Of a DNA stretch of 64,000 nt, positions 1 through 64,000 are shown one piece after another. This stretch comes from Mycolicibacterium moriokaense (GTDB taxonomy: Bacteria; Actinomycetota; Actinomycetes; Mycobacteriales; Mycobacteriaceae). The first letter of the stretch is position 1, and each line of letters begins with the position of its first letter. The DNA is taken from assembly GCF_010726085.1 (NCBI RefSeq), contig NZ_AP022560.1, forward strand, positions 496,001 to 560,000, written 5' to 3'. The notes beneath the pieces were generated by a model, which had not been told where the DNA came from, ran no database searches, and saw only the letters and a list, made by a program, of their open reading frames with translations. A program made the position numbers and the translations under genes.

Positions 1-2
1 TG

Positions 3-1712
3 GGCGCAAACCCCGCCGCATCGCAGGGATCACTCCTGGCGGCGCCCGACGTGATGGGCATCATCGGCGCAATTCGCAAGCGCGGCAAGGTCATTGTCAT
101 CGACCCGGTCCGCACCGCCACCGCGGCGCGCGCCGACGAGTGGCTGCCGATCACCCCCGGCACCGACGCCGCGCTCCTGCTGGCCGTCGCACACACCCTG
201 TTCGAGGAGGGCCTGGTCGACCTCGGTGAGCTGGCTCCGTACATCGACGGGCTCGACCGCATGCGCGAGGTGGCCGCCGACTGGTCCCCGGAGCGCGTCG
301 CCGGCGTCACGGGTATCAGCGCCGAGCGCACCCGAGGGTTGGCCCGCGAGCTCGTACGCACCGAACGCGCGGTCGTCTACGGCCGAATCGGGTTGTGCAA
401 CCAGGAATTCGGCAGCCTCGCCAGCTGGCTGGTCGACGTCGTCAACATCCTCACCGGCCATTTCGACAAGCCCGGCGGGTCGATGTTCCCGCGCGCAGCG
501 GCCTGGTCCGTGACCGTGCAACCGATCCCCGGCCTCGAGGACGGCGCACCGGAGTTCGGCCGGTTTCGCACCCGCGTGCGCGGCGCCAAGGAGGTCCTCG
601 GACAGGTACCGGTGTCGTGTCTGGCCGAAGAGATCGCGACGCCGGGGGAGGGCCAGATCAAGGCGCTCATCACCGTCGCGGGCAACCCGGTGCTGTCCAC
701 CCCGGCGGGGCACAAGCTCGACGAGGTGCTGCCCACCCTCGACGCGATGATCTCCGTCGACCTGTGGCTCAACGAGACCACTCGGCACGCCGACGTAATC
801 CTGCCCGCGCCGTCGCCGCTGGAACAACCACACCACGATGACCTCATCCTCAACTTCGCGATCAACTCCATCGCCAACTACTCCGCACCGGTGTTCAACC
901 GGACGGACCCCGACGCCCCCGAGGAGTGGGAGATCCTCATCCGCTTGACGGGGCTGTGCACCGGTACCCCGGCCGAGGACGTCGACGTCGCCGCGATCGA
1001 CGACGGGTTCTTCGACTACATGGCCTTCACCGTCGGCCTCGACGGCGCCGAGATCCGCAAGCACTATGACCACGGCGGCCCCGAACGGATCCTCGACCTC
1101 ACGCTGCGCACCGGCCCCTTCGGCGACCGGTACGGCGAGAATCCCGACGGCCTCACGCTGGAGAAGCTGAAGGCGCACCCCAACGGCATCAACTTCGGCC
1201 CGATGGTGGCCCGCGTCCCCGAGGTGCTGGGCACCTCGGACAAGAAGATCCGGCTCGCCCCGCAGTATCTGCTCGACGACCTGCCGCGGCTGGCGCAGCG
1301 CCTTGACCGGGCGCCGGACGAGTTGGTGCTGGTCAGCCGACGGCATCTGCGGTCGAACAACTCCTGGCTGCACAACGTCGGGCCGCTGATGAAGGGCCGC
1401 GACCGCTGCACCCTGCTGATCCACACCGACGATGCGGCCAAACGCGGAGTGTCGACGGGCGACGTCGTCACCGTGACCTCGGCGGGCGGAACCATCGAGG
1501 TGGCCGCGGAAGTGACGGACGCGATCATGTCCGGCGTGGTGTCGATGCCACACGGCTGGGGCCACGGCAAGCCCGGCACCCGGATGTCCGTCGCCAACGG
1601 GTCGCCCGGGGTCAACACCAACGTGCTGTCCCCACCGACGTTCATCGACGAGCCGTCGGGTAACGGCGCACTCAACGGCATCCCGGTGACAGTCACCGCA
1701 ACGACGACCTGA
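3..1712 (+). CDS. Molybdopterin oxidoreductase, C-terminal part (5' end outside window)
   Basis: The reading frame is open from the window edge, so the first ATG inside the window (51) is probably internal. The first residues (GANPAASQGSLLAAPDVMG) are a typical molybdopterin-guanine-dinucleotide binding stretch of the DMSO reductase/formate dehydrogenase superfamily. The C-terminal ~120 residues contain SRRHLRSNNSWLHN, then HTDDAAKRGV and GVVSMPHGWGHG, which match the molydopterin-dinucleotide-binding (beta-barrel) domain. It should be a cytoplasmic Mo/W-bisMGD enzyme, usually annotated as a formate dehydrogenase-like or generic molybdopterin oxidoreductase. The Fe-S/N-terminal domain and the metal-ligand residue lie upstream, so the substrate cannot be inferred. 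The next gene starts 13 bases after the stop and may be cotranscribed. Confidence 0.9.
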   Translation, partial: GANPAASQGSLLAAPDVMGIIGAIRKRGKVIVIDPVRTATAARADEWLPITPGTDAALLLAVAHTLFEEGLVDLGELAPYIDGLDRMREVAADWSPERVAGVTGISAERTRGLARELVRTERAVVYGRIGLCNQEFGSLASWLVDVVNILTGHFDKPGGSMFPRAAAWSVTVQPIPGLEDGAPEFGRFRTRVRGAKEVLGQVPVSCLAEEIATPGEGQIKALITVAGNPVLSTPAGHKLDEVLPTLDAMISVDLWLNETTRHADVILPAPSPLEQPHHDDLILNFAINSIANYSAPVFNRTDPDAPEEWEILIRLTGLCTGTPAEDVDVAAIDDGFFDYMAFTVGLDGAEIRKHYDHGGPERILDLTLRTGPFGDRYGENPDGLTLEKLKAHPNGINFGPMVARVPEVLGTSDKKIRLAPQYLLDDLPRLAQRLDRAPDELVLVSRRHLRSNNSWLHNVGPLMKGRDRCTLLIHTDDAAKRGVSTGDVVTVTSAGGTIEVAAEVTDAIMSGVVSMPHGWGHGKPGTRMSVANGSPGVNTNVLSPPTFIDEPSGNGALNGIPVTVTATTT

Positions 1713-1725
1713 CAAGATCGGCTTC

Positions 1726-2223
1726 GTGGGCAAGAACGAACGTTCAAAAATCGTGATGGGCGATGACGAGATCGCTGAGTTCATCGAGCGCAGCCGTACG
1801 GCCACCATGGCCACCCTGCTGCCGAACGGGCGGCCGCACCTGGTCGCGATGTGGTACGCCGTCGTCGACGGAGAGATCTGGTTCGAGACCAAGGCCAAGT
1901 CGCAGAAGGCGGTGAACCTGCGCCGTGATCCGACGATCACCGTCATGATCGAGGACGGCAAGACCTACGACACGTTGCGCGGCGTCTCGATCGACGGCAC
2001 CGCCGAGATTGTCGAGGACCCGGAAACCGTTCTGCGCGTTGGCATCAGCGTGTGGGAGCGCTACACCGGCCCATACACCGACGAGATGCGCCCGTTCGTC
2101 GACCAGATGATGCACAACCGGATCTGCGTCCGGGTGGTGCCCAGCAGGATGCGCAGCTGGGACCATCGCAAGCTCGGCATGCCGGAGATGCCCGTCGGCG
2201 GCAGCACGGCCCAATACCTCTAA
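1726..2223 (+). CDS. PPOX-class F420-dependent oxidoreductase
   Basis: This 165-residue protein has the split beta-barrel flavin/F420-binding pattern: an early ATMATLLPNGRPHLVAMWY strand pair, then WFETKAKSQKAVNLRRDP and a conserved TVMIEDG segment. This is typical of the pyridoxamine-5'-phosphate-oxidase-like (PPOX) F420-dependent enzymes abundant in mycobacteria. They use reduced deazaflavin F420 for reductions of diverse compounds; the substrate is unknown here. The start is a GTG. The gene lies 13 bases after the molybdopterin enzyme and 10 bases before another F420-type gene, suggesting a short redox operon. No membrane segment or signal peptide is seen. Confidence 0.88.
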   Translation: MGKNERSKIVMGDDEIAEFIERSRTATMATLLPNGRPHLVAMWYAVVDGEIWFETKAKSQKAVNLRRDPTITVMIEDGKTYDTLRGVSIDGTAEIVEDPETVLRVGISVWERYTGPYTDEMRPFVDQMMHNRICVRVVPSRMRSWDHRKLGMPEMPVGGSTAQYL

Positions 2224-2233
2224 GGGGACCCCG

Positions 2234-2713
2234 ATGGATCCGAAAAACAAGCCCAAGCAACTGAATTCGCCGTTGGTCGCCAAGGCGATGAAGTACGCGG
2301 GCAAGGCTCACGTGTGGGTGTATCGGCGCTCGGGCGGAAAGATCGGCGCCAACTGGCGCATCGGCGCGGGGTTGAAGAAGCCGGTGCCGACGCTGCTTCT
2401 CGAGCACACCGGGCGCAAGTCCGGGAAGACGTTCGTGTCACCGCTGGTGTACATCACCGACGGCGACGACGTCATCATCGTCGCGTCGCAGGGCGGTCGC
2501 GACACGCATCCGCAGTGGTACCACAACCTGGTGGCCAACCCCGACGTGTACATCGAGATCGGCACTGATCGGCGGGCGGTGCGCGCAGAGGTGGCGAGTC
2601 CGGAGGAGCGGGCGCGGCTGTGGCCCAAGCTGGTGGACGCCTACGCCGACTTCGACACGTATCAGAGCTGGGCCGATCGCGAGATCCCAGTGCTAGTGCT
2701 CAAGCCGCGCTGA
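2234..2713 (+). CDS. Deazaflavin-dependent nitroreductase (Ddn-like)
   Basis: The 159-residue protein carries the Ddn signature: LLEHTGRKSGKTFVSPLVY, then VASQGGRDTHPQWYHNL and ANPDVYIEIG. Members such as Mycobacterium tuberculosis Ddn use F420H2 to reduce quinones and nitroimidazoles and are often membrane-associated through an N-terminal basic/aromatic segment; residues 17-40 here (YAGKAHVWVYRRSGGK) are of that type. An ATG start follows the AAGGGGA-like ribosome site about 6 bases upstream. It is probably in one transcript with the preceding PPOX gene (10-base gap). The physiological substrate is unknown. Confidence 0.88.
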   Translation: MDPKNKPKQLNSPLVAKAMKYAGKAHVWVYRRSGGKIGANWRIGAGLKKPVPTLLLEHTGRKSGKTFVSPLVYITDGDDVIIVASQGGRDTHPQWYHNLVANPDVYIEIGTDRRAVRAEVASPEERARLWPKLVDAYADFDTYQSWADREIPVLVLKPR

Positions 2714-2833
2714 GCGCGGTGCGACTTATCTCACACACCTGAATGTTGGGCTGCCCGGTGCGTCGGGTAGCCAACGGACAGGTGCACCCCAGCGCCGACC
2801 TCAAACCGTCAACGCTTAAGGGGCGATTCAACG

Positions 2834-3796
2834 ATGACGAGCACGACCCACACCACTCTGATCAACCAACTGCGTACCGTTCTCGACTTGACGCACACCG
2901 AGATTCAGGTCGCCGAGACCCGCGTTGCGCAGGCACGCACCGAGGCCGTGCGCAAGGAACTGACCCAGAACGCGAACAACGGGCGCATCCGCGCCGAGGC
3001 GATCGAGAAGGCGATCCGTGACCTCGGCGGTTTCCCGGACACCATCGGCCCGTTCCTTGGCCGCGCCGCCGCCGCGGTGAAGGCGCTGACCGAGCAGGCA
3101 CAGCCGTTCGACGAGGCCCTGCTCGGCGACCTCGCGCTCGAGGATCAGCTGCTCGACCGGTCGCGCTACATCAAGGCGCTCGCGGTCGCGGCGAAGAACG
3201 CCGACGTCCAGGAGCTGGCCGACCGCCTGATCACCGCGCACTCGGCCACCGTCAACTGGTTGACCACGGTGCTGGCCGAGGACGCACTCGGCGGACCCGC
3301 AGCGCTGCGCCGCACACCGCTGCAGGCCGCGGCGGGTACGGCCGTCAAGATCGTCGGCCTGCCCGGACAGTGGTCGGTGCAGTCGGCCGATCGGGTCGCG
3401 GAGCTGCTGCGTTCGGCAGGCCCGGCCGTCGATGACCTGGTCCGCCGCGCGCAGCATGCCGGCGAGGTGGCGCTCAAGGCGATCGGCGCATCGCGCGATG
3501 CGGCGCTGCAGACCGCCGAGGGCGTCGTCCGGGATGAGGGCGCCGAGCAGGCCGCGGATGCGCTGCACAACGCGCGCGCTGCAACCGGTGTCCTCGACGT
3601 CGAGGAGCTGCCGATCCCTGACTACGACGAGCTGAATCTCAACGACGCCGTCGCCGCGGTGAAGGAGCTGGAGTCGCCGGCCGACATCCGCGCGATCATC
3701 GCGTACGAGGAAGCGAACAAGAACCGGGCGCGCCTGGTGTCCGCCGCGCAGACCCGCGTTGCGGAGATCGCGCAGGAGGTCGTCGGCATCAGCTAG
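2834..3796 (+). CDS. Ferritin-like helical protein (mycobacterial conserved)
   Basis: A 320-residue, almost entirely helical, Ala/Glu/Arg-rich protein. The first ~165 residues look like a ferritin-like four-helix bundle (repeated E..R/H-type helices such as LGDLALEDQLLDRSRYIKAL and LADRLITAHSATVNWL), but no clear pair of ExxH iron motifs is present. The C-terminal ~60 residues have the mycobacterial pattern LPIPDYDELN...AVKELESPADIRAIIAYEEANKNR, seen in other helical lipid-droplet or cell-surface-type proteins of this genus. There is no signal peptide. The role is unknown; a structural, lipid- or DNA-associated function is as likely as iron storage. A strong stem-loop follows the stop. Confidence 0.75.
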   Translation: MTSTTHTTLINQLRTVLDLTHTEIQVAETRVAQARTEAVRKELTQNANNGRIRAEAIEKAIRDLGGFPDTIGPFLGRAAAAVKALTEQAQPFDEALLGDLALEDQLLDRSRYIKALAVAAKNADVQELADRLITAHSATVNWLTTVLAEDALGGPAALRRTPLQAAAGTAVKIVGLPGQWSVQSADRVAELLRSAGPAVDDLVRRAQHAGEVALKAIGASRDAALQTAEGVVRDEGAEQAADALHNARAATGVLDVEELPIPDYDELNLNDAVAAVKELESPADIRAIIAYEEANKNRARLVSAAQTRVAEIAQEVVGIS

Positions 3797-3815
3797 AGCG
3801 ATTCGAGCGCTCGAG

Positions 3816-3863
3816 ACTACGGTTTCTGACGGATTTCAGCCGAATCCCGTCAGAAACCGTAGT
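3816..3863. terminator. Perfect 17-bp inverted repeat between convergent genes
   Basis: Arms 3816-3832 (ACTACGGTTTCTGACGG) and 3847-3863 are exact reverse complements around a 14-base loop. It lies 19 bases after the stop of the helical protein and 20 bases before the stop of the converging thioesterase gene, the ideal place for a bidirectional terminator. There is no U-rich tract, as is common in mycobacteria. The length of the perfect arms could also indicate a dispersed intergenic repeat. Confidence 0.75.
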
Positions 3864-3883
3864 TTCGGCGATTTCGGACGCTT

Positions 3884-4732
3884 CTACGGGTGCGGGGGAT
3901 CGAAGCCGGGGTTAGACAGCGCGGTGGCCGTCGCACTGCCGATCGTGCCGAACTCGTCGACGATGGTGGCGACACCGGTCGCCACCCCGGCGTGACTGGA
4001 GTGGGTCATCGCGGTCAGACCGATGTACGGACTCTCCGGCAGGCGGCTGAGCGTCAACGTGTAGTCGGCGTTGATGAACTGCAAACCGTTTGGGCCGTAA
4101 TGGGTTAGCGAGCTGGCCATGTCACCGGCCATCGACGCCCGGGTGAACGGGGTCAGTTCTTCGCCGTCGACGAGCGGACGGATGTCGCGCACCCAGATGT
4201 GTTTGGGGCCGGTGTGTTCCCAGGCGACGAGCCCGAAGCCGGGACCCGGTGTGTGCTCCTCCTTGCCGTAGGTCCACACCAGGGAATGCAGCCCGCGGGG
4301 GATGGGATCCGGTGTCGGCGGCGGTGGCGGCATGGTGATCGGTGAAGTCCAGATCTCGTCGACCGGTTGCTCACCGCGGCGCAGAAACAATGCGCTGGCC
4401 CGCGCGACGACGGTGTCGCCTTGAACGGCAACGGCGTCGACCAGTTTCAGGCGACGACCCTGCCGGACGACGGTGGTGTCGATGCGCAGCGGCGCGAGTG
4501 CCGCAGGCCGGAAGAGGTCGACGGTCAGGCGAGCCGGCTGAAGGTCGGGCTCCCCGGCGTCGCGTTCGATGACGTGACCGATCAGCCCGCCGAGGTAGTT
4601 GCCGCTGATCGTCTGGCCCCATGGCCCGCGCGCAATCCGCGTGGGCGCGAACAGGTCGCCGTCCGGCGTGAAGAAGGCCGTTGGCGTGCCGCCGCGCTGC
4701 GCTGTGTCGACAGCACTGTCCCGAGTCGTCAT
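3884..4732 (-). CDS. Thioesterase family protein (double hotdog)
   Basis: A 282-residue acyl-CoA-thioesterase-like protein. The open frame extends upstream to 4834, but the added residues are a low-complexity Arg run, so the ATG at 4732 (MTTRDSAVDT) is preferred. Residues ~30-110 (GPWGQTISGNYLGGLIGHVIE, then LTVDLFRPAALAPLRIDT) match the first hotdog domain of TesB-like enzymes. The second half (DGEELTPFTRASMAGDMASS, then FINADYTLTLSRLP) matches the second. It would hydrolyse an acyl-CoA or act as an acyl-binding hotdog protein. It converges with the upstream helical protein across the inverted repeat. Confidence 0.85.
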   Translation of the reverse strand: MTTRDSAVDTAQRGGTPTAFFTPDGDLFAPTRIARGPWGQTISGNYLGGLIGHVIERDAGEPDLQPARLTVDLFRPAALAPLRIDTTVVRQGRRLKLVDAVAVQGDTVVARASALFLRRGEQPVDEIWTSPITMPPPPPTPDPIPRGLHSLVWTYGKEEHTPGPGFGLVAWEHTGPKHIWVRDIRPLVDGEELTPFTRASMAGDMASSLTHYGPNGLQFINADYTLTLSRLPESPYIGLTAMTHSSHAGVATGVATIVDEFGTIGSATATALSNPGFDPPHP

Positions 4733-4761
4733 CGGCGACGACGATAGCGGCCCCGGGTTTG

Positions 4762-5067
4762 CTACGCGTCGGCGGCGTCGACCACGTCGTCGAACTCGGG
4801 ATGCTTCTTCACGTAGGAGGCGACCATCGAACACACCGGCACGATCCGCAGGCCGGCGTCGCGCGTCTGCTCCAACGCCTCGGCGATCAGGATCGAGGCC
4901 AGGCCGCGGCCCTGGAACGCGTCGTCGACCTCGGTGTGGGTGAAGGTGCGCCGACCGTCACGGTCGACGATCTCGGTGAAGCCGGCGACGGTGCCGTCCA
5001 CGGAGATGGTGAAGCGGTCGGCCTCTTGGCTGACGGTGGTGGTCGCGCCGGTCTTGTCGGTTGCCAT
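4762..5067 (-). CDS. Small GNAT-type N-acetyltransferase (YjdJ-like)
   Basis: The ATG at 5067 is preceded by an excellent AGAGGAGGA ribosome site directly upstream, which excludes the longer frame to 5229. The 101-residue product has the short GNAT acetyl-CoA loop VDDAFQGRGLASILI followed by the AL..TRDAGLRIVPVCSM.. segment of the YjdJ/GCN5-related family. The C-terminus (VASYVKKHPEFDDVV) is also characteristic of this family. It is probably a cytosolic acetyltransferase with unknown acceptor. It lies 30 bases upstream of the thioesterase and may be cotranscribed with it. Confidence 0.85.
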   Translation of the reverse strand: MATDKTGATTTVSQEADRFTISVDGTVAGFTEIVDRDGRRTFTHTEVDDAFQGRGLASILIAEALEQTRDAGLRIVPVCSMVASYVKKHPEFDDVVDAADA

Positions 5068-5101
5068 TCCTCCTCTATACCCGGCAGCGCAAGATGGAGC
5101 C

Positions 5102-6160
5102 ATGTGTGACGACGGCGGCACCGCCGCAGACGCCCTGGCCTCCGCACCCCGTCGAGCGGAGGGCACCGCGGTTGACCCGATCGCACTCGCGCCGGTCGAC
5201 GAACTCGTGATCACGACGTTGGTGGACAACAGCTACGACATGTTGATGACCGACGTGGGTCCGGCCCGCCGGACCGGGATGGGCAAGGTGGCGCCGGTGG
5301 CAGCCCCGCAGTTCGAGGAGGGCCGCTCGACGCCGGGACTGATCGCCGAGCACGGTTTCTCGGCGCTGGTGACGACGCGTCGTGAGAATCGAACGCACAC
5401 AGTGCTTTTCGATACAGGCATTTCACCGGAGGGTATGGCGACCAACTTCGCACGTATGGATCTGGACGCGTCGGCGATCGAGGCCGTCGTGCTCAGCCAC
5501 GGCCATCCCGACCATGACGGCGGCTTCCCCGGGCTGGCACGGCTCCGCGGCCGCAGCGGACTGCCCCTCGCGGTGCACCCGCTGGTGTTCAGCCGGCGCC
5601 GGTTCGCACTGCCGAACGCGCCCGCGCTGGAACTGCCGACGCTGAGCCGCACAGCGCTGGAGGCCGAGGGGTTCGAGGTGATCGAGCGGCGCCAGCCGTC
5701 GCTGCTCCTCGACGGATCGGTGCTGATCACCGGCGAGGTGGACCGCACCACGGAGTTCGAGCGCGGGCTGCCGGGCCACCAGGCGCTGCGCGACGGTCGC
5801 TGGGAGCCCGACCCGCTGGTGCTCGACGAGCAGGCGCTGGTGGTGCATGTCCGCGGCAGGGGGCTGGTGGTACTGACCGGCTGCGGTCACGCCGGCGCGG
5901 TGAACATCGCGCGGCACGCCCTGCGGCTGACCGGCGTGGACCGCCTGCATGCCCTGCTCGGTGGGTTCCACCTCGGCGGAAAGGCCTTCGAGCCCATCAT
6001 CGAACCGACCGTCGACGCGTTCCGCGAGTTGCGGCCCGACGTCCTGGTTCCCGCACACTGCACTGGTTGGAAGGCGCAGCATCGGTTGGCGGCGGCGCTG
6101 CCCGACGCGTTCGTGCCCAACGCCGTGGGGACGTCGTTCACCTTCGCCGAGGCGGCTTAG
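5102..6160 (+). CDS. MBL-fold metallo-hydrolase
   Basis: This 352-residue protein contains the metallo-beta-lactamase metal motif SHGHPDHDGG (HxHxDH) around residue 135. A downstream GCGHAGAVNIARHAL and a late LVPAHCTGW supply further metal ligands. The arrangement resembles the 7,8-dihydropterin-6-yl-methyl... phosphate synthase-like branch of the family, which hydrolyses or transfers phosphoester or lactone-like substrates. The start is taken as ATG 5102 with an ATGGAG-like ribosome site; the frame extends further upstream but overlaps the divergent GNAT gene. Its stop codon overlaps the stop of the convergent pirin gene. Confidence 0.9.
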   Translation: MCDDGGTAADALASAPRRAEGTAVDPIALAPVDELVITTLVDNSYDMLMTDVGPARRTGMGKVAPVAAPQFEEGRSTPGLIAEHGFSALVTTRRENRTHTVLFDTGISPEGMATNFARMDLDASAIEAVVLSHGHPDHDGGFPGLARLRGRSGLPLAVHPLVFSRRRFALPNAPALELPTLSRTALEAEGFEVIERRQPSLLLDGSVLITGEVDRTTEFERGLPGHQALRDGRWEPDPLVLDEQALVVHVRGRGLVVLTGCGHAGAVNIARHALRLTGVDRLHALLGGFHLGGKAFEPIIEPTVDAFRELRPDVLVPAHCTGWKAQHRLAAALPDAFVPNAVGTSFTFAEAA

Positions 6161-7122
6161 GGCGCGGGATTCGGACGCGGTCGCAACGTCACGTTCGGTA
6201 GGGGAGGCGCGGGCAGCCGGGTCGTCGGCCCGACGTAGCCCTCGACCGAGCCGAACCGGTCGTCGTGTTCCTGCCACTGCTGGCGGTACGTCGCGATGTC
6301 CTCGTGGCTGCGGCCGACAAAGTTCCACCACATCACCAACTGCTCGGGAAACGGTGTGCCGCCCAGCAGCAGGACGCGAGCGGGGCCGTCATCGCGGTTG
6401 ACGATGTGCAGCTGGTCGCAGCCCGTGGGCTGGAACGCGAGATCGGCGACGTTGAGGGCGGTGCCCGCGACCTCGACCTTGCCCTGGTCGAGCAGCACGC
6501 CATGCTCGAAGTCGCGGTCAACATCGAGCCTCAGGTCGGCGCCCGGCTCGAGGTCGAGCTGCGCACCGAGTAGCGGCGTGAACGTATGCACAGGCGAACG
6601 AACGTCGGCGAGCTCGCCGAGGAACACCCGCAGCGTGGCATCGCCCAGCGACAGCGGCTCCGGGGCGAAGTGCGCGAAGTCGCGGCCGGTGTCGCGGGCG
6701 GCGTCGGGCAACGCCACCCACAGCTGCGCGCCGTGCAAGACGGTGGTCGCCGATGTCGACACCTCGGAGTGGCAGATTCCCGCGCCCGCCGTCATCAAGT
6801 TGAGCTCACCCGGCCGCACCATCGCGTGCACACCGGCACTGTCCCGGTGCTCCACCTCCCCGCTGAACAGCCAACTGACCGTCTGCAAACCGGTGTGCGG
6901 ATGCGGCGGCACGTCCATGCCGGGACCGCTGCGGACGTCATGCGGTCCGTAGTGGTCGGCGAAGCACCACGCCCCGATCAGCGACCGCTCCCGCTGCGGC
7001 AAGGTCCGGCGGACCCGGATCGCCCGCGGGCCGCCCAGCGGCACTTCCCGAGCGTGCAGCACGCCCGTGAATGCCGATGGCGCACAGGCGACTTCAGCAG
7101 GCGCCGGGTCGATGTTGCTCAC
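6157..7122 (-). CDS. Pirin family protein
   Basis: A 321-residue bicupin. The N-terminal cupin carries the pirin metal-binding signature: DVPPHPHTGLQTVSWL gives two His, and GAGICHSEVS supplies a further His. The C-terminal half (FPEQLVMWWNFVGRS) is the conserved pirin C-terminal domain. Bacterial pirins are iron-containing; some are quercetinases and others modulate metabolic enzymes, so the substrate is open. The ATG start leads directly into MSNIDPAPAEV. The gene converges on the MBL-fold gene with stop codons overlapping by four bases. Confidence 0.92.
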   Translation of the reverse strand: MSNIDPAPAEVACAPSAFTGVLHAREVPLGGPRAIRVRRTLPQRERSLIGAWCFADHYGPHDVRSGPGMDVPPHPHTGLQTVSWLFSGEVEHRDSAGVHAMVRPGELNLMTAGAGICHSEVSTSATTVLHGAQLWVALPDAARDTGRDFAHFAPEPLSLGDATLRVFLGELADVRSPVHTFTPLLGAQLDLEPGADLRLDVDRDFEHGVLLDQGKVEVAGTALNVADLAFQPTGCDQLHIVNRDDGPARVLLLGGTPFPEQLVMWWNFVGRSHEDIATYRQQWQEHDDRFGSVEGYVGPTTRLPAPPLPNVTLRPRPNPAP

Positions 7123-7138
7123 CCGAACACAGTAGGCC

Positions 7139-7558
7139 TCACCTCGAGCCCGTCATCGCCGAACGGAGCACTTCGAAATCGTGGTCGTCAATCGTGAACA
7201 CCCCCGTCCGGAACTTGTAGCCCCACCGCGACTTGTCCTCGATGAAGTTCAGCTTCTCCAGCAGCGGCCGGATCGGCGTTTCGGTGCACTCGAGGAAGTC
7301 GACGTTGCGGCGCCACGGCTGGAAGTCGGACGCCACTTCGGTCTGGTAGGGCTCATCGTCGACGACTTGTCCGATAGCGGTGAAGGCCTGCAGCGGATCA
7401 CCCTCTGGATAGTCGGTTTTCGGCGAATAGAAGATGATCCAGTCGCCCCGTTCCATCTTGCGCAACATGTGCGGCTTGCCGTGGTTGGCCTGTGTGAAAC
7501 GCCCGCGCACCCCACGCTCGACGTGGCCACGACTGACCGTGTTTATCCAGTTCGTCAT
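7139..7558 (-). CDS. EVE domain protein
   Basis: The 139-residue product begins at MTNWINTVSRGHVERG; the longer frame to 7702 is discarded because it overlaps the next gene. It has the EVE/PUA-like fold pattern: RKMERGDWIIFYSPKT, then AFTAIGQVVDDEPYQ and a C-terminal KSRWGYKFRTGVFTIDDHDF. EVE domains are proposed to bind modified nucleobases in RNA or DNA. Single-domain versions like this one are common housekeeping genes in actinobacteria, so no defence role is inferred. It lies 16 bases upstream of the pirin gene on the same strand. Confidence 0.88.
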   Translation of the reverse strand: MTNWINTVSRGHVERGVRGRFTQANHGKPHMLRKMERGDWIIFYSPKTDYPEGDPLQAFTAIGQVVDDEPYQTEVASDFQPWRRNVDFLECTETPIRPLLEKLNFIEDKSRWGYKFRTGVFTIDDHDFEVLRSAMTGSR

Positions 7559-7636
7559 GCCTTGCACGCTAAACGCGGACGCCGACAGGTCAGGCGCAGG
7601 TTTCGGCCTGCCTGTGGATAACTCTGGTGTCAGACT

Positions 7637-7885
7637 GTGCCGGTGACGTCCACCAACGACATCTACGCGCGCCTCGGCGCTCTCGAACAACTCGTGAAGC
7701 ACCTCTACGAGCAGACCGGGGTGCCGATGCCCGATCTCGCGGCGCTCTCCCGCACCGAAGTGTCGGCACGGGTGCGGGAATTGGTCGCCGCAGGCAACAA
7801 GCTAGGCGCGATCAAGGCCTATCGCGACGAGACGGGCGTCGACCTTGCCACCGCGACCCGTGTCGTCGACTCGCTCTACGCCTAG
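7637..7885 (+). CDS. Small protein with L7/L12 C-terminal-like motif
   Basis: An 82-residue acidic/helical protein starting at GTG 7637 (or GTG 7643). The N-terminal half is a helix (IYARLGALEQLVKHLYEQ) resembling a short coiled coil. The C-terminal half, VAAGNKLGAIKAYRDETG followed by VDLATATRVVDSL, closely follows the helix-turn-helix pattern of the ribosomal L7/L12 C-terminal domain. Such short proteins are conserved in mycobacteria without assigned function. The stop overlaps the end of the convergent DUF5313 gene by four bases. Confidence 0.78.
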   Translation: MPVTSTNDIYARLGALEQLVKHLYEQTGVPMPDLAALSRTEVSARVRELVAAGNKLGAIKAYRDETGVDLATATRVVDSLYA

Positions 7886-8304
7886 AACGGGCTGCTGTTC
7901 GCCTGCCAGCGCGCCTCTTGCGGACGCGGCCCGTACTTGCGGGCGTAGGCCTCGTGCATGGCGGCGTTCTTCTTGCGGTTGATCTCGTCCACCAGGTTGG
8001 GGTCCCAACCGTGCTGTGCGAGCCGATAGCGCCGCCACACCTTGTTCAGTGCGAGCGCCATCAGCAGGGCCCAGATGTAGATCGGCACCGTCATCTCCAT
8101 GTGCACGTAGAGCGACGCCGGCAGTAACCAGAACGGGGCGAGCACCAGGAACGGCGGTATCGCCATGCGGATCATGTGCCGCCGGACAGCTCCGTGGTCG
8201 GCGAGGTCGTGAGCCACCCACATGCGCATCGAGTCGGGCAGACGCTTGCCGTAGATGTAGGCGATGTACTGCAGCGGACCCGGCCTCTTCGTCGTCGAGT
8301 TCAT
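7882..8304 (-). CDS. DUF5313 family membrane protein
   Basis: A 140-residue protein with the DUF5313 opening PLQYIAYIYGKRLPDSMRMW, a conserved DLADHGAVRRHMIRMAIPP, and two hydrophobic segments (residues ~50-65 and ~72-87) followed by a basic C-terminal tail (RRYRLAQHGWDPNLVDEINR). It is predicted to be an inner-membrane protein of unknown function found in mycobacteria and relatives. Its ATG overlaps the TGA of the upstream MarR gene in an ATGA arrangement, implying translational coupling. Confidence 0.88.
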   Translation of the reverse strand: MNSTTKRPGPLQYIAYIYGKRLPDSMRMWVAHDLADHGAVRRHMIRMAIPPFLVLAPFWLLPASLYVHMEMTVPIYIWALLMALALNKVWRRYRLAQHGWDPNLVDEINRKKNAAMHEAYARKYGPRPQEARWQANSSPF

Positions 8305-8807
8305 CGCGGATCCTTCCTTTCATCGAGAGTTCCCGCCGCCAGCGCCGCAGCATTGACACGGGTGAGTACGTCGTGCAGCTGTTCGAGTTCGTCGAGGCCG
8401 ACGCCGAGGCGTTCCACCACCGCGGGCGGAATCTTCAGCGCGCGGCGACGCAGCTGGATACCCACTTTGGTCAGCCGGACGTCGGTGGCACGTTCATCGG
8501 TTGCACTGCGCGAGCGGGTGATGAACCCGAGCGCCTCCAGCCGCTTGAGCATCGGCGACAACGTGGCCGAATCCAATTGCAGCGTCGAGGCGATCTCCTT
8601 GACCGTCAGTGGCCGCTCCGCATTCGACTTGTGGTGATCCCACAGCGCGAGCATCACGAGGTACTGCGGGTGGGTGAGGCCGAGCGGTTCGAGCAGCGGA
8701 CGGTAGACCGCCAACACCGCACGGTTGGTGACCGCCAACGCGAAACACACCTGCCGTTCGAGGGCGAGGGGATCGACGGCCGCGTCCATGACAGTCATAA
8801 CACCCAC
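8301..8807 (-). CDS. MarR-family regulator with OhrR-like cysteine
   Basis: A 168-residue winged-helix MarR protein. Near the N-terminus, Cys21 lies in RQVCFALAVTNRAV, the position and context of the single peroxide-sensing Cys of OhrR proteins (LCFALY). The HTH is LTVKEIASTLQLDSATLSPMLKRLE, with the wing region RSRSATDERATDVRLT. It is probably a repressor that responds to organic peroxide or thiol oxidation; no ohr gene is adjacent. It is divergent from an acyl-CoA carboxyltransferase across a promoter with three TTAGCA/TGCTAA-type half-sites. The start may be this GTG or the ATG three codons later. Confidence 0.88.
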   Translation of the reverse strand: MGVMTVMDAAVDPLALERQVCFALAVTNRAVLAVYRPLLEPLGLTHPQYLVMLALWDHHKSNAERPLTVKEIASTLQLDSATLSPMLKRLEALGFITRSRSATDERATDVRLTKVGIQLRRRALKIPPAVVERLGVGLDELEQLHDVLTRVNAAALAAGTLDERKDPR

Positions 8808-8821
8808 CGTACTCCGATAGA

Positions 8822-8866
8822 TAGCACACTAACTAATAGGGTGCTAAGTATCACAGCTTGTTAGCA
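8822..8866. promoter_or_regulatory. Candidate MarR operator: three TAGCAC/TTAGCA half-sites
   Basis: In the intergenic region between the divergent MarR and carboxyltransferase genes, TAGCAC (8822-8827), GTGCTA (8841-8846) and TTAGCA (8861-8866) alternate in orientation at about 19-20 base spacing. They form two overlapping inverted repeats with 13-base spacers. Two-turn spacing and position over both promoters suggest a dimer-binding operator. Binding is inferred, not shown. Confidence 0.6.
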
Positions 8867-8875
8867 TCACCACCC

Positions 8876-10444
8876 ATGCCCAACGACCCGATTCGCGCCG
8901 ACTATGCCGAGTTGTTGCAGCGCCGAGCGCTGACCGAGGATGCGGCGCGGCCCGACGCCGTCGAACGCAGGCACGCGAGCAACGGTCGCACCGCCAGGGA
9001 GAACATCGCCGATCTAGTCGACCCCGACTCGTTCGTCGAATACGGCCGCTTCGCGATCGCCGCCCAGCGCCACCGGCGCGACCTTGCCGACCTGATCGCG
9101 AGGACCCCGGCCGACGGGTTGGTGGCAGGCACCGCACGCATCAACGGCGATCTCTTCGGCGAGGACCGCGCGGCCTGCGCAGTGCTGTCCTACGACTACA
9201 CGGTGCTCGCCGGTACGCAGGGTTCGTTGGGCCACCGCAAGAAGGACCGCCTCTTCGAACTCATCGAGCGCATGCGCCTGCCGACGGTGTTCTTCGCCGA
9301 GGGCGGCGGGGGACGACCGGGCGACACCGACTACCCCACCGTCTCGGCCCTCGACACCCGCGCGTTCAAGCTCTGGGCCGCGCTGTCGGGTCTGGTGCCG
9401 CGCATCGCGATCGTCAAGGGCCGCTGCTTCGCGGGCAACGCCGTGATTGCCGGCTGTTCGGATCTGATCGTCGCGACGGAGGACACCTCCATCGGTATGG
9501 GCGGGCCGGCGATGATCGCGGGCGGCGGGCTCGGCAACGTCCACCCTGACGAGGTCGGCCCGATCCGCATGCAGGAGCCCAACGGCGTGGTGGACGTCGT
9601 CGTCGCCGACGAGGCGGAGGCGGTCGCCGTCACCAAACGGCTGCTCGCCTACTTCCAGGGCACGACCGCACCGGGTCACGCAGGCGACCAAACAGCCTTG
9701 CGCACAATGGTTCCCGAGCGGGCACGCCGTGCCTATCCGGTGAATCCGATCATCGAGACGCTGGCCGATGATGGGTCGGTGACGTTCCTGCGGCCGCGAT
9801 TCGCCGCCGAGATGGTGACGGCGCTGGCGCGAATCGACGGGCGCGCTGTTGGCATCATCGCGAACAACTCGATGGTGATGGCCGGCGCGATCACCGCGGC
9901 CGCATCGGACAAGGCGGCGCGCTTCCTGCAACTGTGCGACACCTTCGGGCTGCCGGTGGTCTCGCTGATCGACGGCCCGGGCTACATGGTGGGTCCCGCG
10001 GCCGAGGCCGAGGCGCTGGTGCGCCGCGCGTCGCGCATGCTCGTCGCCGGGGCCGCTATGAGTGTGCCGGTCGTGGCGGTGGTGATGCGTCGCGGTTACG
10101 GCCTTGGCGCGCAAGCGATGACGGGCGGCAGCTTGCACGAACCCGTCCTCACCGTTGCGTGGGCGGGGGCGCATCTCGGGCCTATGGGACTCGAAGGTGC
10201 GGTGCGACTCGGTCTGCGCAAGGAGCTCGAGGCGATCGCCGTCGAGGAGAAACGCGAGGAGCGGGTGCGTCAGGCCACCGCAGCGGCCCAGGAGAATGCC
10301 AAGGCGCTCAACGCCGCTCAGCTCTTCGAGATCGACGATGTGATCGACCCGGCCGACACCCGCCGGCTCATCATCGACACGTTGGCGGCGGCCACCATGC
10401 ACGAACCGCGCCGCCCGGATCGACGCTTCATCGACACCTGGTAG
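8876..10444 (+). CDS. Acyl-CoA carboxylase carboxyltransferase (AccD/PccB-like)
   Basis: A 522-residue biotin-dependent carboxyltransferase. It has the N-terminal half (carboxybiotin side) with GTARINGDLFGEDRAACAVL and FFAEGGGGRPGDTDYP, and the C-terminal half (acyl-CoA side) with GIIANNSMVMAGAITAAASD and PVVSLIDGPGYMVGP. Both crotonase-like domains are complete, so this is a fused-type beta subunit. It would transfer CO2 from carboxybiotin to an acyl-CoA and needs a biotin-carrying alpha subunit that is not in this window. The ATG at 8876 is preferred over an upstream TTG. Control by the divergent MarR gene is likely from the shared promoter. Confidence 0.9.
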   Translation: MPNDPIRADYAELLQRRALTEDAARPDAVERRHASNGRTARENIADLVDPDSFVEYGRFAIAAQRHRRDLADLIARTPADGLVAGTARINGDLFGEDRAACAVLSYDYTVLAGTQGSLGHRKKDRLFELIERMRLPTVFFAEGGGGRPGDTDYPTVSALDTRAFKLWAALSGLVPRIAIVKGRCFAGNAVIAGCSDLIVATEDTSIGMGGPAMIAGGGLGNVHPDEVGPIRMQEPNGVVDVVVADEAEAVAVTKRLLAYFQGTTAPGHAGDQTALRTMVPERARRAYPVNPIIETLADDGSVTFLRPRFAAEMVTALARIDGRAVGIIANNSMVMAGAITAAASDKAARFLQLCDTFGLPVVSLIDGPGYMVGPAAEAEALVRRASRMLVAGAAMSVPVVAVVMRRGYGLGAQAMTGGSLHEPVLTVAWAGAHLGPMGLEGAVRLGLRKELEAIAVEEKREERVRQATAAAQENAKALNAAQLFEIDDVIDPADTRRLIIDTLAAATMHEPRRPDRRFIDTW

Positions 10445-10485
10445 TCGCCCACCGCCGACCCCCCATCGCGGCGGCGGGCGACAAG

Positions 10486-10779
10486 TCAGGCGGTTTCCGC
10501 ATAGTAGTAGCGACGTGCGCGGACCTGCTGGCCGTTGCGCTCGGCGAGCGACCGCAGCTGGCGCAGGGCAAACGTTCTGCCGCGACCCCCTTCGGGGATC
10601 ACGATGCCGGCCCACAGACCTTCGGCGCGAGGTAACTCGCACGCGTCGCGGGCGCACAGCCAACGGCGCGGGCATGCCCGGCAGATCGCCTTGGCCTGTT
10701 CGTCCGCCGAGGTCGTCCACCGCTCGGGATCCTGTGTGCAGGCACCCACCGGCGTCTCGTCCCAGTGCGTTGTGTTCAT
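10486..10779 (-). CDS. whiB6: WhiB6-like Fe-S transcription factor
   Basis: The 97-residue protein has the four WhiB cysteines, C14, C33, C36 and C42 (ICRACPRRWLC), which ligate a 4Fe-4S cluster. The GLWAG turn and the basic C-terminus (FALRQLRSLAERNG) are also present. The sequence around CTQDPERW, the CRACPRRWLCARDA core and the AEGLWAG.VIPE segment match what I recall of M. tuberculosis WhiB6, a redox/NO-responsive regulator of the ESX-1 secretion locus. The start is ATG 10779; the longer frame is an artefact of a long upstream open stretch. No ESX-1 structural genes are visible here, but an EspI-like ATPase lies close by. Confidence 0.87.
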   Translation of the reverse strand: MNTTHWDETPVGACTQDPERWTTSADEQAKAICRACPRRWLCARDACELPRAEGLWAGIVIPEGGRGRTFALRQLRSLAERNGQQVRARRYYYAETA

Positions 10780-11117
10780 GCCGTTGTCCCCCCATGCGCC
10801 GTGCGGCCGGTGTGCCGCGCGATGACGCAAAGCTAACCAATAAACCGTAGCGATGCAACAGTTAGCGCTACAGAAGTTGAGGGGCCTTCGTATGCTGGAT
10901 AGGCGGACCAGTCTGAGATCCGGCGGCTGATCTGGGAAAAGGTGCGCAGAGGGATCAGGCGCGATTGGCGGACGGAATGCAGCGCCAGCGTCCGTGGGGC
11001 GTAGCTTCGCCACGGATTAGTCGTAGCCACGCCGAAGGAAGTCGTAGCGGTGGCCATAACGGCAGTTACGATTGCCGTGCCGATCCACCCCCGTGAACGC
11101 CCGAGGAACGCCCGTTG
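10780..11117. promoter_or_regulatory. whiB6/HTH divergent intergenic region with inverted repeats
   Basis: A 338-base non-coding stretch. It holds two overlapping inverted repeats close to whiB6: GCTAAC (10832-10837) with GTTAGC (10861-10866), and GTAGCG (10847-10852) with CGCTAC (10866-10871). A further imperfect hairpin with CCGTGG/CCACGG arms lies at 10992-11015. Long regulated leaders are usual for whiB genes. Which regulator binds cannot be told from sequence. Confidence 0.5.
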
Positions 11118-11840
11118 ATGACCGACCCGGAGTCGACCGACGTCCTGGATCCGGGGATGCTGCGGGCGGGCGCGGCCGCCGCGGCCCGCCGCCGCGAGCT
11201 CGACATCAGCCAGCGCAGCCTGGCGGCGGACGGGATCATCAACGCCGGCGCGCTGATCGCGTTCGAGAAGGGCCGCAGCTGGCCGCGCGAGCGCACCCGA
11301 GCAAAGCTCGAAGAAGTGCTGCAATGGCCGCCGGGAACGATCGCACGGCTGCGGCGGGGCGAGTCGGTCAACGCCGAGCACCCGGGCGAATCACCCGGAC
11401 ACATCGGCGACGACATCCCGCTGATCGCACAGGCGGTGGTCACCGCGGTGAACACCTTCGGCACCGCGGTCGATGCTCTGCCGCCCGTCGAGGATCCCGA
11501 CTTCACCCCCCGCGCCACCAAAATCCTCGCGGATCTGCGACAGCTCGAGGCGGTGGCGGCGAGGGCGGCCCGGATCAGCAAGGTGTCACCGGCGTTGATC
11601 AAAGCGCTCAGTGCGGTGCGCACACGCTACGACCAACTCATGCTGCGCGCTGCCCGCGCGCCGCACGCCACCGTCGGGCAGCGGCTGTACGCGGCGCGTC
11701 GCGGCGCCAATCTCACCATCCTCGAAACCGCCCAAGCCGCAGGCGTTTCCGAGCAGGACATCATCAATGCCGAGGCAGAGGAACCCGTGTCTGCCGACGC
11801 CGTCCGAGACATCGAAGCATTGATCGACCAGCTGCACTGA
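11118..11840 (+). CDS. HTH-type protein with two XRE-like segments
   Basis: A 240-residue protein beginning at ATG 11118 (MTDPESTDVLDPG) with a GAGGAA ribosome site. The N-terminus (RRRELDISQRSLAADGIIN, then ALIAFEKGRSWPRERTRAKLEE) looks like a Cro/C1-type HTH. A second HTH-like segment is near the C-terminus (GQRLYAARRGANLTILETAQ, AAGVSEQDIINAE). The middle is a helical Ala-rich linker. A DNA-binding regulatory role is inferred. It sits between whiB6 and the EspI-like ATPase gene, whose stop is adjacent (convergent). Confidence 0.7.
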   Translation: MTDPESTDVLDPGMLRAGAAAAARRRELDISQRSLAADGIINAGALIAFEKGRSWPRERTRAKLEEVLQWPPGTIARLRRGESVNAEHPGESPGHIGDDIPLIAQAVVTAVNTFGTAVDALPPVEDPDFTPRATKILADLRQLEAVAARAARISKVSPALIKALSAVRTRYDQLMLRAARAPHATVGQRLYAARRGANLTILETAQAAGVSEQDIINAEAEEPVSADAVRDIEALIDQLH

Positions 11841-13226
11841 TCAGTGGCGGTCTCGGCTGCGGTCGTCCTGGGTCGGGTAGTGCTCGGCAAGTGCGGCGGC
11901 GACCTCGATGAAGCGACGCCTCGTCGCCGTCGACATCTCGGCGGTGCGGTCGATGACGCCACCCGGCCGCAGATGTCCGTCGAAAGGCACCTCGATGACG
12001 ACCTGGCCCTGACCCGAAAACTGTTGCGCCAGAATCGAACGCGTCCGCTTGTCAGCGTGGCCGTCGGAATCGTTGAGCACGACGACCGTGCGTTGCAGCA
12101 GAGCGGTGAGCCCCCGTGCGGCCAGCCAATCCAGGGTCTGGCCGGCCACGGCCGCGCCATCGACCCACGGCGACGAGACCACGATCAAGGCGTCGAGGTC
12201 GCGCAATACCTCCTGGGTGACCGGACTGTCCATGGTGGAGCTGCAGTCGATGATCGAGATCGTGAAATACCGGTCCAGTCGAGACGTCGCTTCCCGGTAG
12301 ATCGCCGGATCCAACACGCGCCGACGGGCCGGAGTTCCCTCGCCGGCCAGAACGAACAGGCCGGCGGCGTTGTTGCCCACCCGATTTCGGATGTCGGCGA
12401 ACGTCTCGATGTGTTGATCGGACGCCAGCTCCCAATAGGAGCCCTGTGCCCGGGGGTCGACGCGGCTGCCGAGCTTCCCGAACGCGGTGTCGGCATCGAT
12501 GGCCACCACGCGGTCGTCCTGGCGCAGTTCGGCGAAGACCGAACCGATACTCGCCGACACCGTGGTCTTGCCGACCCCGCCCTTGCCCATCACGCCGACC
12601 TTGAAGTGCCCCCGCATCGGCGCGCGGATCTTCGCGATGAGCTCCGCCTCGCGGATCTCGTCAGGACCCGGGCCCAGATTGAGGACCCCGAAGGTGGCCT
12701 TGTACAGCGCCAGACGCCACCCGCGACCCGGTGGGACACGACGGGGTCGAACCAGCTCGTCAGGTCGTATCCGCTCGGCGTAGGAGGCCGGCGCCATGGG
12801 GTTGTCGGGACCGTAGCCGCCGGGACCCCACGGTTGGCCCGGCGGTGGACCGCCCTGGAAGGGCGGATACTGCTGCGGGGGTGGCCGCTGACCCCACGGT
12901 CCGGGTGCGGGCGGAGGCGGCAGCGGTCCGGTGCCGCGTGGTACTCCCGGGGGTGGGCCATAGCGGGGCGGCGGTTGACGGAAGTTGCCACCCCGGTCCT
13001 CGGGAGCTCTGAAATGAGGCGGAGGACCCGAATCCGTTGTCGGCGCTTCGGGTGTCGGGCCGCGGACCGCGTCCCAGGTCTCGGTCGGGGGTGAGTCGTC
13101 GCGTGGACTCTCCTGCACCTGCCACGTGGAAGCCGGGGCCGGTTCCGGGTCGTCGGCCTCGTGGTCGGTGGCCTCGGGGCCGGTCCATCCGAGCCTTCTC
13201 CGCAACTCGTCATCGCGGTCGGTCAC
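11841..13226 (-). CDS. MinD/ParA-like ATPase with proline-rich N-terminus (EspI-like)
   Basis: A 461-residue protein starting at GTG 13226 behind CCGGAGGAGA. Residues ~50-150 are a Pro/Gly/Gln-rich disordered region with poly-Pro runs. The C-terminal ~260 residues are a MinD/ParA-type ATPase with deviant Walker A GKGGVGKTT, a DADTAFGKLGSRVDP switch and IIDCSSTMDSPVTQEVLRDL. This architecture matches EspI and related proteins encoded in or next to mycobacterial ESX loci, where they affect secretion when ATP is low. No ESX core genes are seen in this window. Location by whiB6 supports an ESX-1-related link, but an independent role is possible. Confidence 0.8.
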   Translation of the reverse strand: MTDRDDELRRRLGWTGPEATDHEADDPEPAPASTWQVQESPRDDSPPTETWDAVRGPTPEAPTTDSGPPPHFRAPEDRGGNFRQPPPRYGPPPGVPRGTGPLPPPPAPGPWGQRPPPQQYPPFQGGPPPGQPWGPGGYGPDNPMAPASYAERIRPDELVRPRRVPPGRGWRLALYKATFGVLNLGPGPDEIREAELIAKIRAPMRGHFKVGVMGKGGVGKTTVSASIGSVFAELRQDDRVVAIDADTAFGKLGSRVDPRAQGSYWELASDQHIETFADIRNRVGNNAAGLFVLAGEGTPARRRVLDPAIYREATSRLDRYFTISIIDCSSTMDSPVTQEVLRDLDALIVVSSPWVDGAAVAGQTLDWLAARGLTALLQRTVVVLNDSDGHADKRTRSILAQQFSGQGQVVIEVPFDGHLRPGGVIDRTAEMSTATRRRFIEVAAALAEHYPTQDDRSRDRH

Positions 13227-13383
13227 TAGGTGTCTCCTCCGGAGGTTCGACTGATACGCGTGCAGGCCCGTCCCAGTATCGGCCAACCCGCAATGGCGCC
13301 GATGGTCGCGGCCCGGCGAGCAGCGCGATTTCGCAGATCAGCAGGCATTCCTGTAGCCTGGGCCGGTTGCCGACGCAGGTAAC

Positions 13384-13430
13384 CCTCCTGCCACGGAACG
13401 ACCGTGGCCGTACTAGACCGTAGGAGGTGG
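13384..13430 (+). promoter_or_regulatory. rpsF leader structure that could sequester the ribosome site
   Basis: CCTCCT (13384-13389) can pair with the AGGAGG ribosome site of rpsF (13422-13427). Between them sits a perfect 7-bp hairpin, GCCACGG/CCGTGGC (13390-13396 and 13402-13408), with loop AACGA. The arrangement would occlude rpsF translation and is a plausible autoregulatory site for a ribosomal protein, as known for S6:S18 leaders in other bacteria. This is a structural inference from base pairing only. Confidence 0.5.
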
Positions 13431-13440
13431 TGAGGTTCTC

Positions 13441-13731
13441 ATGCGTCCATACGAAATCATGGTCATTCTTGACCCCACTCTCGACGAGCGCACCGTCGCT
13501 CCGTCGCTGGAGACATTCCTCAACGTGGTCCGCAAGGACGGCGGCACTGTCGACAAGGTCGACATCTGGGGTCGTCGCCGGCTGGCATACGAGATCGCCA
13601 AGCACGCCGAGGGCATCTACGCCGTCGTCGATGTGAAGGCCGAACCCGCGACAGTGACCGAGCTGGACCGCCAGCTCAACCTGAACGAGTCCGTGCTGCG
13701 GACCAAGGTGCTTCGGACCGACAAGCACTAA
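13441..13731 (+). CDS. rpsF: 30S ribosomal protein S6
   Basis: The 96-residue protein opens [19 protein letters not shown] and contains the S6 hallmark [17 protein letters not shown], ending [18 protein letters not shown]. Length and sequence are typical of mycobacterial S6, which binds S18 on the platform of the small subunit. The start ATG follows GTAGGAGGTGGTGAGGTTCTC. It is first in the conserved rpsF-ssb-rpsR-rplI operon. Confidence 0.98.
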
Positions 13732-13803
13732 AGGGTGACGTTCGTCGGAGCGGCTCCGTAGGCTCGCCTGCGACTGCACACCGCCAAACTCCAGGAGGAA
13801 CTC

Positions 13804-14310
13804 GTGGCTGGTGACACCATCATCACGGTCGTCGGAAACCTGACCGCCGATCCCGAGCTTCGGTTCACGCCGTCGGGTGCGGCCGTCGCCAACTTCACAG
13901 TGGCGTCGACCCCGCGCATCTTCGACCGTCAGACCAACGAGTGGAAGGACGGCGAAGCGCTGTTCCTCCGCTGCAACATCTGGCGCGAGGCGGCGGAAAA
14001 CGTGGCCGAGAGCCTGACCCGCGGGTCGCGCGTGATCGTGCAGGGGCGGCTCAAGCAGCGCTCCTTCGAGACCCGTGAGGGTGAGAAGCGCACGGTGGTG
14101 GAGCTCGAGGTCGACGAGATCGGCCCGTCGCTGCGCTATGCGACGGCCAAGGTGAACAAGGCCAGCCGCAGCGGCGGCGGTGGTGGCGGCTTCGGCGGCG
14201 GGGGTTCCCGCGCTGCGGCCGGCGGTTCCGACGGCAAGCAGGACGACCCGTGGGGCAGCGCTCCCGCGTCAGGTTCGTTCAGCGGCGCCGACGACGAGCC
14301 ACCCTTCTGA
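13804..14310 (+). CDS. ssb: Single-stranded DNA-binding protein
   Basis: A 168-residue SSB starting at GTG 13804 behind CCAGGAGG. The OB fold runs from [19 protein letters not shown] to about residue 115. A Gly/Ser/Ala-rich flexible linker ([18 protein letters not shown]) follows, and the protein ends with the acidic interaction tip DDEPPF. It coats single-stranded DNA and recruits replication and repair partners. The position between rpsF and rpsR is the standard mycobacterial order. Confidence 0.97.
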
Positions 14311-14349
14311 CCTAACTACTGATCAGCAATTCCAGAAAGAGATAGACAC

Positions 14350-14613
14350 ATGGCCAAGTCCTCGACCAAGAGGCGGCCGGCTCCCGAGAAGCCGGTCAAG
14401 ACCCGTAAGTGCGTGTTCTGCTCCAAGAAGGGCAAGAACCAGGTCATCGATTACAAGGACACCGCACTGCTGCGTACCTACATCAGCGAGCGCGGCAAGA
14501 TCCGCGCCCGCCGCGTGACCGGCAACTGCGTGCAGCATCAGCGCGACATCGCGATTGCGGTGAAGAACGCCCGCGAGGTGGCGCTGCTGCCGTTCAGTTC
14601 GTCGACGCGGTAG
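14350..14613 (+). CDS. rpsR: 30S ribosomal protein S18 (zinc-binding form)
   Basis: An 87-residue S18 with [21 protein letters not shown] and a later [11 protein letters not shown]. The CxxC plus downstream Cys and His identify the C+ zinc-ribbon paralogue, the main S18, rather than the zinc-independent paralogue induced in zinc starvation. It partners S6 on the 30S platform. The ATG start lies 39 bases after ssb. Confidence 0.97.
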
Positions 14614-14644
14614 GCCCGCCAGAGACATCTAGGAAGACACAGAT

Positions 14645-15103
14645 ATGAAACTCATTCTCACCACCGAGGTGGAGCACCTGGGCATCTCCGGTGACATCGT
14701 GGAAGTCAAGGACGGCTACGGCCGGAACTTCCTGCTGCCCCGCGGCATGGCCGTCGTGGCATCGCGTGGCGCCGAGCGCCAGGCCGAGGAGATCCGCCGG
14801 GCCCGCGAGGCCAAGGCCGTGCAGGGCCTCGAGCACGCGCGCGAACTGAAGACCGCGATCGAGGGACTCGGCGACATCGAGCTGACGGTCAAGGCGGCCA
14901 CGGACACCGGCAAGCTGTTCGGCTCCGTCACGGGTGCGGACGTGGTTGCCGCGATCAAGAAGGCCGGCGGCCCGAATCTCGACAAGCGCACGGTGCAGCT
15001 ACCGAAGGCCCATATCAAGTCGACGGGCAAACATCCCGTCACGGTGCGTCTGCACCCCGAAGTGACGGCTTCGGTGTCGCTGAGCGTCGTCGGAGGAAAT
15101 TAA
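14645..15103 (+). CDS. rplI: 50S ribosomal protein L9
   Basis: A 152-residue L9 with the N-terminal [20 protein letters not shown] domain, the [14 protein letters not shown] rRNA-binding motif, a long connecting helix, and a C-terminal domain ending [17 protein letters not shown]. It is the last gene of the rpsF operon and is followed by a strong stem-loop. Confidence 0.98.
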
Positions 15104-15116
15104 CACCAGCGTTAAT

Positions 15117-15156
15117 ACGGCCGGGTTGAGGACGGGTTCGATCCTCACCCGGCCGT
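15117..15156 (+). terminator. Stem-loop terminator after rplI
   Basis: The left arm 15117-15132 (ACGGCCGGGTTGAGGA) pairs with 15142-15156 (TCCTCACCCGGCCGT) with one bulged T and a 9-base loop. It lies 13 bases after the rplI stop. It is very GC-rich and lacks a U tract, typical of mycobacterial intrinsic terminators. Confidence 0.85.
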
Positions 15157-15585
15157 TGCTGTGCGTGCTGGCGAACTCCAGCCGATAGTTAGCTGACAGC
15201 GAAGCTAACCGCCCGTTAACCTGCGCGGCGACATCTGGAAACACAACACGCCCGAGATGGCAACCCAACACGACACGCCGAGGGAATTCCCATCCACAGA
15301 ATCCCAGGCGGTTTATGGTGCGGCTATCTGCGCGGATGCACTGAACTAAGCGGTTCATACACAGGTTTTCCCCAGCGACTCAACATGCCTGTCCAGACCT
15401 ATCCACAGGCCATCCACAACTCCATGAACAGGGCGGGTTTGCGACGCTTCCAGCAACGTCTAGCGTTGGCCGTCGCAAGGCAGTTTGGGCGACCGATTGG
15501 GAGCGGTTGTCCGAGGCCGAGCTTACAGTCACGGTAGACGCGTATCGAACCTACGTTCGAACTGAATCATGGGAGGTGTAGCTCC
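15157..15585. other. rplI-dnaB intergenic region with DnaA-box-like motifs
   Basis: About 430 bases with no convincing gene. Three same-orientation nonamers resemble the DnaA box TTATCCACA: CCATCCACA (15290-15298), CTATCCACA (15399-15407) and CCATCCACA (15410-15418). The last two are only two bases apart. The dnaB GTG is preceded by GGGAGGTGTAGCTCC. Whether DnaA binds here is not known; the chromosomal origin is expected elsewhere, near dnaA. Confidence 0.45.
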
Positions 15586-18500
15586 GTGGCTGTAGTGGAT
15601 GATCTCGGTCATTCAGGCATGGACGTCCCACCTCCCAGTGAAGACTTCGGTCGCCAGCCTCCGCAGGACGCCGCCGCCGAGCAGGCGGTCCTGGGCGGCA
15701 TGCTGTTGAGCAAGGACGCGATCGCCGATGTCCTCGAGCGGCTGCGCCCGGGCGACTTCTATCGGCCCGCGCATCAGAACGTCTACGACGCGATCCTCGA
15801 CCTCTACGGCCGCGGGGAGCCGGCGGATGCGGTGACGGTGGCGGCCGAGCTGGATCGGCGCGGGCTGCTGCGGCGTATCGGCGGTGCCCCGTATCTACAC
15901 ACGCTGATTTCGACGGTGCCGACCGCGGCCAACGCTGGGTTCTACGCGGGCATCGTCGCGGAGAAGGCCTTGCTGCGCCGGTTGGTGGAAGCGGGCACGC
16001 GCGTCGTGCAGTACGGCTACGCCGGGGCGGAGGGTGCGGATGTCACCGAGATCGTGGACCGCGCGCAGGCCGAGATCTACGACGTCACCGAGGGCCGGAC
16101 GTCGGAGGACTTCGTTCCGCTGGAGCAGCTGCTGCAGCCGACGATGGATGAGATCGACGCGATCGCCTCGCAGGGCGGGATAGCGCGCGGCGTGCCGACG
16201 GGTTTCACCGATCTCGACGAGGTGACCAACGGTCTGCATCCCGGTCAGATGATCATCATCGCGGCGCGGCCGGGTGTCGGTAAGGCGCTGGCGCTGAATA
16301 CTCCGCTGCCCACGCCGACGGGTTGGACGATGATGGGTGACGTCGCGGTGGGCGACCATTTGCTCGGCGTGGACGGTGAGCCGACGCGGGTGGTGGCGGC
16401 GACGGAGGTCATGCTCGGCCGGCCCTGCTACGAGGTCGAGTTCGCCGACGGCACGGTGCTTGTCGCGGATGCGATGCATCAGTGGCCGACCGAGCGAGGT
16501 GTACAGATCACGACTGCGCTGCGACCCGGCGTTGACATCATCAGTGCGACGCGTGCGCCGTTACTGGCGTCCATCGGCGGCAGACGGCAGTCGGCGTGGG
16601 GGATCGACGCCGTGCGGCGGGTCGACAGCGTTCCGGTTCGTTGTGTTGAGGTGGCCAATGCTGACCACCTGTATCTGGCCGGGCCCGCGATGGTGCCGAC
16701 ACACAATTCGACGCTGGGGCTGGACTTCCTGCGATCGTGCTCGATCAAGCATCAGATGGCGAGCGTCATCTTCTCGCTCGAAATGAGCAAGTCCGAGATC
16801 GTGATGCGGCTGTTGTCGGCCGAGGCAAAGATCAAGCTGGCGGACATGCGCTCGGGTCGGATGAGCGACGACGACTGGACTCGGTTGGCGCGCCGAATGA
16901 GTGAGATCAGCGAAGCGCCGTTGTTCATCGACGATTCGCCGAACCTGACGATGATGGAGATCCGTGCGAAGGCACGGCGGTTGAGCCAGAAGGCGGGCCT
17001 CCGGCTCATCGTCGTCGACTACATGCAGCTGATGACGTCGGGCAAGAAGTACGAATCGCGTCAGCAGGAAGTATCGGATTTCTCGCGCAGCCTGAAGCTG
17101 ATGGCGAAGGAACTCGACGTTCCGGTGGTGGCGATCAGCCAGCTGAACCGCGGGCCCGAGCAGCGCACGGACAAGCGGCCGATGATCTCGGACCTCCGCG
17201 AGTCGGGTTGCCTCACCGCGAACACGCGAATCCTGCGGGCGGACACCGGGGCCGAGGTGACGTTCGGCGAGTTGATGCGCACGGGGGAGCGGCCGTTGGT
17301 GTGGTCGCTCGATGAGCGCAAGCGCATGGTGGCCCGCCCGATGACGAACGTCTTCTACAGCGGCCACAAGGAAGTCTTCAAGCTGAGATTGGCCTCCGGC
17401 CGCGAGGTCGAGGCGACGGCCAACCACCCGTTAATGACGTTCGACGGCTGGACGCCGTTGGGAGAGTTGAAGGTCGGTGACCGGTTGGCGGTGCCGCGTC
17501 GGGTGCCGGAGCCGGTTCAGACGCACCGGCTTCCAGAGGACGAGGTCGTCCTGCTGGCGCACATGATCGGCGACGGCTCGTGTGTGAAGAACCAGCCGAT
17601 CCGGTACGCGAGCATCGACGAACTCAACCTGGCCACGGTGTCGAGCGCGGCGCGGCACTTCGGGATGGAACCGGCCCGCGACGACTACGCCGCGGCAAGG
17701 GTGACGACCCTACGGCTGCCTGCGCCATACCGATTGACGCACGGGAAGCGCAACCCGATCGCCGCATGGCTGGACGGGTTGGGTCTGTTCGGCAAGCGCA
17801 GTTACGAAAAGTTCGTTCCTGCGGAGGTTTTCGCGCTCCCGAATGATCAGGTGGCGCTCTTTATCAAGCACCTGTGGGCGACCGACGGCTCGGTCTGGTG
17901 GGATGCCAAGAACGACAGAGCGCGTATTTACTATGGCTCGTCGAGCCGTCGACTCATCGACGACGTTTCTGGGCTGCTGGCCCGGGTCGGCGTGTTCGGC
18001 CGGGTCAAGAGAGTCCGCAAGGCGGGCTATCGGGATGGGTGGCACCTGCACATCTCCGGTGCGGAGAACCAGCTGCGATTCCTTAGGCACGTCGGTGTCA
18101 ACGGGATGAAGGCACGAGCTGCCCGCGACATTGTCACCAAGCTTGAGGGCAAGGTGCGCAACACAAATCAGGACACCGTTCCGAAGGAAGTGTGGAGGCA
18201 GGTCCGGGCCGGCCTCGTCGATACCAAGATGACGCACCGACAGTTCGCAGCGGCCATGGGCAGCAAGTTCTGCGGGTCGACGATGTGGAAGCACGCGCCG
18301 AGTCGCCGCCGACTGCATTCGGCGGCAGCTCTCCTCGAGGACACCTCGCTCCATGACCTAGCGACGAACGACGTCTTCTGGGACACGGTTGTCGAGATCA
18401 CGAGTATCGGTGAGCACGACGTCTACGACGGCACCGTCGACGGCACGCACAACTTCGTCGCCGACCTGATCAGCGTCCACAACAGTTTGGAACAAGATGC

Positions 18501-18666
18501 CGACATGGTCATCCTGTTGCACCGCCCGGATGCGTTCGAGCGCGACGATCCGCGCGGCGGCGAAGCAGATCTGATCCTGGGCAAGCACCGCAACGGCCCG
18601 ACGAAGACGATCACCGTTGCGCATCAGTTGCACTTGTCGCGCTTTGCCAACATGGCGAAGTCCTAG
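15586..18666 (+). CDS. dnaB: Replicative DNA helicase DnaB with two inteins
   Basis: The 1026-residue precursor encodes DnaB: N-terminal domain EQAVLGGMLLSKDAIADVL, the Walker A region GVGK|STLGLDFL, FSLEMSKSEI, and C-terminal LGKHRNGPTKTI. It is interrupted by two inteins, at residues 234-374 (inside Walker A, between K and S) and 542-966 (after DLRESG). Removing 141 and 425 residues leaves a 460-residue helicase, the normal length. The second site is the one used in M. tuberculosis DnaB. The enzyme unwinds DNA at the fork as a hexamer. Activity depends on both splicing events because the first intein splits the ATP-binding loop. The start GTG has a strong ribosome site. Confidence 0.97.
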   Translation: MAVVDDLGHSGMDVPPPSEDFGRQPPQDAAAEQAVLGGMLLSKDAIADVLERLRPGDFYRPAHQNVYDAILDLYGRGEPADAVTVAAELDRRGLLRRIGGAPYLHTLISTVPTAANAGFYAGIVAEKALLRRLVEAGTRVVQYGYAGAEGADVTEIVDRAQAEIYDVTEGRTSEDFVPLEQLLQPTMDEIDAIASQGGIARGVPTGFTDLDEVTNGLHPGQMIIIAARPGVGKALALNTPLPTPTGWTMMGDVAVGDHLLGVDGEPTRVVAATEVMLGRPCYEVEFADGTVLVADAMHQWPTERGVQITTALRPGVDIISATRAPLLASIGGRRQSAWGIDAVRRVDSVPVRCVEVANADHLYLAGPAMVPTHNSTLGLDFLRSCSIKHQMASVIFSLEMSKSEIVMRLLSAEAKIKLADMRSGRMSDDDWTRLARRMSEISEAPLFIDDSPNLTMMEIRAKARRLSQKAGLRLIVVDYMQLMTSGKKYESRQQEVSDFSRSLKLMAKELDVPVVAISQLNRGPEQRTDKRPMISDLRESGCLTANTRILRADTGAEVTFGELMRTGERPLVWSLDERKRMVARPMTNVFYSGHKEVFKLRLASGREVEATANHPLMTFDGWTPLGELKVGDRLAVPRRVPEPVQTHRLPEDEVVLLAHMIGDGSCVKNQPIRYASIDELNLATVSSAARHFGMEPARDDYAAARVTTLRLPAPYRLTHGKRNPIAAWLDGLGLFGKRSYEKFVPAEVFALPNDQVALFIKHLWATDGSVWWDAKNDRARIYYGSSSRRLIDDVSGLLARVGVFGRVKRVRKAGYRDGWHLHISGAENQLRFLRHVGVNGMKARAARDIVTKLEGKVRNTNQDTVPKEVWRQVRAGLVDTKMTHRQFAAAMGSKFCGSTMWKHAPSRRRLHSAAALLEDTSLHDLATNDVFWDTVVEITSIGEHDVYDGTVDGTHNFVADLISVHNSLEQDADMVILLHRPDAFERDDPRGGEADLILGKHRNGPTKTITVAHQLHLSRFANMAKS
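16285..16707 (+). other. DnaB intein 1: class 3 mini-intein in Walker A
   Basis: This is a 141-residue element from ALALNTPLPTPTGWTMMGD to MVPTHN, followed by Ser as +1 residue. The first residue is Ala, not Cys/Ser/Thr, so canonical N-terminal splicing chemistry is impossible. Instead it shows the class 3 triplet: Trp in block B (MHQW), Cys at block F position 4 (VRCVEVANADHLYLAG) and Thr before the final His-Asn (PTHN). No endonuclease domain is present. Splicing is expected to begin by attack of the internal Cys. Class 3 inteins at this DnaB site are known from mycobacteria and mycobacteriophage. Confidence 0.9.
17209..18483 (+). other. DnaB intein 2: canonical intein with LAGLIDADG endonuclease
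   Basis: A 425-residue class 1 intein starting CLTANTRILRADTG and ending VHN before Ser+1. Block B is ATANHPLMTFDGW and block F DVYDGTVDGTHNFVADL. Between them lies a homing endonuclease with two dodecapeptide-like motifs, LLAHMIGDGS and FIKHLWATDGS, both with acidic residues retained, so it may still cut DNA. Insertion after DLRESG is the same position as the M. tuberculosis DnaB intein. Confidence 0.93.
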
Positions 18667-18679
18667 GTCTGCAGCTGGC

Positions 18680-18715
18680 TTGACAATATTGTCAGCTACC
18701 TGACAGTATTGTCTG
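18680..18715 (+). promoter_or_regulatory. Tandem palindromic operators over a leaderless MarR promoter
   Basis: A perfect 14-bp palindrome TGACAATATTGTCA (18681-18694) is followed by a near copy TGACAGTATTGTCT (18701-18714), centre to centre 20 bases, i.e. two helical turns. The first overlaps a TTGACA -35 candidate (18680-18685) and the second overlaps the -10 and abuts the GTG start at 18716. The mRNA is probably leaderless and the gene autorepressed. Confidence 0.8.
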
Positions 18716-19174
18716 GTGCCTGACAAAGTTCGTGCTGTTCGCCACGACACGATCGGAGCGTGGGCCAAGCGGTGTTACCTCGCAGCACGTATCGCCATGG
18801 AGGACGCGCTTCGTCCTTTCGACCTCGGGGCGACCCAGTGGTACGTGCTGTATCACCTGGTGAACGACGGACCTACTCGGCAACGTGACCTGCAGCGCAT
18901 CCTGCAGGTCGAACGTGCAACGCTGAGCGCAGTCGCCATCACTCTCGTGCGCAAGCAGCTGGTCGAGCAGATTCCCGACAGCATTGATCAGCGACAAAAG
19001 CTGTTGCGCATCACCGAGATTGGGGAAGCGCTGTGGCGCGACTTGCCCGACTTAAGCCGAATACATTCGGTGGCCTTCGACGGTATCGACGCCCACGACA
19101 TCGAGACCGCGATACGGGTATTACGAACCGCGACCGAGCGACTCGAACAACGTTCACGACAGGAATCGTCATGA
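18716..19174 (+). CDS. MarR-family transcriptional regulator
   Basis: A 152-residue winged-helix protein: helix RPFDLGATQWYVLYHLVND, the HTH TRQRDLQRILQVERATLSAV and the wing QIPDSIDQRQKLLRITEIGE. It begins with GTG directly downstream of two palindromic operator-like sites, with no ribosome site, so leaderless translation and autoregulation are likely. Its TGA overlaps the ATG of the following epimerase gene (ATGA), so the two genes form one unit. The ligand is unknown. Confidence 0.9.
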   Translation: MPDKVRAVRHDTIGAWAKRCYLAARIAMEDALRPFDLGATQWYVLYHLVNDGPTRQRDLQRILQVERATLSAVAITLVRKQLVEQIPDSIDQRQKLLRITEIGEALWRDLPDLSRIHSVAFDGIDAHDIETAIRVLRTATERLEQRSRQESS

Positions 19175-19986
19175 AGATCTTGGTGACCGGCGCGACCGGT
19201 CTGGTGGGTGCCCGGCTGCTGCCGCGCCTGGTGGAAGACGGCCACGACTGCCGTGCTTTGGTGCGTCGACCGGGATCGGTGTCTCGAGACGCGACCGAAG
19301 CGATCGGCGATCTCTCGGATGTCGAGTCGCTCGCACTTGCAGTCACCGGTGTTGAAGCAATCGTCCATCTGGCCGCGGCGTTTCGGACAACGAACGCCGA
19401 CCTGATCTGGAAGGTGAACGTCGACGGGACCCGCAATCTCATCTGTGCGGCGCAAGAGCACGCACCCGGTGCGCGCTTCATCATGGCGAGCACCGCACAC
19501 GTCTACGACGCCGAGAGCACCCGTCCGGGCCGCGAGGACGACGCCGTCGACCCAAAGCACGCGTACCCGGGGAGCAAGCTCGCCGCCGAAAACTCTTTAC
19601 GGAGTAGTGGTCTGACATGGACGATCCAGCGCTACGGCTTCGTCTACGGCGACCGCGACGGGCACTTGGAAGCGCTACCGGAGCACGCCGCGAACGCCGG
19701 GTTTCATCCAGCGCAGCGGATGAGCCTCATCCATCACCGCGACGTCGCGGCCGCGATCCGCCTCGCACTTACCGGAGCGTTCGACGGCCGCGTCGTCAAC
19801 ATCACCGATGACGCGCCGATGTCGCTTTATGAACTCGTCGAGATTGCCGGTGGCGCCATGGAACCGTCGTCGAACGCACTGGAGCATCCCTGGCATCTGC
19901 AGATCGATGGTGCACTAGCGCGTCGGCTGGGCTTCCGTCCCACCGTGCGTACCATCCATCACGCTGTCGAACAGCAAGCGATATGA
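19171..19986 (+). CDS. NAD-dependent epimerase/dehydratase (extended SDR)
   Basis: A 271-residue extended short-chain dehydrogenase. It has the N-terminal nucleotide-binding motif MKILVTGATGLVGARLLPRL (GxxGxxG), VEAIVHLAAAFRTT, the active-site region MASTAHVYD followed by HAYPGSKLAAE (YxxxK), and a downstream substrate domain. The family epimerises, dehydrates or oxidises sugar-nucleotide or steroid-like substrates; the specific one is unknown. The start is ATG 19171, four-base overlapped with the MarR stop, which makes it the probable regulatory target of that repressor. Confidence 0.9.
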   Translation: MKILVTGATGLVGARLLPRLVEDGHDCRALVRRPGSVSRDATEAIGDLSDVESLALAVTGVEAIVHLAAAFRTTNADLIWKVNVDGTRNLICAAQEHAPGARFIMASTAHVYDAESTRPGREDDAVDPKHAYPGSKLAAENSLRSSGLTWTIQRYGFVYGDRDGHLEALPEHAANAGFHPAQRMSLIHHRDVAAAIRLALTGAFDGRVVNITDDAPMSLYELVEIAGGAMEPSSNALEHPWHLQIDGALARRLGFRPTVRTIHHAVEQQAI

Positions 19987-20157
19987 CCGTCCTGCAGCCG
20001 TCAGGTCATAGCGAACGCTGGCCCCGGTGAATCATTTCGGCGAGAGCGGAAATCGAATGGTGCACTGAGTCATCCGATTCCCATTCGGATCTTGTATCGG
20101 TGGAGTCGAATGGAGGGCAGGATCGTTCTCTGTGCCACACCAGCAGCGGGGAGACTC

Positions 20158-20913
20158 TCATACGCTCATCGGAGGTGCGGGAGACTTGAGCGTGAGGTGG
20201 TCCACCCCCACCTCCGGATTTTCCAGCGCACTGGCATAGATGCCGGCCATGGTGTCGGCGACGCCCTCCGGGGTCATGTGCGTCGCCGGCACCAGGCCGC
20301 GGGAAATCCACTCGCCGGCGGCGATTCCGAGAAGCTCGGGGTCGAATTCGGACACGAAGTCGGTGGGAACTGTCGCTCCGATCTCCACACAGCTGAACCG
20401 CAGCCCGGGGTGTTCCAACCGCCAGGCGACCAGGCTGCGCTCCATGGCGGCCTTGCTGGCGGAATATGCGCCGAGCGCACGGTGCGGATGGCGCACCGAG
20501 TCCGACGAGAGTACGGCAACGATCGCGGAAGGCGCTAACACGGGAAGGTGGGCCTGGATGAGCTGATGAACACCGATCACGTTGGTTGCCAACACTTTCG
20601 TCCAGTCGTCGACATCCATTTCGGCGAATAGTTTCAGCGGAGCATAGGCAGCGGTGATCAGCATCAGATCGACCTGTCCGAGCGCCGCTGCTGCGGTTCG
20701 CCCGACGTGCGCGCAGTCGTGTGGATTGCGTATGTCGGCGGACAACGATGTCGCGGCTGCCGCGCCGGACAGCACGTCGGCGGGAAGTTCGCGACGGGCT
20801 ACCACAACAAGTCGCGCACCGTCGCCGATGGCTCGGGTGGCGAACGCTTTTCCGATGCCGGCGGAGGCTCCCACGACGACGATGCGCTTGCCGGCGAGCG
20901 TGTGTCCGGTCAT
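20158..20913 (-). CDS. SDR family oxidoreductase
   Basis: A classical 251-residue SDR: cofactor motif IVVVGASAGIGKAFA (GxxxGxG), a NAG-equivalent segment ITAAYAP, catalytic Ser in LSSDSVRHPH and YSASK (YxxxK). It oxidises or reduces an alcohol/ketone with NAD(P). Its ATG overlaps the stop of the upstream aldehyde dehydrogenase remnant in an ATGA junction, so the two were once one operon. Its own promoter would now have to be the remnant's. Confidence 0.9.
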   Translation of the reverse strand: MTGHTLAGKRIVVVGASAGIGKAFATRAIGDGARLVVVARRELPADVLSGAAAATSLSADIRNPHDCAHVGRTAAAALGQVDLMLITAAYAPLKLFAEMDVDDWTKVLATNVIGVHQLIQAHLPVLAPSAIVAVLSSDSVRHPHRALGAYSASKAAMERSLVAWRLEHPGLRFSCVEIGATVPTDFVSEFDPELLGIAAGEWISRGLVPATHMTPEGVADTMAGIYASALENPEVGVDHLTLKSPAPPMSV

Positions 20914-21262
20914 GAGGCTCCGATGGCGATCGACTTGATCTGGAGGTACTCCTCGAACCCTGCGACGCCGATTTCCCGTGCGATTCCGCTTTGCTTGTAG
21001 CCGCCGACGGAGGCGTCGATGCCGTAGTACACGTGCGGCCTCATCACGATGACCGGTCCGAAGATCTCATCCTGCGCCACAGTGGAATTCGGCCTGGCAG
21101 TGCCATCGAAGGCACGTCGTGCCGCGACGATCGCTGCGTCCATGTCGTCGGCGCCGATGACTGCTCGGTCGCCGGGTTGAGGTTGATGTATATCGGCTCG
21201 GTGGAGGCAGGACTTGGTCGCCCGTCGATCAGCATTCGTGCTTCGCGACAGATTTCCGTCAT
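20910..21262 (-). pseudogene. Aldehyde dehydrogenase remnant (internal deletion and frameshift)
   Basis: Behind a strong GGGAGGAGACC ribosome site the frame starts MTEICREARMLIDGRPSPAS and INLNPATEQ, a typical ALDH N-terminus. It then shifts frame to MDAAIVAARRAFDGT. It jumps directly to the ALDH C-terminal region (QDEIFGPVIVMRP, then VGGYKQSGIAREIG, ending GFEEYLQIKSIAIG). About 350-380 residues, including the catalytic Cys and Glu region, are missing. The remnant retains its stop overlap with the SDR gene. Confidence 0.88.
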
Positions 21263-21323
21263 GGTCTCCTCCCGTTCTGACTGGCTCGACAGCACAGGCC
21301 CGCTGCCATCCCTCGGGGAACAG

Positions 21324-21341
21324 TAGACCAAAAATTGTTCA
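21324..21341. promoter_or_regulatory. Island operator-like motif, site A
   Basis: TAGACCAAAAATTGTTCA lies about 60 bases upstream of the ALDH remnant. In reverse complement (TGAACAATTTTTGGTCTA) it resembles the TAnGAC-N7-GTCnTA palindrome also found at 22341, 26410, 28314 and 31396. Confidence 0.45.
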
Positions 21342-21487
21342 GTTGACCGGAAAAGTGTCAGTTGGTGTCTTGATACTCGCGGCTGGCGTCGGCTGTAGAG
21401 GACTACAGTCGTGTCGCGCACCCGATGTCGAGACCGGTGCGGCCTCGGCGAATGAACTTGGGCGAGCCGCCCTCCGCGTCAACGACG

Positions 21488-22096
21488 TCAGCGCAGACCG
21501 TTGACCGCGAACGTCTCGACGAATCTTCCAACAGTGTCGGGTTGGGTCATATCGAACGATTGAGCCCCATTGACTGTCGAGAGAGAATGCATCATTCGGG
21601 CAAGCCACTCGCTGGCCTCGTCTATGTCGACCCTCGGTCCGACCTCGCCTCGCTCCTGCGCCTCGCGGACGTAAGGCTTGAGGAACTCGGTCGATCGACG
21701 AACGACCGAGTCGCCGTCGGAGAACATGTGCCGCATGAACTCGGCGTCGTCAGCCATCAACCGGTTTCGGGTGCGGTGTTCCAGCAGAATCAACGCCTGC
21801 GCCTCGGCCATCGCGCCCAACTGCTCGGCCAGGCTCTGCTTGTCGGCCATCGCAGCCGCGACCGTGCGATAGTACTTTTGACCGCCCAGCCTTATGGCCG
21901 CCTCCACGAGCACCTTTCGATCCTCGAAATAGCGGTAGACGGTTCCGCGCGCTACGCGGGCCATGTTTGCGACGTCCTGAATACTTGTGCGCTGGATCCC
22001 CAGCTGCGCGAAGCAGAGCAGAGCTGCCTCCAATATCTGGTCGCGCGTGTGGAGGTCTTCGTCATTGACTTCCACCGGCCCCGGTGAGGTCGCCAT
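21488..22096 (-). CDS. TetR-family transcriptional regulator
   Basis: A 202-residue TetR protein: N-terminal HTH LGIQRTSIQDVANMARVARG followed by TVYRYFEDRKVLVEAA, then a helical ligand domain. It lies between the ALDH/SDR remnant operon and the divergent E1 dehydrogenase gene, so it is the best candidate regulator of the surrounding catabolic island. The palindromic motif near 22341 and its relatives could be its operators. The ligand is unknown. Confidence 0.9.
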   Translation of the reverse strand: MATSPGPVEVNDEDLHTRDQILEAALLCFAQLGIQRTSIQDVANMARVARGTVYRYFEDRKVLVEAAIRLGGQKYYRTVAAAMADKQSLAEQLGAMAEAQALILLEHRTRNRLMADDAEFMRHMFSDGDSVVRRSTEFLKPYVREAQERGEVGPRVDIDEASEWLARMMHSLSTVNGAQSFDMTQPDTVGRFVETFAVNGLR

Positions 22097-22397
22097 GGGC
22101 GCTCCTTGCCTGTTGGGGGCTCGCGGGCAGGCCTCGCTGCCGCGACCTCATGTTACGCGATTCCGCCACAGTCAAGACCGACTGTCGGATGCATCGCGTC
22201 CTCATCCCGAGCCGAAGAGACGGTCGCTGTCCGACTGTGCCGGTCACCGCGATGGCCGACTTCGCGCCGCGTCGACTTCGCCCTCTCGTAGGGCAACCCG
22301 GCGACATTCACGATGGGCGCCGAAGTACTCGCCAATACGATAGGACACAAAACGTCATACTGTATAGTTCGTTCGGCCGGACCGCCGAGGAGTGTGG
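22097..22397. promoter_or_regulatory. Divergent TetR/E1 intergenic region with operator-like site D
   Basis: A 301-base region without a gene. Close to the E1 start it contains TAGGACACAAAACGTCATA (22341-22359), a palindrome of the form TAnGAC-N7-GTCnTA. This is followed by TATAGT, a possible -10 element, 39 bases before the ATG. The remainder shows no clear feature. Confidence 0.55.
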
Positions 22398-24419
22398 ATG
22401 TCGTCTTCACTGCAGAATGAAACGTCGTCGCGGACGGGTGATCGCGCGCTGGACCTCTACCGGCTTATGAGCAGGGTTCACCACGGCGACAAGCGTGTTC
22501 GCAAAGCGCTGTCGTCCGGTGAGGCCGCGATGAGTTACTGGCCCGTGGACGGCCAGGAAGCGATGTCAGCCGGCGCGATGTTGGCGCTGTCCGAGGGTGA
22601 CCAGCTGGTCACGACGTACCGAGGATTGGGCGATGTACTGGCGAAGGGGATCGATCTCCGCGGATACTTCGCCGAATTGTTAGGCCACCGGGACGGGCTG
22701 TCGAAAGGCAAAGCCGGCGCCATGGGCATCCACGACCCGCAACACGGGATCGCCTGGACCACGGGCATCGTCGGCGCAGGGCCGCTGATCGCGAACGGAA
22801 TCGCGTTGGCCGTCGAACGCCGGAACACCGGACAGGTGGTACTCGTCAGCTTCGGTGACGGTGCCACCAGCATCGGCTTCGTCCACGAGGCGATGAACAT
22901 GGCGGCAGTCTGGTCACTGCCCGTGATCTTCTTGTGTCAGAACAACTCCTGGGCCGAAGGCACCGCTTTCGATCGGTACACGCGGTCCGAACGGTTGTCG
23001 GACCGAGCGCAGGGTTACGGCATGCCGGGAGTGACCGTCGACGGCACCGACCCGTATGCGGTGCACGACGCCGTCGCGGCGGCAGTGGACCGTGCGCGAC
23101 GCAAGCAGGGACCCACGTTCGTCGAGGCCGTCGCCTATCGGCTGCAGGGCCACTACTTCGGTGACGCGATGGGTTACGCGGACCCAGAGGAGCTCGCTGC
23201 CAAGCGTGCAGACCCGCCCTTCGCGCGTTTCCGTCAGCGCCTGATCGATGAGGGCGCGGCTGCGGCCGCCGACCTGGACGCGATCGACGCACAGGTCGTC
23301 GCGGAGCTAGACGCCGCGTTCGCGGCAGCCGTCAAGTCCGCCCCAGTGGGCGTCGATGAACTGACCCGAGATGTGTTCGCCGCTAACGGTTCTGAGGTTT
23401 CCGACGTTGATCAACCCCGCTTTGAGCTGCCGGGTGGCGAGACCGAAGATCTCGGTTTGGTGCAGGCGATCAACCGGACTCTGGACCGTGCCATGGCCGC
23501 CGACGATTCGATCGTGCTGCTCGGCGAGGACATCGGCGATGCCTCCGGCGGCGGGATGTTCAAGATCACCGCGGGGCTGTCGGCCAAGTATGGTGAGGAC
23601 CGCGTGCTCGACACTCCGATCGCAGAGTCGTCCATTATCGGAGCAGCAGTTGGCGCGTCGCTCGGCGGACTGAGACCGGTCGCCGAGTTGATGTTCATGG
23701 ACTTCCTAGGTGTCGCCATGGATCAGATCGCCAACCACGCCGCGAAGGTGCGGTATATGTCTGGCGGCCGTCAGGGTGCGCCGATGGTGATCCGGACGAT
23801 GGTGGGAACTGCTGCGGGACCCCAACATTCCCAGGCCTTCGAAGCGTGGGCGATGCACACCCCGGGGGTGAAGGTCGTGTGGCCCAGCACCTCTGCCGAC
23901 GCCGCCGGATTGCTTAACGCGTGTCTAGTCGATGAGGACCCCTGCCTGTTCATCGAGTCCATGAAGCTCTACTACGGCGGCGGAAAGGGTCCGGTGCCGG
24001 TGGCCGATTACGTTATCCCGCTCGGTCAGGCCGACGTGAAGCGGTCAGGCTCTGACGTCACCGTCGTGACCTACGGCGTCATGGTGCACGCCGCCCTCGA
24101 AGCGGCGGAACAACTTTCAGCCGAAGGGATCTCGGTCGAGGTAGTGGATCTGCGCACGCTGGTGCCGCTGGATCTGCCGACGGTGCTGGCGTCGGTACGC
24201 AAGACGACCCGGCTGGTCGTCGCGCATGAGTCGGTCGGTTTTTGTGGTCCTGGCGCCGAGATCGCCGCGAGCGTGGGTACGGAACTGTTCGGGGTCTTGC
24301 GCGCCCCGATTCAGCGCGTCGCCGGTACGTACACCCCTGTGCCGCGCGCCGCCACTCTCGAGGCCGCCTGCCGGCCGGGAGCCGCCCAACTGCTGGAGAC
24401 CATCAGGAGGACCGTGTGA
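22398..24419 (+). CDS. Fused alpha-beta 2-oxoacid dehydrogenase E1 (ThDP-dependent)
   Basis: A 673-residue protein in which an E1-alpha and an E1-beta unit are fused. The alpha half has the thiamin-diphosphate motif GDGATSIGF...CQNN (G153 to N183) and the GMPGVTVDGTDP loop. The beta half starts near residue 350 and contains SIVLLGEDIGDASGG, TPIAESSIIGAAVGASLGG and GFCGPGAEIAAS. The ATG at 22398 has a GAGGAG site. It should decarboxylate a 2-oxoacid and transfer the acyl group to a lipoyl domain. The only partner here is a very short lipoyl-like protein; no E2 acyltransferase or E3 is in the window. Operon with the next two genes (overlapping stops/starts). Confidence 0.9.
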   Translation: MSSSLQNETSSRTGDRALDLYRLMSRVHHGDKRVRKALSSGEAAMSYWPVDGQEAMSAGAMLALSEGDQLVTTYRGLGDVLAKGIDLRGYFAELLGHRDGLSKGKAGAMGIHDPQHGIAWTTGIVGAGPLIANGIALAVERRNTGQVVLVSFGDGATSIGFVHEAMNMAAVWSLPVIFLCQNNSWAEGTAFDRYTRSERLSDRAQGYGMPGVTVDGTDPYAVHDAVAAAVDRARRKQGPTFVEAVAYRLQGHYFGDAMGYADPEELAAKRADPPFARFRQRLIDEGAAAAADLDAIDAQVVAELDAAFAAAVKSAPVGVDELTRDVFAANGSEVSDVDQPRFELPGGETEDLGLVQAINRTLDRAMAADDSIVLLGEDIGDASGGGMFKITAGLSAKYGEDRVLDTPIAESSIIGAAVGASLGGLRPVAELMFMDFLGVAMDQIANHAAKVRYMSGGRQGAPMVIRTMVGTAAGPQHSQAFEAWAMHTPGVKVVWPSTSADAAGLLNACLVDEDPCLFIESMKLYYGGGKGPVPVADYVIPLGQADVKRSGSDVTVVTYGVMVHAALEAAEQLSAEGISVEVVDLRTLVPLDLPTVLASVRKTTRLVVAHESVGFCGPGAEIAASVGTELFGVLRAPIQRVAGTYTPVPRAATLEAACRPGAAQLLETIRRTV

Positions 24420-24583
24420 CCGACGTTCGACTATCCAAGCCCGGTGATGCGATCACCGAAGCGGAGATAACCGAATTTCACATCGAGGACGAAGCGATGG
24501 TGGACGAGGGTGAATGGTTGTACTCCATCGCCAACGACAAAGTGGGGATGGACATTCAGGCGCTGATCGCGGTGATCTCGTGA
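24416..24583 (+). CDS. Truncated lipoyl-domain protein
   Basis: A 55-residue protein starting at GTG 24416, overlapping the E1 stop (GTGA). It matches the first half of a biotinyl/lipoyl domain: VRLSKPGDAITEAEITEF, then MVDEGEWLYSIANDKV with the modifiable Lys in the DKV turn. After MDIQA it runs straight to LIAVIS, the normal end of the domain. About 25 residues of the second half are therefore missing, as if deleted in frame. It may be a non-functional remnant or a minimal acyl carrier. Its stop overlaps the start of the next gene. Confidence 0.75.
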   Translation: MTDVRLSKPGDAITEAEITEFHIEDEAMVDEGEWLYSIANDKVGMDIQALIAVIS

Positions 24584-25434
24584 CCGAATTACCCAGCGAG
24601 GTGGACTTACAAGCCGCTGAACTTTCCGGCCGGATCGACGGTGATGTGTTGACCGTGACGATCAACCGGCCCGAGAAGCGGAACGCCGTGACTGTTGACG
24701 GCTATCACGGGATCAAACGGGCGGCGATGATCGTGGCCGACGAGCCGGCGCTCAACTTCCTCGTCATCACCGGGACTGGTGACGCGTTCTGCACGGGCGG
24801 CGACATGGGCGCGGACAACAATCCGGACCGGCGTTGGGACATGTTCACCGAAGCGTACGATGCGACGCCCTTCGAGACATTAGGCAAGATTCCGAAGATC
24901 GTCGTATGCGCGATCAACGGAATGGCGCTCGGCGGCGGCTTGGTGATGTCCTTGTACGCCGACCTAGTGATCGCCTCCGATCGTGCTCGGCTACGTGTGC
25001 CCGACCTGACACGCGGTGTCTACGAGGCATTCGTCGCTGCCAGAATGCCGCAGCGCATCGGCACGCTGCGGGCGAACCACCTCATTTACGGTAACGAGTG
25101 GATCGAGGCAGCTGAGGCCGAGCGATTGGGGCTGGTCGGCAAGGTCGTACCGCACGACTCGCTCGCGGAAGAGACTGCCGCCCTGCTGGATCGAGTGCGC
25201 AAGACGGGTCCGGCAGCTCGCACTGCGATGAAGCGCGAGATGGCTCGTGCGCTACCGCCCGTGGACGTGTCTGGGTATTGGGCCTCCATGGGAACGGCCG
25301 AGCAGATCGAAGCGTTCACCGCGTTCCTCGAGAAGCGCGCGCCGAACTGGCCGCCCGCTGGTGGGCGCGAGGCATTCGCGGCGAGTCGTAGGGCTGGGTG
25401 GGCACCGACTCGTCAAGAACGCGAAAAGGACTGA
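24580..25434 (+). CDS. Enoyl-CoA hydratase/isomerase family protein
   Basis: A 284-residue crotonase-fold protein starting at GTG 24580 in the GTGA overlap. It has LTVTINRPEKRNAVTVDG, the first oxyanion-hole segment VITGTGDAFCTGGDMG and the second AINGMALGGGLVMSLYADLV. The position of the second catalytic Glu carries PDLTRGVYEAFVAARMP, which suggests a variant reaction (hydratase, isomerase or hydrolase). It would act on an acyl-CoA. Translational coupling to E1 and the lipoyl gene indicates a shared pathway. Confidence 0.9.
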   Translation: MTELPSEVDLQAAELSGRIDGDVLTVTINRPEKRNAVTVDGYHGIKRAAMIVADEPALNFLVITGTGDAFCTGGDMGADNNPDRRWDMFTEAYDATPFETLGKIPKIVVCAINGMALGGGLVMSLYADLVIASDRARLRVPDLTRGVYEAFVAARMPQRIGTLRANHLIYGNEWIEAAEAERLGLVGKVVPHDSLAEETAALLDRVRKTGPAARTAMKREMARALPPVDVSGYWASMGTAEQIEAFTAFLEKRAPNWPPAGGREAFAASRRAGWAPTRQEREKD

Positions 25435-25535
25435 AGCTGCCAGCTTGCCGACGATCAACCGACCGCTGATCCCTTCGATGATGCGCTCAAATGCGAGTCA
25501 CACCGTGAAGGGATAGACAATCGTGTTGCGGCCCC

Positions 25536-26348
25536 TCAGATTCGGTCGGCAGGTTTAGCGGCTTTCTGTATCAGCGCGACCATGTAGTCCATAAACTCTT
25601 TGGATCCCGTGACGACCGCCTGAAGGTCGTTACTCGCCTGCTGATGCGTCCGAAACCCCATGGTCTCCCAGGCCCGCAGGATGCCGGCTTTGGTGGCCTG
25701 CAAAGTGATGAGCGGCGCCTTAGCGATCTTGGCCGCTAGTTCTTCGACTTCTGCCTCCAGCCGGTCGACTGGAACGACGCGGTTCACCAAACCGAACTCC
25801 AGAGCTTGTTGCGCGGTGATCTTCTGGGCGGTGTAGAGGTACTCGGCGGCCCGTTTGTAGTTCATGAACACCCACGGCTCGAACATCGTCTCCGACCCGG
25901 GCAAGCCGAACCCGGGAACCAGCGGCATTTGGAACCACGCATCGTCACTGCACACCGTGAGCTCGGGGATCAGCGCCCAGGTGGTGCCGCCTCCGATCGC
26001 GTACCCGTGCACCTGCGCGATGACAGGCTTGGGAAACTCCCACAGTTTCAGAACGGGCCAGAGAAACAGTTGCGCCGCCGAGCGCCAGATCTTGCCGGAC
26101 ACCTCGCTTTCCGCCTTGAACTCGGGGTAACTGCCGTCGGGTATGTGACCCGAGCAGAACCCCTTGCCGTTGGCCTTGATGATGACGACCTTGATGCCGT
26201 AGTCGTACTGGGCGTCGTCGAGCGCCTCGTTGACACTGTGCACCATTTCCGAGGTTTGGGCGTTGGCGCGATCTGGGTTGTTGAGGATGATGCGCGCGAC
26301 CGCCCCGTCCTTCTCGTAAACGACGTGGGCCAGTTCTCGCGTTTCCAC
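25536..26348 (-). CDS. Enoyl-CoA hydratase/isomerase family protein
   Basis: A 270-residue crotonase-fold protein. The start is GTG 26348 with AGAGGAAACCAA upstream, preferred over the longer frame to 26417, which covers the promoter. Oxyanion segments are IIKANGKGFCSGHIPDG and QVHGYAIGGGTTWALIPELT. The region QMPLVPGFGLPGSE and a C-terminal YMVALIQKAAKPADR are family-typical. It acts on an acyl-CoA of unknown structure. It is divergent from a P450 gene, with the palindromic site E between them. Confidence 0.9.
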   Translation of the reverse strand: METRELAHVVYEKDGAVARIILNNPDRANAQTSEMVHSVNEALDDAQYDYGIKVVIIKANGKGFCSGHIPDGSYPEFKAESEVSGKIWRSAAQLFLWPVLKLWEFPKPVIAQVHGYAIGGGTTWALIPELTVCSDDAWFQMPLVPGFGLPGSETMFEPWVFMNYKRAAEYLYTAQKITAQQALEFGLVNRVVPVDRLEAEVEELAAKIAKAPLITLQATKAGILRAWETMGFRTHQQASNDLQAVVTGSKEFMDYMVALIQKAAKPADRI

Positions 26349-26409
26349 TTGGTTTCCTCTCGAGACTTTCCCGACTGGGTCCAAAGATGCTAGCGCACCA
26401 ATAGTGCGT

Positions 26410-26428
26410 TGAGACACTTTCTGTCATA
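26410..26428. promoter_or_regulatory. Island operator-like motif, site E
   Basis: TGAGACACTTTCTGTCATA sits 30 bases before the P450 ATG and 62 bases before the divergent hydratase start. GAC-N7-GTC symmetry matches sites A-D. A second inverted repeat, CGCACCAATAGTGCG, lies immediately upstream, within the same intergenic region. Confidence 0.5.
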
Positions 26429-26457
26429 GTGTTCCGGGACGGAAGGATGGTGGTTCC

Positions 26458-27654
26458 ATGACGACCACAGATCTGCGCTGGGATCCGTTCGATCGTGCGC
26501 TGCATGCCGACCCGTATGCGACGTGGAAACGGATGCGTGACGAATCACCTGTTTATTACAACCCCGAACACGACTTCTACGCCCTGAGCCGATTTGACGA
26601 TGTCTTGGCGGCATCGCTTGACACGGAGACCTTTTCGTCTGAGCACGGCATCATCCTCGACACGATCAGCGAGGAACCATTGCCTGCGCCTCAGCCGATG
26701 ATCATGATGGACCCCCCGGACCATACGTTTCTGCGGAAAATGGTTAACCGAACGTTCTTTCGCAATCGGATCGCCCAGTTGGAGGACCATGTCCGCGACC
26801 TTTGCAGGGGCTACCTGGATCCCTTCATCGGCACCGATGGGTTTGACTACGTCGAGGATTTCTCCGCCAAGCTACCGGTGATGGTGATCAGCTCGCTGCT
26901 GGGTTTTCCCGAAGAAGACCATGACAACTTGCGCGAGTGGTCGGACGCCCAGTTGCATCGTGATGAGGGCAGCACGGAGATCAGCGCCGAGGGGATAGAA
27001 GCCTCGGTGAAGCTGTACAGCTACTATCAGGAGCAGATCGATCTTCGCCGCCGACACAGCACGACCGACGTCGTGAGTGATCTCATGAACGCGGATCTCG
27101 TTGTGCCCGAGTCAACTCCGCGCAGGCTGGACGACGGCGAGTTGTTGATGTTCATCGCGATGATCAACGTTGCGGGTAACGAAACCGTCGCCCGGCTGCT
27201 CGGCTGGGCGGCGTTGACCCTGGCGCGCAATCCGGACCAGCGAGCGAAGTTGGTCGCCGACCCGGACTTGATCGGCGGCGCGGTCGAGGAACTGCTCCGA
27301 TACGATGCTCCGTCACCTGTCCAAGGCCGGTTCACCCTCCGTGACGCCACGTACCACGACACGGTCGTCCCCGCTGGGTCGAAGGTGACGCTGCTGACCG
27401 GCTCGGCGGGCCGCGATGAGCGCCAGTACGAGCGCCCAGACGAGTTCGACGTGACGCGAACCGGCATACGTCACGTCACATTCGGACATGGTTCGCATTT
27501 CTGTTTGGGTGCGGCACTGGCGCGGTTGGAGGCGCGAGTTGCGCTCGAAGAGACCCTGAAGCGTTTCCCTACGTGGGGTGTCGACGAGAGCAACGTGAAG
27601 TTCGTGCACACTAGCTCGGTGCGTGGGCCGTCTAGCGTTCCCATCTCGCTATGA
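26458..27654 (+). CDS. Cytochrome P450
   Basis: A 398-residue soluble bacterial P450. The I-helix oxygen-activation motif is AGNET (residues 239-243), the ExxR motif is in EELLRYDAP, and the heme loop is FGHGSHFCLGAALA with the axial Cys at 349. It needs a ferredoxin and reductase, neither of which is adjacent. Hydroxylation of a hydrophobic carbon skeleton is the expected role. It begins at an ATG behind GGAAGGATGG and is divergent from an enoyl-CoA hydratase. Confidence 0.95.
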   Translation: MTTTDLRWDPFDRALHADPYATWKRMRDESPVYYNPEHDFYALSRFDDVLAASLDTETFSSEHGIILDTISEEPLPAPQPMIMMDPPDHTFLRKMVNRTFFRNRIAQLEDHVRDLCRGYLDPFIGTDGFDYVEDFSAKLPVMVISSLLGFPEEDHDNLREWSDAQLHRDEGSTEISAEGIEASVKLYSYYQEQIDLRRRHSTTDVVSDLMNADLVVPESTPRRLDDGELLMFIAMINVAGNETVARLLGWAALTLARNPDQRAKLVADPDLIGGAVEELLRYDAPSPVQGRFTLRDATYHDTVVPAGSKVTLLTGSAGRDERQYERPDEFDVTRTGIRHVTFGHGSHFCLGAALARLEARVALEETLKRFPTWGVDESNVKFVHTSSVRGPSSVPISL

Positions 27655-27857
27655 CCGCGCCTCCGCGATGCTCGACGCGGCCGACGTGAATCGTGACGCG
27701 CGGCCGTGCGGCCCTGCGGTGCGATGGGCTGCGGTGGGGCTGACTTACCGCCGAACTGGTCCGCGTAAGATGCTTTGCCGCTGGGCAGCTTGACGACCTG
27801 AGTCGATAGCGTTGTCTGCGGCAGCCGTTCGAGTCCAGTCGGGCCGCAGGGACACAC

Positions 27858-28286
27858 CTACTTTCGGTTCGCCGCCGCGTCCCCGAGCCAACTCGCCATC
27901 ATTGCGTATACGGATTCGACGGCCCGGCTGGCGGTTTCGGCGTCCGATTCAGAGGAGCTGAGCGGGTCGTAGTCCACATTCCAGACGATCGTGGATCCGC
28001 CCGTGGCGGGCCGTACCGTGACAGTCGCCTCGAACCGGGACACCGGCAGTGGGTTGTTGCTAATGGAGTAGCCAAGCTCCATGCGATCTGGGTCAAGATG
28101 GGTCAGCGTCTCGACTATCGGCTTGTCTGCCGCACCGTGGATGGACCGGCTCATGCCGATGCCGTCCCCGTCGACGTCGACGCGGTCCCCGACGGGTATC
28201 CAGCCGATGTCGCCGAAGTCCGCGAGTACCTCCCAAACAGCCGAGGCTGGTGCGGCGACTTCCTTGGCGACGGCGATGCGGGCCAC
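27858..28286 (-). CDS. SRPBCC (START-like) family protein
   Basis: A 142-residue single-domain protein with the polyketide-cyclase/START pattern: VAKEVAAPASAVWEVLADFG and the mid-domain ISNNPLPVSRFEATVTV. It ends in a long C-terminal helix (AVESVYAMMASWLGDAA). Such proteins bind hydrophobic ligands. No signal peptide. It is divergent from the Rieske oxygenase; the palindromic site B (28314-28331) lies 28 bases upstream of its start. Confidence 0.87.
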   Translation of the reverse strand: MARIAVAKEVAAPASAVWEVLADFGDIGWIPVGDRVDVDGDGIGMSRSIHGAADKPIVETLTHLDPDRMELGYSISNNPLPVSRFEATVTVRPATGGSTIVWNVDYDPLSSSESDAETASRAVESVYAMMASWLGDAAANRK

Positions 28287-28313
28287 GGCCAGAACCTAGC
28301 AGTGGATGATCAA

Positions 28314-28331
28314 TAGGACAATTTTGGTCCA
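28314..28331. promoter_or_regulatory. Island operator-like motif, site B
   Basis: TAGGACAATTTTGGTCCA contains the exact inverted half-sites GGAC and GTCC. It is placed between the SRPBCC and Rieske oxygenase genes and fits the TAnGAC-N7-GTC pattern of sites A, C, D and E. Confidence 0.55.
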
Positions 28332-28521
28332 GTTGTTCTGTACGATCACGGGTGTAGCCGAGGTTGGAGGATCAATGTTCGTGTTGGATCTGCCAGTTGG
28401 CGATGCCGGGACGTTCCCCGCTACCTAGGGCGACTTCGATTGCGAATCTCCAAACGGAGGTGGGTGAAATCCACAGCTTCGACAAGCGGCTCGCACGGTC
28501 GGGCCTCGGAAGGAGTAGCCG

Positions 28522-29928
28522 ATGACCGCCATCGACGAGGCAACGGATCTGACGGCAACGGGCAAAGTACCCCCGCGTTACGCGTGTGGTGAGACCTTCG
28601 TCCCCAAGGGCCGCTACATCGACCGCGAGTTCCTCCAACTCGAACTCGACCGCCTCTTCACGCAGGTGTGGCAGCCGGCCTGTCGAGAGGAGGAAATCCC
28701 TGATCCAGGCAGCTATCACGAGTACACGATCGGCAAGGAGTCGATCATGGTGGTGCGGCAGAAGGATGGGAGCATCAAGGCGTTCTACAACACATGCGCC
28801 CATCGCGGGATGAAACTGGTGCGGGGTCAAGGTTGTACCCTCGGCGGCGACCTGCGTTGCGAGTTCCACGGCTGGCGGTATGCACTCGACGGTCGTTCGT
28901 CGTTCGTTCCGTCTCGCGACGAGTTTCTCAGTCGGCCGAGTGAGCAGTGGGCGTTGCGGCCGGTATCGGTCGACACCTGGGGCGGTTGGGTGTTCATCAC
29001 CATGGCCGAAGATCCTCCGAAGCTGCTCGACTGGCTCGATCCGCTTCCGACGGCGCTTGCGCCGTTCCGCTTGCACGACATGCGGTTCCGGTGGCGGAAG
29101 CGAACCCCGTTGGCAGCCAATTACAAGACTGTCATCGACGCGTTCATCGAGGGATATCACTCACCGGGTACGCACCCGCAGACAGTCAGGGCTGACCAGG
29201 GCGTGCGTCCTTCGACTTCGCCAGCCGAACCGCAGGAGTACATCTACGCGCCGTATACCCCGACTACTGTGTACCGGAACCACTCGCGTTTCATCTACAC
29301 CGCGCGTCCCGATAGCACTGGTGGGGCGGCTCGCGAGGAGCTGCAGGCCTCGCCGAAAGTCTTCGCCAATGGGATGCAGTATCAGTATCTCGAGATCAAT
29401 TCGCTGGTCACCGAGCGCGATTACCGAGTTGCACAGCAGATGGCCGACATAGAGCCCGGTCCCATCCCGCCCTTCATGATTTACCACCAGATGTGTGAAG
29501 AGCTAGCCATCGCCGAGGGTGTCGACTATCCGAAGATGTCGATGGAGGAGTACTTCGCGGGCAACGGCGACTGGCATGTCTTCCCGACGCTGGTCATCCT
29601 TGTGGAGAAGTCGTGCGTGCTGGGTTACCGGATGCTTCCCGACGCCGAAGACCCCAATCGCTGTGTGTTCGAGATGTTCTCGCTTGAGCATTTCGCGCCC
29701 GGCGAGGTCCCTGAGACCAGCTGGTTAGAGTTCGAGCGCTGGCAAGACCATGACGGCTGGGGTGAGCTGCCCACGCAAGACCTCATGAATATCGATGCCA
29801 TCCACGCGGGCATGCACTCGCGTGGATTCGAGGGGCTTTGGCTCAATACCAATCAAGAGATGTCGATCCGCAACGAGCACCGCATCGCCGACCGGTTCAT
29901 CTTTGGAGTCGACGACGCCGCCGGATGA
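28522..29928 (+). CDS. Rieske non-heme iron oxygenase, alpha subunit
   Basis: A 468-residue aromatic-ring-hydroxylating-type oxygenase. The Rieske 2Fe-2S cluster is bound by C92-x-H94 and C113-xx-H116 (CAHRG ... RCEFHGW). The catalytic domain contains VIDAFIEGYHSPGTHP, whose two His with a later Asp form the mononuclear iron site. The size and lack of a beta-subunit gene suggest a homomeric alpha-only enzyme. Electron donors are not adjacent; the nearest Rieske/2Fe-2S genes in the window belong to other clusters. The substrate is unknown; P450, SDR and hydratase neighbours suggest a ring- or terpenoid-like compound. Confidence 0.93.
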   Translation: MTAIDEATDLTATGKVPPRYACGETFVPKGRYIDREFLQLELDRLFTQVWQPACREEEIPDPGSYHEYTIGKESIMVVRQKDGSIKAFYNTCAHRGMKLVRGQGCTLGGDLRCEFHGWRYALDGRSSFVPSRDEFLSRPSEQWALRPVSVDTWGGWVFITMAEDPPKLLDWLDPLPTALAPFRLHDMRFRWRKRTPLAANYKTVIDAFIEGYHSPGTHPQTVRADQGVRPSTSPAEPQEYIYAPYTPTTVYRNHSRFIYTARPDSTGGAAREELQASPKVFANGMQYQYLEINSLVTERDYRVAQQMADIEPGPIPPFMIYHQMCEELAIAEGVDYPKMSMEEYFAGNGDWHVFPTLVILVEKSCVLGYRMLPDAEDPNRCVFEMFSLEHFAPGEVPETSWLEFERWQDHDGWGELPTQDLMNIDAIHAGMHSRGFEGLWLNTNQEMSIRNEHRIADRFIFGVDDAAG

Positions 29929-30004
29929 GGTGTTCCGGTAAAGGCTTGCCAGTCACCTGCTTTCGCGCTCGCATCTTTACGTCGGTTACACGTGGTGTGT
30001 TCTC

Positions 30005-30022
30005 GACATGACGGTGCATGTC
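30005..30022. terminator. Small hairpin between convergent Rieske and P450 genes
   Basis: GACATG (30005-30010) and CATGTC (30017-30022) form a 6-bp hairpin with a 6-base loop, overlapping the stop of the P450 gene. A bidirectional terminator is plausible but weak. Confidence 0.4.
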
Positions 30023-31220
30023 AAACTCGCTTAAGTGGCATCCGTTTGATGCCGTGGATGACGCTGCTGCTTTTGAGGTACTCGGGTGGGCCGATTGACA
30101 CCTGCGGCAGGCGGGTGAGCAGTTCAAAGAACAGGCTGCGCAACTCCATCCGAGCCAACTGACTGCCAAGACAAAAGTGAGTGCCGCCGCCACCAAAACC
30201 GAAGTGGCTGTTAGGCGTACGATTCAAACGGAACGCATGCGGGTCGTCGAACACTGCGGCGTCGCGGTTTGCCGAACAGTAGAAGAGGCCGACCTTTTCG
30301 CCGGCCCGCACGGGTGTTCCGCCGACCTCGGTGTCCACGGCCGCGTGCCGTGCGAAGGACAGCACGGGTGTCGCCCAGCGGACGAATTCGTCGATCGCTG
30401 TATCGATGCGATTATCGAAATCGTCCATCAGCCAGGCGAGTTGCTCTGGGTGATCCATCAAGGCCTTAAGGGTGTGAGACGTCGCCTGTTTCGTCGTGTC
30501 GCTGCCTGCAACCGACAGCAATACGAGAAACGCTCCGATTTCGTCGTCAGTCAACCGGTGTCCATCGACCTCGGCATTGACGATGTTGGTCATCAGGTCT
30601 TCGCGACCTTCTACCCGACGTCGCTGAGCCAAATCGATGCCAGCCTGGGTTAGCACTCCAAACTGCGTCATCATGTGGATCGCTTTGTCCTCGGACGCGG
30701 TGTAGTCGTCGTCGCTCGCCCCGGACAGCGCCTCGGCTGCCATCAATATGGCGTCTCGATCCGCGCGATCGATTCCGATCATGTCCGAGATCGTGTGCAT
30801 CGGAAGCTTGCACGCGCACTCGGCGACGAAGTCGACCTCGACTCCGTCCTGCAGTGCAACAAGCAGATCGTCGACAATCTCGCGTGCGTTGGCGCGAATT
30901 TGCTGCTCGATTTTGCGCACCTGCCGTGGAGTGAACGCCGAACTGATCAAGCGGCGATATCGCGTGTGCTGCGGCGGATCCATCGTGAGGAAGAACGCGG
31001 TCGCCCGCTGGATCTCTGCCGGCATCGGCTCGATGGAGATGCCCTCGCTCGACACAAAGAGGTCGCTGTTCATGCTCACGAACTTCACGTCGGCGTGCTT
31101 GGTGACCGCCCAGAAGCCCGACTCTTCATGTGGAAAGGGAGAGTTGAACGGCTCGTGCCACGTCAATCCGTCCTCTGCGCGCAGCTCAGCGAAGATGTCG
31201 TCGCGCTCGCGAAAACTCAA
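30021..31220 (-). CDS. Cytochrome P450 (start codon problematic)
   Basis: At least 399 residues: I-helix VAGSDTTKQA, ExxR in DEFVRWATP and heme loop FGFGGGGTHFCLGSQLA. The coordinates begin at a TTG with no proper ribosome site. In-frame codons upstream (31221-31292) encode SSPRGYHRHNISQPAFWE, which looks like the normal N-terminus of this mycobacterial P450 subfamily. The only candidate start there is ATT at 31292, preceded by AGGGG; a stop lies two codons further up. The gene may use ATT or may have lost its start. It converges on the Rieske gene. Operator-like site C lies upstream. Confidence 0.88.
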   Translation of the reverse strand: MSFRERDDIFAELRAEDGLTWHEPFNSPFPHEESGFWAVTKHADVKFVSMNSDLFVSSEGISIEPMPAEIQRATAFFLTMDPPQHTRYRRLISSAFTPRQVRKIEQQIRANAREIVDDLLVALQDGVEVDFVAECACKLPMHTISDMIGIDRADRDAILMAAEALSGASDDDYTASEDKAIHMMTQFGVLTQAGIDLAQRRRVEGREDLMTNIVNAEVDGHRLTDDEIGAFLVLLSVAGSDTTKQATSHTLKALMDHPEQLAWLMDDFDNRIDTAIDEFVRWATPVLSFARHAAVDTEVGGTPVRAGEKVGLFYCSANRDAAVFDDPHAFRLNRTPNSHFGFGGGGTHFCLGSQLARMELRSLFFELLTRLPQVSIGPPEYLKSSSVIHGIKRMPLKRV

Positions 31221-31395
31221 CTCCCAGAAGGCTGGCTGCGAGATGTTGTGGCGGTGGTAGCCCCTCGGCGAACTCGATGCGATGGAAGTAATGACTTACC
31301 CCTAGCCTGAGTGCCCCTCGGCGGCGCGAGCTGATGCTGCGCGCTCGCCGCATCCGGTGATGGGATTGTCGAACAGCCCGCCCGAAAATATACAT

Positions 31396-31414
31396 TAGAT
31401 CAAAAAATGTCTTA
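31396..31414. promoter_or_regulatory. Island operator-like motif, site C
   Basis: TAGATCAAAAAATGTCTTA lies about 105 bases upstream of the possible ATT start of the P450 gene and 105 bases before the amidohydrolase fragment. Its reverse complement TAAGACATTTTTTGATCTA matches one half of the TAnGAC-N7-GTCnTA motif well and the other half less well. Confidence 0.4.
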
Positions 31415-31519
31415 TCGTCAACGCACCGAGGCCCGCCGACTGCTCTTACAGCAGGAGGCGATCCGATCGAACGTCTGCAACTGATGACATCGGCAAGATC
31501 CACTGCCGGGAGGTGTGAC

Positions 31520-31753
31520 ATGAGCGGCAGTTGCGCGTGCACGGCTCGCGAGAGGGGCCACGGATTCCGGTTGCACTGCGTGCGCGAAGGCTGCCGCGTC
31601 GGCGAATCGACACGGATGCCCACGCTGAATGACCTGACCGTTCCGCGGACCTTCTCCACTGAGCAGCGCGACAAGCTGTGCTGGCGTAACGCCGCACGGC
31701 TGTACGCAATCGACGTGGACGCCGGCGTGCGGGTTTCAATCGACAACACGTGA
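31520..31753 (+). pseudogene. Amidohydrolase gene fragment
   Basis: A 77-codon frame with a good GGGAGGTGTGAC ribosome site and ATG. The first ~40 residues are Cys/Arg-rich and match nothing recognisable. The end, TEQRDKLCWRNAARLYAIDV, is typical of the C-terminus of amidohydrolase-2 family proteins. It appears to be the start and the end of an old gene brought together by deletion, just upstream of an intact amidohydrolase gene (13-base gap). A real small protein cannot be excluded. Confidence 0.5.
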
Positions 31754-31766
31754 CGAGGAGGCCGCG

Positions 31767-32909
31767 ATGACAATCTCGGTGACAGAACGCAAGACCGCAG
31801 CGGAGCGCGTCGCAGTTCGCTGCGTCGACTCGGATGTACACCCGGTTCCCAGGTCCGGGGTTCTGACGCAGTACATCCCCGAACCGTGGCGCAGCAAGTA
31901 CTTCCTGTCACGGAAGGTCGGCGACCAGATCTACTACGACGCGCCCGATTACGCGCACGCGTACGCAATGCGGGTGGATTCGTTTCCCGCCGACGGCGAG
32001 TTCGCCGGCAGTGATCCGGACCTGGCCTTCAAGCAACTGATCATGGCGGCCGGCGCCGACATCGCGATCCTCGAACCCGGTTCCTATCCCTCGCGCTTTC
32101 CCGAGGTGAATCACGCAATGAGCTGCGCCCTAAACGACTGGCAAGCTGCGCACTGGCTGGATGGTCACAACAACTGGCACGAGCGCTGGCGCGGATCCAT
32201 CTGCGCCGCGATCGAGGCACCCGACGACGCGGCGCGCGAGATCGAACGCTGGGCTGGACACGAATACATGAGCCAGATTCTCATCAAGGCCGAGCCGCGG
32301 CCTCCGTGGGGTGACCCGAAGTACAACCCGGTATGGGAGGCCGCCACCAAACACGACATCACGGTGACGTGCCATCTGTCGCGCAGCCACCACGAGGAAC
32401 TGCCGATGCCGCCCGTCGGCTTCCCCAGCTACAACCATGACTTCATGGTCACGTACTCGCTGCTCGCCGCATCTCAAGTGATGAGCATGATCTTCGATGG
32501 CTTGTTCGACCGCTTCCCGACGCTTCGGATCGTATTGGTCGAGCACGCGTTCAGCTGGATCCTGCCGCTGATGTGGCGGATGGACGCCATTTACGAGGCA
32601 CGTAAGTCGTGGCTCGACATCAAGCGCAAGCCCTCCGAATACATCAAGGACCACATCAAGTTCACCACTCAACCGCTTGACTATCCGGAGGACAAGACCG
32701 AACTCGCTCGCGCGCTGGAGTGGATGGAGTGCGAGAAGATCCTGCTGTTCTCCTCTGATTACCCGCACTGGACGTTCGACGACCCCCGTTGGTTGGTCAA
32801 GCACCTGCCAGAGCACGCGCGAGAGGCCGTCATGTTCCGCAACGGCATTGCGACCTACCACCTGCCCGAAACGGTGCCCGCGCTCGAGGGCCAGGTGCGG
32901 GTGTTCTGA
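31767..32909 (+). CDS. Amidohydrolase-2 family metal-dependent hydrolase
   Basis: A 380-residue TIM-barrel hydrolase. The N-terminal DSDVHP supplies the first metal ligands (DxH), TVTCHLSRSHHEE and VEHAFSWILPLMWR the middle His, and LLFSSDYPHWTFDDP the catalytic Asp. Relatives include ACMSD-type decarboxylases and hydrolases of ring-opened aromatic compounds. The ATG follows GAGGAGGCC. Neighbouring oxygenases make a role in ring-cleavage product processing plausible but unproven. Confidence 0.9.
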   Translation: MTISVTERKTAAERVAVRCVDSDVHPVPRSGVLTQYIPEPWRSKYFLSRKVGDQIYYDAPDYAHAYAMRVDSFPADGEFAGSDPDLAFKQLIMAAGADIAILEPGSYPSRFPEVNHAMSCALNDWQAAHWLDGHNNWHERWRGSICAAIEAPDDAAREIERWAGHEYMSQILIKAEPRPPWGDPKYNPVWEAATKHDITVTCHLSRSHHEELPMPPVGFPSYNHDFMVTYSLLAASQVMSMIFDGLFDRFPTLRIVLVEHAFSWILPLMWRMDAIYEARKSWLDIKRKPSEYIKDHIKFTTQPLDYPEDKTELARALEWMECEKILLFSSDYPHWTFDDPRWLVKHLPEHAREAVMFRNGIATYHLPETVPALEGQVRVF

Positions 32910-33150
32910 CGCGCAGGAGAAAGGCGCTCGGTAGGCCCACCAGCCGCGGGTCGGGCACACAGCACCGAGACTTGCTGTGGTGACAGAGGGCTCGGCCGCG
33001 CCGACGCGGTCAAACCCGAGCGGCTATCCGAACCTACCCGGCGCAAATCTCGGTGACGAGGCGCTGAAAGACGGCGGCGCCATCGCCTAACGGGTCGCAT
33101 GAAAGCGGACGGAGTGTGACCATCGAGCACCCGGGCCTCACGGCTACACG

Positions 33151-34014
33151 TCAGTCGAGCCTGGCCTCCGCCCAGTCGACGATCTGAGGTGCGAGCTGCT
33201 TCCAGTTCTTCCACACCGACACGCCGTTGTCCCGGCTGTCCTCGAATCGATCCAGGAACTCGCGATCACCCCAGACCGGGTCGATGATCTCGGCGTTCTG
33301 CAGATTGGCCGCGAGACGCTCGGAGGTCGCCCGAGTGTGGTAGTAGTCGCTCTTCCCGCTGCGAAAGACGAGTACCGGCAGCGAGATAGCTGCCGCTTCC
33401 TCGTCGGTCAGTCCGGCCACCAACGGGTTACCGCAAGCGCAGTAGGCGTGCGCCCACCGCTCCATCGTCTCGATGAACGTTTGTTTGTCCTGCGCGAGAA
33501 ATCGATCCCGGTTTCGCGGATTACGCTCAATGACTTCGGCCCACGTGGGAAGGTCGGCGACGTCTGCCATCGTCCCGTTCCACGCCGCACGAATCGAGGG
33601 AAAGTTATAGACCTCCGCCAGCGACATGCTGCCGAACGCACCGCCGCTGGGCCACCACATCACTACTGCGCGAGCGATGTCAGGGTGTCGTGCGGCCGCA
33701 AGCAAGGAGATCCGCGCACCGCCCGAACCCCCGAGCAACACCGTGGGGCCGAGATTGAGGTCCGAGATGAGCCGGGCGAGTGAATCCGCCTGCATCACCG
33801 ACTCCGAGTCACCCTCGAAGCACACTGCGGATGCGCCGCAGTTGAGCCGGTCGTAGATGACGACCTTCTTGCCCCGGTCTGCTATAGCCTCGGCCAGCTC
33901 ACGCACCCCGCCGGCGTCCTTGCTGAAACGTCCGCCGCCGGTCAGGATGTACGGCTCACCTTCGCCGATGATCTCGTAGGCGATCTCGAGGTCATCTTGC
34001 ATCACGACTGGCAT
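33151..34014 (-). CDS. Alpha/beta hydrolase
   Basis: A 287-residue protein; the start is ATG 34014 with GAGAGGG six bases upstream, not the longer frame. It shows the hydrolase fold: VVIYDRLNCGASAVC, the nucleophile elbow LLGGSGGARISLLAA (G-x-S-x-G) and a late acidic segment LPVLVFRSGKSDYYHT. The expected terminal His is not in a usual position (the GDREFLDRFED region has none), so the enzyme may be atypical. The ester, lactone or C-C substrate is unknown. Confidence 0.85.
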   Translation of the reverse strand: MPVVMQDDLEIAYEIIGEGEPYILTGGGRFSKDAGGVRELAEAIADRGKKVVIYDRLNCGASAVCFEGDSESVMQADSLARLISDLNLGPTVLLGGSGGARISLLAAARHPDIARAVVMWWPSGGAFGSMSLAEVYNFPSIRAAWNGTMADVADLPTWAEVIERNPRNRDRFLAQDKQTFIETMERWAHAYCACGNPLVAGLTDEEAAAISLPVLVFRSGKSDYYHTRATSERLAANLQNAEIIDPVWGDREFLDRFEDSRDNGVSVWKNWKQLAPQIVDWAEARLD

Positions 34015-34209
34015 GAAAATCCCTCTCGGAAAATGGAACTGGGGGAAGGGGCAACACGGCGGCGCGATGAAACGTACGAGACGCATCGCCGCATCGACGC
34101 GTCGGAAGCCACGGTCGAGTTTCAATGCAACGTAAGTACATAGTGACATAATCTGCAACAATGTTCAACGAGTCGACGGGGCGGTGAACGCCTATAGAAG
34201 GAGTCGCCG

Positions 34210-34560
34210 ATGGCATCAGGAGCCGATGGTGTTGGCGTATGCGGCGGTGACGGCGACGCTGAAACGGCGGACACGCTAATGGATCCCAACCGGTTCATCG
34301 GCACGGAGGCTATCCAGGATCCGTACCCGCTGTACGAGCAGACGCGCGCTGAGTCGCACGTACACCGCATCGGGGACTCCGATTTCTATGCTGTCTGCGG
34401 ATGGGACGCCATCATCGAAGCTGTTGCCCGCACCGGCGTCTGGAGCTCCTGGACCTGACTGTCCGGTGAGATATTCACCGGGCGTGACGACGGCATGGTC
34501 GAGATGACGGCGAACGATTCAAGGGTGGCAATCGACGTTATCGAGCTGTGTCTCGTGCTC
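34210..34560 (+). pseudogene. Cytochrome P450 N-terminal remnant
   Basis: Behind AAGGAG, a frame of 82 codons (to 34458) encodes LMDPNRFIGTEAIQDPYPLYEQTRAESHVHRIGD and VCGWDAIIEAVARTGVWSS in order. This is the usual first ~75 residues of a mycobacterial P450, after which it terminates. Downstream, another frame (from about 34486, GRDDGMVEM) may be its continuation. All catalytic parts (I-helix, ExxR, heme loop) are absent. The next intact gene is an SDR. Confidence 0.8.
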
Positions 34561-34661
34561 TCACAACGAGATTCGGCACCGCCGCTAGCCTCGACGGGAG
34601 CGCAATCAGAGTCAAGGAAGGCTCTGCCGGCAGGATGTTTGGAACAGGGAGAGGTCGGTGG

Positions 34662-35582
34662 ATGGGGAAGCGTAAGTGGTCGGAGGAGGACGTTCCGGAT
34701 CAGTCTGGTCGGGTCGCTGTCGTGACGGGCTCCAACACGGGCCTCGGTTTTGACACCGCACGGGTCCTCGCGGAACGCGGCGCGCAGGTGGTGCTGGCCG
34801 TGCGCAACGTGGACAAGGGCAACGCGGCCTGCGAGAAGATTCGTCAGTGGGTCCCGCAGGCGCAAGTAACCGTCCAAGAGCTTGATCTCGGCTCGCTCGA
34901 ATCGGTGCGCACCGCGGCGGCTGAACTCCGGGCTGCGTACCCGCGGATCGACTTGCTCATCAACAATGCCGCGGTGGCGTTCCCGCCCAGGACGACGACA
35001 CCTGACGGGTTCGAGTTGCAGTTCGCCACCAATCACCTTGGCCACTTTGCGCTGACGGGACTGCTGCTCGAGAACATGCTCGACGTCGACGGGGCTCGTG
35101 TGGTGGTCGTGGCGAGTTTGGACCACAAGCTCGGCGGTGCCATCCATTTCCATGATCTTCAGTGGGAACGCCGTTACAACAGCGCGCTGGCCTACGCCCA
35201 GTCGAAGCTGGCGAACCTGATGTTCTGCTACGAGTTTCATCGGCGGCTGGTCAAGTCGGGCGCGCCGTTGGTGAGTGTGACTGCCCACCCGGGTTATACG
35301 AAGTCCGATCTGTTCCGCAACATGGGAGGTCCGATACGGGCGATGCAGAAGTTCGGGGACCGTTTCATCGGTCAGGATCCGGCGAAGGGCGCATTGCCAC
35401 AGCTGTACGCCGCGACGATGCCTGACGTGCGGGGTGGCCAGTACTGGGGTCCGGATGGATTCCTCGAGATGGCGGGTTACCCGACTCTCGTCCGTTCGAG
35501 CAAGAAGTCATACGACCAACAGGTGCAGCAACGTTTGTGGTCTGTGTCCGAGGAGTTGACCGGTGTCACGTATCCAGTCTGA
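34662..35582 (+). CDS. SDR family oxidoreductase (retinol-dehydrogenase-like)
   Basis: A 306-residue SDR starting at ATG 34662 (MGKRKWSEEDVPDQSGRVAV). Cofactor site VVTGSNTGLGFDTAR, NNA motif LLINNAAVAFPPR, VVVVASLDHKLGG and YAQSKLANLMF (YxxxK) are all present. The N-terminal WSEEDVPDQSG is typical of the large retinol-dehydrogenase-like actinobacterial group. It overlaps the following hydrolase by 20 bases, indicating an operon. Confidence 0.9.
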   Translation: MGKRKWSEEDVPDQSGRVAVVTGSNTGLGFDTARVLAERGAQVVLAVRNVDKGNAACEKIRQWVPQAQVTVQELDLGSLESVRTAAAELRAAYPRIDLLINNAAVAFPPRTTTPDGFELQFATNHLGHFALTGLLLENMLDVDGARVVVVASLDHKLGGAIHFHDLQWERRYNSALAYAQSKLANLMFCYEFHRRLVKSGAPLVSVTAHPGYTKSDLFRNMGGPIRAMQKFGDRFIGQDPAKGALPQLYAATMPDVRGGQYWGPDGFLEMAGYPTLVRSSKKSYDQQVQQRLWSVSEELTGVTYPV

Positions 35583-36462
35583 GCACTACCACCCTGACTT
35601 GAGGAGTATCGCCCGGATGCTTCCGCGGTCGCCGTTCAACAAGGTGACGCTGCCGGTGATACGCCGCCTGGCCCGATTCGCGCCGTCCGCGCGCGAGGGT
35701 GTCGAGGTCCTCTCGATCACCCCAAGCGCAGGGGTCAGGCTCTACCGGCCCGAGCGGGAGTGCACGCACGGGGGCGCACTGCTGTGGATCCATGGCGGCG
35801 GATACGTCATCGGAACGGCCGCCCAGGACGACAAGCTGTGTCGGCGATTCGTTCGCAGCGTCGGCGTTCCGGTCGCGTCAGTCGACTACCGGCTCGCTCC
35901 AAAGGATCCTTATCCAGCCGCGCTTGAGGACTGCTACTCCGCGCTGACGTGGTTGGCGAGGTTGCCCGGGGTGGATGCTGGCCGGATCGCGATCGGCGGC
36001 GCCAGCGCGGGTGGCGGTCTAGCAGCTGCGCTGGCACTGTTGGCGCGAGATCGCGGCGAAGTGACACCGTTGTTCCAGTTGCTGGTCTATCCGATGGTCG
36101 ATGATCGCCCGTCGAGTCGTCCGGGCCTTGAGAGTCCGCACTACCGAATGTGGAGCGAGAAGAGCGATCGGTTGGGGTGGCATGCGTATCTCACGGGTGC
36201 CGATCGCCAGGCTGCGGTGCCGGCGCGGCACGACGACCTGTCCAATCTGGCTCCCGCGTGGGTGGGCGTGGGAACGGTGGACCCGCTCTACGGCCAGGAT
36301 GTGGAATACGCGCATAGGCTGCGCGACGCGGGCGTGAGCTGTGAGCTCGACGTCGTCGAGGGAGCCTTCCACGGATTCGACATCATCGCCTCTAAAACTC
36401 CAGTGGCGCAGAACTTCTTCGCGCGGCAGTGCGGGGCCCTGCAAGCAGCGTTTGCCAGTTGA
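35563..36462 (+). CDS. Alpha/beta hydrolase, HSL (HGGG) family
   Basis: A 299-residue esterase/lipase of the hormone-sensitive-lipase family: oxyanion motif WIHGGGYVIG, nucleophile GGASAGGGLAAALA (G-x-S-x-G), catalytic acid in GTVDPLYGQDVEYAH and His in EGAFHGFD. It hydrolyses short to medium acyl esters. The start is taken as GTG 35563, overlapping the SDR; an in-frame ATG at 35617 is an alternative. It is probably the last gene of the SDR-hydrolase pair, with a strong inverted repeat ~90 bases downstream. Confidence 0.9.
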   Translation: MSRIQSEHYHPDLRSIARMLPRSPFNKVTLPVIRRLARFAPSAREGVEVLSITPSAGVRLYRPERECTHGGALLWIHGGGYVIGTAAQDDKLCRRFVRSVGVPVASVDYRLAPKDPYPAALEDCYSALTWLARLPGVDAGRIAIGGASAGGGLAAALALLARDRGEVTPLFQLLVYPMVDDRPSSRPGLESPHYRMWSEKSDRLGWHAYLTGADRQAAVPARHDDLSNLAPAWVGVGTVDPLYGQDVEYAHRLRDAGVSCELDVVEGAFHGFDIIASKTPVAQNFFARQCGALQAAFAS

Positions 36463-36549
36463 TATGCCCTTGAGATGGCCGAGTCGATGCCAATCATCGG
36501 CGGAGTTCAGGTGCTGACGCCCCGACTGGTAGATACGCGCCGCTGAAGC

Positions 36550-36613
36550 CGCCGAGTGCACGCTTGTTGCACGCATCGGCCGAGACGCCCCGGCAACAAG
36601 CGTGCAGTCGGCG
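36550..36613. terminator. Long inverted repeat downstream of the HSL hydrolase
   Basis: Arms 36550-36570 and 36593-36613 are complementary over 21 positions with a single G-G mismatch; the inner 14 bp (TGCACGCTTGTTGC / GCAACAAGCGTGCA) are perfect. The 22-base loop contains a further TCGGCCGA palindrome. It ends the 34.6-36.5 kb transcript. The length also fits a dispersed intergenic repeat. Confidence 0.75.
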
Positions 36614-36652
36614 CCTCTGCGGCGGGCCAGCTGACCAGCTCAGAGATTCAAA

Positions 36653-36684
36653 TGTCTGAGACACCAGTTTCACGTTCCTGAAAC
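36653..36684 (+). promoter_or_regulatory. Palindromic sites upstream of the dmm-like operon
   Basis: TGTCTGAGACA (36653-36663) is a perfect 11-bp palindrome. Three bases later comes GTTTCA-N6-TGAAAC (36667-36684), a perfect 18-bp interrupted palindrome. They are 50-80 bases before the operon start at 36735, a good operator position. No regulator gene is adjacent. Confidence 0.55.
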
Positions 36685-36734
36685 GCGACCTTGGTTACCT
36701 ATGGGTGAACTGCGTCAACTGGAGGTGTCCATAC

Positions 36735-37274
36735 GTGAAACCCGCCCTTGAACTGACGAGTGTGCCGCCCTGGACGGTCGCTCCGACGCTGCCCGACGCC
36801 GATCTGACCGGCGCGACCTGGACAGTGGTGGCTATCGGAGCGGAAGCCGGCGCCGTCGTCGATACCTGGTGCGCGCAACTCGCAGCCGTCCGCCCCGAGG
36901 CGCAGGTCCGCGTCCATCGCGTCGGTGACGCCGCGGAAGCCGTCGCGGCAGTCGACGCCGACCTCGCGGACGCTCGCGTCGGGTGGCGGCTCATGGCCGC
37001 GGGTCCGGCCCACGAATGCCTGCAGGTGCGCGCGCACGCCGTGCGGTGCGACGTCGCCGACGACGAGATGACCTTCGCGACCACCGACGTCGAGCAGCGC
37101 ACGGTCCTCTGCGTGCACTGCGACGCCCGCACCAGCGTGACGGCGCCATTGGAGGACACCATCGTGTGCAGCGGATGTGAGCGCAATCTTTTGGTGTACT
37201 ACCACGTTTCACGGCGGCAGGGTGCGCACCTGGGCTTCACGGTCGACGCCGAGCGCCTGGTGGACACGGCATGA
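36735..37274 (+). CDS. dmmA: DmmA-like subunit of dimethylamine monooxygenase
   Basis: A 179-residue protein starting at GTG 36735 with GGAGGTGTCC upstream. The C-terminal ~55 residues contain two CxxC knuckles (LCVHC and VCSGC) followed by RNLLVYYHVSRRQGAHLGF, the signature of the DmmA family accessory subunit. The N-terminal part is an alpha/beta domain (TWTVVAIGAEAGAVVDTW). The next two genes encode the reductase and the DUF3445 heme enzyme, the full set for oxidative N-demethylation of di- or trimethylamine-type substrates. The gene symbol is given by family resemblance and context. Confidence 0.78.
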   Translation: MKPALELTSVPPWTVAPTLPDADLTGATWTVVAIGAEAGAVVDTWCAQLAAVRPEAQVRVHRVGDAAEAVAAVDADLADARVGWRLMAAGPAHECLQVRAHAVRCDVADDEMTFATTDVEQRTVLCVHCDARTSVTAPLEDTIVCSGCERNLLVYYHVSRRQGAHLGFTVDAERLVDTA

Positions 37275-38203
37275 CCACCCTCGATCTCGTCGTCACCGCC
37301 GTCGACGACTCGGTGCCCGATGTCCGCAGTCTGACCATGGCCAGGCCCAATGGGGGAACGCTGCCGTCGTTCACCCCGGGCAGCCACATCGTGGTGCAGT
37401 GCGGCGGCGCCGCGAATGCCTATTCGTTGACCGGAGACTCGGTGCAGCCCACGCAGTACGAGATCTCAGTGCTGGAACTACCCGACGGCGCCGGGGGATC
37501 GCGATGGATCCATGCCCTCGAAGTGGGCGATCCGGTGTCTGTGCTGCCGCCGCGCAGCGGCTTCGCACCGATCCAGCGGGCGCGCAAGCACCTGCTGATC
37601 GCGGCGGGAATCGGTGTCACACCGATGGTCTCCCATCTGCGCAGCGCCCGGCAGTGGGGCCGTGAAGTCGAACTGTTTTACCTGCACCGACCAGGCCGAG
37701 GTGCCCACCTCGACGACATCGCCGCACTGACCGACGCCGCTCGCATCTTCACCCAGCGCGCCGACTTCCTCGCGGTTTTGCCCGACGTGTTGTCGACGCA
37801 ACCGCTCGGCGCGCACCTCTATATATGCGGGCCCACAACGTTCATCGACGACGTGGTGGCCGCGGCCGTCGACAGCGGCTGGCCGCAGAGCCGAATCCAC
37901 CTCGAGCGCTTCGGAGTCGGCGCCCTCGACCCCGGTGAGCCGTTCACCGTGAAGCTCGCGAACTCGGGAACGACCATCGCCGTCGAGTCGGGGGTCTCGC
38001 TGCTCGAGGCGCTGGAGGCCAACGGCCACGAGATCCCGAACCTGTGCCGTCAGGGGGTGTGCGGCGAGTGCCGACTCACCGTTTCCAGCGGCGAGGTCCT
38101 CCACCGCGACATGTATCTGACCGACGCCGACAAGGCTGCCGGCGACGCCATCATGGCCTGCGTATCTCGCGCGGCCTCATCGGAATTGGAGTTGAAGCTG
38201 TGA
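37271..38203 (+). CDS. dmmB: Phthalate-dioxygenase-reductase-type flavin/2Fe-2S reductase
   Basis: A 310-residue electron-transfer protein. The flavin-binding barrel contains NAYSLTGDSV (RxYS-like). The NAD(P) domain has IAAGIGVTPMVSHLRSA. The C-terminal plant-type ferredoxin domain has CRQGVCGECRLTV and a final Cys in MACVSRA, giving four cluster ligands. It passes electrons from NAD(P)H to the DUF3445 heme oxygenase encoded next. ATGA-type overlap with the preceding gene and GTGA overlap with the following one show strict coupling. The symbol assignment follows operon order. Confidence 0.82.
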   Translation: MTTLDLVVTAVDDSVPDVRSLTMARPNGGTLPSFTPGSHIVVQCGGAANAYSLTGDSVQPTQYEISVLELPDGAGGSRWIHALEVGDPVSVLPPRSGFAPIQRARKHLLIAAGIGVTPMVSHLRSARQWGREVELFYLHRPGRGAHLDDIAALTDAARIFTQRADFLAVLPDVLSTQPLGAHLYICGPTTFIDDVVAAAVDSGWPQSRIHLERFGVGALDPGEPFTVKLANSGTTIAVESGVSLLEALEANGHEIPNLCRQGVCGECRLTVSSGEVLHRDMYLTDADKAAGDAIMACVSRAASSELELKL

Positions 38204-39189
38204 CCGCATCCCTGGTGTCCGCACCCGATCTGCTTGCGACGTTCCCGTTTCCGTTCCCCACCGATCAGTACCGATACTCCACCAATGTCGAGCCCGCAGG
38301 TGGTGTCGTGCCCACGCCCGCCGGCCAGTGGGGCGAGCGCATCATCGACATCGACAGCGAGTACGAACACGAACTGACGCAGCGGGAACAGATCCTGGCT
38401 CAGGACCCCAGTCGCTACGCCGTGCTGCCGCACATGCGTGTCGCGTGCTGGGACACCATGCTCTTCCTGATGGGCGAGATGGTCAAGTCCTATCCGGATG
38501 TCATGTCGCTGACCCGCTCCGGCGACGCCTGGCACTGGCGTAACGAAAGGTTAGGAATCACACAGGATTTCGTCCTGGGTGATGAGTCGACGCTACCGGC
38601 CGAGCCGCTGGCCTACATCGCCAGCCAGGTGCAAGACGACATCGTGCTGCTCGACCAGCGCGATGGCGACTTGTTCGGCGACGCGGGTGTGGTGACCTTC
38701 GCCGCGGACTGGTCGTTCGGGTTCGACGTCGGCATGACGTTCCTCGAGATCCACGGTCCCGTACCCAGGCTGCGCGAGACCGGCGTCATCACCCGCGCGC
38801 GCGAGTTCTTGATGCGGCTGCAGCCGCGGGAGGTCTACCGGCGCACCAACTGGACGCTCACCATCGGTCGCCGCTTGGACGTCTCGACCGAGCTCTACCA
38901 CGAGTGGGGCCCAGACCGCGTGATGATCCAGACCGTCGACGACGACGAGTTCGGTCGCCTGGTGCATCTGCGGGTCGAAGTGCAGCACCTCATCCGACTC
39001 CCCGAGTCGGGGGCGATCTGCTTCCTGATCCGCACCTACATGCTGCCGTTCGTCGACTTGGTCACCGTCCCGGCCTGGCGCGCACGCTCAGCGGCGGTAC
39101 TGGCCGACCTGCCCGACGACATGGCCGACTACAAGGGCATCATCAGTTATCGGGACCGTGCGGTTGCCTGGTTGAACAGTCGCGGCTAG
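38200..39189 (+). CDS. DUF3445 heme-dependent oxidative N-demethylase
   Basis: A 329-residue DUF3445 (HODM) protein starting at GTG 38200. It has FPFPFPTDQYRYSTNVEPAG, QDFVLGDESTLPAEPL, GMTFLEIHGPVPRLRE and the HWRNERLG/REVYRRTNWTLTIGRRLD core that is typical of the family. Characterised members use a PAS-fold heme site to remove methyl groups from dimethylamine as formaldehyde, fed by a flavin/2Fe-2S reductase. It is the catalytic component of this three-gene operon and would let the host use methylated amines as a nitrogen source. Confidence 0.85.
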   Translation: MTASLVSAPDLLATFPFPFPTDQYRYSTNVEPAGGVVPTPAGQWGERIIDIDSEYEHELTQREQILAQDPSRYAVLPHMRVACWDTMLFLMGEMVKSYPDVMSLTRSGDAWHWRNERLGITQDFVLGDESTLPAEPLAYIASQVQDDIVLLDQRDGDLFGDAGVVTFAADWSFGFDVGMTFLEIHGPVPRLRETGVITRAREFLMRLQPREVYRRTNWTLTIGRRLDVSTELYHEWGPDRVMIQTVDDDEFGRLVHLRVEVQHLIRLPESGAICFLIRTYMLPFVDLVTVPAWRARSAAVLADLPDDMADYKGIISYRDRAVAWLNSRG

Positions 39190-40295
39190 ACCTCGTCAAG
39201 CGCCACACCGACTGCGGTCGGTGCGCGGTGCTCCTGCTGACGCCAGTGCCGTCGATGTTGTTGCCATTCCCGGGAATTGAGGACCTCGGACAGTGGCATC
39301 CGCGGAGGAATGAAGACCCTGTCCTGGATAAAGAACAGAGCGCGGAAGGCGAGTCGGACAGCACCGACGAGGACACGGCTGGCGGGGGTGACGCCCTGGC
39401 GACGCTGCACGCGCTCGGACACGAAGGCCAGCACCATGGCTCTGCCGAGCGGCCGGAGTCGACCCGGGAAGTAGCGCGCGGTGAACTGGGCGATGATCGT
39501 ATCGGAGACCACCCTGCCGTCGGGGGTCGGCGCGTGCTCGCGGGCCTCGAACGACTCCGCGAAGGCGATCATGTCCTCGACCGTCGCCGGGAAGTTGGCG
39601 GTGGGTCCGGTGGTGCTGTGGAGCTGTTCGGAGATGTCGCGCCAGAAGTGGTGGAATGCGACGAGTTCGCGCCCGGGGCTCGGCGGTGCCCCGGCGAACT
39701 CGCGTAGCCGGGCCGCGCCCATTGCGAAAACCGCGTAGCTGTAGTTGAAGTCCTCCTCCAGCTCGAAGGACTCGGGAAATCGTCGCGCGACGCCCTCGTG
39801 CATCCGCTGGATGCGCCGTACAGACGCGCGTACGTCGGGGTGACCGGGACCGAGGAGCAACCAGGTCAGCATGGAATTCGCCGTGTCGAGGAAGCGGGTC
39901 TGCGGATGATGCTCGGCCTTGCCGGTTCCGGCGATCGCCCGCGAACCAGCCGCGGGCAGCGTGATGTAGTGGAACGCAACGGCATACAGCAGATCGAACA
40001 CGAACAGATTGAGCCGGTAGTCGGTCATCAACCGGACCATCTCGACGTAGTCGACTTCTGGATCCAGTTGGCTCAGTCGACGGTTGACCCAGTGTCCGTG
40101 TAATGCGGGTGCGGATTTCGGGCGACAGATCGGATTACTCACGGTCACCTGTCGCGTCGACGGGATGTCGATGAGCTGAGTATCGCGTCGAACCAAGCTA
40201 TTGTCGAACAAGGGTAAGTCCCCTGGTGTGGTGGGGTTTCGGGAGCTGAGGCCGATGGTGCTGGGTGTGTCGTTGCCGGTGTTGGGGTGGGCCAT
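39186..40295 (-). CDS. DUF2236 (MpaB-type oxygenase) protein, 5' end replaced by IS
   Basis: A 369-residue frame of the DUF2236/oxygenase-MpaB family: YRLNLFVFDLLYAVAFHY, the conserved FLDTANSMLTWLLLG, EDFNYSYAVFAMGAARLR, and HHFWRDISEQLHSTTGP. The first 28 codons lie inside the IS element; native coding begins at residue 29 (LFDNSLVRR). Joining across the IS and removing one 8-bp target repeat restores MKQLFDNSLVRRDTQ, with the original ATG at 41679. The present ORF could be translated only from an IS-internal ATG (40295). The family has heme- or His-dependent oxygenase-like members (rubber oxygenase, mycophenolic acid MpaB). Confidence 0.85.
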   Translation of the reverse strand: MAHPNTGNDTPSTIGLSSRNPTTPGDLPLFDNSLVRRDTQLIDIPSTRQVTVSNPICRPKSAPALHGHWVNRRLSQLDPEVDYVEMVRLMTDYRLNLFVFDLLYAVAFHYITLPAAGSRAIAGTGKAEHHPQTRFLDTANSMLTWLLLGPGHPDVRASVRRIQRMHEGVARRFPESFELEEDFNYSYAVFAMGAARLREFAGAPPSPGRELVAFHHFWRDISEQLHSTTGPTANFPATVEDMIAFAESFEAREHAPTPDGRVVSDTIIAQFTARYFPGRLRPLGRAMVLAFVSERVQRRQGVTPASRVLVGAVRLAFRALFFIQDRVFIPPRMPLSEVLNSREWQQHRRHWRQQEHRAPTAVGVALDEV

Positions 40296-41662
40296 CGCGT
40301 AGTGGTCAGTGAGTTACCTACCAAGTGACTCAACAGGAAGACACACGACGCGATGACCCAGGATCATTCTGCCCTGCTTGCCCAGCTCGACGCGCTCAAG
40401 TCCGCTGATGCGAGCGCAGTGTTTGCCGAATTGATCCGCGCCGGCCTGCAGCAGCTCATCGAGGCCGAGGCCACCGCCACGATCGGCGCGGGCCGCTATC
40501 AGCGCAGTGACGAACGCACGGTGCACCGCAACGGGCACCGCCCGAAGACAGTGTCGACCACCTCAGGCGATATTGAGGTGCAGATCCCCAAGCTGCGGGC
40601 TGGGTCGTTCTTCCCGTCGCTGTTGGAGCGGCGCCGCCGTATCGACAAGGCGTTACACGCGGTGATCATGGAGGCCTACGTGCACGGCGTGTCGACCCGC
40701 AGTGTCGATGACCTGGTCGCGGCGATGGGCGTCGCGGCGGGGTCTCCAGTCGGAGGTCTCACGGATCTGCGCGGGCCTGGATAAGGAGATCGAGGCGTTT
40801 CGGACCCGCAGCTTGACCCACACGCAGTTCCCGTACGTGTTCTGCGACGCGACGTTCTGCAAGGTGCGTATCGGGGCGCACGTCGTCTCTCAGGCCCTGG
40901 TGGTGGCTACCGGGGTCTCCCTCGAGGGCACCCGTGAAGTGCTGGGCACTGCGGTCGGTGACAGTGAGTCCTTCGAGTTCTGGCGAGAGTTTCTGGCGTC
41001 GCTGAAAGCCCGCGGCCTGACTGGGGTGCATCTGGTGATCTCCGACGCCCATGCCGGGCTCAAAGCCGCGGTGGCGCAGCAGTTCACCGGTTCATCGTGG
41101 CAGCGGTGCCGGGTACATTTCATGCGTAACCTGCACACCGCGGTCGCCGCCAAACACGCGCCGGCGGTGACTGCGGCGGTCAAGACGATCTTCGCCCACA
41201 CCGACCCCGCCGAGGTCGCCGCCCAGTGGGACCGCGTCGCCGACACCCTGGCCCCTAGCTTCCCGAAAGTCGCGGCCATGCTCGGCGAGGCCAAGACCGA
41301 CGTGCTGGCGTTCACCGCGTTCCCGCGGGCGCACTGGCAGAAGATCTGGTCGAACAACCCCATCGAACGGCTCAACAAGGAGATCAAGCGCCGCGCTGAT
41401 GTCGTGGAGATCTTCCCCAACCCCGCAGCGTTCCTGCGCCTGGCCACCGCGGTAGTCATCGAAGCCCACGACGAGTGGCAGGTCACCCGCCGCTATCTTT
41501 CCGATGTCTCCATGGACGAACTACGCGCCGTCATCGAGACAAAACACGCCGCGGCAGCACTTGTCAAACAACACCAAATCACCTAGCGTTCAACATGACT
41601 CGTTGATCGCAACGCGTGAACCACGCCAGATCCGAAGTCCACCACTCCCCGGGACGCTATCT
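40212..41662 (+). mobile_element. IS256-family insertion sequence
   Basis: A 1451-bp element bounded by imperfect inverted repeats: GTCCCCTGGTGTGGTGG at 40218-40234 and, reverse-complemented, GTCCCGGGGAGTGGTGG ending at 41656. It is flanked by the perfect 8-bp duplication TCGAACAA at 40204-40211 and 41663-41670. Length, transposase family and 8-bp duplication all fit IS256. The duplication is intact, so the insertion appears recent and simple. The transposase reading frame is broken. Confidence 0.88.
40353..41586 (+). pseudogene. IS256-family mutator-type transposase, frameshifted
   Basis: The first frame (40353-40784) encodes the N-terminal part (RYQRSDERTVHRNGHRPKTV, IPKLRAGSFFPSLLERRRR, GVSTRSVDDLVAAMG). 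The second (to 41586) continues with GLQSEVSRICAGLDKEIEAF. It also contains the catalytic Asp in YVFCDATFCKV and ISDAHAGLKAA and the Glu in NNPIERLNKEIKRR. The join needs removal of one G from the GGGG run at 40739-40742. All catalytic residues remain, so a sequencing indel would equally explain the break. Confidence 0.88.
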
Positions 41663-41670
41663 CGAACAAC

Positions 41671-41679
41671 TGTTTCATA
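41671..41679 (-). other. Displaced native start codons of the DUF2236 gene
   Basis: On the minus strand, ATG AAA CAG reads directly into the duplicated target TTGTTCGA, giving MKQLF. This is the original 5' end of the DUF2236 gene, now separated from the rest by the IS element. It lies 23 bases from the divergent LysR start. Confidence 0.8.
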
Positions 41680-41702
41680 GTAAATTCAGAGGAAATTCCA
41701 CT

Positions 41703-42657
41703 GTGGAAGCTGGCGCACCACCTCAGTTCACGTTGCGGCAACTCGCGTACTTCGTCGCCGCGGCGGAGACGGGTTCGACGACGCAGGCCGCTGCGCAGTT
41801 CGTCATGACTCAGTCGGCCATGTCGGCGGCCCTGTACGACTTGGAACGTGCGGTCGGCACGCAATTGCTCGTCAGATACCGGGGCCGAGGTCTCGAACTG
41901 ACCGCGAGCGGACGGGCGCTTGTCCCCCGGGCACGTGAACTGTTGAGAGCGGCTGACGACCTACAGGGGGCTGGCGGGGGTGCTCGACGACGAACTCACC
42001 GGTCGACTGTCCATCGGATGCTACGACGCCATGAGTCCTTCGCTTCTTCCGCAGCTGCTGGCCGAATTGTCGCGACGCTACCCCGAACTTCACGTCGACC
42101 CGGTTTCCGCGACCCAGGATGAACTCGTTGCGGCACTCACCGACGGACGGGTTGAGCTTGCGCTCCTGTTCGACATCGATCTGCCCGCAAACCTGCACCT
42201 GGACGTCGTGTACCAATCGAACCCGCACGCGCTGCTGCCTGTCGCCCACGCTCTTGCCGCGAAGGCCTCGATCTCGCTGCGCGACCTTGTCGCCGAACCC
42301 CTCATCGTCCTGACAACCCCGCCTGCTCCAAAGATGCTGGAGCGGGTCCTGCAATCAGCCGAACTCTCCCTGACCCCGCGGTACGAACTCGGCAATTTTG
42401 ATCTGATCAGGGCGATGGTCCACCGCGGTTTGGGCTACTCACTGTTCGCCCCACCCGTCGGGCATTCACCTGCGCACTGGAACGATCAGGTGAAAGCAGT
42501 GCCCATACGCGAGAAACTCCGCACCGCACCGGTTGTCGTCGCGCGAGTGGCCGGAGTCCGCCTCACCCGACGGGCGCAGGTCTTTCGCGATCTCTGCCTG
42601 ACCAACCGCGCATCGATCAGTGGGGCGAACTCACCTGAGGACGTTGCCCAGCCTTGA
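41703..42657 (+). pseudogene. LysR-type regulator with a single-base frameshift
   Basis: The frame from GTG 41703 (AGAGGAAA site upstream) encodes a LysR HTH: FTLRQLAYFVAAAETGSTTQ, AAAQFVMTQSAMSAALYDLE. After ADDLQG it shifts. The continuation (DDELTGRLSIGCYDAMSPS to 42657) is the complete LysR effector domain in the other frame. Removing one G from the GGGGG run at 41966-41970 restores LQGLAGVLDDELTG and a ~317-residue protein. It is divergent from the original start of the DUF2236 gene, its likely target. A sequencing error in the G run is a real alternative. Confidence 0.85.
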
Positions 42658-42862
42658 TGGGCATGCCGATCGACGGGCGGCGTGCATTGGTGTCGACAAG
42701 GGCTAGGTGTCGGTGTCAATCTGCGCCGTACCGCGGCAGCTGTCTGGCGTCCCGCCTGTTGATCCATACGATGGAGGTGGGCGAAGGAGTCCGCAAAATA
42801 CTAGCAGCAGGAAATCTTACGCAAAGGATGCGTTAACGTAGCGACATGAAGGCACGCGAAGC

Positions 42863-44143
42863 GTGGGTGCTGGCGCGGCGGTGTCGACCCTCGTGACCGG
42901 GACGCAAAGCCACCCTCGTCGGGACCGCGTCGGCGGCCCGCCTGCCATCGGCGACTCGCCGTCCGCCGGTACCTTGCTGAAGATCGCGGGGGCGATGGGG
43001 CCTATGGCGGCAGCGACGGCTGTGGACCGTGTGCGACGCTGGCCGATGCGGACAAACGCGACCGTCCCCGGCCGCATCGAAAGCCTTACCGCCGCCTTCC
43101 TCAATCGCGTGCTACGGCCTCACTTGGGTGCCGCGCGGGTGGAAGCCCTTTCAGTCGAGCGCCATTCTTCCGGCACATCGGTGCGTGCGCGATTACTGCT
43201 GCACTACAGCGCGGTCGGCGATCCCAGCAGGTTGCCCAAGACGATCTTCGTCAAGAGCGCGCCGACACTGGTCACTCGGATCAGCAACGGCCTCAGTGGC
43301 ACCGCACCGGCCGAGGCCGGCTTCTACAACGAACTGCGACCGCTGCTCGAACTGGAAGCGCCGCACGGGTATTACAGTGCCACGCAGCGCTATTCGTACC
43401 GCGCCATTCATCTGCTCGAAGATCTGGTGGGCACTAGGGCGGCCACCTTCTGCACACCGACCACCGCGATCACGCGCCAGCAGGCCGACGACATCGTCAT
43501 GCAACTCGCCCAGCTGCATGCGAAGAGTGCAAAGCTCATCGAGAACCGGCACCCGCCCTGGCTGCGTACGTACCCACAGTGGTGGCAGGCCACCGGCGCC
43601 ATCTCAATGATCCGCCGCTACCACCTACGTGGTCAGCGTCGCGCAGACGAAATGGGTTTGACGCCGGCTCGGCTGGTCGGGCGGGGTGAACAACTCTGGC
43701 GTAGCTTCGAGGCTTCGGTCGATGCACACGACAGACTGCCGCGAACACTCATCCACGGCGACACCCATCTCGGCAATTGGTACATCACCGGCAAGGGGCG
43801 GATGGGACTCTGTGACTGGCAATGCATTTCGGCGGGACACTGGTCGCGGGATCTGTCCTACGCGCTGTCATCAGCACTGAGCATCGAGCAGCGGCGTGAG
43901 TGGGAGGATGCGCTGATCGCCACCTACCTCGATCGGCTTGCCGATGCGGGCGGCCAGGCTCCGCCGCGGGCACAGGCGCGAGAGATGTATCGGCAACAGC
44001 TACCCGGCGCGTTGGCGATGTGGACCACCACGCTGTACCCCCCGAAGTTCCTGCCGGAAATGCAGCCCGAGGAGACCGCGGCCGAAATGCTGCGCCGCAT
44101 CCTTACCGCCATCGACGACCACGACGTGCTGCGCGGGCGGTAA
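42863..44143 (+). CDS. Aminoglycoside-phosphotransferase-like kinase family protein
   Basis: A protein of up to 426 residues with the APH/choline-kinase catalytic signature LIHGDTHLGNWYI (Brenner motif HxDxxxxN) and the Mg-binding LCDWQCIS. It belongs to the phosphotransferase family common near P450 and acyl-CoA genes in mycobacteria, where substrates are lipids or xenobiotics rather than antibiotics. The N-terminus is uncertain: GTG 42863 is the longest, but ATG 42995 (MGPMAAATAVDRVRRW) is a reasonable alternative. It ends 120 bases before a P450 gene. Confidence 0.85.
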   Translation: MGAGAAVSTLVTGTQSHPRRDRVGGPPAIGDSPSAGTLLKIAGAMGPMAAATAVDRVRRWPMRTNATVPGRIESLTAAFLNRVLRPHLGAARVEALSVERHSSGTSVRARLLLHYSAVGDPSRLPKTIFVKSAPTLVTRISNGLSGTAPAEAGFYNELRPLLELEAPHGYYSATQRYSYRAIHLLEDLVGTRAATFCTPTTAITRQQADDIVMQLAQLHAKSAKLIENRHPPWLRTYPQWWQATGAISMIRRYHLRGQRRADEMGLTPARLVGRGEQLWRSFEASVDAHDRLPRTLIHGDTHLGNWYITGKGRMGLCDWQCISAGHWSRDLSYALSSALSIEQRREWEDALIATYLDRLADAGGQAPPRAQAREMYRQQLPGALAMWTTTLYPPKFLPEMQPEETAAEMLRRILTAIDDHDVLRGR

Positions 44144-44263
44144 GCCAGGTTCAGGGTTGGGATACGTAAACTGGCATATCAACTATTGAACTAGTGCAGT
44201 TCGCGTAATAGCATCGAGCACGTCCGGTGCGTTTCAGAGTAGATCCACCAGGCGGGTAAGAAC

Positions 44264-45673
44264 TTGGCCATCGCAGAACATGGGGAGCGGGACAGCGCGT
44301 CGACCGCGAACCACACACCGCGGACTGCAGGCCGGAGGGCCCCGGGTCCGGGGATTGCACGGCTCGCGCTGCTGGCCGCTCGTGCACGGGACCCATTCCA
44401 ACTGCTCACCGCTTGTGTTGCACGGTACGGCGACGTCTACACATTGCCGCTCGGTGTCGGCGGGACGACCGTCGTCAACGATCCGAAGTTCGTCGGCAGC
44501 TGGTTGCTCGACTACAGCCGGTACCACAAGGGGGTTATGTCGCGGGCGTTGGTGCCGGCGCTGGGCGAGAGCATCCCGGTGGCCGACGGCGAGCCGTGGC
44601 GGCGTAACCGCAAGGCACTCAACCCGGCCTTCTCCCGCCGAAACCTCAATGGAATTACCCAGATTCTTCGCGATTCGGTCGAGGACGCCCTGTCGCGCTG
44701 GGAGTCGATCGCCGACAGCGGCGACGAGGTCGATGTCTATCGCGAGCTTTCGATTCTGACGATGATGGTCGTGCAGCGGTCCATGTTCTCATCGTCGGTT
44801 TCCGACGAGGGAATACCTGCATTGGTCGACAACTTCCGGGTGCAGACCAATTACATGGGCGGTCTGATGCTCATGTTCTGGGCACCATCGTGGCTTCCGG
44901 TTCCGCACGCGCACACAGGAAAGCAAGCGGTGAAGGCGATTCGGCACCGCATCGAGGAAGCCATCGCCAATCGGCGGGCCAACCCCACCGACGCCCCGGA
45001 CGTGCTGAACGCCCTCCTCAACATCGGTGTCGACGACGGTGAGCCCCTCGAGCACGAAAACCTCGTCGATCAGCTGATGGGCCTGTGGTTCGGCGGATTC
45101 GATACGACGGCCTCCGCACTCGCGTGGACGGTGGCGATGCTCGCTCAGAACCCGGAGGCGATGGAGGCCTTGCGCGCCGAGGCCGACGCCTACACCGGAA
45201 ACTACGACTCGTTCAATGACCTCACCCAAATGCAATACGCTAGGGCCGCTTTCGATGAAGCGCAGCGCATCCAGGGTTCACTGCTGCTGACGCGGCAGGC
45301 GCTGGAGGAGGACGAGGTGGCCGGGTATCGCATACCGGCGGGCAGTCAGGTCGGCGTCAGCGCATACACCATCAACCGGCACCCCGCATTCTGGGACCAC
45401 CCCGAGCGGTACGACCCGATGCGTTGGCTTGACGAGCGCAAGGACACTCAGCACCGATTCCAATGGGTGCAGTTCGGTGGCGGGCCGAGACACTGCATCG
45501 GAGTCGGATTGGCCTATCTCGAGGCGCAATTCGTGCTGACGAAGATCGCTCAGCGATTCAACATCCAGCCGCGACCCGGTTGGACGCCTCGCCATCAGTT
45601 TCATCTCAGCGTCGGACTCAAGGGTGGCCTCCCCGGCCGAATCCTGCATCGCCGCAGGGGAGGCGCGGTGTGA
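44264..45673 (+). CDS. Cytochrome P450 (CYP4/CYP102-like class)
   Basis: A 469-residue P450 starting at TTG 44264 (no better start in frame). It has helix C EPWRRNRKALNPAFS, I-helix WFGGFDTTASALAW, ExxR in DEAQRIQG and heme loop FGGGPRHCIGVGLA. Length and motif spacing place it with the longer, fatty-acid-hydroxylase-like P450s rather than the ~400-residue types elsewhere in the window. The stop overlaps the GTG of a ferredoxin gene, its presumed electron donor. A reductase is not adjacent. Confidence 0.93.
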   Translation: MAIAEHGERDSASTANHTPRTAGRRAPGPGIARLALLAARARDPFQLLTACVARYGDVYTLPLGVGGTTVVNDPKFVGSWLLDYSRYHKGVMSRALVPALGESIPVADGEPWRRNRKALNPAFSRRNLNGITQILRDSVEDALSRWESIADSGDEVDVYRELSILTMMVVQRSMFSSSVSDEGIPALVDNFRVQTNYMGGLMLMFWAPSWLPVPHAHTGKQAVKAIRHRIEEAIANRRANPTDAPDVLNALLNIGVDDGEPLEHENLVDQLMGLWFGGFDTTASALAWTVAMLAQNPEAMEALRAEADAYTGNYDSFNDLTQMQYARAAFDEAQRIQGSLLLTRQALEEDEVAGYRIPAGSQVGVSAYTINRHPAFWDHPERYDPMRWLDERKDTQHRFQWVQFGGGPRHCIGVGLAYLEAQFVLTKIAQRFNIQPRPGWTPRHQFHLSVGLKGGLPGRILHRRRGGAV

Positions 45674-45858
45674 AGCGCATCGCGATCGACGGAGACCTCT
45701 GCCAGGGATCGAGTCAGTGCGCTGGAATCGCCCCGGCCGCCGTCGATTTCGACGATGACGGAATCGCATTCGCGACCGATACCTTGCTGGCCGACGACGT
45801 GGCCAGGCAAGTGGAGTCCTCATGTCCGAGCATGGCGATCACCGCCACGGACGCCTAG
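45670..45858 (+). CDS. [3Fe-4S]-type ferredoxin
   Basis: A 62-residue ferredoxin from GTG 45670, overlapping the P450 stop. It begins KRIAIDGDLCQGSSQCAGIAP (C-x5-C) and ends SSCPSMAIT, i.e. three cluster Cys, with a non-Cys residue in place of the fourth. This is the standard mycobacterial P450 redox partner. It should receive electrons from a separate ferredoxin reductase and reduce the upstream P450. Confidence 0.92.
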   Translation: MKRIAIDGDLCQGSSQCAGIAPAAVDFDDDGIAFATDTLLADDVARQVESSCPSMAITATDA

Positions 45859-45886
45859 CCCAAGTAGGAACAACCAAGGAGTGGCA

Positions 45887-47620
45887 GTGACCGGTAATGG
45901 CAACGACTACGACGTGATCATCAAGGGCGGCACTCTAATTGACGGCACATGCACTCCACGCAAGGTCGTCGATATCGGAATTCGGGATGGCAAGGTCGCC
46001 AAGGTGGGCGGTCTCGCCGGTGCCACGGCTACCCGCATCGTCGACGCGACCGGCCGCATCGTCGCCCCCGGCGTGATCGATGTGCACACCCACTATGACG
46101 GCGCGATCTTCTGGGACCCCTACTGCACGCCGTCGGGCTACCACGGGATGACGACCGCGGTCGTCTCGAACTGCGGGTTCGGGTTTGCTCCCTGCAAGCA
46201 GGACCACGCGGTGCAGGAGCGCTACATGGGCATGATGGAGACCACCGAACAGATTCCGACCGCCGCGCTGCGTGAGGCCCTGCCGTTCAACTGGGAGTCG
46301 TTCCCAGAGTGGCTCGATGTCGTCAACGGGTTGGGCAAGGGCGTCAACGTCGCGAGTTACATCCCGCTGAACTCGTTGATGATCTACGTCATGGGATCGC
46401 CGGAAGACGCTCGCGATCGCCAGCCCACCGATGCGGAGCTCGCGGAGATGAAGAGGCTGCTGCGGGAAGCATTGGAGGCCGGTGCAATTGGATTCGCGTT
46501 CTCCAAACTCAACGAGTTCAACTCGCATAAGGACCACGGGCTTCCGATGCCCACTGACGCTGCCGATGAGTCGACGGCCTACGCGCTGGCCGAGGTGCTG
46601 CGCGACATGGACTACGGCATTATCCAGGCTTTGGTCGACCTACCCATGGCCATCGACAACAACCACATCGCAGAGCAGCTCGCACGCATCTCCGGCCGAC
46701 CGGTCATCCAGAACATCATCGTGCCGTTCGACCACATTCCAGGAGAGATCGATCGGGTGCTGAATTGGCTCGATCACTGCGAAGAGCAAGGACTCGACGT
46801 CTACTCGCAAGCGCTGGCGTTCCGCGCGTGGAATGAGAGCCGGCTGCTCGACTGGAACACCTGGGACGTGGTGCCCGAGTTCGCCGCATTCAGCGAACTC
46901 GAAGACGATATCGAGGCCCGCGTCCAAAAGGCGGCCGATCCCGCCTGGCGCGCAGCAATCAAAGCGAAGTATTCGATCGACCTCATGACTTCTGCGGGTG
47001 GTCCGCTGGAGTTGCTCAAGCTGATCTCGCTACCGGACATGAACGATCCGCGCATCGGCAAGACGTTCTCCGAGATCGCCGAGGAGGCCGGAGTCCACGT
47101 GGTCGATGCGTTCTTCGACATCGCGGTCGAGTCGCGTTGCGAGATGGAATTCCGGACTGTGCAGGCGATGAGTCAGGACCCTGCGCTGTTCGAGAAGATG
47201 TACAGGCATCCGCGCGTCATCGCGGGCACGTCAGACGGCGGCGCGCACATCCGCTTCTTCTGCGGCGGCCACTTCTCGACCGATCTCTTGCAGTGGCTGG
47301 CGCTGCAGGAGAAACGGTTCACCCTCGAAGAACTGCATCACAAGTTCAGCATGCTGCCGGCGCGCATTCTCAACCTGACCGATCGGGGCGCGCTACTGCC
47401 CGGGTTCGCAGCGGACCTGATGATCTATGACCCGAATGAACTCGGCTACTCCCAGCAGTACGAAGTCCTAGAGGATCTGCCGGGAGGCGAGTTCCGCCGA
47501 GTGGTCAGGGCTTTCGGAATCGACCTGGTCATGGTGAACGGTGAGGTCACCTTCGAAAGCGGCATGAAGTCCACCGGCGCGACCCCCGGCCGCGTGCTCG
47601 TCTCGGCACCAGCGAGCTGA
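45887..47620 (+). CDS. Amidohydrolase, N-acyl-D-amino-acid deacylase family
   Basis: A 577-residue amidohydrolase. It has the N-terminal beta-sandwich strand YDVIIKGGTLIDGT, the metal site PGVIDVHTHYDGAIFWDP (HxH), and a long central region with VVSNCGFGFAPCK. The late metal Asp is in IAGTSDGGAHIRFFCGGHF and the C-terminus is typical (FAADLMIYDPNELG). Members hydrolyse N-acyl-D-amino acids or related amides; the actinobacterial P450-linked group is uncharacterised. The GTG at 45887 is chosen because AAGGAG lies at proper distance. It is cotranscribed with the P450 and ferredoxin. Confidence 0.88.
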   Translation: MTGNGNDYDVIIKGGTLIDGTCTPRKVVDIGIRDGKVAKVGGLAGATATRIVDATGRIVAPGVIDVHTHYDGAIFWDPYCTPSGYHGMTTAVVSNCGFGFAPCKQDHAVQERYMGMMETTEQIPTAALREALPFNWESFPEWLDVVNGLGKGVNVASYIPLNSLMIYVMGSPEDARDRQPTDAELAEMKRLLREALEAGAIGFAFSKLNEFNSHKDHGLPMPTDAADESTAYALAEVLRDMDYGIIQALVDLPMAIDNNHIAEQLARISGRPVIQNIIVPFDHIPGEIDRVLNWLDHCEEQGLDVYSQALAFRAWNESRLLDWNTWDVVPEFAAFSELEDDIEARVQKAADPAWRAAIKAKYSIDLMTSAGGPLELLKLISLPDMNDPRIGKTFSEIAEEAGVHVVDAFFDIAVESRCEMEFRTVQAMSQDPALFEKMYRHPRVIAGTSDGGAHIRFFCGGHFSTDLLQWLALQEKRFTLEELHHKFSMLPARILNLTDRGALLPGFAADLMIYDPNELGYSQQYEVLEDLPGGEFRRVVRAFGIDLVMVNGEVTFESGMKSTGATPGRVLVSAPAS

Positions 47621-47744
47621 CGGCGCATCGGCACTTAGCTGGCGTCACTGTGGCGGAGGCCCCCACCCCCGCGATCAGAGTTCCAACTGCCCCCGCTCGA
47701 CGGAGACCGCCAACTCCAGAGGACAGGGCCCAATTGATACGAAT

Positions 47745-47762
47745 CCTGGGACAAATCCCAGG
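47745..47762 (+). terminator. Hairpin downstream of the amidohydrolase
   Basis: CCTGGGA (47745-47751) and TCCCAGG (47756-47762) form a perfect 7-bp stem with loop CAAA, in the 243-base gap before the next gene. A terminator is likely; it is 124 bases after the amidohydrolase stop. Confidence 0.55.
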
Positions 47763-47863
47763 TCGCCTCTCGGCGGCGACGAATTTATTGACGTCCGATT
47801 AGACATCGTCGGCGCCACTTCATAACCTGTCCGGGACATCCGTAGCGGACCACGGTTTGGTCC

Positions 47864-49027
47864 ATGCAACGAAGGATCGTGACAATCCGAATGGGTCGGG
47901 CGCGCCAATCGCTTCGCCAAGCGGCGGGGGGATTTGCGGCGGGGATCCTCGTGCTGGTGGTGTCGATCGCGGGCGTCGTCCACGCGGACCCGGCGGCCGA
48001 TGCGCTGGCCAAGCTCGATGAGTTGTCCCGTCAGGCGATCGAGACTCGCGAAGCCGTCACCGCCGCCCAACGCGATGCCGAAGACAAACTCGCTGCTCAG
48101 ACCGCCGCCGAAGACCGCCATCGCGCCGACATGGCCGCCCTCGACGCCGCCAATGCCCAGCTCGCATCCCGTCAAGCCGCCGCCGACAAGGTCGCGGTGA
48201 TGACATATATGAGCGGACGCACCGGCCAGTTCGCGGCGGTGCTGACCGCGAGCTCGCCGCAACATCTGATCGACCAGCTGTCTCTGCAGCGGGTGATCAC
48301 CGCCCAGGCGGCCGAGCAGATGAAGGCCTTCCAGGCAGCGCGTGAGCGTGCGGCGGCCGCCGCGAAGGCCTCAGAGGCATCAGCCGCCGAGGCTAGGGTC
48401 GCGGCCGAGAAATCCGCCGCGGTGGGTGCAGAGCTTCAGGCGAAGTGGAAAGAACTGCTACGCCAGATCTCCGCTGCGGAGGCGCAGTACGCAGCGTTGA
48501 CGCCGGCCCAGCAGGCGGTGGTCGATAACGCCGCCGCAGTGCCGCCACCGCCGCCACCGCCGGCGGCGGTGCCCCCTCCGGCGGATCCGATGCTCAACGC
48601 GATGCCTGCCCCACCGCCACCCGAGGCCGCACCTCCCCCTGTGGCTGCACTGATGGATATCCCCGATATCCCGGAGGCGTTGCCTGTCGGCGTCGCGCCG
48701 GAGGCGGGGCTTCAGCCCAACACCGTCCTCGCTGCGCGCGCCGTCAGCCAGCGGTTCCCCCAGATCGCTGAGATCGGCGGTGTCCGGCCCGACTCGAAGC
48801 CGTGGCACCCGAGCGGTCTGGCGATCGACATCATGATTCCGAACGCCGAAAGCCCCGAGGGCATCGCGCTGGGGAACCAGATCATGGAGTTCGCGCTGGC
48901 CAATGCCGGTCGGTTCGGGCTACAGGATGTGATCTGGCGCGGCACGTACTACACGCCGAGCGGTCCGGCCGGATCCGGTTACGGCCACTACGACCACGTG
49001 CACATCACCACCACACCCCGGCGCTGA
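47864..49027 (+). CDS. Secreted coiled-coil protein with M15-like peptidase domain
   Basis: A 387-residue exported protein: basic N-terminus, hydrophobic FAAGILVLVVSIAGVVHA (signal peptide), a ~170-residue Ala/Gln/Lys-rich coiled coil resembling the N-terminal part of RipA/NlpC-type hydrolases, then a Pro-rich linker. The C-terminal domain contains DSKPWHPSGLAIDIMIP and GYGHYDHVHITT, with His-Asp and His residues arranged as in M15/VanX-like zinc peptidases. This is the ARB-07466-type domain. It probably acts in or on the cell wall. A hairpin abuts the ATG at 47864, so a downstream GTG/ATG (47879, 47891) may be the true start. Confidence 0.85.
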   Translation: MQRRIVTIRMGRARQSLRQAAGGFAAGILVLVVSIAGVVHADPAADALAKLDELSRQAIETREAVTAAQRDAEDKLAAQTAAEDRHRADMAALDAANAQLASRQAAADKVAVMTYMSGRTGQFAAVLTASSPQHLIDQLSLQRVITAQAAEQMKAFQAARERAAAAAKASEASAAEARVAAEKSAAVGAELQAKWKELLRQISAAEAQYAALTPAQQAVVDNAAAVPPPPPPPAAVPPPADPMLNAMPAPPPPEAAPPPVAALMDIPDIPEALPVGVAPEAGLQPNTVLAARAVSQRFPQIAEIGGVRPDSKPWHPSGLAIDIMIPNAESPEGIALGNQIMEFALANAGRFGLQDVIWRGTYYTPSGPAGSGYGHYDHVHITTTPRR

Positions 49028-49150
49028 CGGGCGAATTCGAAAAATACCTCGCCGATCGGGCGAACTCCGTACTTTGCAGTCATACCACCACTGGTGACCG
49101 CGGAGAACGGAACTTGTGATGACAGCGGCACGTCTCATCGCCGAACGAAG

Positions 49151-50443
49151 ATGCGGCGCGAAAGGATGAACCAACCCCAGGGTGAGCGCAGCACTTTCGC
49201 GGCGCGGAGAATCATCGGCCTCCTCGTTCTGATCGCACCGCTCGACCAGGTTGCCTTCGATCTTTACACCCCTGCACTGCCCGAAATCGGTGAGCAGTTC
49301 GCGGCTTCGAATGTCGTGGTGCAGAACACCGTCACCGCCTACATGCTGGGGATGACGCTTATCGTGTTGCCCGCCGGACTGATCGCCGACGCGATTGGCC
49401 GCAAGCGCGTGCTGGTGACCGGACTGGCAGTGATGACGCTGACGAGCATCGGCTGCGCGCTGACTGTCAGCCTGGAGATGATGATCGGGCTGCGGTTCGT
49501 GCAGGGCCTCGGCGCCGGAACGTGCATGGTGCTGGCGGCCGCCATGGCGGCGGACTGCTTCCGCGGTGCCAAGCTGGTCTCGGTCCTGGGGCTGCTCGGG
49601 GCGGCGTGGGGCGCAGCTCCCATACTCGCGCCCGCGATTGGCGGATTCATCACCGACTTCGCGTCGTGGCGAACGGTGTTCGTCGTGCTCGCGGGCTTCC
49701 TCGCGATCGTTGGGACGCTCGTCGCCGTGGCCTTGCCGGAAACCCTAGAGCACGGTCGCCGATCGCCGATCGACCTGCGCGCAGCCGCCGGCGTTGTGGG
49801 GCAAGCGATGCGGAACCGGTCTTTCGTGACCTTCGCGACGATGTTCGGTGTAGTCACGTCGGCTCAGGCCATGTTCGCCGTCGTCGGACCGTTCCTCTAC
49901 GTGATCGGCCTCGGATTCACCTCTAGCACTTACGGTTTGATAGCCCTCGGGGTGGGCACGGCGAACTTCCTCGGCGCGGCGGCGTGTGGAGCGTTGGCCC
50001 AACGGACCACCACGGCACGGTTGGCCATCGCGGGGTCCGTGATTCTCGCAGTGGGCGGCGCGATCATGCTGGTGTCCGCAGAACTCGTCGGTCTTTCCGC
50101 AGTGGCGATTGCCGGCGGCGCGGTGATCGCGGCACTGGCCATCGGAGTGCTCGACCCGCTGAGCAAGGGGCTGGCGATGGGGGTGTTCACCCGCAACCTC
50201 GGCCTCGTCTCGGGAATGGTCAGCGCTTTCTGTTACGTATGGATCACTCTCTCGGCGGCCCTGATGGCCTGGCTGCCTGAGCGCTCACAGGCACCGCTCG
50301 GCTGGTTCTACGTCGGCGCCGCGGCCGGAATGGTGGTGTTACTGATGACGTCTTTCGGTCGGTTCCGTCCGGCCGGAGGGCCTGACTTACAGGATCGGGA
50401 CCAAATGGTCGAAGAAGAGGCGGGCGACGAGTTCGCCTCGTGA
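49151..50443 (+). CDS. MFS exporter, Bcr/CflA-like
   Basis: About 430 residues with 12 hydrophobic segments. The first is RIIGLLVLIAPLDQVAFDLY, followed by the family feature TPALPEIGEQF and loop 2-3 motif GLIADAIGRKRVLV (motif A). LRFVQGLGAGTCMVLAAAMA (motif C region) and SWRTVFVVLAGFLAIVG follow. The Bcr/CflA family exports drugs and metabolites by proton antiport. The start is uncertain: ATG 49151 or ATG 49166, neither with a strong ribosome site. The C-terminal tail is acidic (DQMVEEEAGDEFAS). Confidence 0.87.
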   Translation: MRRERMNQPQGERSTFAARRIIGLLVLIAPLDQVAFDLYTPALPEIGEQFAASNVVVQNTVTAYMLGMTLIVLPAGLIADAIGRKRVLVTGLAVMTLTSIGCALTVSLEMMIGLRFVQGLGAGTCMVLAAAMAADCFRGAKLVSVLGLLGAAWGAAPILAPAIGGFITDFASWRTVFVVLAGFLAIVGTLVAVALPETLEHGRRSPIDLRAAAGVVGQAMRNRSFVTFATMFGVVTSAQAMFAVVGPFLYVIGLGFTSSTYGLIALGVGTANFLGAAACGALAQRTTTARLAIAGSVILAVGGAIMLVSAELVGLSAVAIAGGAVIAALAIGVLDPLSKGLAMGVFTRNLGLVSGMVSAFCYVWITLSAALMAWLPERSQAPLGWFYVGAAAGMVVLLMTSFGRFRPAGGPDLQDRDQMVEEEAGDEFAS

Positions 50444-50514
50444 GCTCGCACCGTTTTGTCGAGTATCGATTTCTGGTCGGCCCCGACTCGATGGCGGCCG
50501 ACCTCAAATAGGGC

Positions 50515-51183
50515 TCAGGCCGTACGGGCGCTCCACTCCGACGTCCGTTTGGGCTCAGCCCCGGCCAGTGCCTTGATGGTCTTGTCCACGTCGAAATCCT
50601 TGCCGTAGACCGGTGTTCCGGGCTGCTGGCGCCAGGACTCCGAAATCGGACCGGCATCGACCGGGTCGAATCCGAGTTCGTCCACGATGCCGTGGACCAG
50701 TTCCCGACCGGGGCCGTCCTCGCCGGCCACCGGGAGCGCGATGCGGTTCGGTGTGCCGCTCGGCACTCCCTTCTCGAGCAGATGCTTCCACCAGATCCCG
50801 TTGAACACCTTGTACACTGGGGCGCCGATTTGCTCTGCAACCCAGGCACTTTCGACCTGACCATCCTCGATCCCGGCGATCTCTCCGTCACGCTGCTGCG
50901 GGTAGTAGTTGTTGGTCTCGATCACCGGGGCGCCCGGCTTACGGGCGTCGACGATGCCGTCGGCCAGGTCCGGAACGTTCTTCTGCGGAATGCTCACGAC
51001 GACGAGGTCGGCATCGGCCGCGGCGTCTTTGGCCCATACTGCTGTCGCGCCGGTTTCGCGTGTCAGCTCCGCGAGCGTTTCAGGAGAGCGCGAGTTCGAC
51101 ACGGCCACCTCGTGTCCGAGTGCCGTCAGCCGACGCGTGAGCGTGCCGCCGATCTGCCCCGCTCCGATGATTCCGATCTTCAT
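50515..51183 (-). CDS. NADPH-dependent F420 reductase-like protein
   Basis: A 222-residue Rossmann protein opening MKIGIIGAGQIGGTLTRRL with the NADP-type SNSRSPETLAEL loop, then ADLVVVSIPQKNVPDL and TNNYYPQQRDGEI. It resembles the NPD/F420 oxidoreductase and archaeal FNO group (F420_oxidored domain), which transfers hydride between NADP and F420; other NAD(P)-binding roles are possible. It lies downstream of the diiron monooxygenase genes where a reductase would be expected, but it is not a flavin/2Fe-2S reductase. Confidence 0.82.
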   Translation of the reverse strand: MKIGIIGAGQIGGTLTRRLTALGHEVAVSNSRSPETLAELTRETGATAVWAKDAAADADLVVVSIPQKNVPDLADGIVDARKPGAPVIETNNYYPQQRDGEIAGIEDGQVESAWVAEQIGAPVYKVFNGIWWKHLLEKGVPSGTPNRIALPVAGEDGPGRELVHGIVDELGFDPVDAGPISESWRQQPGTPVYGKDFDVDKTIKALAGAEPKRTSEWSARTA

Positions 51184-51239
51184 TCAATGCCTCCGTACGC
51201 CGCAGCTCTCTGCGGGCGGCAACGTCGGGCATGCAGATG

Positions 51240-52229
51240 CTATTCCGCCCACTTCGCGGTGAACGCCGCCACCGACGTCGCGACCTGGGTACGGACTGCC
51301 TCGGGGTTGGTGAACGCGGCGGAGAGCCCGTTGACCGCGCGGTCGGCGAGCGGGCGCCACTTCTCGACCCAGCCGTCGATGACCCCGCGGTTGTCGGGGT
51401 TCGCGGCCACCGCGTAGCGGGCCAGCGCGGTATGCCAGGCGTGGTTACGCGTGGTGTCGACGCGCGACTCCTGCAGCAGGGCCGCAGTCAGCCCGTCGCG
51501 GTTCTCGTTGGCCAGTTCGACGAACGCCTCCTTGAACAGGGCGTCCAGCGCGGGCTTGATGGCCAAGTTCAACGCCACGAAGGCCTCGCCCCAGTCGTAG
51601 GCCACCAGCAGCCGCTCCAGGGTTTCACGGGCGGGCTGCCACACCGGGTCGGTTTCCCAGACACGCCGTGTCTCTTCGGTATTCGCGAAATGCGTGCCGT
51701 GGGTCAGCGACAGCGACTTGGCTCGATACGCCACCCACTGCAGTGCGCGCAGCTCGTCACCGGCCTGGAAGAACGCCGCGTTGGTGATGTAGGCGCTCGG
51801 CGCGAGCTGGCCGACGTAGAGGCTGGTGATCTGCAGGACGTGGAAGAGGTAGCGGACGGGCACGTAGACGCGGGCGAGCGTGTCCACCCACTCCGGGCTC
51901 AGCTGGCTGTCCTCGTCGAGCGCCTCGTAGTGGTCGACAACTCCTTCGGCATAGATCTCGCGGTCGTGTTGCAACGCGATGTAGCGGCGGTAGTTCAACG
52001 CGGCGGGATCGCGGAAGCCCTCCCAGTCCTGCGCCTGCAGCGCGGAACCTTCGCGGTGCTTGACGTACCACCGGTTGATCGCCGCGCCGGGGTCGAGATC
52101 GAACGGGGCAGGCTGGCGGTTGAAGTGGTAGTGGAACCGGCCGGTGACGGCCTCGTACTCGGTGGGCTTGCGCCGGGTGTCCCCGGCGATGCTCCAGGTT
52201 TTCAGCGTTCGCGGCTTCGCGGTGGTCAT
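51240..52229 (-). CDS. Diiron monooxygenase hydroxylase beta subunit (TmoE-like)
   Basis: A 329-residue ferritin-fold subunit: KTWSIAGDTRRKPTEYEAVTG opening, then RFHYHFNRQPAPFDLDP and WEGFRDPAALNYRRYIALQ, typical of toluene/phenol/alkene monooxygenase beta chains. It also has the YVPVRYLFHVLQITSLYVGQ helix. It lacks a complete diiron site, as expected of beta. ATG 52229 follows the coupling-protein gene by four bases. It is the last monooxygenase gene of the operon; the reductase that normally follows is absent. Confidence 0.9.
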   Translation of the reverse strand: MTTAKPRTLKTWSIAGDTRRKPTEYEAVTGRFHYHFNRQPAPFDLDPGAAINRWYVKHREGSALQAQDWEGFRDPAALNYRRYIALQHDREIYAEGVVDHYEALDEDSQLSPEWVDTLARVYVPVRYLFHVLQITSLYVGQLAPSAYITNAAFFQAGDELRALQWVAYRAKSLSLTHGTHFANTEETRRVWETDPVWQPARETLERLLVAYDWGEAFVALNLAIKPALDALFKEAFVELANENRDGLTAALLQESRVDTTRNHAWHTALARYAVAANPDNRGVIDGWVEKWRPLADRAVNGLSAAFTNPEAVRTQVATSVAAFTAKWAE

Positions 52230-52233
52230 GTGC

Positions 52234-52545
52234 TCAGTCCTCTCGGTCCAGGTACCAGTGCAGCTCGTCGTCGCCGACGTAGCGGATGCGTCCGGCGAAT
52301 CCGACCAGTGCCGGTTCCAGGGTGTGCAGCGGAAACGCTTCGCCCGCTGCCGATTCCAGGCTTGCGCGGGTGACCCGAAGGAAACGCGGGGCGTGGATGC
52401 GCACGTAGCCGGCATGGTCGTCGACGGTGATGTCGGCACCGGGGTTGTCGGTGTAGATGGCTTCGGTCACGGCCGCGACGACGTTGGGGTCGAAACCCCG
52501 CACGACGGGCCCGACGAGCTTGTCCTGTTCTGCGGCTGCAGTCAT
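52234..52545 (-). CDS. Monooxygenase coupling/effector protein (MmoB/DmpM, TmoD-like)
   Basis: A 103-residue protein of the MmoB/DmpM family: DKLVGPVVRGFDPNVVAAV, then DNPGADITVDDHAGYVRI and FLRVTRASLESAAG. It has no cofactor; it binds the hydroxylase and tunes oxygen activation. It is fourth in the alpha-gamma-ferredoxin-effector-beta order. Its ATG overlaps the stop of the Rieske ferredoxin gene. Confidence 0.92.
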   Translation of the reverse strand: MTAAAEQDKLVGPVVRGFDPNVVAAVTEAIYTDNPGADITVDDHAGYVRIHAPRFLRVTRASLESAAGEAFPLHTLEPALVGFAGRIRYVGDDELHWYLDRED

Positions 52546-52877
52546 CGGTGTTCACCTCCGGTGAGCGAAACGGTGATCTGGTCGCCCTCCAGGCGAACCG
52601 GGTGGCTGATGAGTTGGCAATTGGTCGGGTTCACCCCGGTGCCAGTGTCGAGGTCGAACTCCCAACTGTGCGCGCTGCACGTCAGAACGTCGCCCTCGAC
52701 TTCGCCGTCGGCCAGCGGGAATCCGGCGTGCGGGCACACCCCGTCGTACGCCCGGATGTCGCCGCTGCGCAGATGCGCCAGTAGGATCGGCCGGTCACCG
52801 ACGTAGAACTCGGCCACCTCGCCTTCCCACAGATCATCGAGGGTGGCCACCGGCGTCCAGGTGCCCGCACTAGTCAT
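52542..52877 (-). CDS. Rieske-type ferredoxin of the monooxygenase (TmoC-like)
   Basis: A 111-residue Rieske protein with CPHAGFPLADG (CxH) and CSAHSWEFD (CxxH) binding a 2Fe-2S cluster; start MTSAGTWTPVATLDDLW at ATG 52877. It carries electrons from a reductase to the diiron hydroxylase. It overlaps the gamma-subunit gene upstream by eight bases. The presence of a separate Rieske protein marks this as a four-component (toluene-4-monooxygenase/isoprene/alkene) enzyme. Confidence 0.93.
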   Translation of the reverse strand: MTSAGTWTPVATLDDLWEGEVAEFYVGDRPILLAHLRSGDIRAYDGVCPHAGFPLADGEVEGDVLTCSAHSWEFDLDTGTGVNPTNCQLISHPVRLEGDQITVSLTGGEHR

Positions 52878-53115
52878 AGAACGCCTCGACATGATCCAGC
52901 GGCCCGACCCCTGCAGCGCCGATGGCCACCTGCGGGTCGAGGACACTGCCGTTGTGGCGCAACCGAATCGGGGCGTCGCGCTTGGCGACGCGGTGCCCGA
53001 CGACGTGGTGCGCGATCGCCCCGGTCACGGTTTCGACGGTGTCGCCGTCGTCGACCGGGATGAGCAGTTCGAGTACGTCGCCCTCGAACCAGGCCGTCAG
53101 CGGAAGCAGTGCCAT
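52870..53115 (-). CDS. Monooxygenase gamma subunit (TmoB-like)
   Basis: An 81-residue beta-grasp protein: PLTAWFEGDVLELLIPVDD at the start and LDPQVAIGAAGVGPLDHVEA at the end, as in TmoB of toluene-4-monooxygenase. It binds the hydroxylase as the gamma chain. ATG 53115 is four bases from the alpha stop. The second position in the operon matches tmoB. Confidence 0.88.
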   Translation of the reverse strand: MALLPLTAWFEGDVLELLIPVDDGDTVETVTGAIAHHVVGHRVAKRDAPIRLRHNGSVLDPQVAIGAAGVGPLDHVEAFYD

Positions 53116-53119
53116 CGTG

Positions 53120-54622
53120 TCAGCCTTTCGTTCCGTTGCCGTTGAGTGCCCATGCGTAGTTGTCGGCGTCCTGGCCCTGTTCCTCGGCGGACAGCCCGAA
53201 GTACTGCAGGACGGTGCCGAGGTCCGGCGGGCTGATCTCACCCGAGAGGACGCGGTCAATGAGCGACTGGTGGCCGGCGAATCGGTCGGGCCGCTGGGTG
53301 AAGATCCACTTGCACGGCTCGGAGCAGAAGAGGTACTTGCGGCCGTTGTGCACATGCGTCAGCGGTGCGGCGTCGGTGTGGGCGCCGACGGTCACACCCG
53401 CCGACCGGACGATCGGCAGCTGGCACAGATTGCAGGTGATCGGCAGGGTCTCGGGCAGGGTCGCCGCGATGTCACCGTTGCGGACGTTCTCGGTGATGAC
53501 GTCCCAGTTCTTGCCGAAGTCTCGGTTCCAGCCGGGGTACTTCTCCTCCAGCCACAGTCGTTCGGCTTCGGAGACACCCGCGTCGGGGTTCCACCACACG
53601 GTAGGCCGGTAGTACCACACGCCCAGGTGAATGGCGTGGTGATACCACGTGAGCTCGTTGATGAATTCGTCCCAGTACCAGGGGAATTCGAGTCCATAGT
53701 CACGGAACTGGTCGGCGAACTGCTTGACCACCCAGTCCTCGATGAACTCCTTGAAGCTCATCCGGCGGCTCTCCAGCGGGGTGTAGTAATCCATCGACAG
53801 CCCGGTCAGCAGGGCGAAGATCCGCCAGGACCGCCAGAACATGTGGTCGATGAGGAACTGACCCCACTCGGTCTCACCGTTGTCGATCAGCACCTTGATG
53901 GTCGGCTCGCCCTGCTGGGCGTGCCGTGCCTCGTCGGTCTGGATGGAGCTGATCAGCGCTCCGAACTCGAGGTCGCCCACGTCGATGGCGTCGGCGGCCA
54001 TGCCGAGGAACTGCAGGTTCGTGAACCCGGTCTCCAGGGTGAATGTCAGCTGCAACGCGATGGACAGGGCGTCGTTGGCGACGAACATGTCGTCGAACAG
54101 GTATCGCACGGCGAGCACGATCCAGTTGTTGGTGTGAAATGCCTTGAGCGCCCAGTCTCCTCGCGGCTCCTTGTCGAGGAGGCCGTACGGGAAGAAGGTT
54201 TGGATCTGGCCGTGGCGGACCTCGTCGAGGGTGCCGAAGGTGGCGGTGTTGCGCCAGGCGGCGGACCGGCCGAACCGTCCCATCCGCGCCTCGCCGATGG
54301 ACGCCAGGTACTCCGGCATGGAGATCGCGCCGTAGTGGGCCACGATCACCGACTTCCATCCCGGGTCGAGCTGATCGAACAGCTTGGAGCGGCCGATGGC
54401 GTTCTTCAGCGAGTAGGTGGTGGTGTCCTTGGTGACCTGGTTGTGCACGTACTCGCGGTAACCGATCTTGTACGGCTCGTCCCATTTGAGCCACCCCTCG
54501 GTGGAGACGCGATGCGTTCCCGAGAGCTCCTCAGGGAACACCTCCTCCTCGGTGACGTATCGGAAGTTCCAGTTGGTATCACGGGCGAGGTCGTACCAAT
54601 CGCTGCGGGAAAGTTTGGGCAT
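53120..54622 (-). CDS. Diiron monooxygenase hydroxylase alpha subunit (TmoA-like)
   Basis: A 500-residue alpha chain of the soluble diiron family. Iron ligands are visible in the helices IGEARMGRF, TLDEVRHGQIQ (ExxH) and SSIQTDEARHAQQG (ExxH). The opening MPKLSRSDWYDLARDTNWNF is the toluene/alkene/isoprene monooxygenase type. The C-terminal part has the Zn-like CNLCQL and CSEPCKW motifs, also seen in this group. It should epoxidise alkenes or hydroxylate aromatics, but residues cannot settle which. ATG 54622 is preferred over the longer frame. Confidence 0.92.
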   Translation of the reverse strand: MPKLSRSDWYDLARDTNWNFRYVTEEEVFPEELSGTHRVSTEGWLKWDEPYKIGYREYVHNQVTKDTTTYSLKNAIGRSKLFDQLDPGWKSVIVAHYGAISMPEYLASIGEARMGRFGRSAAWRNTATFGTLDEVRHGQIQTFFPYGLLDKEPRGDWALKAFHTNNWIVLAVRYLFDDMFVANDALSIALQLTFTLETGFTNLQFLGMAADAIDVGDLEFGALISSIQTDEARHAQQGEPTIKVLIDNGETEWGQFLIDHMFWRSWRIFALLTGLSMDYYTPLESRRMSFKEFIEDWVVKQFADQFRDYGLEFPWYWDEFINELTWYHHAIHLGVWYYRPTVWWNPDAGVSEAERLWLEEKYPGWNRDFGKNWDVITENVRNGDIAATLPETLPITCNLCQLPIVRSAGVTVGAHTDAAPLTHVHNGRKYLFCSEPCKWIFTQRPDRFAGHQSLIDRVLSGEISPPDLGTVLQYFGLSAEEQGQDADNYAWALNGNGTKG

Positions 54623-54822
54623 GTGTGTTCCTCGGCGGTCATGGGCTGTGAACCGAGTCGCGTTGAGCTGCGCTGATGACGCGACCGCACCCATGATGCG
54701 TCAGACCCCAAGGACTCCTAAGCATTACGATCACGATGATTCGCACCGTCGGGACCGCGAGGCGCCGCTACTAGTCTCTGACACGAACCTGGACCACCAG
54801 CAAACACACGAGAGAGGTTTCA

Positions 54823-55314
54823 GTGACGGTCACCGAGGAATACCTGAAGAACAACGAGGTCTATGCGAGCACCTTCAAGGGTCCGTTGCCGCTGCCGCCG
54901 AGCAAGCATGTCGCGGTGGTGGCGTGCATGGACGCCCGGCTCGATGTGTATCGGATCCTGGGCCTCAAGGACGGGGAAGCCCACGTCATTCGCAATGCCG
55001 GCGGTGTGGTCACCGATGACGAGATCCGCTCACTGGCCATCAGCCAGCGGCTGCTGGGCACTAAAGAGATCATTTTGATCCACCACACCGACTGCGGCAT
55101 GCTGACTTTCACCGACGACGACTTCAAGAAGGCGATCCAGGAAGAGACGGGTCTGAAACCCGAATGGGCCGCCGAGGCCTTCCCCGATGTGGAGGAAGAC
55201 GTGCGCCAGTCGCTGCGCCGCATCGAGGCCAGCCCGTTCGTCACAAAGCATGAATCGCTGCGGGGCTTCGTCTTCGACGTCGCCACCGGCAAGCTGAACG
55301 AGGTCCTGCTCTGA
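54823..55314 (+). CDS. canA: Beta-class carbonic anhydrase CanA
   Basis: A 163-residue beta-carbonic anhydrase with zinc ligands in VACMDARLDVYR (Cys, Asp) and ILIHHTDCGMLTF (His, Cys). The central AHVIRNAGGVVTDDEIRSL and the C-terminal TKHESLRGFVFDVATG closely follow M. tuberculosis Rv1284 (CanA) as I recall it. It interconverts CO2 and bicarbonate in the cytoplasm. The GTG start gives MTVTEEYLKNNEVYAS. It is divergent from the monooxygenase operon by 200 bases. Confidence 0.93.
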   Translation: MTVTEEYLKNNEVYASTFKGPLPLPPSKHVAVVACMDARLDVYRILGLKDGEAHVIRNAGGVVTDDEIRSLAISQRLLGTKEIILIHHTDCGMLTFTDDDFKKAIQEETGLKPEWAAEAFPDVEEDVRQSLRRIEASPFVTKHESLRGFVFDVATGKLNEVLL

Positions 55315-55394
55315 GATCTGATGGGGAACGCCATCGGAGTCTCGATTCGAAGATCGTCGCCGCGCTCGACCGGATCGGTGACGCTCTGCACGTC

Positions 55395-55910
55395 TTGGCT
55401 CGGCGGGCCGCCGAGAAGCATGACTTGTCCAGCACCCAGATGCGGGTCCTTGGTTGGCTTTTCGTCGGCTCGCCGCCGGCCGCGCGCAGCACCACGCTGG
55501 CACGCGAACTCAACGTGGCCGATCCCACCGTCAGCGATGCGATCGCTGCGCTGATCCGCAAAGGGCTGGTGCTGCGAACGCCGGATCCCGGCGACCGTCG
55601 GCGACGCGACCTGGTTCTCACCGCGGAGGGCCGCAAGACCGCGGCCGAACTGTCCCGGTGGACTGCACCGGCCGAGATCGCCACCTCCAAGCTCGACCGT
55701 GCCGAAGCCGAACAGCTACTCGACTCGCTTTTGGTAGTCATGAGGAAACTCCATGACGCGCAGATGCTTCCGGTCGTCCGCGCCTGCAGCACGTGTGTGC
55801 ACCTGGGAACGACGGGCCGCGAACTGCGGAGCTACCACTGTCTGCGCTTCGACGAGGCGATGACGGTCTCGGATCTGAGAGTGGACTGCATCGACCATGC
55901 GACCGCCTAA
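55395..55910 (+). CDS. MarR-family regulator with Cys-rich C-terminal tail
   Basis: At least 171 residues. Winged helix: LSSTQMRVLGWLFVG, TTLARELNVADPTVSDAIAA, TPDPGDRRRRDLVLTAEGRK. The last ~45 residues hold RACSTCVHL, SYHCLRF and VDCIDH, a Cys/His cluster that could bind zinc or an Fe-S cluster. The start is unclear: TTG 55395 is the first usable codon, but in-frame residues upstream to about 55320 (GERHRSLDSKIVAALDRIGD) look native. An ATG at 55321 would join them if the GGGG run had one more G. It follows canA closely. Confidence 0.8.
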   Translation: MARRAAEKHDLSSTQMRVLGWLFVGSPPAARSTTLARELNVADPTVSDAIAALIRKGLVLRTPDPGDRRRRDLVLTAEGRKTAAELSRWTAPAEIATSKLDRAEAEQLLDSLLVVMRKLHDAQMLPVVRACSTCVHLGTTGRELRSYHCLRFDEAMTVSDLRVDCIDHATA

Positions 55911-55968
55911 GTAGAACAGGCCGGCGACAACGTCGTGAGACGTTGCCGCCGGCCCGTATGGCGTGCTG

Positions 55969-57003
55969 TTAGACCGTCGTCGGGACGCGTTCCTGATTGG
56001 CTGCGTTGGGAATCACGGTCGGGCCGACGATGAGCGCCTGCGAGGGATCCTCCGGATTGGTCGCGATACCGTCGCCGGGCTTGACGCCACCCTCCTCACA
56101 CATCTTCTGCCACATGGCCATTCGGGTCGCCTTGTTGGGCGTGAACTTGCCGTAGACGAAGACACGCCACAGGGTCCAGCGCGGAGCGGGCAGATGATCA
56201 GGCCGGCCGACCAGCTTGTGCAGGATGGCCATCCAGCCGACCATCATCGCCATCATGGCGGTGGTGAAGACCCACTTCATCCAGACAGGCATGGTCGAGT
56301 TGAGTGCCAGGATGTGAATGGAGCCGACACCGAAGTAGGCGACCATCATGCCGAACGGCGCGACCAGGAACAGCAGCGCCTTGCTCTTGCCCTTCAGGCG
56401 CGGGACGGCGAAGGCCAGGATCGCGCCGATGGTGACGAACGAACCACCGTTGATGAAGCCCCACCAGTACGGGAAGCCGAGGAACTCGTAGGGCTGAACA
56501 CCGTAGTAGAGGTAGACGCCCAGGTTGATGCCGATGGTCTCCATCAGCGCATCGGTGGCGATACCCAATCCGAGCAGCATGAAGAACACGTTGCGGTGTG
56601 CGCCGTTGCGGATCACGAAGTAGCAGAAGTAGGCCTCCAGGCCGAGGAACGCCACGTAGCAGAGCGGGATCAGCGCCGGCACGGTGATGCCGAAGTTGGT
56701 GAAGGCGGGCACCAGGTTCTTCGCCCAGTGCAGGTGGCCGAGTAGGTCCAGCATCGGCTCCAGCAGGCTGCAGATCAGGCCGCTGGTCAGGACGATGATC
56801 GGGATCCAGTTACGGCTGCGCACCGCGGCGCGGATCGCCCACGGCGTCGCGAAGATGACCACCGCGGCGCCGGCGATGAAGAAGAAGACGATCTCGGACG
56901 TGGTGCTGGCCTCGAAATCGCCGGGTGCCGGCTGCATATGGGGCGGCCACCCCTGGTTGTCGCTGACCAGTGGCCACCAACTGGTGGCGAGGAAGCGATC
57001 CAT
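55969..57003 (-). CDS. Polytopic membrane protein of unknown function
   Basis: A 344-residue protein with about seven to eight hydrophobic segments, for example EIVFFFIAGAAVVIFATPWA, LIPLCYVAFLGLEAYFCYFV and FVTIGAILAFAVPRL. It also has polar motifs EPMLDLLGHLHW and GVQPYEFLGFPYWWGF between helices, and a soluble C-terminal tail of ~65 residues. AGGAGGT precedes the ATG. It resembles, by topology and by aromatic/acidic motifs, the AveC-type protein at 61060, but I do not recognise a named family. It is divergent from a TetR gene with a 20-bp palindrome between. Confidence 0.75.
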   Translation of the reverse strand: MDRFLATSWWPLVSDNQGWPPHMQPAPGDFEASTTSEIVFFFIAGAAVVIFATPWAIRAAVRSRNWIPIIVLTSGLICSLLEPMLDLLGHLHWAKNLVPAFTNFGITVPALIPLCYVAFLGLEAYFCYFVIRNGAHRNVFFMLLGLGIATDALMETIGINLGVYLYYGVQPYEFLGFPYWWGFINGGSFVTIGAILAFAVPRLKGKSKALLFLVAPFGMMVAYFGVGSIHILALNSTMPVWMKWVFTTAMMAMMVGWMAILHKLVGRPDHLPAPRWTLWRVFVYGKFTPNKATRMAMWQKMCEEGGVKPGDGIATNPEDPSQALIVGPTVIPNAANQERVPTTV

Positions 57004-57107
57004 CGCTGTTGACCTCCTTGAGAAGCAGTGGCCGGGGGTTTAGCTGCGTAAACGCGTCTCGGTATCGAACTCACAGTCACGACCACGTGTGGACTGCATC
57101 ACGTTAA

Positions 57108-57127
57108 CACAGTGTCCGTACACTGTG
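57108..57127. promoter_or_regulatory. 20-bp palindrome, candidate TetR operator
   Basis: CACAGTGT-CCGT-ACACTGTG is a perfect inverted repeat located between the divergent membrane-protein gene (start 57003) and TetR gene (start 57207). This is the expected operator position for a local autorepressor. It includes GTGTAC-rich flanks. Confidence 0.75.
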
Positions 57128-57206
57128 TACACCTATTTCGAATTGAGATTAAACATGTTCATCGGCCCAGGACGTGCGTCGCCCGCGCGGGAAGTAATGT
57201 CGGGGC

Positions 57207-57842
57207 ATGACCGAGACCTCGCGCCGCTACGCCAAGCGGTTCAGGTCTGTCGAAACAGACGGTGTACGTCCGGTCGATCAGATCCTCTCCGCCACGCTGG
57301 GCCTGTTGGACCGCAAGTCGTTCAACGACATCAGCGTGGCCGACATCCTCACCGAGTCGAAAGTCTCGCGGACAACCTTCTATTTCTATTTCGCGTCCAA
57401 GTTCTCGGTTCTGAGCGGTCTGCTCACGCAGGCGATGGACGACATCTTCGAGACGGTGCAGCCCTTTCTCAGCCGCGCGGAGGAGGATTCGCCCGAGGAG
57501 GCACTGGAGCGCAGCCTCCGCGCGGTCACCACGGCGTGGCATCGGCACCGACTTGTGTTGCAGGCCGCGGCGCATCATTGGCATTCCGACCCGGAGTTGA
57601 ATGCGCTCTGGCTACAGATCGTGGAACGGTTTGTCAGCGCCGGCGCCGAAGAAATCGAGCGTGAACGTGCGGCAGGCAAGATCACGTCATCGGAGTCGGG
57701 CCGAACGCTGGCCGCCATGCTCTTCTGGGGGACCGAGCGCGTCCTCTACATAGCGGGCCTCGGCGTGGAGCCCTCGCTGGTGGACGAAGAAGCCGCACTC
57801 GGACCGCTGGTGGCCTTGTGGCACGGCACCCTCTACGGCTGA
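57207..57842 (+). CDS. TetR-family transcriptional regulator
   Basis: A 211-residue TetR protein with an N-terminal extension (RRYAKRFRSVETDGVRPVDQ), then the HTH FNDISVADILTESKVSRTTF and YFYFASKFSVLSGLL. The ligand domain includes VTTAWHRHRLVLQAAAHHWH, a histidine-rich helix. It is divergent from the membrane protein gene and likely regulates it through the palindrome at 57108-57127. Its 3' end overlaps the convergent TetR gene by ten bases. Confidence 0.9.
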   Translation: MTETSRRYAKRFRSVETDGVRPVDQILSATLGLLDRKSFNDISVADILTESKVSRTTFYFYFASKFSVLSGLLTQAMDDIFETVQPFLSRAEEDSPEEALERSLRAVTTAWHRHRLVLQAAAHHWHSDPELNALWLQIVERFVSAGAEEIERERAAGKITSSESGRTLAAMLFWGTERVLYIAGLGVEPSLVDEEAALGPLVALWHGTLYG

Positions 57843-58516
57843 GCGCAGTCGCCGAAAGCTGTTTCGCCAGAGCCCGATTCGCACCTAACCGGGCACAAGC
57901 CGGTCCGTACCAGGGTTTGGGCCGTCCGCACCACGCCGTCCACCGAGCCCCGACTGGGCTCCCACCATTCGGCGGCCCAGTTGAGCGCACCCATGACCAG
58001 TAACCGGGTGATCCTGGCGTCGACATCGGCACGAATCTCGCCATCGGCGACCGCGTCGGCGAACAGCTGCTGCCAGATCCGGCCGTAGGCAGCTTCCTCT
58101 TTCTTCTGTCTGACGCCCAGACGTTCGGGAATCTGACCGGAGTTTCGGATGGACGCCGTCGTGTAGTCCGACAGCTCCAGTTCGTGACGCAGATGGGAGT
58201 CCACCGCGGTCATGATCTTGTCCATGGCGGTGGCGTCCGGTGGCAGCTCGTCGAGCTTCTGCTCCAGATGCCGTCGCATATCGCTGATCCCGCAGTACAT
58301 GACCTCTTCGATGAGGTCCTCGCGCGACGGGAAGTAGTAGTAGATCGCGGGTGCCTGCAGCTGTGCGTACTCGGCGACGTCTGTCAGGCGTGTACCCGCA
58401 AAGCCCTTGACGCTGAGCACATGTGCGGCGGCGTCGAGAATGCGGGTGCGGGTGCGATGCGACTTCGAATCGGCCCCCTCGCCGTTCGTCGAGGGGGTGC
58501 CGAACTTCTTGGCCAT
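57833..58516 (-). CDS. TetR-family transcriptional regulator
   Basis: A 227-residue TetR protein: SKSHRTRTRILDAAAHVLSV, HTH KGFAGTRLTDVAEYAQLQAP and AIYYYFPSREDLIEEVM, followed by a long helical ligand domain. ATG 58516 gives MAKKFGTPSTNGEG. It lies 36 bases downstream of the FAD oxidoreductase gene on the same strand, so the two may be cotranscribed. The ligand is unknown. Confidence 0.9.
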   Translation of the reverse strand: MAKKFGTPSTNGEGADSKSHRTRTRILDAAAHVLSVKGFAGTRLTDVAEYAQLQAPAIYYYFPSREDLIEEVMYCGISDMRRHLEQKLDELPPDATAMDKIMTAVDSHLRHELELSDYTTASIRNSGQIPERLGVRQKKEEAAYGRIWQQLFADAVADGEIRADVDARITRLLVMGALNWAAEWWEPSRGSVDGVVRTAQTLVRTGLCPVRCESGSGETAFGDCAQP

Positions 58517-58552
58517 CAACCCATCACAGGTCGGCGCCGACGCGCGGACCCG

Positions 58553-60286
58553 TCACTCTTGGCCTGGGAAGGGATCGTTGGGCCCCGACGAGTACGGATC
58601 GGCTGTCAGCGCCGCTCTCTTGCGCTCGCGCAAGAGTCGGTCCTTGAGCGCACCCAGCCGGCCGCCCTTGTCCTCGAGGTGGAACTGCTTGAGCATCGTC
58701 CGCGCGGCGTTCTGGCCGGGCATACCGCTGATACCCGCCACCGGGTGCGTCCCCGACCCGGTGAGGAACAGTCCCTCGACCGGTGTGCGGTAGCCGGCGA
58801 AACCGGCGACGGGCTTGTTGGGTCCGAAGCGGCTGATCGTGGGATCGACGTGGTAGACCGAACCGTCGATGGCCCAGAACCGCTCTTCGATGTCGGGCAG
58901 CACCAGTGGCCGCACCGCGACCTGGAGGTCCTCGACGCCCTTGTAGTACTCGTCGGCGTCTTTGATGATGCTGTCGGTGATCTGCTTGCGCGCCACGTCC
59001 CAACCGTCCTCGGGGAACGACGGCGTCAGGCCCGTCCAGAACCACCAAAGGTCTTTGCCCGGAGGCGACATCGACGGATCGAACGCGTTGGTGACCTGGG
59101 CGAGCCCGGGAATCGCGTCGGGCACCTTGCCGCGAACGCAGGCTCGCGCGGCCTCCTTGGCCTGTTCGTAGGTGTGGTAGCAGTTGCAGGCGATACGGAG
59201 GTCGATACCGTCGCCGCGCCACTTCTCGTGCTTGGACATGTCGATGCGGCCGGACAGCGCGACGTTGATCTTGGCGTCGGCGATCCCACGCTTGCGGGTG
59301 GGGATGTGGTCGGCCGCGACCTGCTTCTTGGGCTCCAGGACGCCGCGGGGGAGCAGTCGGGTCAGTGTCGTCTTCGGGCTGCATGCGGTCAGGACGCCGC
59401 GGCGGGCCCGGATCTCCTCACCGCCGCGGATCCGCACGCCGGTGCAGCGGCCGTTGGTGATGAGCAGTTCTTCCACCGGCGAACTGGTGATGATGTCGCC
59501 GCCGTTGTCCTTGAGCACCCCGATCAGGGCCTTCGGCAACGAGCCCGTGCCGCCGTGGAACATCGCGACGCCGTACTTCGACAGCACGCCGAGGTAGATC
59601 AGCGACCAGCCGGACAGATCGGCGTCGAACGGCATGAACGGCAGCGATGTCAGCAACGGCGCCCGGATCATGTCGTGCTCGAAGCTCTCCTCGACCGCCT
59701 CGGTCTGCGAGCTGGACATCCAGCGACCCAACGCGGCGAGCTGCTTGCGGTTCTTCAGTAAACCCTTGGCGGACTTGAGGATCGCCTTGATGTCGGGCTG
59801 GATCACGTTGGTCTGCATCATGGGCAGGCCCATCTCGACCGCGGCGTCGATCACCTCGTAGAGCTCGAGCAGGGCACGCGCGTCCTTCTTGGAGAAGTAC
59901 TCCAGCTCGGCCGCGGTCTTGCGGGGGTCGCGCCAGAGGCCGAGCGAGCTGCCGTCGGCGGCCAGCTGGAAGTGGGCGGGATCGATGACGGTCTGGCGCA
60001 GCCCGTACTTCGTCGACAGTTCGAGGTCGTCGTTGATCGTCGTGGTGCGGAACAGCGAGGCCTGGATCGACGCCTCGTTGAGGGTGTATTCCGGCGCCTC
60101 CGGAGCGAAGGAGTTCGTCGACGTCATGCCGCCCGCCGTAGCGGCTGCCTCCACGACCAGCACATCGAGCCCGGCCTTCGCCAGATAGGCGGCCGCGACC
60201 AGCCCATTGTGGCCGGAACCGACCACGATGACGTCGGCCTCGCGGGGCGTTCTGGCGGCGGTGCTCGGACGGGCGTCTTCCGACAT
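58553..60286 (-). CDS. Phytoene-desaturase-like FAD/NAD(P)-dependent oxidoreductase
   Basis: A 577-residue flavoprotein. The N-terminal dinucleotide motif is ADVIVVGSGHNGLVAAAYLA with VLVVEAAATAGGMTSTNSF. Central GGTGSLPKALIGVLKDNGG and VEELLITNGRCTGVRI follow, and the C-terminal FAD loop is GLFLTGSGTHPVAGISGMPG. This is the CrtI/all-trans-retinol-saturase-like branch. It would desaturate, saturate or isomerise a hydrophobic polyene or steroid-like substrate. The ATG follows an A/T-rich promoter that also serves the neighbouring TetR gene region. Confidence 0.9.
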   Translation of the reverse strand: MSEDARPSTAARTPREADVIVVGSGHNGLVAAAYLAKAGLDVLVVEAAATAGGMTSTNSFAPEAPEYTLNEASIQASLFRTTTINDDLELSTKYGLRQTVIDPAHFQLAADGSSLGLWRDPRKTAAELEYFSKKDARALLELYEVIDAAVEMGLPMMQTNVIQPDIKAILKSAKGLLKNRKQLAALGRWMSSSQTEAVEESFEHDMIRAPLLTSLPFMPFDADLSGWSLIYLGVLSKYGVAMFHGGTGSLPKALIGVLKDNGGDIITSSPVEELLITNGRCTGVRIRGGEEIRARRGVLTACSPKTTLTRLLPRGVLEPKKQVAADHIPTRKRGIADAKINVALSGRIDMSKHEKWRGDGIDLRIACNCYHTYEQAKEAARACVRGKVPDAIPGLAQVTNAFDPSMSPPGKDLWWFWTGLTPSFPEDGWDVARKQITDSIIKDADEYYKGVEDLQVAVRPLVLPDIEERFWAIDGSVYHVDPTISRFGPNKPVAGFAGYRTPVEGLFLTGSGTHPVAGISGMPGQNAARTMLKQFHLEDKGGRLGALKDRLLRERKRAALTADPYSSGPNDPFPGQE

Positions 60287-60302
60287 GAGAATCCTTCGAA
60301 TC

Positions 60303-60327
60303 GACTTTTTTATTCTAGGTTAAAGTC
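60303..60327. promoter_or_regulatory. Inverted repeat upstream of the FAD oxidoreductase
   Basis: GACTTT (60303-60308) and AAAGTC (60322-60327) flank a 13-base A/T-rich spacer, 17-41 bases upstream of the oxidoreductase ATG and just after the stop of the TetR gene at 60354. It could be the operator of one of the flanking TetR proteins. Confidence 0.5.
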
Positions 60328-60353
60328 AATACTCGGTTCCACGTCGCGTTGTG

Positions 60354-60947
60354 TCAAGACCGGGTCGGCGTGGTCGCCATCGTCAGCGAGGTCATCACGA
60401 AGCGTTCGATCAGGATCCGCTCCTGTTGCTCAGGAATGTTGCGGCGCAAGATGATGGACGCGTAGACCGTATGCAGCCAGTCGGCGAGATCCTGGTTGGA
60501 CAGGTCGTCGCGCAGCAGTTTGTGACTGCGGCCGTAATCGAGCCACGGTCGCCAGAACTGCAGCGCACGCTCCGTGAGTTCGGGCGCCCACAGGGCCTCG
60601 TGGGCCGTGATCGGACTGCCGTCGCCCCACATTGCGGTCAATTCGGGGTCGTTCCGCAGCGCTTCGATCACCTTCACCGACAGTTCGACGAACGACTCGT
60701 GAAACGTCTCGCCAGGCACGGTGGTACCGGCCGCCGCCTCGTCGGCGATCTCGATGATGCGGTCGGTGACCGCGGCCAGCAGCAGTTCCCGCCGGTCAAA
60801 GAACACCTTGTAGACAAGCTGGCGGCTGCAGCCCGCGACGCGCCCCACTTCGGTCATCGTGACGCCGCGAATGCCCTTGGAGCGCAGCAGCTTACGGGCC
60901 GCGTCCAGAATCCGCCTGCGCACCTCCGCGCGCGTGGATTGCGTCAC
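60354..60947 (-). CDS. TetR-family transcriptional regulator
   Basis: A 197-residue TetR protein starting at a GTG at 60947 (MTQSTRAEVRRRILDAARKL). HTH: KGIRGVTMTEVGRVAGCSRQ with LVYKVFFDRRELLLAA. The C-terminal domain includes ADWLHTVYASIILRRN. It is on the same strand as the FAD oxidoreductase (67-base gap downstream) and divergent from the AveC-like gene, so it may control both. Confidence 0.9.
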   Translation of the reverse strand: MTQSTRAEVRRRILDAARKLLRSKGIRGVTMTEVGRVAGCSRQLVYKVFFDRRELLLAAVTDRIIEIADEAAAGTTVPGETFHESFVELSVKVIEALRNDPELTAMWGDGSPITAHEALWAPELTERALQFWRPWLDYGRSHKLLRDDLSNQDLADWLHTVYASIILRRNIPEQQERILIERFVMTSLTMATTPTRS

Positions 60948-60979
60948 CTCGGCAGATTACCCCGGGTGATGACCGGCTA

Positions 60980-61042
60980 TTGACAAATCGGTGTGAGCGT
61001 TGACACTATCCGACCAACGATTACAAAATACACAATTTGTCA
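60980..61042 (+). promoter_or_regulatory. Promoter region of the AveC-like gene
   Basis: TTGACA occurs twice, at 60980-60985 and 61000-61005, 20 bases apart. The second is followed after 16 bases by TACAAA (61022-61027), a -35/-10 pair. TGACAAAT (60981-60988) and ATTTGTCA (61035-61042) form distant inverted half-sites bracketing the promoter, a plausible looping or two-dimer operator for the divergent TetR. Confidence 0.55.
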
Positions 61043-61059
61043 CCCCGAGGGGCTTCTCA

Positions 61060-62061
61060 ATGTCTCTGACTGTCGGATCCGGCGACCAGGTCCTCGATTC
61101 GAGTGCGGAATCCGATCCGCCACCGCTGGGCCGGCAGGGTCCTGCGACGTTCCTGGCGTTGATCGGCGCCGTGTGGTTCGTCGTGTGTGTCTATGTAATA
61201 GCCCGTTGGGTCACCTCGGGCGAGGACTTCACCCCCGCACCCCGCATCGGGCCCGACGTCATGGCGGACTGGCGGCTGATCGCCCTGCGGGTGTTCGAGG
61301 CGATCAGCCTGGCGGTGATGGTCGCGTTCGTGTGGTTCTGCGTCGTCAAGCCGCTCCGCGAGACCGGACGGCTCAGCCTCGACGGGAAGTTCGTCATCGG
61401 CGGCATCATCTGCTTCGTCGCGGACGCGTTCCTCAACGTGCAGCAGTACCTGTTCGCGTGGAACAGCGCGAACGTCAACCGCGGAGTGTGGGTGCGCTTT
61501 CTGCCATTCCACAACCCGGGGGCACCCACGCGATATGCGGAGTCGCTGATCTGGGGTCCGCCGATGTACATCTACTTCTGCGCCGGTGTCGCCATCGTGG
61601 CCTGCCACGAAGCCAAGCGGGTGCGTCGTCGGTGGCCGAACATCACCAAGTTCCGGCTGTTCGTGTTCATCTTCATCTTCGAGTTCATCTTCGACTTCGT
61701 CGTCGAGAACCTCGTCATCAGGACCACCCACGCCTACGCCTTCGCGAAAACCTATGAGCCGTTGACGCTCTGGGCCGGCGAGGTACACCAGTTCCCGATC
61801 TACGAATCCATCCTGGTGGCCTTCGTGGGCTGCGTGTTCACCTGGGCCCGCATCGAGGCCGACGAGCGACCCGTAGGGTTCTCGCCCATCGAGGTCGGTG
61901 TCGAACGGTGGCGGTCGTCGCTGCAACCGCACGTCCGCAACTTCGCGGTGCTGGGGTTCTGCATGGTGACGCTGGTGTTCGTCTACCACCTGCCGTTCAA
62001 CTGGCTGGGGCTCATCGGCACCTCGTATGCCGACCTGCCCAGCTACCTGCTGCCCGGGTGA
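61060..62061 (+). CDS. AveC-family (spirocyclase-like) membrane protein
   Basis: A 333-residue protein starting at ATG 61060 with GAGGGG upstream. It has about six to seven transmembrane segments (FLALIGAVWFVVCVYVIARW, AISLAVMVAFVWFCVV, FRLFVFIFIFEFIFDFVVE). The polar motifs FNVQQYLFAWNSA-like, PEST-free RTTHAYAFAKTYEPLTLW and EVHQFPIYESILVAFVG are of the AveC family. Streptomyces AveC is a spirocyclase/dehydratase in avermectin synthesis; mycobacterial relatives are uncharacterised. It is divergent from a TetR gene and followed by a CrtC/DUF7064-like gene. Confidence 0.75.
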   Translation: MSLTVGSGDQVLDSSAESDPPPLGRQGPATFLALIGAVWFVVCVYVIARWVTSGEDFTPAPRIGPDVMADWRLIALRVFEAISLAVMVAFVWFCVVKPLRETGRLSLDGKFVIGGIICFVADAFLNVQQYLFAWNSANVNRGVWVRFLPFHNPGAPTRYAESLIWGPPMYIYFCAGVAIVACHEAKRVRRRWPNITKFRLFVFIFIFEFIFDFVVENLVIRTTHAYAFAKTYEPLTLWAGEVHQFPIYESILVAFVGCVFTWARIEADERPVGFSPIEVGVERWRSSLQPHVRNFAVLGFCMVTLVFVYHLPFNWLGLIGTSYADLPSYLLPG

Positions 62062-62095
62062 AAGCCGTTGTGCCGCAGCGTGAGAAGCTGCGGGT

Positions 62096-63175
62096 ATGAC
62101 CCCAGCTTCCGGAACCCACGGCACACGCATCCGGACGGGTGATAATCCGTTCGCGGTGGACGGTGCGGACGATCTACTGCACGTTCCGCCCGCGGACCAG
62201 CCCGGGTGGAGCGAGACCATGTACTTTCACGTCTGGTCGGCCGAGCGTGGTGTCGGCGTCTTCGTACACGTCGGGCGTTGGCCCGGTGACCTCGATCTGT
62301 GGTGGGCGCAGACGATCGCCATGCTGCCCGACGGTCGACTGCTGGTCGGCCGGTCGTGGGGGCGGGCTCCCGACAACCGGGGTCCGGCGACCGGCAATCT
62401 GCAAATCACGTGCGTGGAGCCGTTGCGGCGCTGGCGGTTACAGTTCGACGGCGCGGGTGAGAAAACCGATCTCCTCACCATGTCGACGCGCCCCGTCGGT
62501 GCGGGGCCGGCGCAACCGTTCGCCTTCGATGTCGAACTGACGGCCGCCGCGCCGGTATGGGATATGGGCCGTGCGCTCGGTGCGCCGGAACCGAAGATCG
62601 ACGAGCTGTCGTGGGCAGCCTTTCACCACACTCAGGGTTTTCACGCCGACGGCGAATTGCGTGTTGCCGGGGAGCGTACAAGTCTGCGCGGGGTGGCACA
62701 CCGCGACCATTCCAGTGGTCTCCGCGATGTCAGCCGACTGGGTGGCCTGAATTTCTTCGTGGTGGTGTTCCCCGAATCCGACCGGGTGGCAAACGGTTTG
62801 GTCAATTGGCGCAGCGACGGCACCGTCGACCACCGAGTGTTCACGGTATTCGAGCAAGGAACCTGCGAGACGGGGGCCGACGTCCGGGTCACCGGATTGG
62901 AGTCGTTTCAGACCCACCAGCCACACCAGCTGTCGATCACGATGGCTCGGGAGGTCGGGCCGTTGCGGATGCGTGCCGAATGGCTGCACGGATACACGAT
63001 GACCTTCTTGTCCCCCAACGAGAACATCATCGGCGTAGATCTCGCGAGCCAACCGGACCCATTGATCATCACGCAGAGCACGGTGCGTGTGGTCGGTCCC
63101 GACGGCGATGTCGGTTACGGCGTCATCGAACGGGACTATCGGCCATCGATGCTGCCCTCCCCGGACGAGCGGTAG
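62096..63175 (+). CDS. DUF7064/CrtC-like beta-barrel protein
   Basis: A 359-residue protein with alternating beta-strand pattern, with no signal peptide. Typical segments are ETMYFHVWSAERGVGVFVHV, DLDLWWAQTIAMLPDGRLL, and GVAHRDHSSGLRDVSRLGG with the HRDHS motif. The hydroxyneurosporene-synthase (CrtC/AttH) and DUF7064 groups share this layout of two lipocalin-like barrels. They act on lipophilic molecules; no activity can be assigned. The gene begins 34 bases after the AveC-like gene, probably the same transcript. Confidence 0.7.
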   Translation: MTPASGTHGTRIRTGDNPFAVDGADDLLHVPPADQPGWSETMYFHVWSAERGVGVFVHVGRWPGDLDLWWAQTIAMLPDGRLLVGRSWGRAPDNRGPATGNLQITCVEPLRRWRLQFDGAGEKTDLLTMSTRPVGAGPAQPFAFDVELTAAAPVWDMGRALGAPEPKIDELSWAAFHHTQGFHADGELRVAGERTSLRGVAHRDHSSGLRDVSRLGGLNFFVVVFPESDRVANGLVNWRSDGTVDHRVFTVFEQGTCETGADVRVTGLESFQTHQPHQLSITMAREVGPLRMRAEWLHGYTMTFLSPNENIIGVDLASQPDPLIITQSTVRVVGPDGDVGYGVIERDYRPSMLPSPDER

Positions 63176-63176
63176 C

Positions 63177-64000
63177 CTAGCCAGCCCGTTCGAGCACGGT
63201 GACCACCCCGGCGCTGCCGTCGACTCGGATACGGTCACCCGTGCGCAGGACACGGGTGCCGTCTCCGGTGCCGATGACACACGGCATCCCCATTTCGCGG
63301 GCCACGATCGCGCCGTGCGACGACGTCGAGCCGATGTCGATCACTGCGCCCGCCGCGAGATGGAACGCCGATGCCCAAGAGGGATCGGTTGTCCGGCAGA
63401 CCAGGATCTCGTCGGGCTCCAGGTCGTCGAGGTCCTCGGCAGAAGCAAGTACGCGGGCGAACCCCTCGGCGACACCGTGTGCGGCTGCCACGCCCGTTAC
63501 CTTCTCGACCTGCTGCTCGCTCCGGGACGTCACCGGCACCGGGACGGGCGGACCTACCCACGCATCGGGAACATCGATCTGTTCGTAGGCGGCGCGCAGT
63601 TCCCGGCGCACCGCCACCAGGTCGCGCGCGTTCGGCGGCGGCGTACCCAGGATCTCGTCGAGGGTCAGGTAGAAGACGTCGCGGGCGTCATCGATGACCC
63701 CCGCCGCCGCCAACTCAGCACCGCGAACCGCGCAGGCGGCCCGTGCGCCGTCGAATCCCTTGGCCAGTGCCGCCTTTCCTTCTTCGCGCAGCGGAATATA
63801 GGTGGCGGCCAGTCTGATCAACAGCCTTGCGATGAACCGCTTGCGGCGCGGCAGCGCAGCCAACAGTTCGCGCTCGGCTTGCTTGCGTGCTCGCGTCCTT
63901 GCTGCAGCGGCCGTGGTGAGGTCCTGGCGCTCCGGGGCCGCGCGGTACTTCTCCACCATTCGCTCGACCAAATCGGGACGCTCGCGCCATGACGGGTTGG
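63177..64000 (-). CDS. PEP-utilizer mobile-domain protein (5' end outside window)
   Basis: The frame runs off the right edge (upstream codons encode NPSWRERPD), so the TTG at 63971 is not the true start. The C-terminal ~100 residues are the phosphohistidine swivel domain: FARVLASAEDLDDLEPDEIL, then IGSTSSHGAIVAREMGMPCV with the phosphorylated His and RIRVDGSAGVVTVLE. The upstream part is a helical linker as found between the ATP-grasp and swivel domains of PEP-synthase/rifampin-phosphotransferase-like proteins. The nucleotide-binding domain must lie beyond the window. It converges on the CrtC-like gene. Confidence 0.87.
   Translation of the reverse strand, partial: NPSWRERPDLVERMVEKYRAAPERQDLTTAAAARTRARKQAERELLAALPRRKRFIARLLIRLAATYIPLREEGKAALAKGFDGARAACAVRGAELAAAGVIDDARDVFYLTLDEILGTPPPNARDLVAVRRELRAAYEQIDVPDAWVGPPVPVPVTSRSEQQVEKVTGVAAAHGVAEGFARVLASAEDLDDLEPDEILVCRTTDPSWASAFHLAAGAVIDIGSTSSHGAIVAREMGMPCVIGTGDGTRVLRTGDRIRVDGSAGVVTVLERAG

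Follow-up and report, generated by a model that had tools for sequence, protein, structure and literature searches.

The window, the 64,000-nucleotide stretch of DNA analysed in this work, carries a dnaB gene that is interrupted by two inteins. Positions 15586-18666 on the + strand form a single open frame encoding a DnaB precursor of 1026 aa, in which intein 1 occupies site b in the P-loop and intein 2 occupies site a. Upstream of dnaB are frames that read, by eye, like ssb and two ribosomal protein genes. The parts of the precursor are the following.

15586..16284, + strand: dnaB N-extein, from matches to the DnaB N- and C-terminal domains and translation; terminates in GVGK of the Walker A loop
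16285..16707, + strand: intein 1, class 3 mini-intein of 141 aa at site b (P-loop), from whole-length match to 6BS8 and 6RIX, fold and WCT residues
16426..16428, + strand: Cys48 of intein 1, counterpart of the M. smegmatis toggle partner (role according to PMC6195587); C in 119 of 119 site-b inteins
16483..16485, + strand: Trp67 of intein 1 (block B, WCT); W in 119 of 119
16642..16644, + strand: Cys120 of intein 1 (block F, WCT), predicted internal initiating nucleophile, aligned with M. smegmatis DnaBi1 C118; C in all 119 rows
16699..16707, + strand: Thr139-His140-Asn141 of intein 1 (block G); T and N in all 119 rows, H in 118 of them
16708..17208, + strand: dnaB middle extein, STLG to DLRESG, from DnaB_C match
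17209..18483, + strand: intein 2, class 1 with LAGLIDADG endonuclease, 425 aa, site a, from Intein_splicing, LAGLIDADG_3 and intein N- and C-terminal models
17557..17580, + strand: first LAGLIDADG motif of intein 2, AHMIGDGS, from translation and motif alignment
17872..17892, + strand: second LAGLIDADG motif of intein 2, LWATDGS, from translation and motif alignment
18484..18666, + strand: dnaB C-extein, SLEQ to stop, from translation and domain matches

The first-pass annotation of this DNA had placed two inteins in dnaB at 16285..18483, and the analysis reproduces these coordinates to the base. The junctions of intein 1 read GVGK/ALAL...PTHN/ST, so that the Walker A loop is split, as had been proposed, by a 141-residue element that starts with Ala and carries a Trp/Cys/Thr triplet. 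Those of intein 2 read DLRESG/CLTA...SVHN/SLEQ, with the flanks DLRESG and SLEQDAD.

Intein 1 matches over its entire length the class 3 DnaB inteins of M. smegmatis (6BS8, E 1.4e-56) and M. chimaera (6RIX, E 3.1e-54); M. smegmatis DnaBi1 (6OWN) is also matched. Its predicted model (mean pLDDT 90) has the Hedgehog/intein fold of class 3 inteins, with 6RIX and 6BS8 as the top PDB matches (TM 0.86-0.97). The WCT triplet is formed by W67 (block B), C120 (block F) and T139 (block G), and is accompanied by Ala1, C48, D62, H65, H140 and N141. As in class 3 inteins generally, there is no nucleophile at position 1, which is Ala in the window and in all 119 rows of an alignment of site-b inteins (130-417 aa, 113 distinct sequences). 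Every one of the 119 rows has A at position 1, C at 48, D at 62, H at 65, W at 67, C at 120, T at 139 and N at 141, and H at 140 is present in 118. Of these rows, 45 were found via a whole-protein search and 73 by six patterns, any one sufficing, that include parts of blocks B and F and thus favour those residues. Conservation of Ser+1 does not count independently, since this residue served in an alignment anchor. The zinc ligands of the M. smegmatis intein, C118, V119 and Y128 (zinc data from PMC7360933), correspond to C120, V121 and Y130. Intein 1 alone has no match in Pfam, and its class assignment is therefore based on the solved homologues and the residues, by which it is a class 3 intein.

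Intein 2, alone or inside the full protein, is matched by the Intein_splicing, LAGLIDADG_3 (PF14528, E 1.6e-21) and intein N- and C-terminal models. All residues of class 1 are found in it, namely Cys1, TANH (TxxH), the terminal HN (SVHN) and Ser+1, and both LAGLIDADG motifs contain the catalytic acids. All 80 in-gene intein 2s that reach at least 200 aa have Cys1 and the terminal HN. By its residues and domain matches intein 2 is a class 1 intein with an intact-looking endonuclease, in line with the initial description of a Cys-start LAGLIDADG intein at the M. tuberculosis DnaB site. The comparison with intein models that had been suggested as a check identifies intein 2 by the splicing models; the class 3 signature of intein 1 is identified by 6BS8, 6RIX and the residues. 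The two inteins differ in mechanism and one of them splits the P-loop, as the first-pass annotation stated, so that an uninterrupted helicase would depend on two splicing reactions.

A genome search detected just this one dnaB match in the 6.2-Mb genome, and an intein-free second dnaB as a rescue copy was rejected accordingly. In a comparison with relatives (17 loci, a few of which share one genome), dN/dS ranged from 0.09 to 0.31 in intein 1 and from 0.09 to 0.18 in intein 2, with 0.01-0.10 in the exteins. The low values exclude chance for both inteins; purifying selection acts on both, and both are maintained as proteins.

The pair itself is not new. Kelley et al. 2018 (PMC6195587) described one M. 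smegmatis DnaB with two inteins, DnaBi1 and DnaBi2, which agree with those of the window in site and class, and the window inteins almost certainly constitute the same class 3 plus class 1 pair. The statement of the first-pass annotation that the two types are known only singly in mycobacterial DnaB is contradicted by this report, and the combination was rejected as a novelty. According to PMC6195587, DnaBi1 splices slowly and is sensitive to oxidants, with a C48-C118 disulfide acting as a redox toggle and a crystal structure available, and DnaBi2 is fast and without response, in the authors' view maybe too fast for a response to be seen. Zinc bound at C118 inhibits splicing of the M. smegmatis DnaB intein (PMC7360933, 2020), and reactive chlorine was considered for this intein system in PMC8557812.

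Both inteins are present in at least 54 of 296 sampled genomes of the genus. An intein-2 match was present in 81 genomes and lay inside dnaB in 67 (in G042 it is truncated by the end of a contig). Among the matches listed, 14 of these 67 are without intein 1, which leaves 53, and G239 with a 261-aa intein 2 (L127) is the 54th. Intein 1 as query fetched 80 named loci; of the 73 that were parsable, 42 carry both inteins and 31 intein 1 only. The pair also occurs in other actinobacterial genera, among them Knoellia, Serinicoccus, Kribbella, Saccharopolyspora and Nocardia. The distribution is patchy among close relatives of the window, which has both: L032 has intein 1 only, and L119 and L120 have intein 2 only.

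We propose the following mechanism, modelled on the homologues. Both inteins would remove themselves from the 1026-residue precursor. In intein 1 the internal Cys120 would attack the N-junction, the acyl group would then pass to Ser+1, the serine of the P-loop, and cyclisation of Asn141 would release the intein. By homology, intein 1 probably splices slowly, with a reversible block under oxidation (C48-C120) or zinc, whereas splicing of intein 2 is probably fast and insensitive. The LAGLIDADG endonuclease of intein 2 would mediate homing into empty site-a alleles. The first-pass annotation suggested that the combination of inteins turns splicing into a possible redox or metal switch on replication. 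Such a switch is on record for the M. smegmatis homologue of intein 1, where it is a property of that intein and not of the combination; the window has the residues required for it.

Relatives of intein 1 form a size series at site b. L111 (783-2033, +) encodes a class 3 intein of 417 aa with LAGLIDADG motifs, matched above cut-off by PF14528 (E 1.9e-6) and PF05204. This form has additional Cys pairs that, by eye, resemble a zinc-binding insert. A shortened class 3 intein of 334 aa is found in L115 (1052-2053, -), such relatives having 331-335 aa, and one of 293 aa with replaced motif acids and no Pfam match in L116 (2306-3184, -), such forms having 285-293 aa; further relatives are minis like intein 1 of the window. 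The series may have run from large to mini. According to PMC5050341 (2016), the DnaB-b inteins examined there are without endonucleases, and a search of largely open-access journal literature, mostly by title and abstract, found no description of class 3 inteins with endonucleases. The endonuclease-bearing site-b inteins look like an addition to what was known.

Both inteins could also be purely selfish, kept in place by the difficulty of precise loss and by re-invasion of site a, with the response to redox or zinc a by-product of cysteine chemistry that has no value for the host. This reading predicts the same anatomy and agrees with the patchy occurrence among close relatives and with an endonuclease series at site b that ends in minis. 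C48 speaks against it, as it lies outside the splicing triplet and is nevertheless kept throughout the site-b alignment; M. smegmatis C48 mutants fail to splice (PMC6195587), so its conservation is no proof of regulation, and we give the purely selfish reading of both inteins a probability just short of even. That intein 1 is a degenerate insert that no longer splices, as Ala at position 1 and the missing Pfam match might be taken to mean, is so improbable as to be negligible, given the WCT triplet with the whole-length match to solved class 3 inteins, the purifying selection on intein 1 and the lethality expected of a non-splicing P-loop insert in the sole dnaB. The presence of both toggle cysteines in 119/119 site-b inteins means that the M. 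smegmatis results may hold widely.

Relatives of intein 2 were also found outside dnaB, in 14 of the 296 genomes of the genus. A sample of 396 genomes contained 18 such matches at E <=1e-100, corresponding together with the 296-genome sample to 19 distinct genomes, and a scan of the family (301 genomes) added five in two other genera (G552, G473, G530, G535, G356), for a total of 24 loci. All 24 free-standing genes lie downstream of dnaB, 20 of them within 260 nt of its stop codon, including L170 and L207, where the element is inverted towards dnaB; in L205, L206, L172 and L167 the distance is approximately 0.5, 2.4, 4.2 and 4.8 kb, respectively. Site a is empty in 23 of the 24, the exception being L207. 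There, dnaB contains intein 1 and still has an intein 2, in degraded form, and a convergent free-standing copy lies directly downstream. Two free-standing genes are given as examples.

L169, 7555-8898, + strand: free-standing gene derived from intein 2, LAGLIDADG motifs kept
L132, 4335-5618, - strand: free-standing gene derived from intein 2, LAGLIDADG motifs kept

The L169 protein is identical to one named for Mycolicibacterium novocastrense, and M. pulveris and Mycobacterium conspicuum have the same kind of protein, in protein records only. In M. tusciae (L034) and M. arenosum (L057) the element lies downstream of dnaB. No phage match was found in a search for phages as carriers. Plasmids were rejected as carriers, with just two records of the plasmid collection matching, one from Nocardia farcinica and one a distant DnaB-like match.

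Both LAGLIDADG motifs are present in 16 of 19 aligned free-standing genes; those of L171, L173 and L209 are truncated, frameshifted or fused and retain the first motif. Cys1 is lost, and the terminal His-Asn lost or not reached, in 18 of the 19. The exception, L204 (6254-7528, +), has kept Cys1, TGSH and SVHN with Pro at +1, and is perhaps a transitional form. Upstream of it, a short stretch reads like what remains of the dnaB middle extein. Mean pairwise identity among 15 free-standing proteins is 40% in the N-terminal splicing part, 68% in the endonuclease and 44% in the C-terminal part, and among ten in-gene inteins 87, 74 and 76% for the same three parts; by this measure, constraint is inverted between the two forms. 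The dN/dS of the free-standing endonuclease is 0.06-0.22 in the nine of 12 pairs for which it was computable. The predicted structure of the L169 protein (pLDDT 86) is similar to intein endonucleases, among them TliVMA and, further down the list of matches, PI-SceI.

When 96 rows of the endonuclease part, 22 of them free-standing, are placed on a tree, the free-standing state requires five changes, at least three of which are forced by well-supported branches. By this tree the intein-2 lineage left dnaB at least three times to become a downstream gene that lost the splicing residues and kept the endonuclease motifs. Derivation of the free-standing nucleases from intein 2 is probable, well more so than the homing model discussed below, and intein 2 of the window is the in-gene form of this lineage.

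Several further observations were made around these elements. The L171 element (start 7699, in dnaB orientation) ends after the first endonuclease motif and continues, by eye, into repeated helix-turn-helix-like segments. Beyond the element, L172 has a second, decayed intein-2 fragment (1288-1101) and L133 a fragment of the dnaB middle extein (2114-2013). The proteins P0029, P0039, P0053 and P0108, with 328-333 aa, cover ~71-74% of the element and are perhaps endonucleases minus part of the splicing domain. Contigs C13 and C38 of G209 carry two extra DnaB-like genes with frames of 813 and 804 aa, interrupted after residue ~235.

The position of these genes recalls the yeast WHO genes, which lie downstream of FBA1 and whose homing replaces the 3' end of the host gene, with 3' fragments remaining (Coughlan et al. 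2020, PMC7282813). In yeast, the path from an intein to HO was reconstructed from WHO elements. An intein-derived endonuclease gene outside and downstream of its host gene, as in WHO, is found in 24 loci. The C-terminal zinc-finger domain of WHO is missing: Pfam gives LAGLIDADG_3 and Intein_splicing for L169 and L132, with only a sub-threshold zinc-finger inside L132. The bacterial genes are for this reason not classified as WHO elements, and only as perhaps working like them.

If they do, the free-standing nuclease would cut other dnaB alleles near site a, and the element would bring its own dnaB 3' end along, so that the old one is displaced to the downstream side and persists there as a remnant. 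Such 3'-end fragments were detected behind the element in six of the 19 loci searched with their own dnaB 3' end: L165 (E 5e-5), L166 (6e-5), L169 (3e-4), L170 (6e-4), L173 (2e-30) and L246 (7e-4). They follow the element match at a distance of 40-155 nt and share its orientation, including in the inverted L170, and the L173 fragment (148 nt) has 90% identity with the intact 3' end. No fragment was found in the other 13 of the 19, and none at E 1e-3 in the remaining five element loci, where the window's 3' end was the query. L034 has a weaker 3'-end match (E 0.002) twelve nt behind the element; a weak match in L168 (E 0.017) was not counted. Of 119 control loci three turned out to be element-bearing, and the 116 element-free ones gave no match below 1e-3 and nine between 0.001 and 0.011. 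As a further control, the upstream side was searched in the 12 of 14 element loci where enough DNA was available, and the best match there had E 0.022-0.80.

A second line of evidence is the divergence of dnaB between pairs of genomes. In the pair G170/G209 the middle of dnaB differs at 37 of 166 third positions and the 3' end at two of 58, and the element has 0 differences over ~600 nt. Within dnaB the change-point is at 1185 (interval 1122-1254), close to site a at 1200; a single change-point over dnaB and element falls at 1858, inside the element, so that site a is obtained only when the analysis is limited to dnaB. Among 783 pairs, divergence is significantly higher at the 3' end in 287 and lower in one, G170/G209, and the pattern of this pair cannot be explained by a general 3'-end effect. 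Across 145 loci, the 3' end of dnaB is in many pairs the faster-diverging part at third positions when compared with the middle, whether inteins or elements are present or not. A 3' end more divergent than the middle (p<0.01) occurs in 17/60 pairs with empty site a and no known element, in 155/406 pairs with intein 2 in both and in 4/14 pairs with elements in both. The pair G275/G606, which has a sharp break 24-48 nt before site a, was rejected as evidence for homing, as a divergent 3' end is common without an element (the 17/60 pairs). The pair G473/G530 shows no break at site a.

The displaced fragments and the G170/G209 pair may point to homing with replacement of the 3' end; the 13 loci without a fragment, the change-point at 1858 and the pair without a break speak against it. 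We lean slightly towards the view that the site-a intein has repeatedly left dnaB and spreads by this kind of homing as a bacterial counterpart of yeast WHO/HO, with the ancestral intein, the transitional L204 and decayed copies still visible. No free-standing or WHO-like intein-derived elements in bacteria were found in a search of largely open-access journal literature, mostly by title and abstract. In mycobacteria and their kin the intein in the gene, a transitional copy, the free-standing nuclease and remnants appear to coexist at one locus, dnaB. The wider interest is evolutionary, and lies in the relatives of intein 2 rather than in the window itself.

Compared with known systems, the window dnaB is one more natural case of the M. 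smegmatis-type two-intein helicase, already described in kind. It shares with DnaBi1/DnaBi2 both sites, both classes, the mini-intein at site b, the endonuclease at site a, the WCT triplet, C48 and the block F Cys. It differs in belonging to another species and in an intein 1 of 141 aa instead of 139 aa with a different linker. The DnaB intein of M. leprae is at site b and that of M. tuberculosis at site a (PMC6195587), and each matches one window intein; these genes have a single intein each, in contrast to the two in the window, and the M. leprae locus L063 has site b occupied and site a empty. The free-standing relatives, which lie outside the window, differ from yeast WHO in being bacterial, in having dnaB instead of FBA1 as host gene, in the absence of a zinc-finger domain, in several origins from the host gene's own intein and in a cleavage activity that is predicted. 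They resemble WHO/HO in that an intein-derived LAGLIDADG gene lies downstream of an intact host gene, in the lost splicing residues, in apparently displaced 3' fragments of the host gene at some loci and in the presence of decayed copies.
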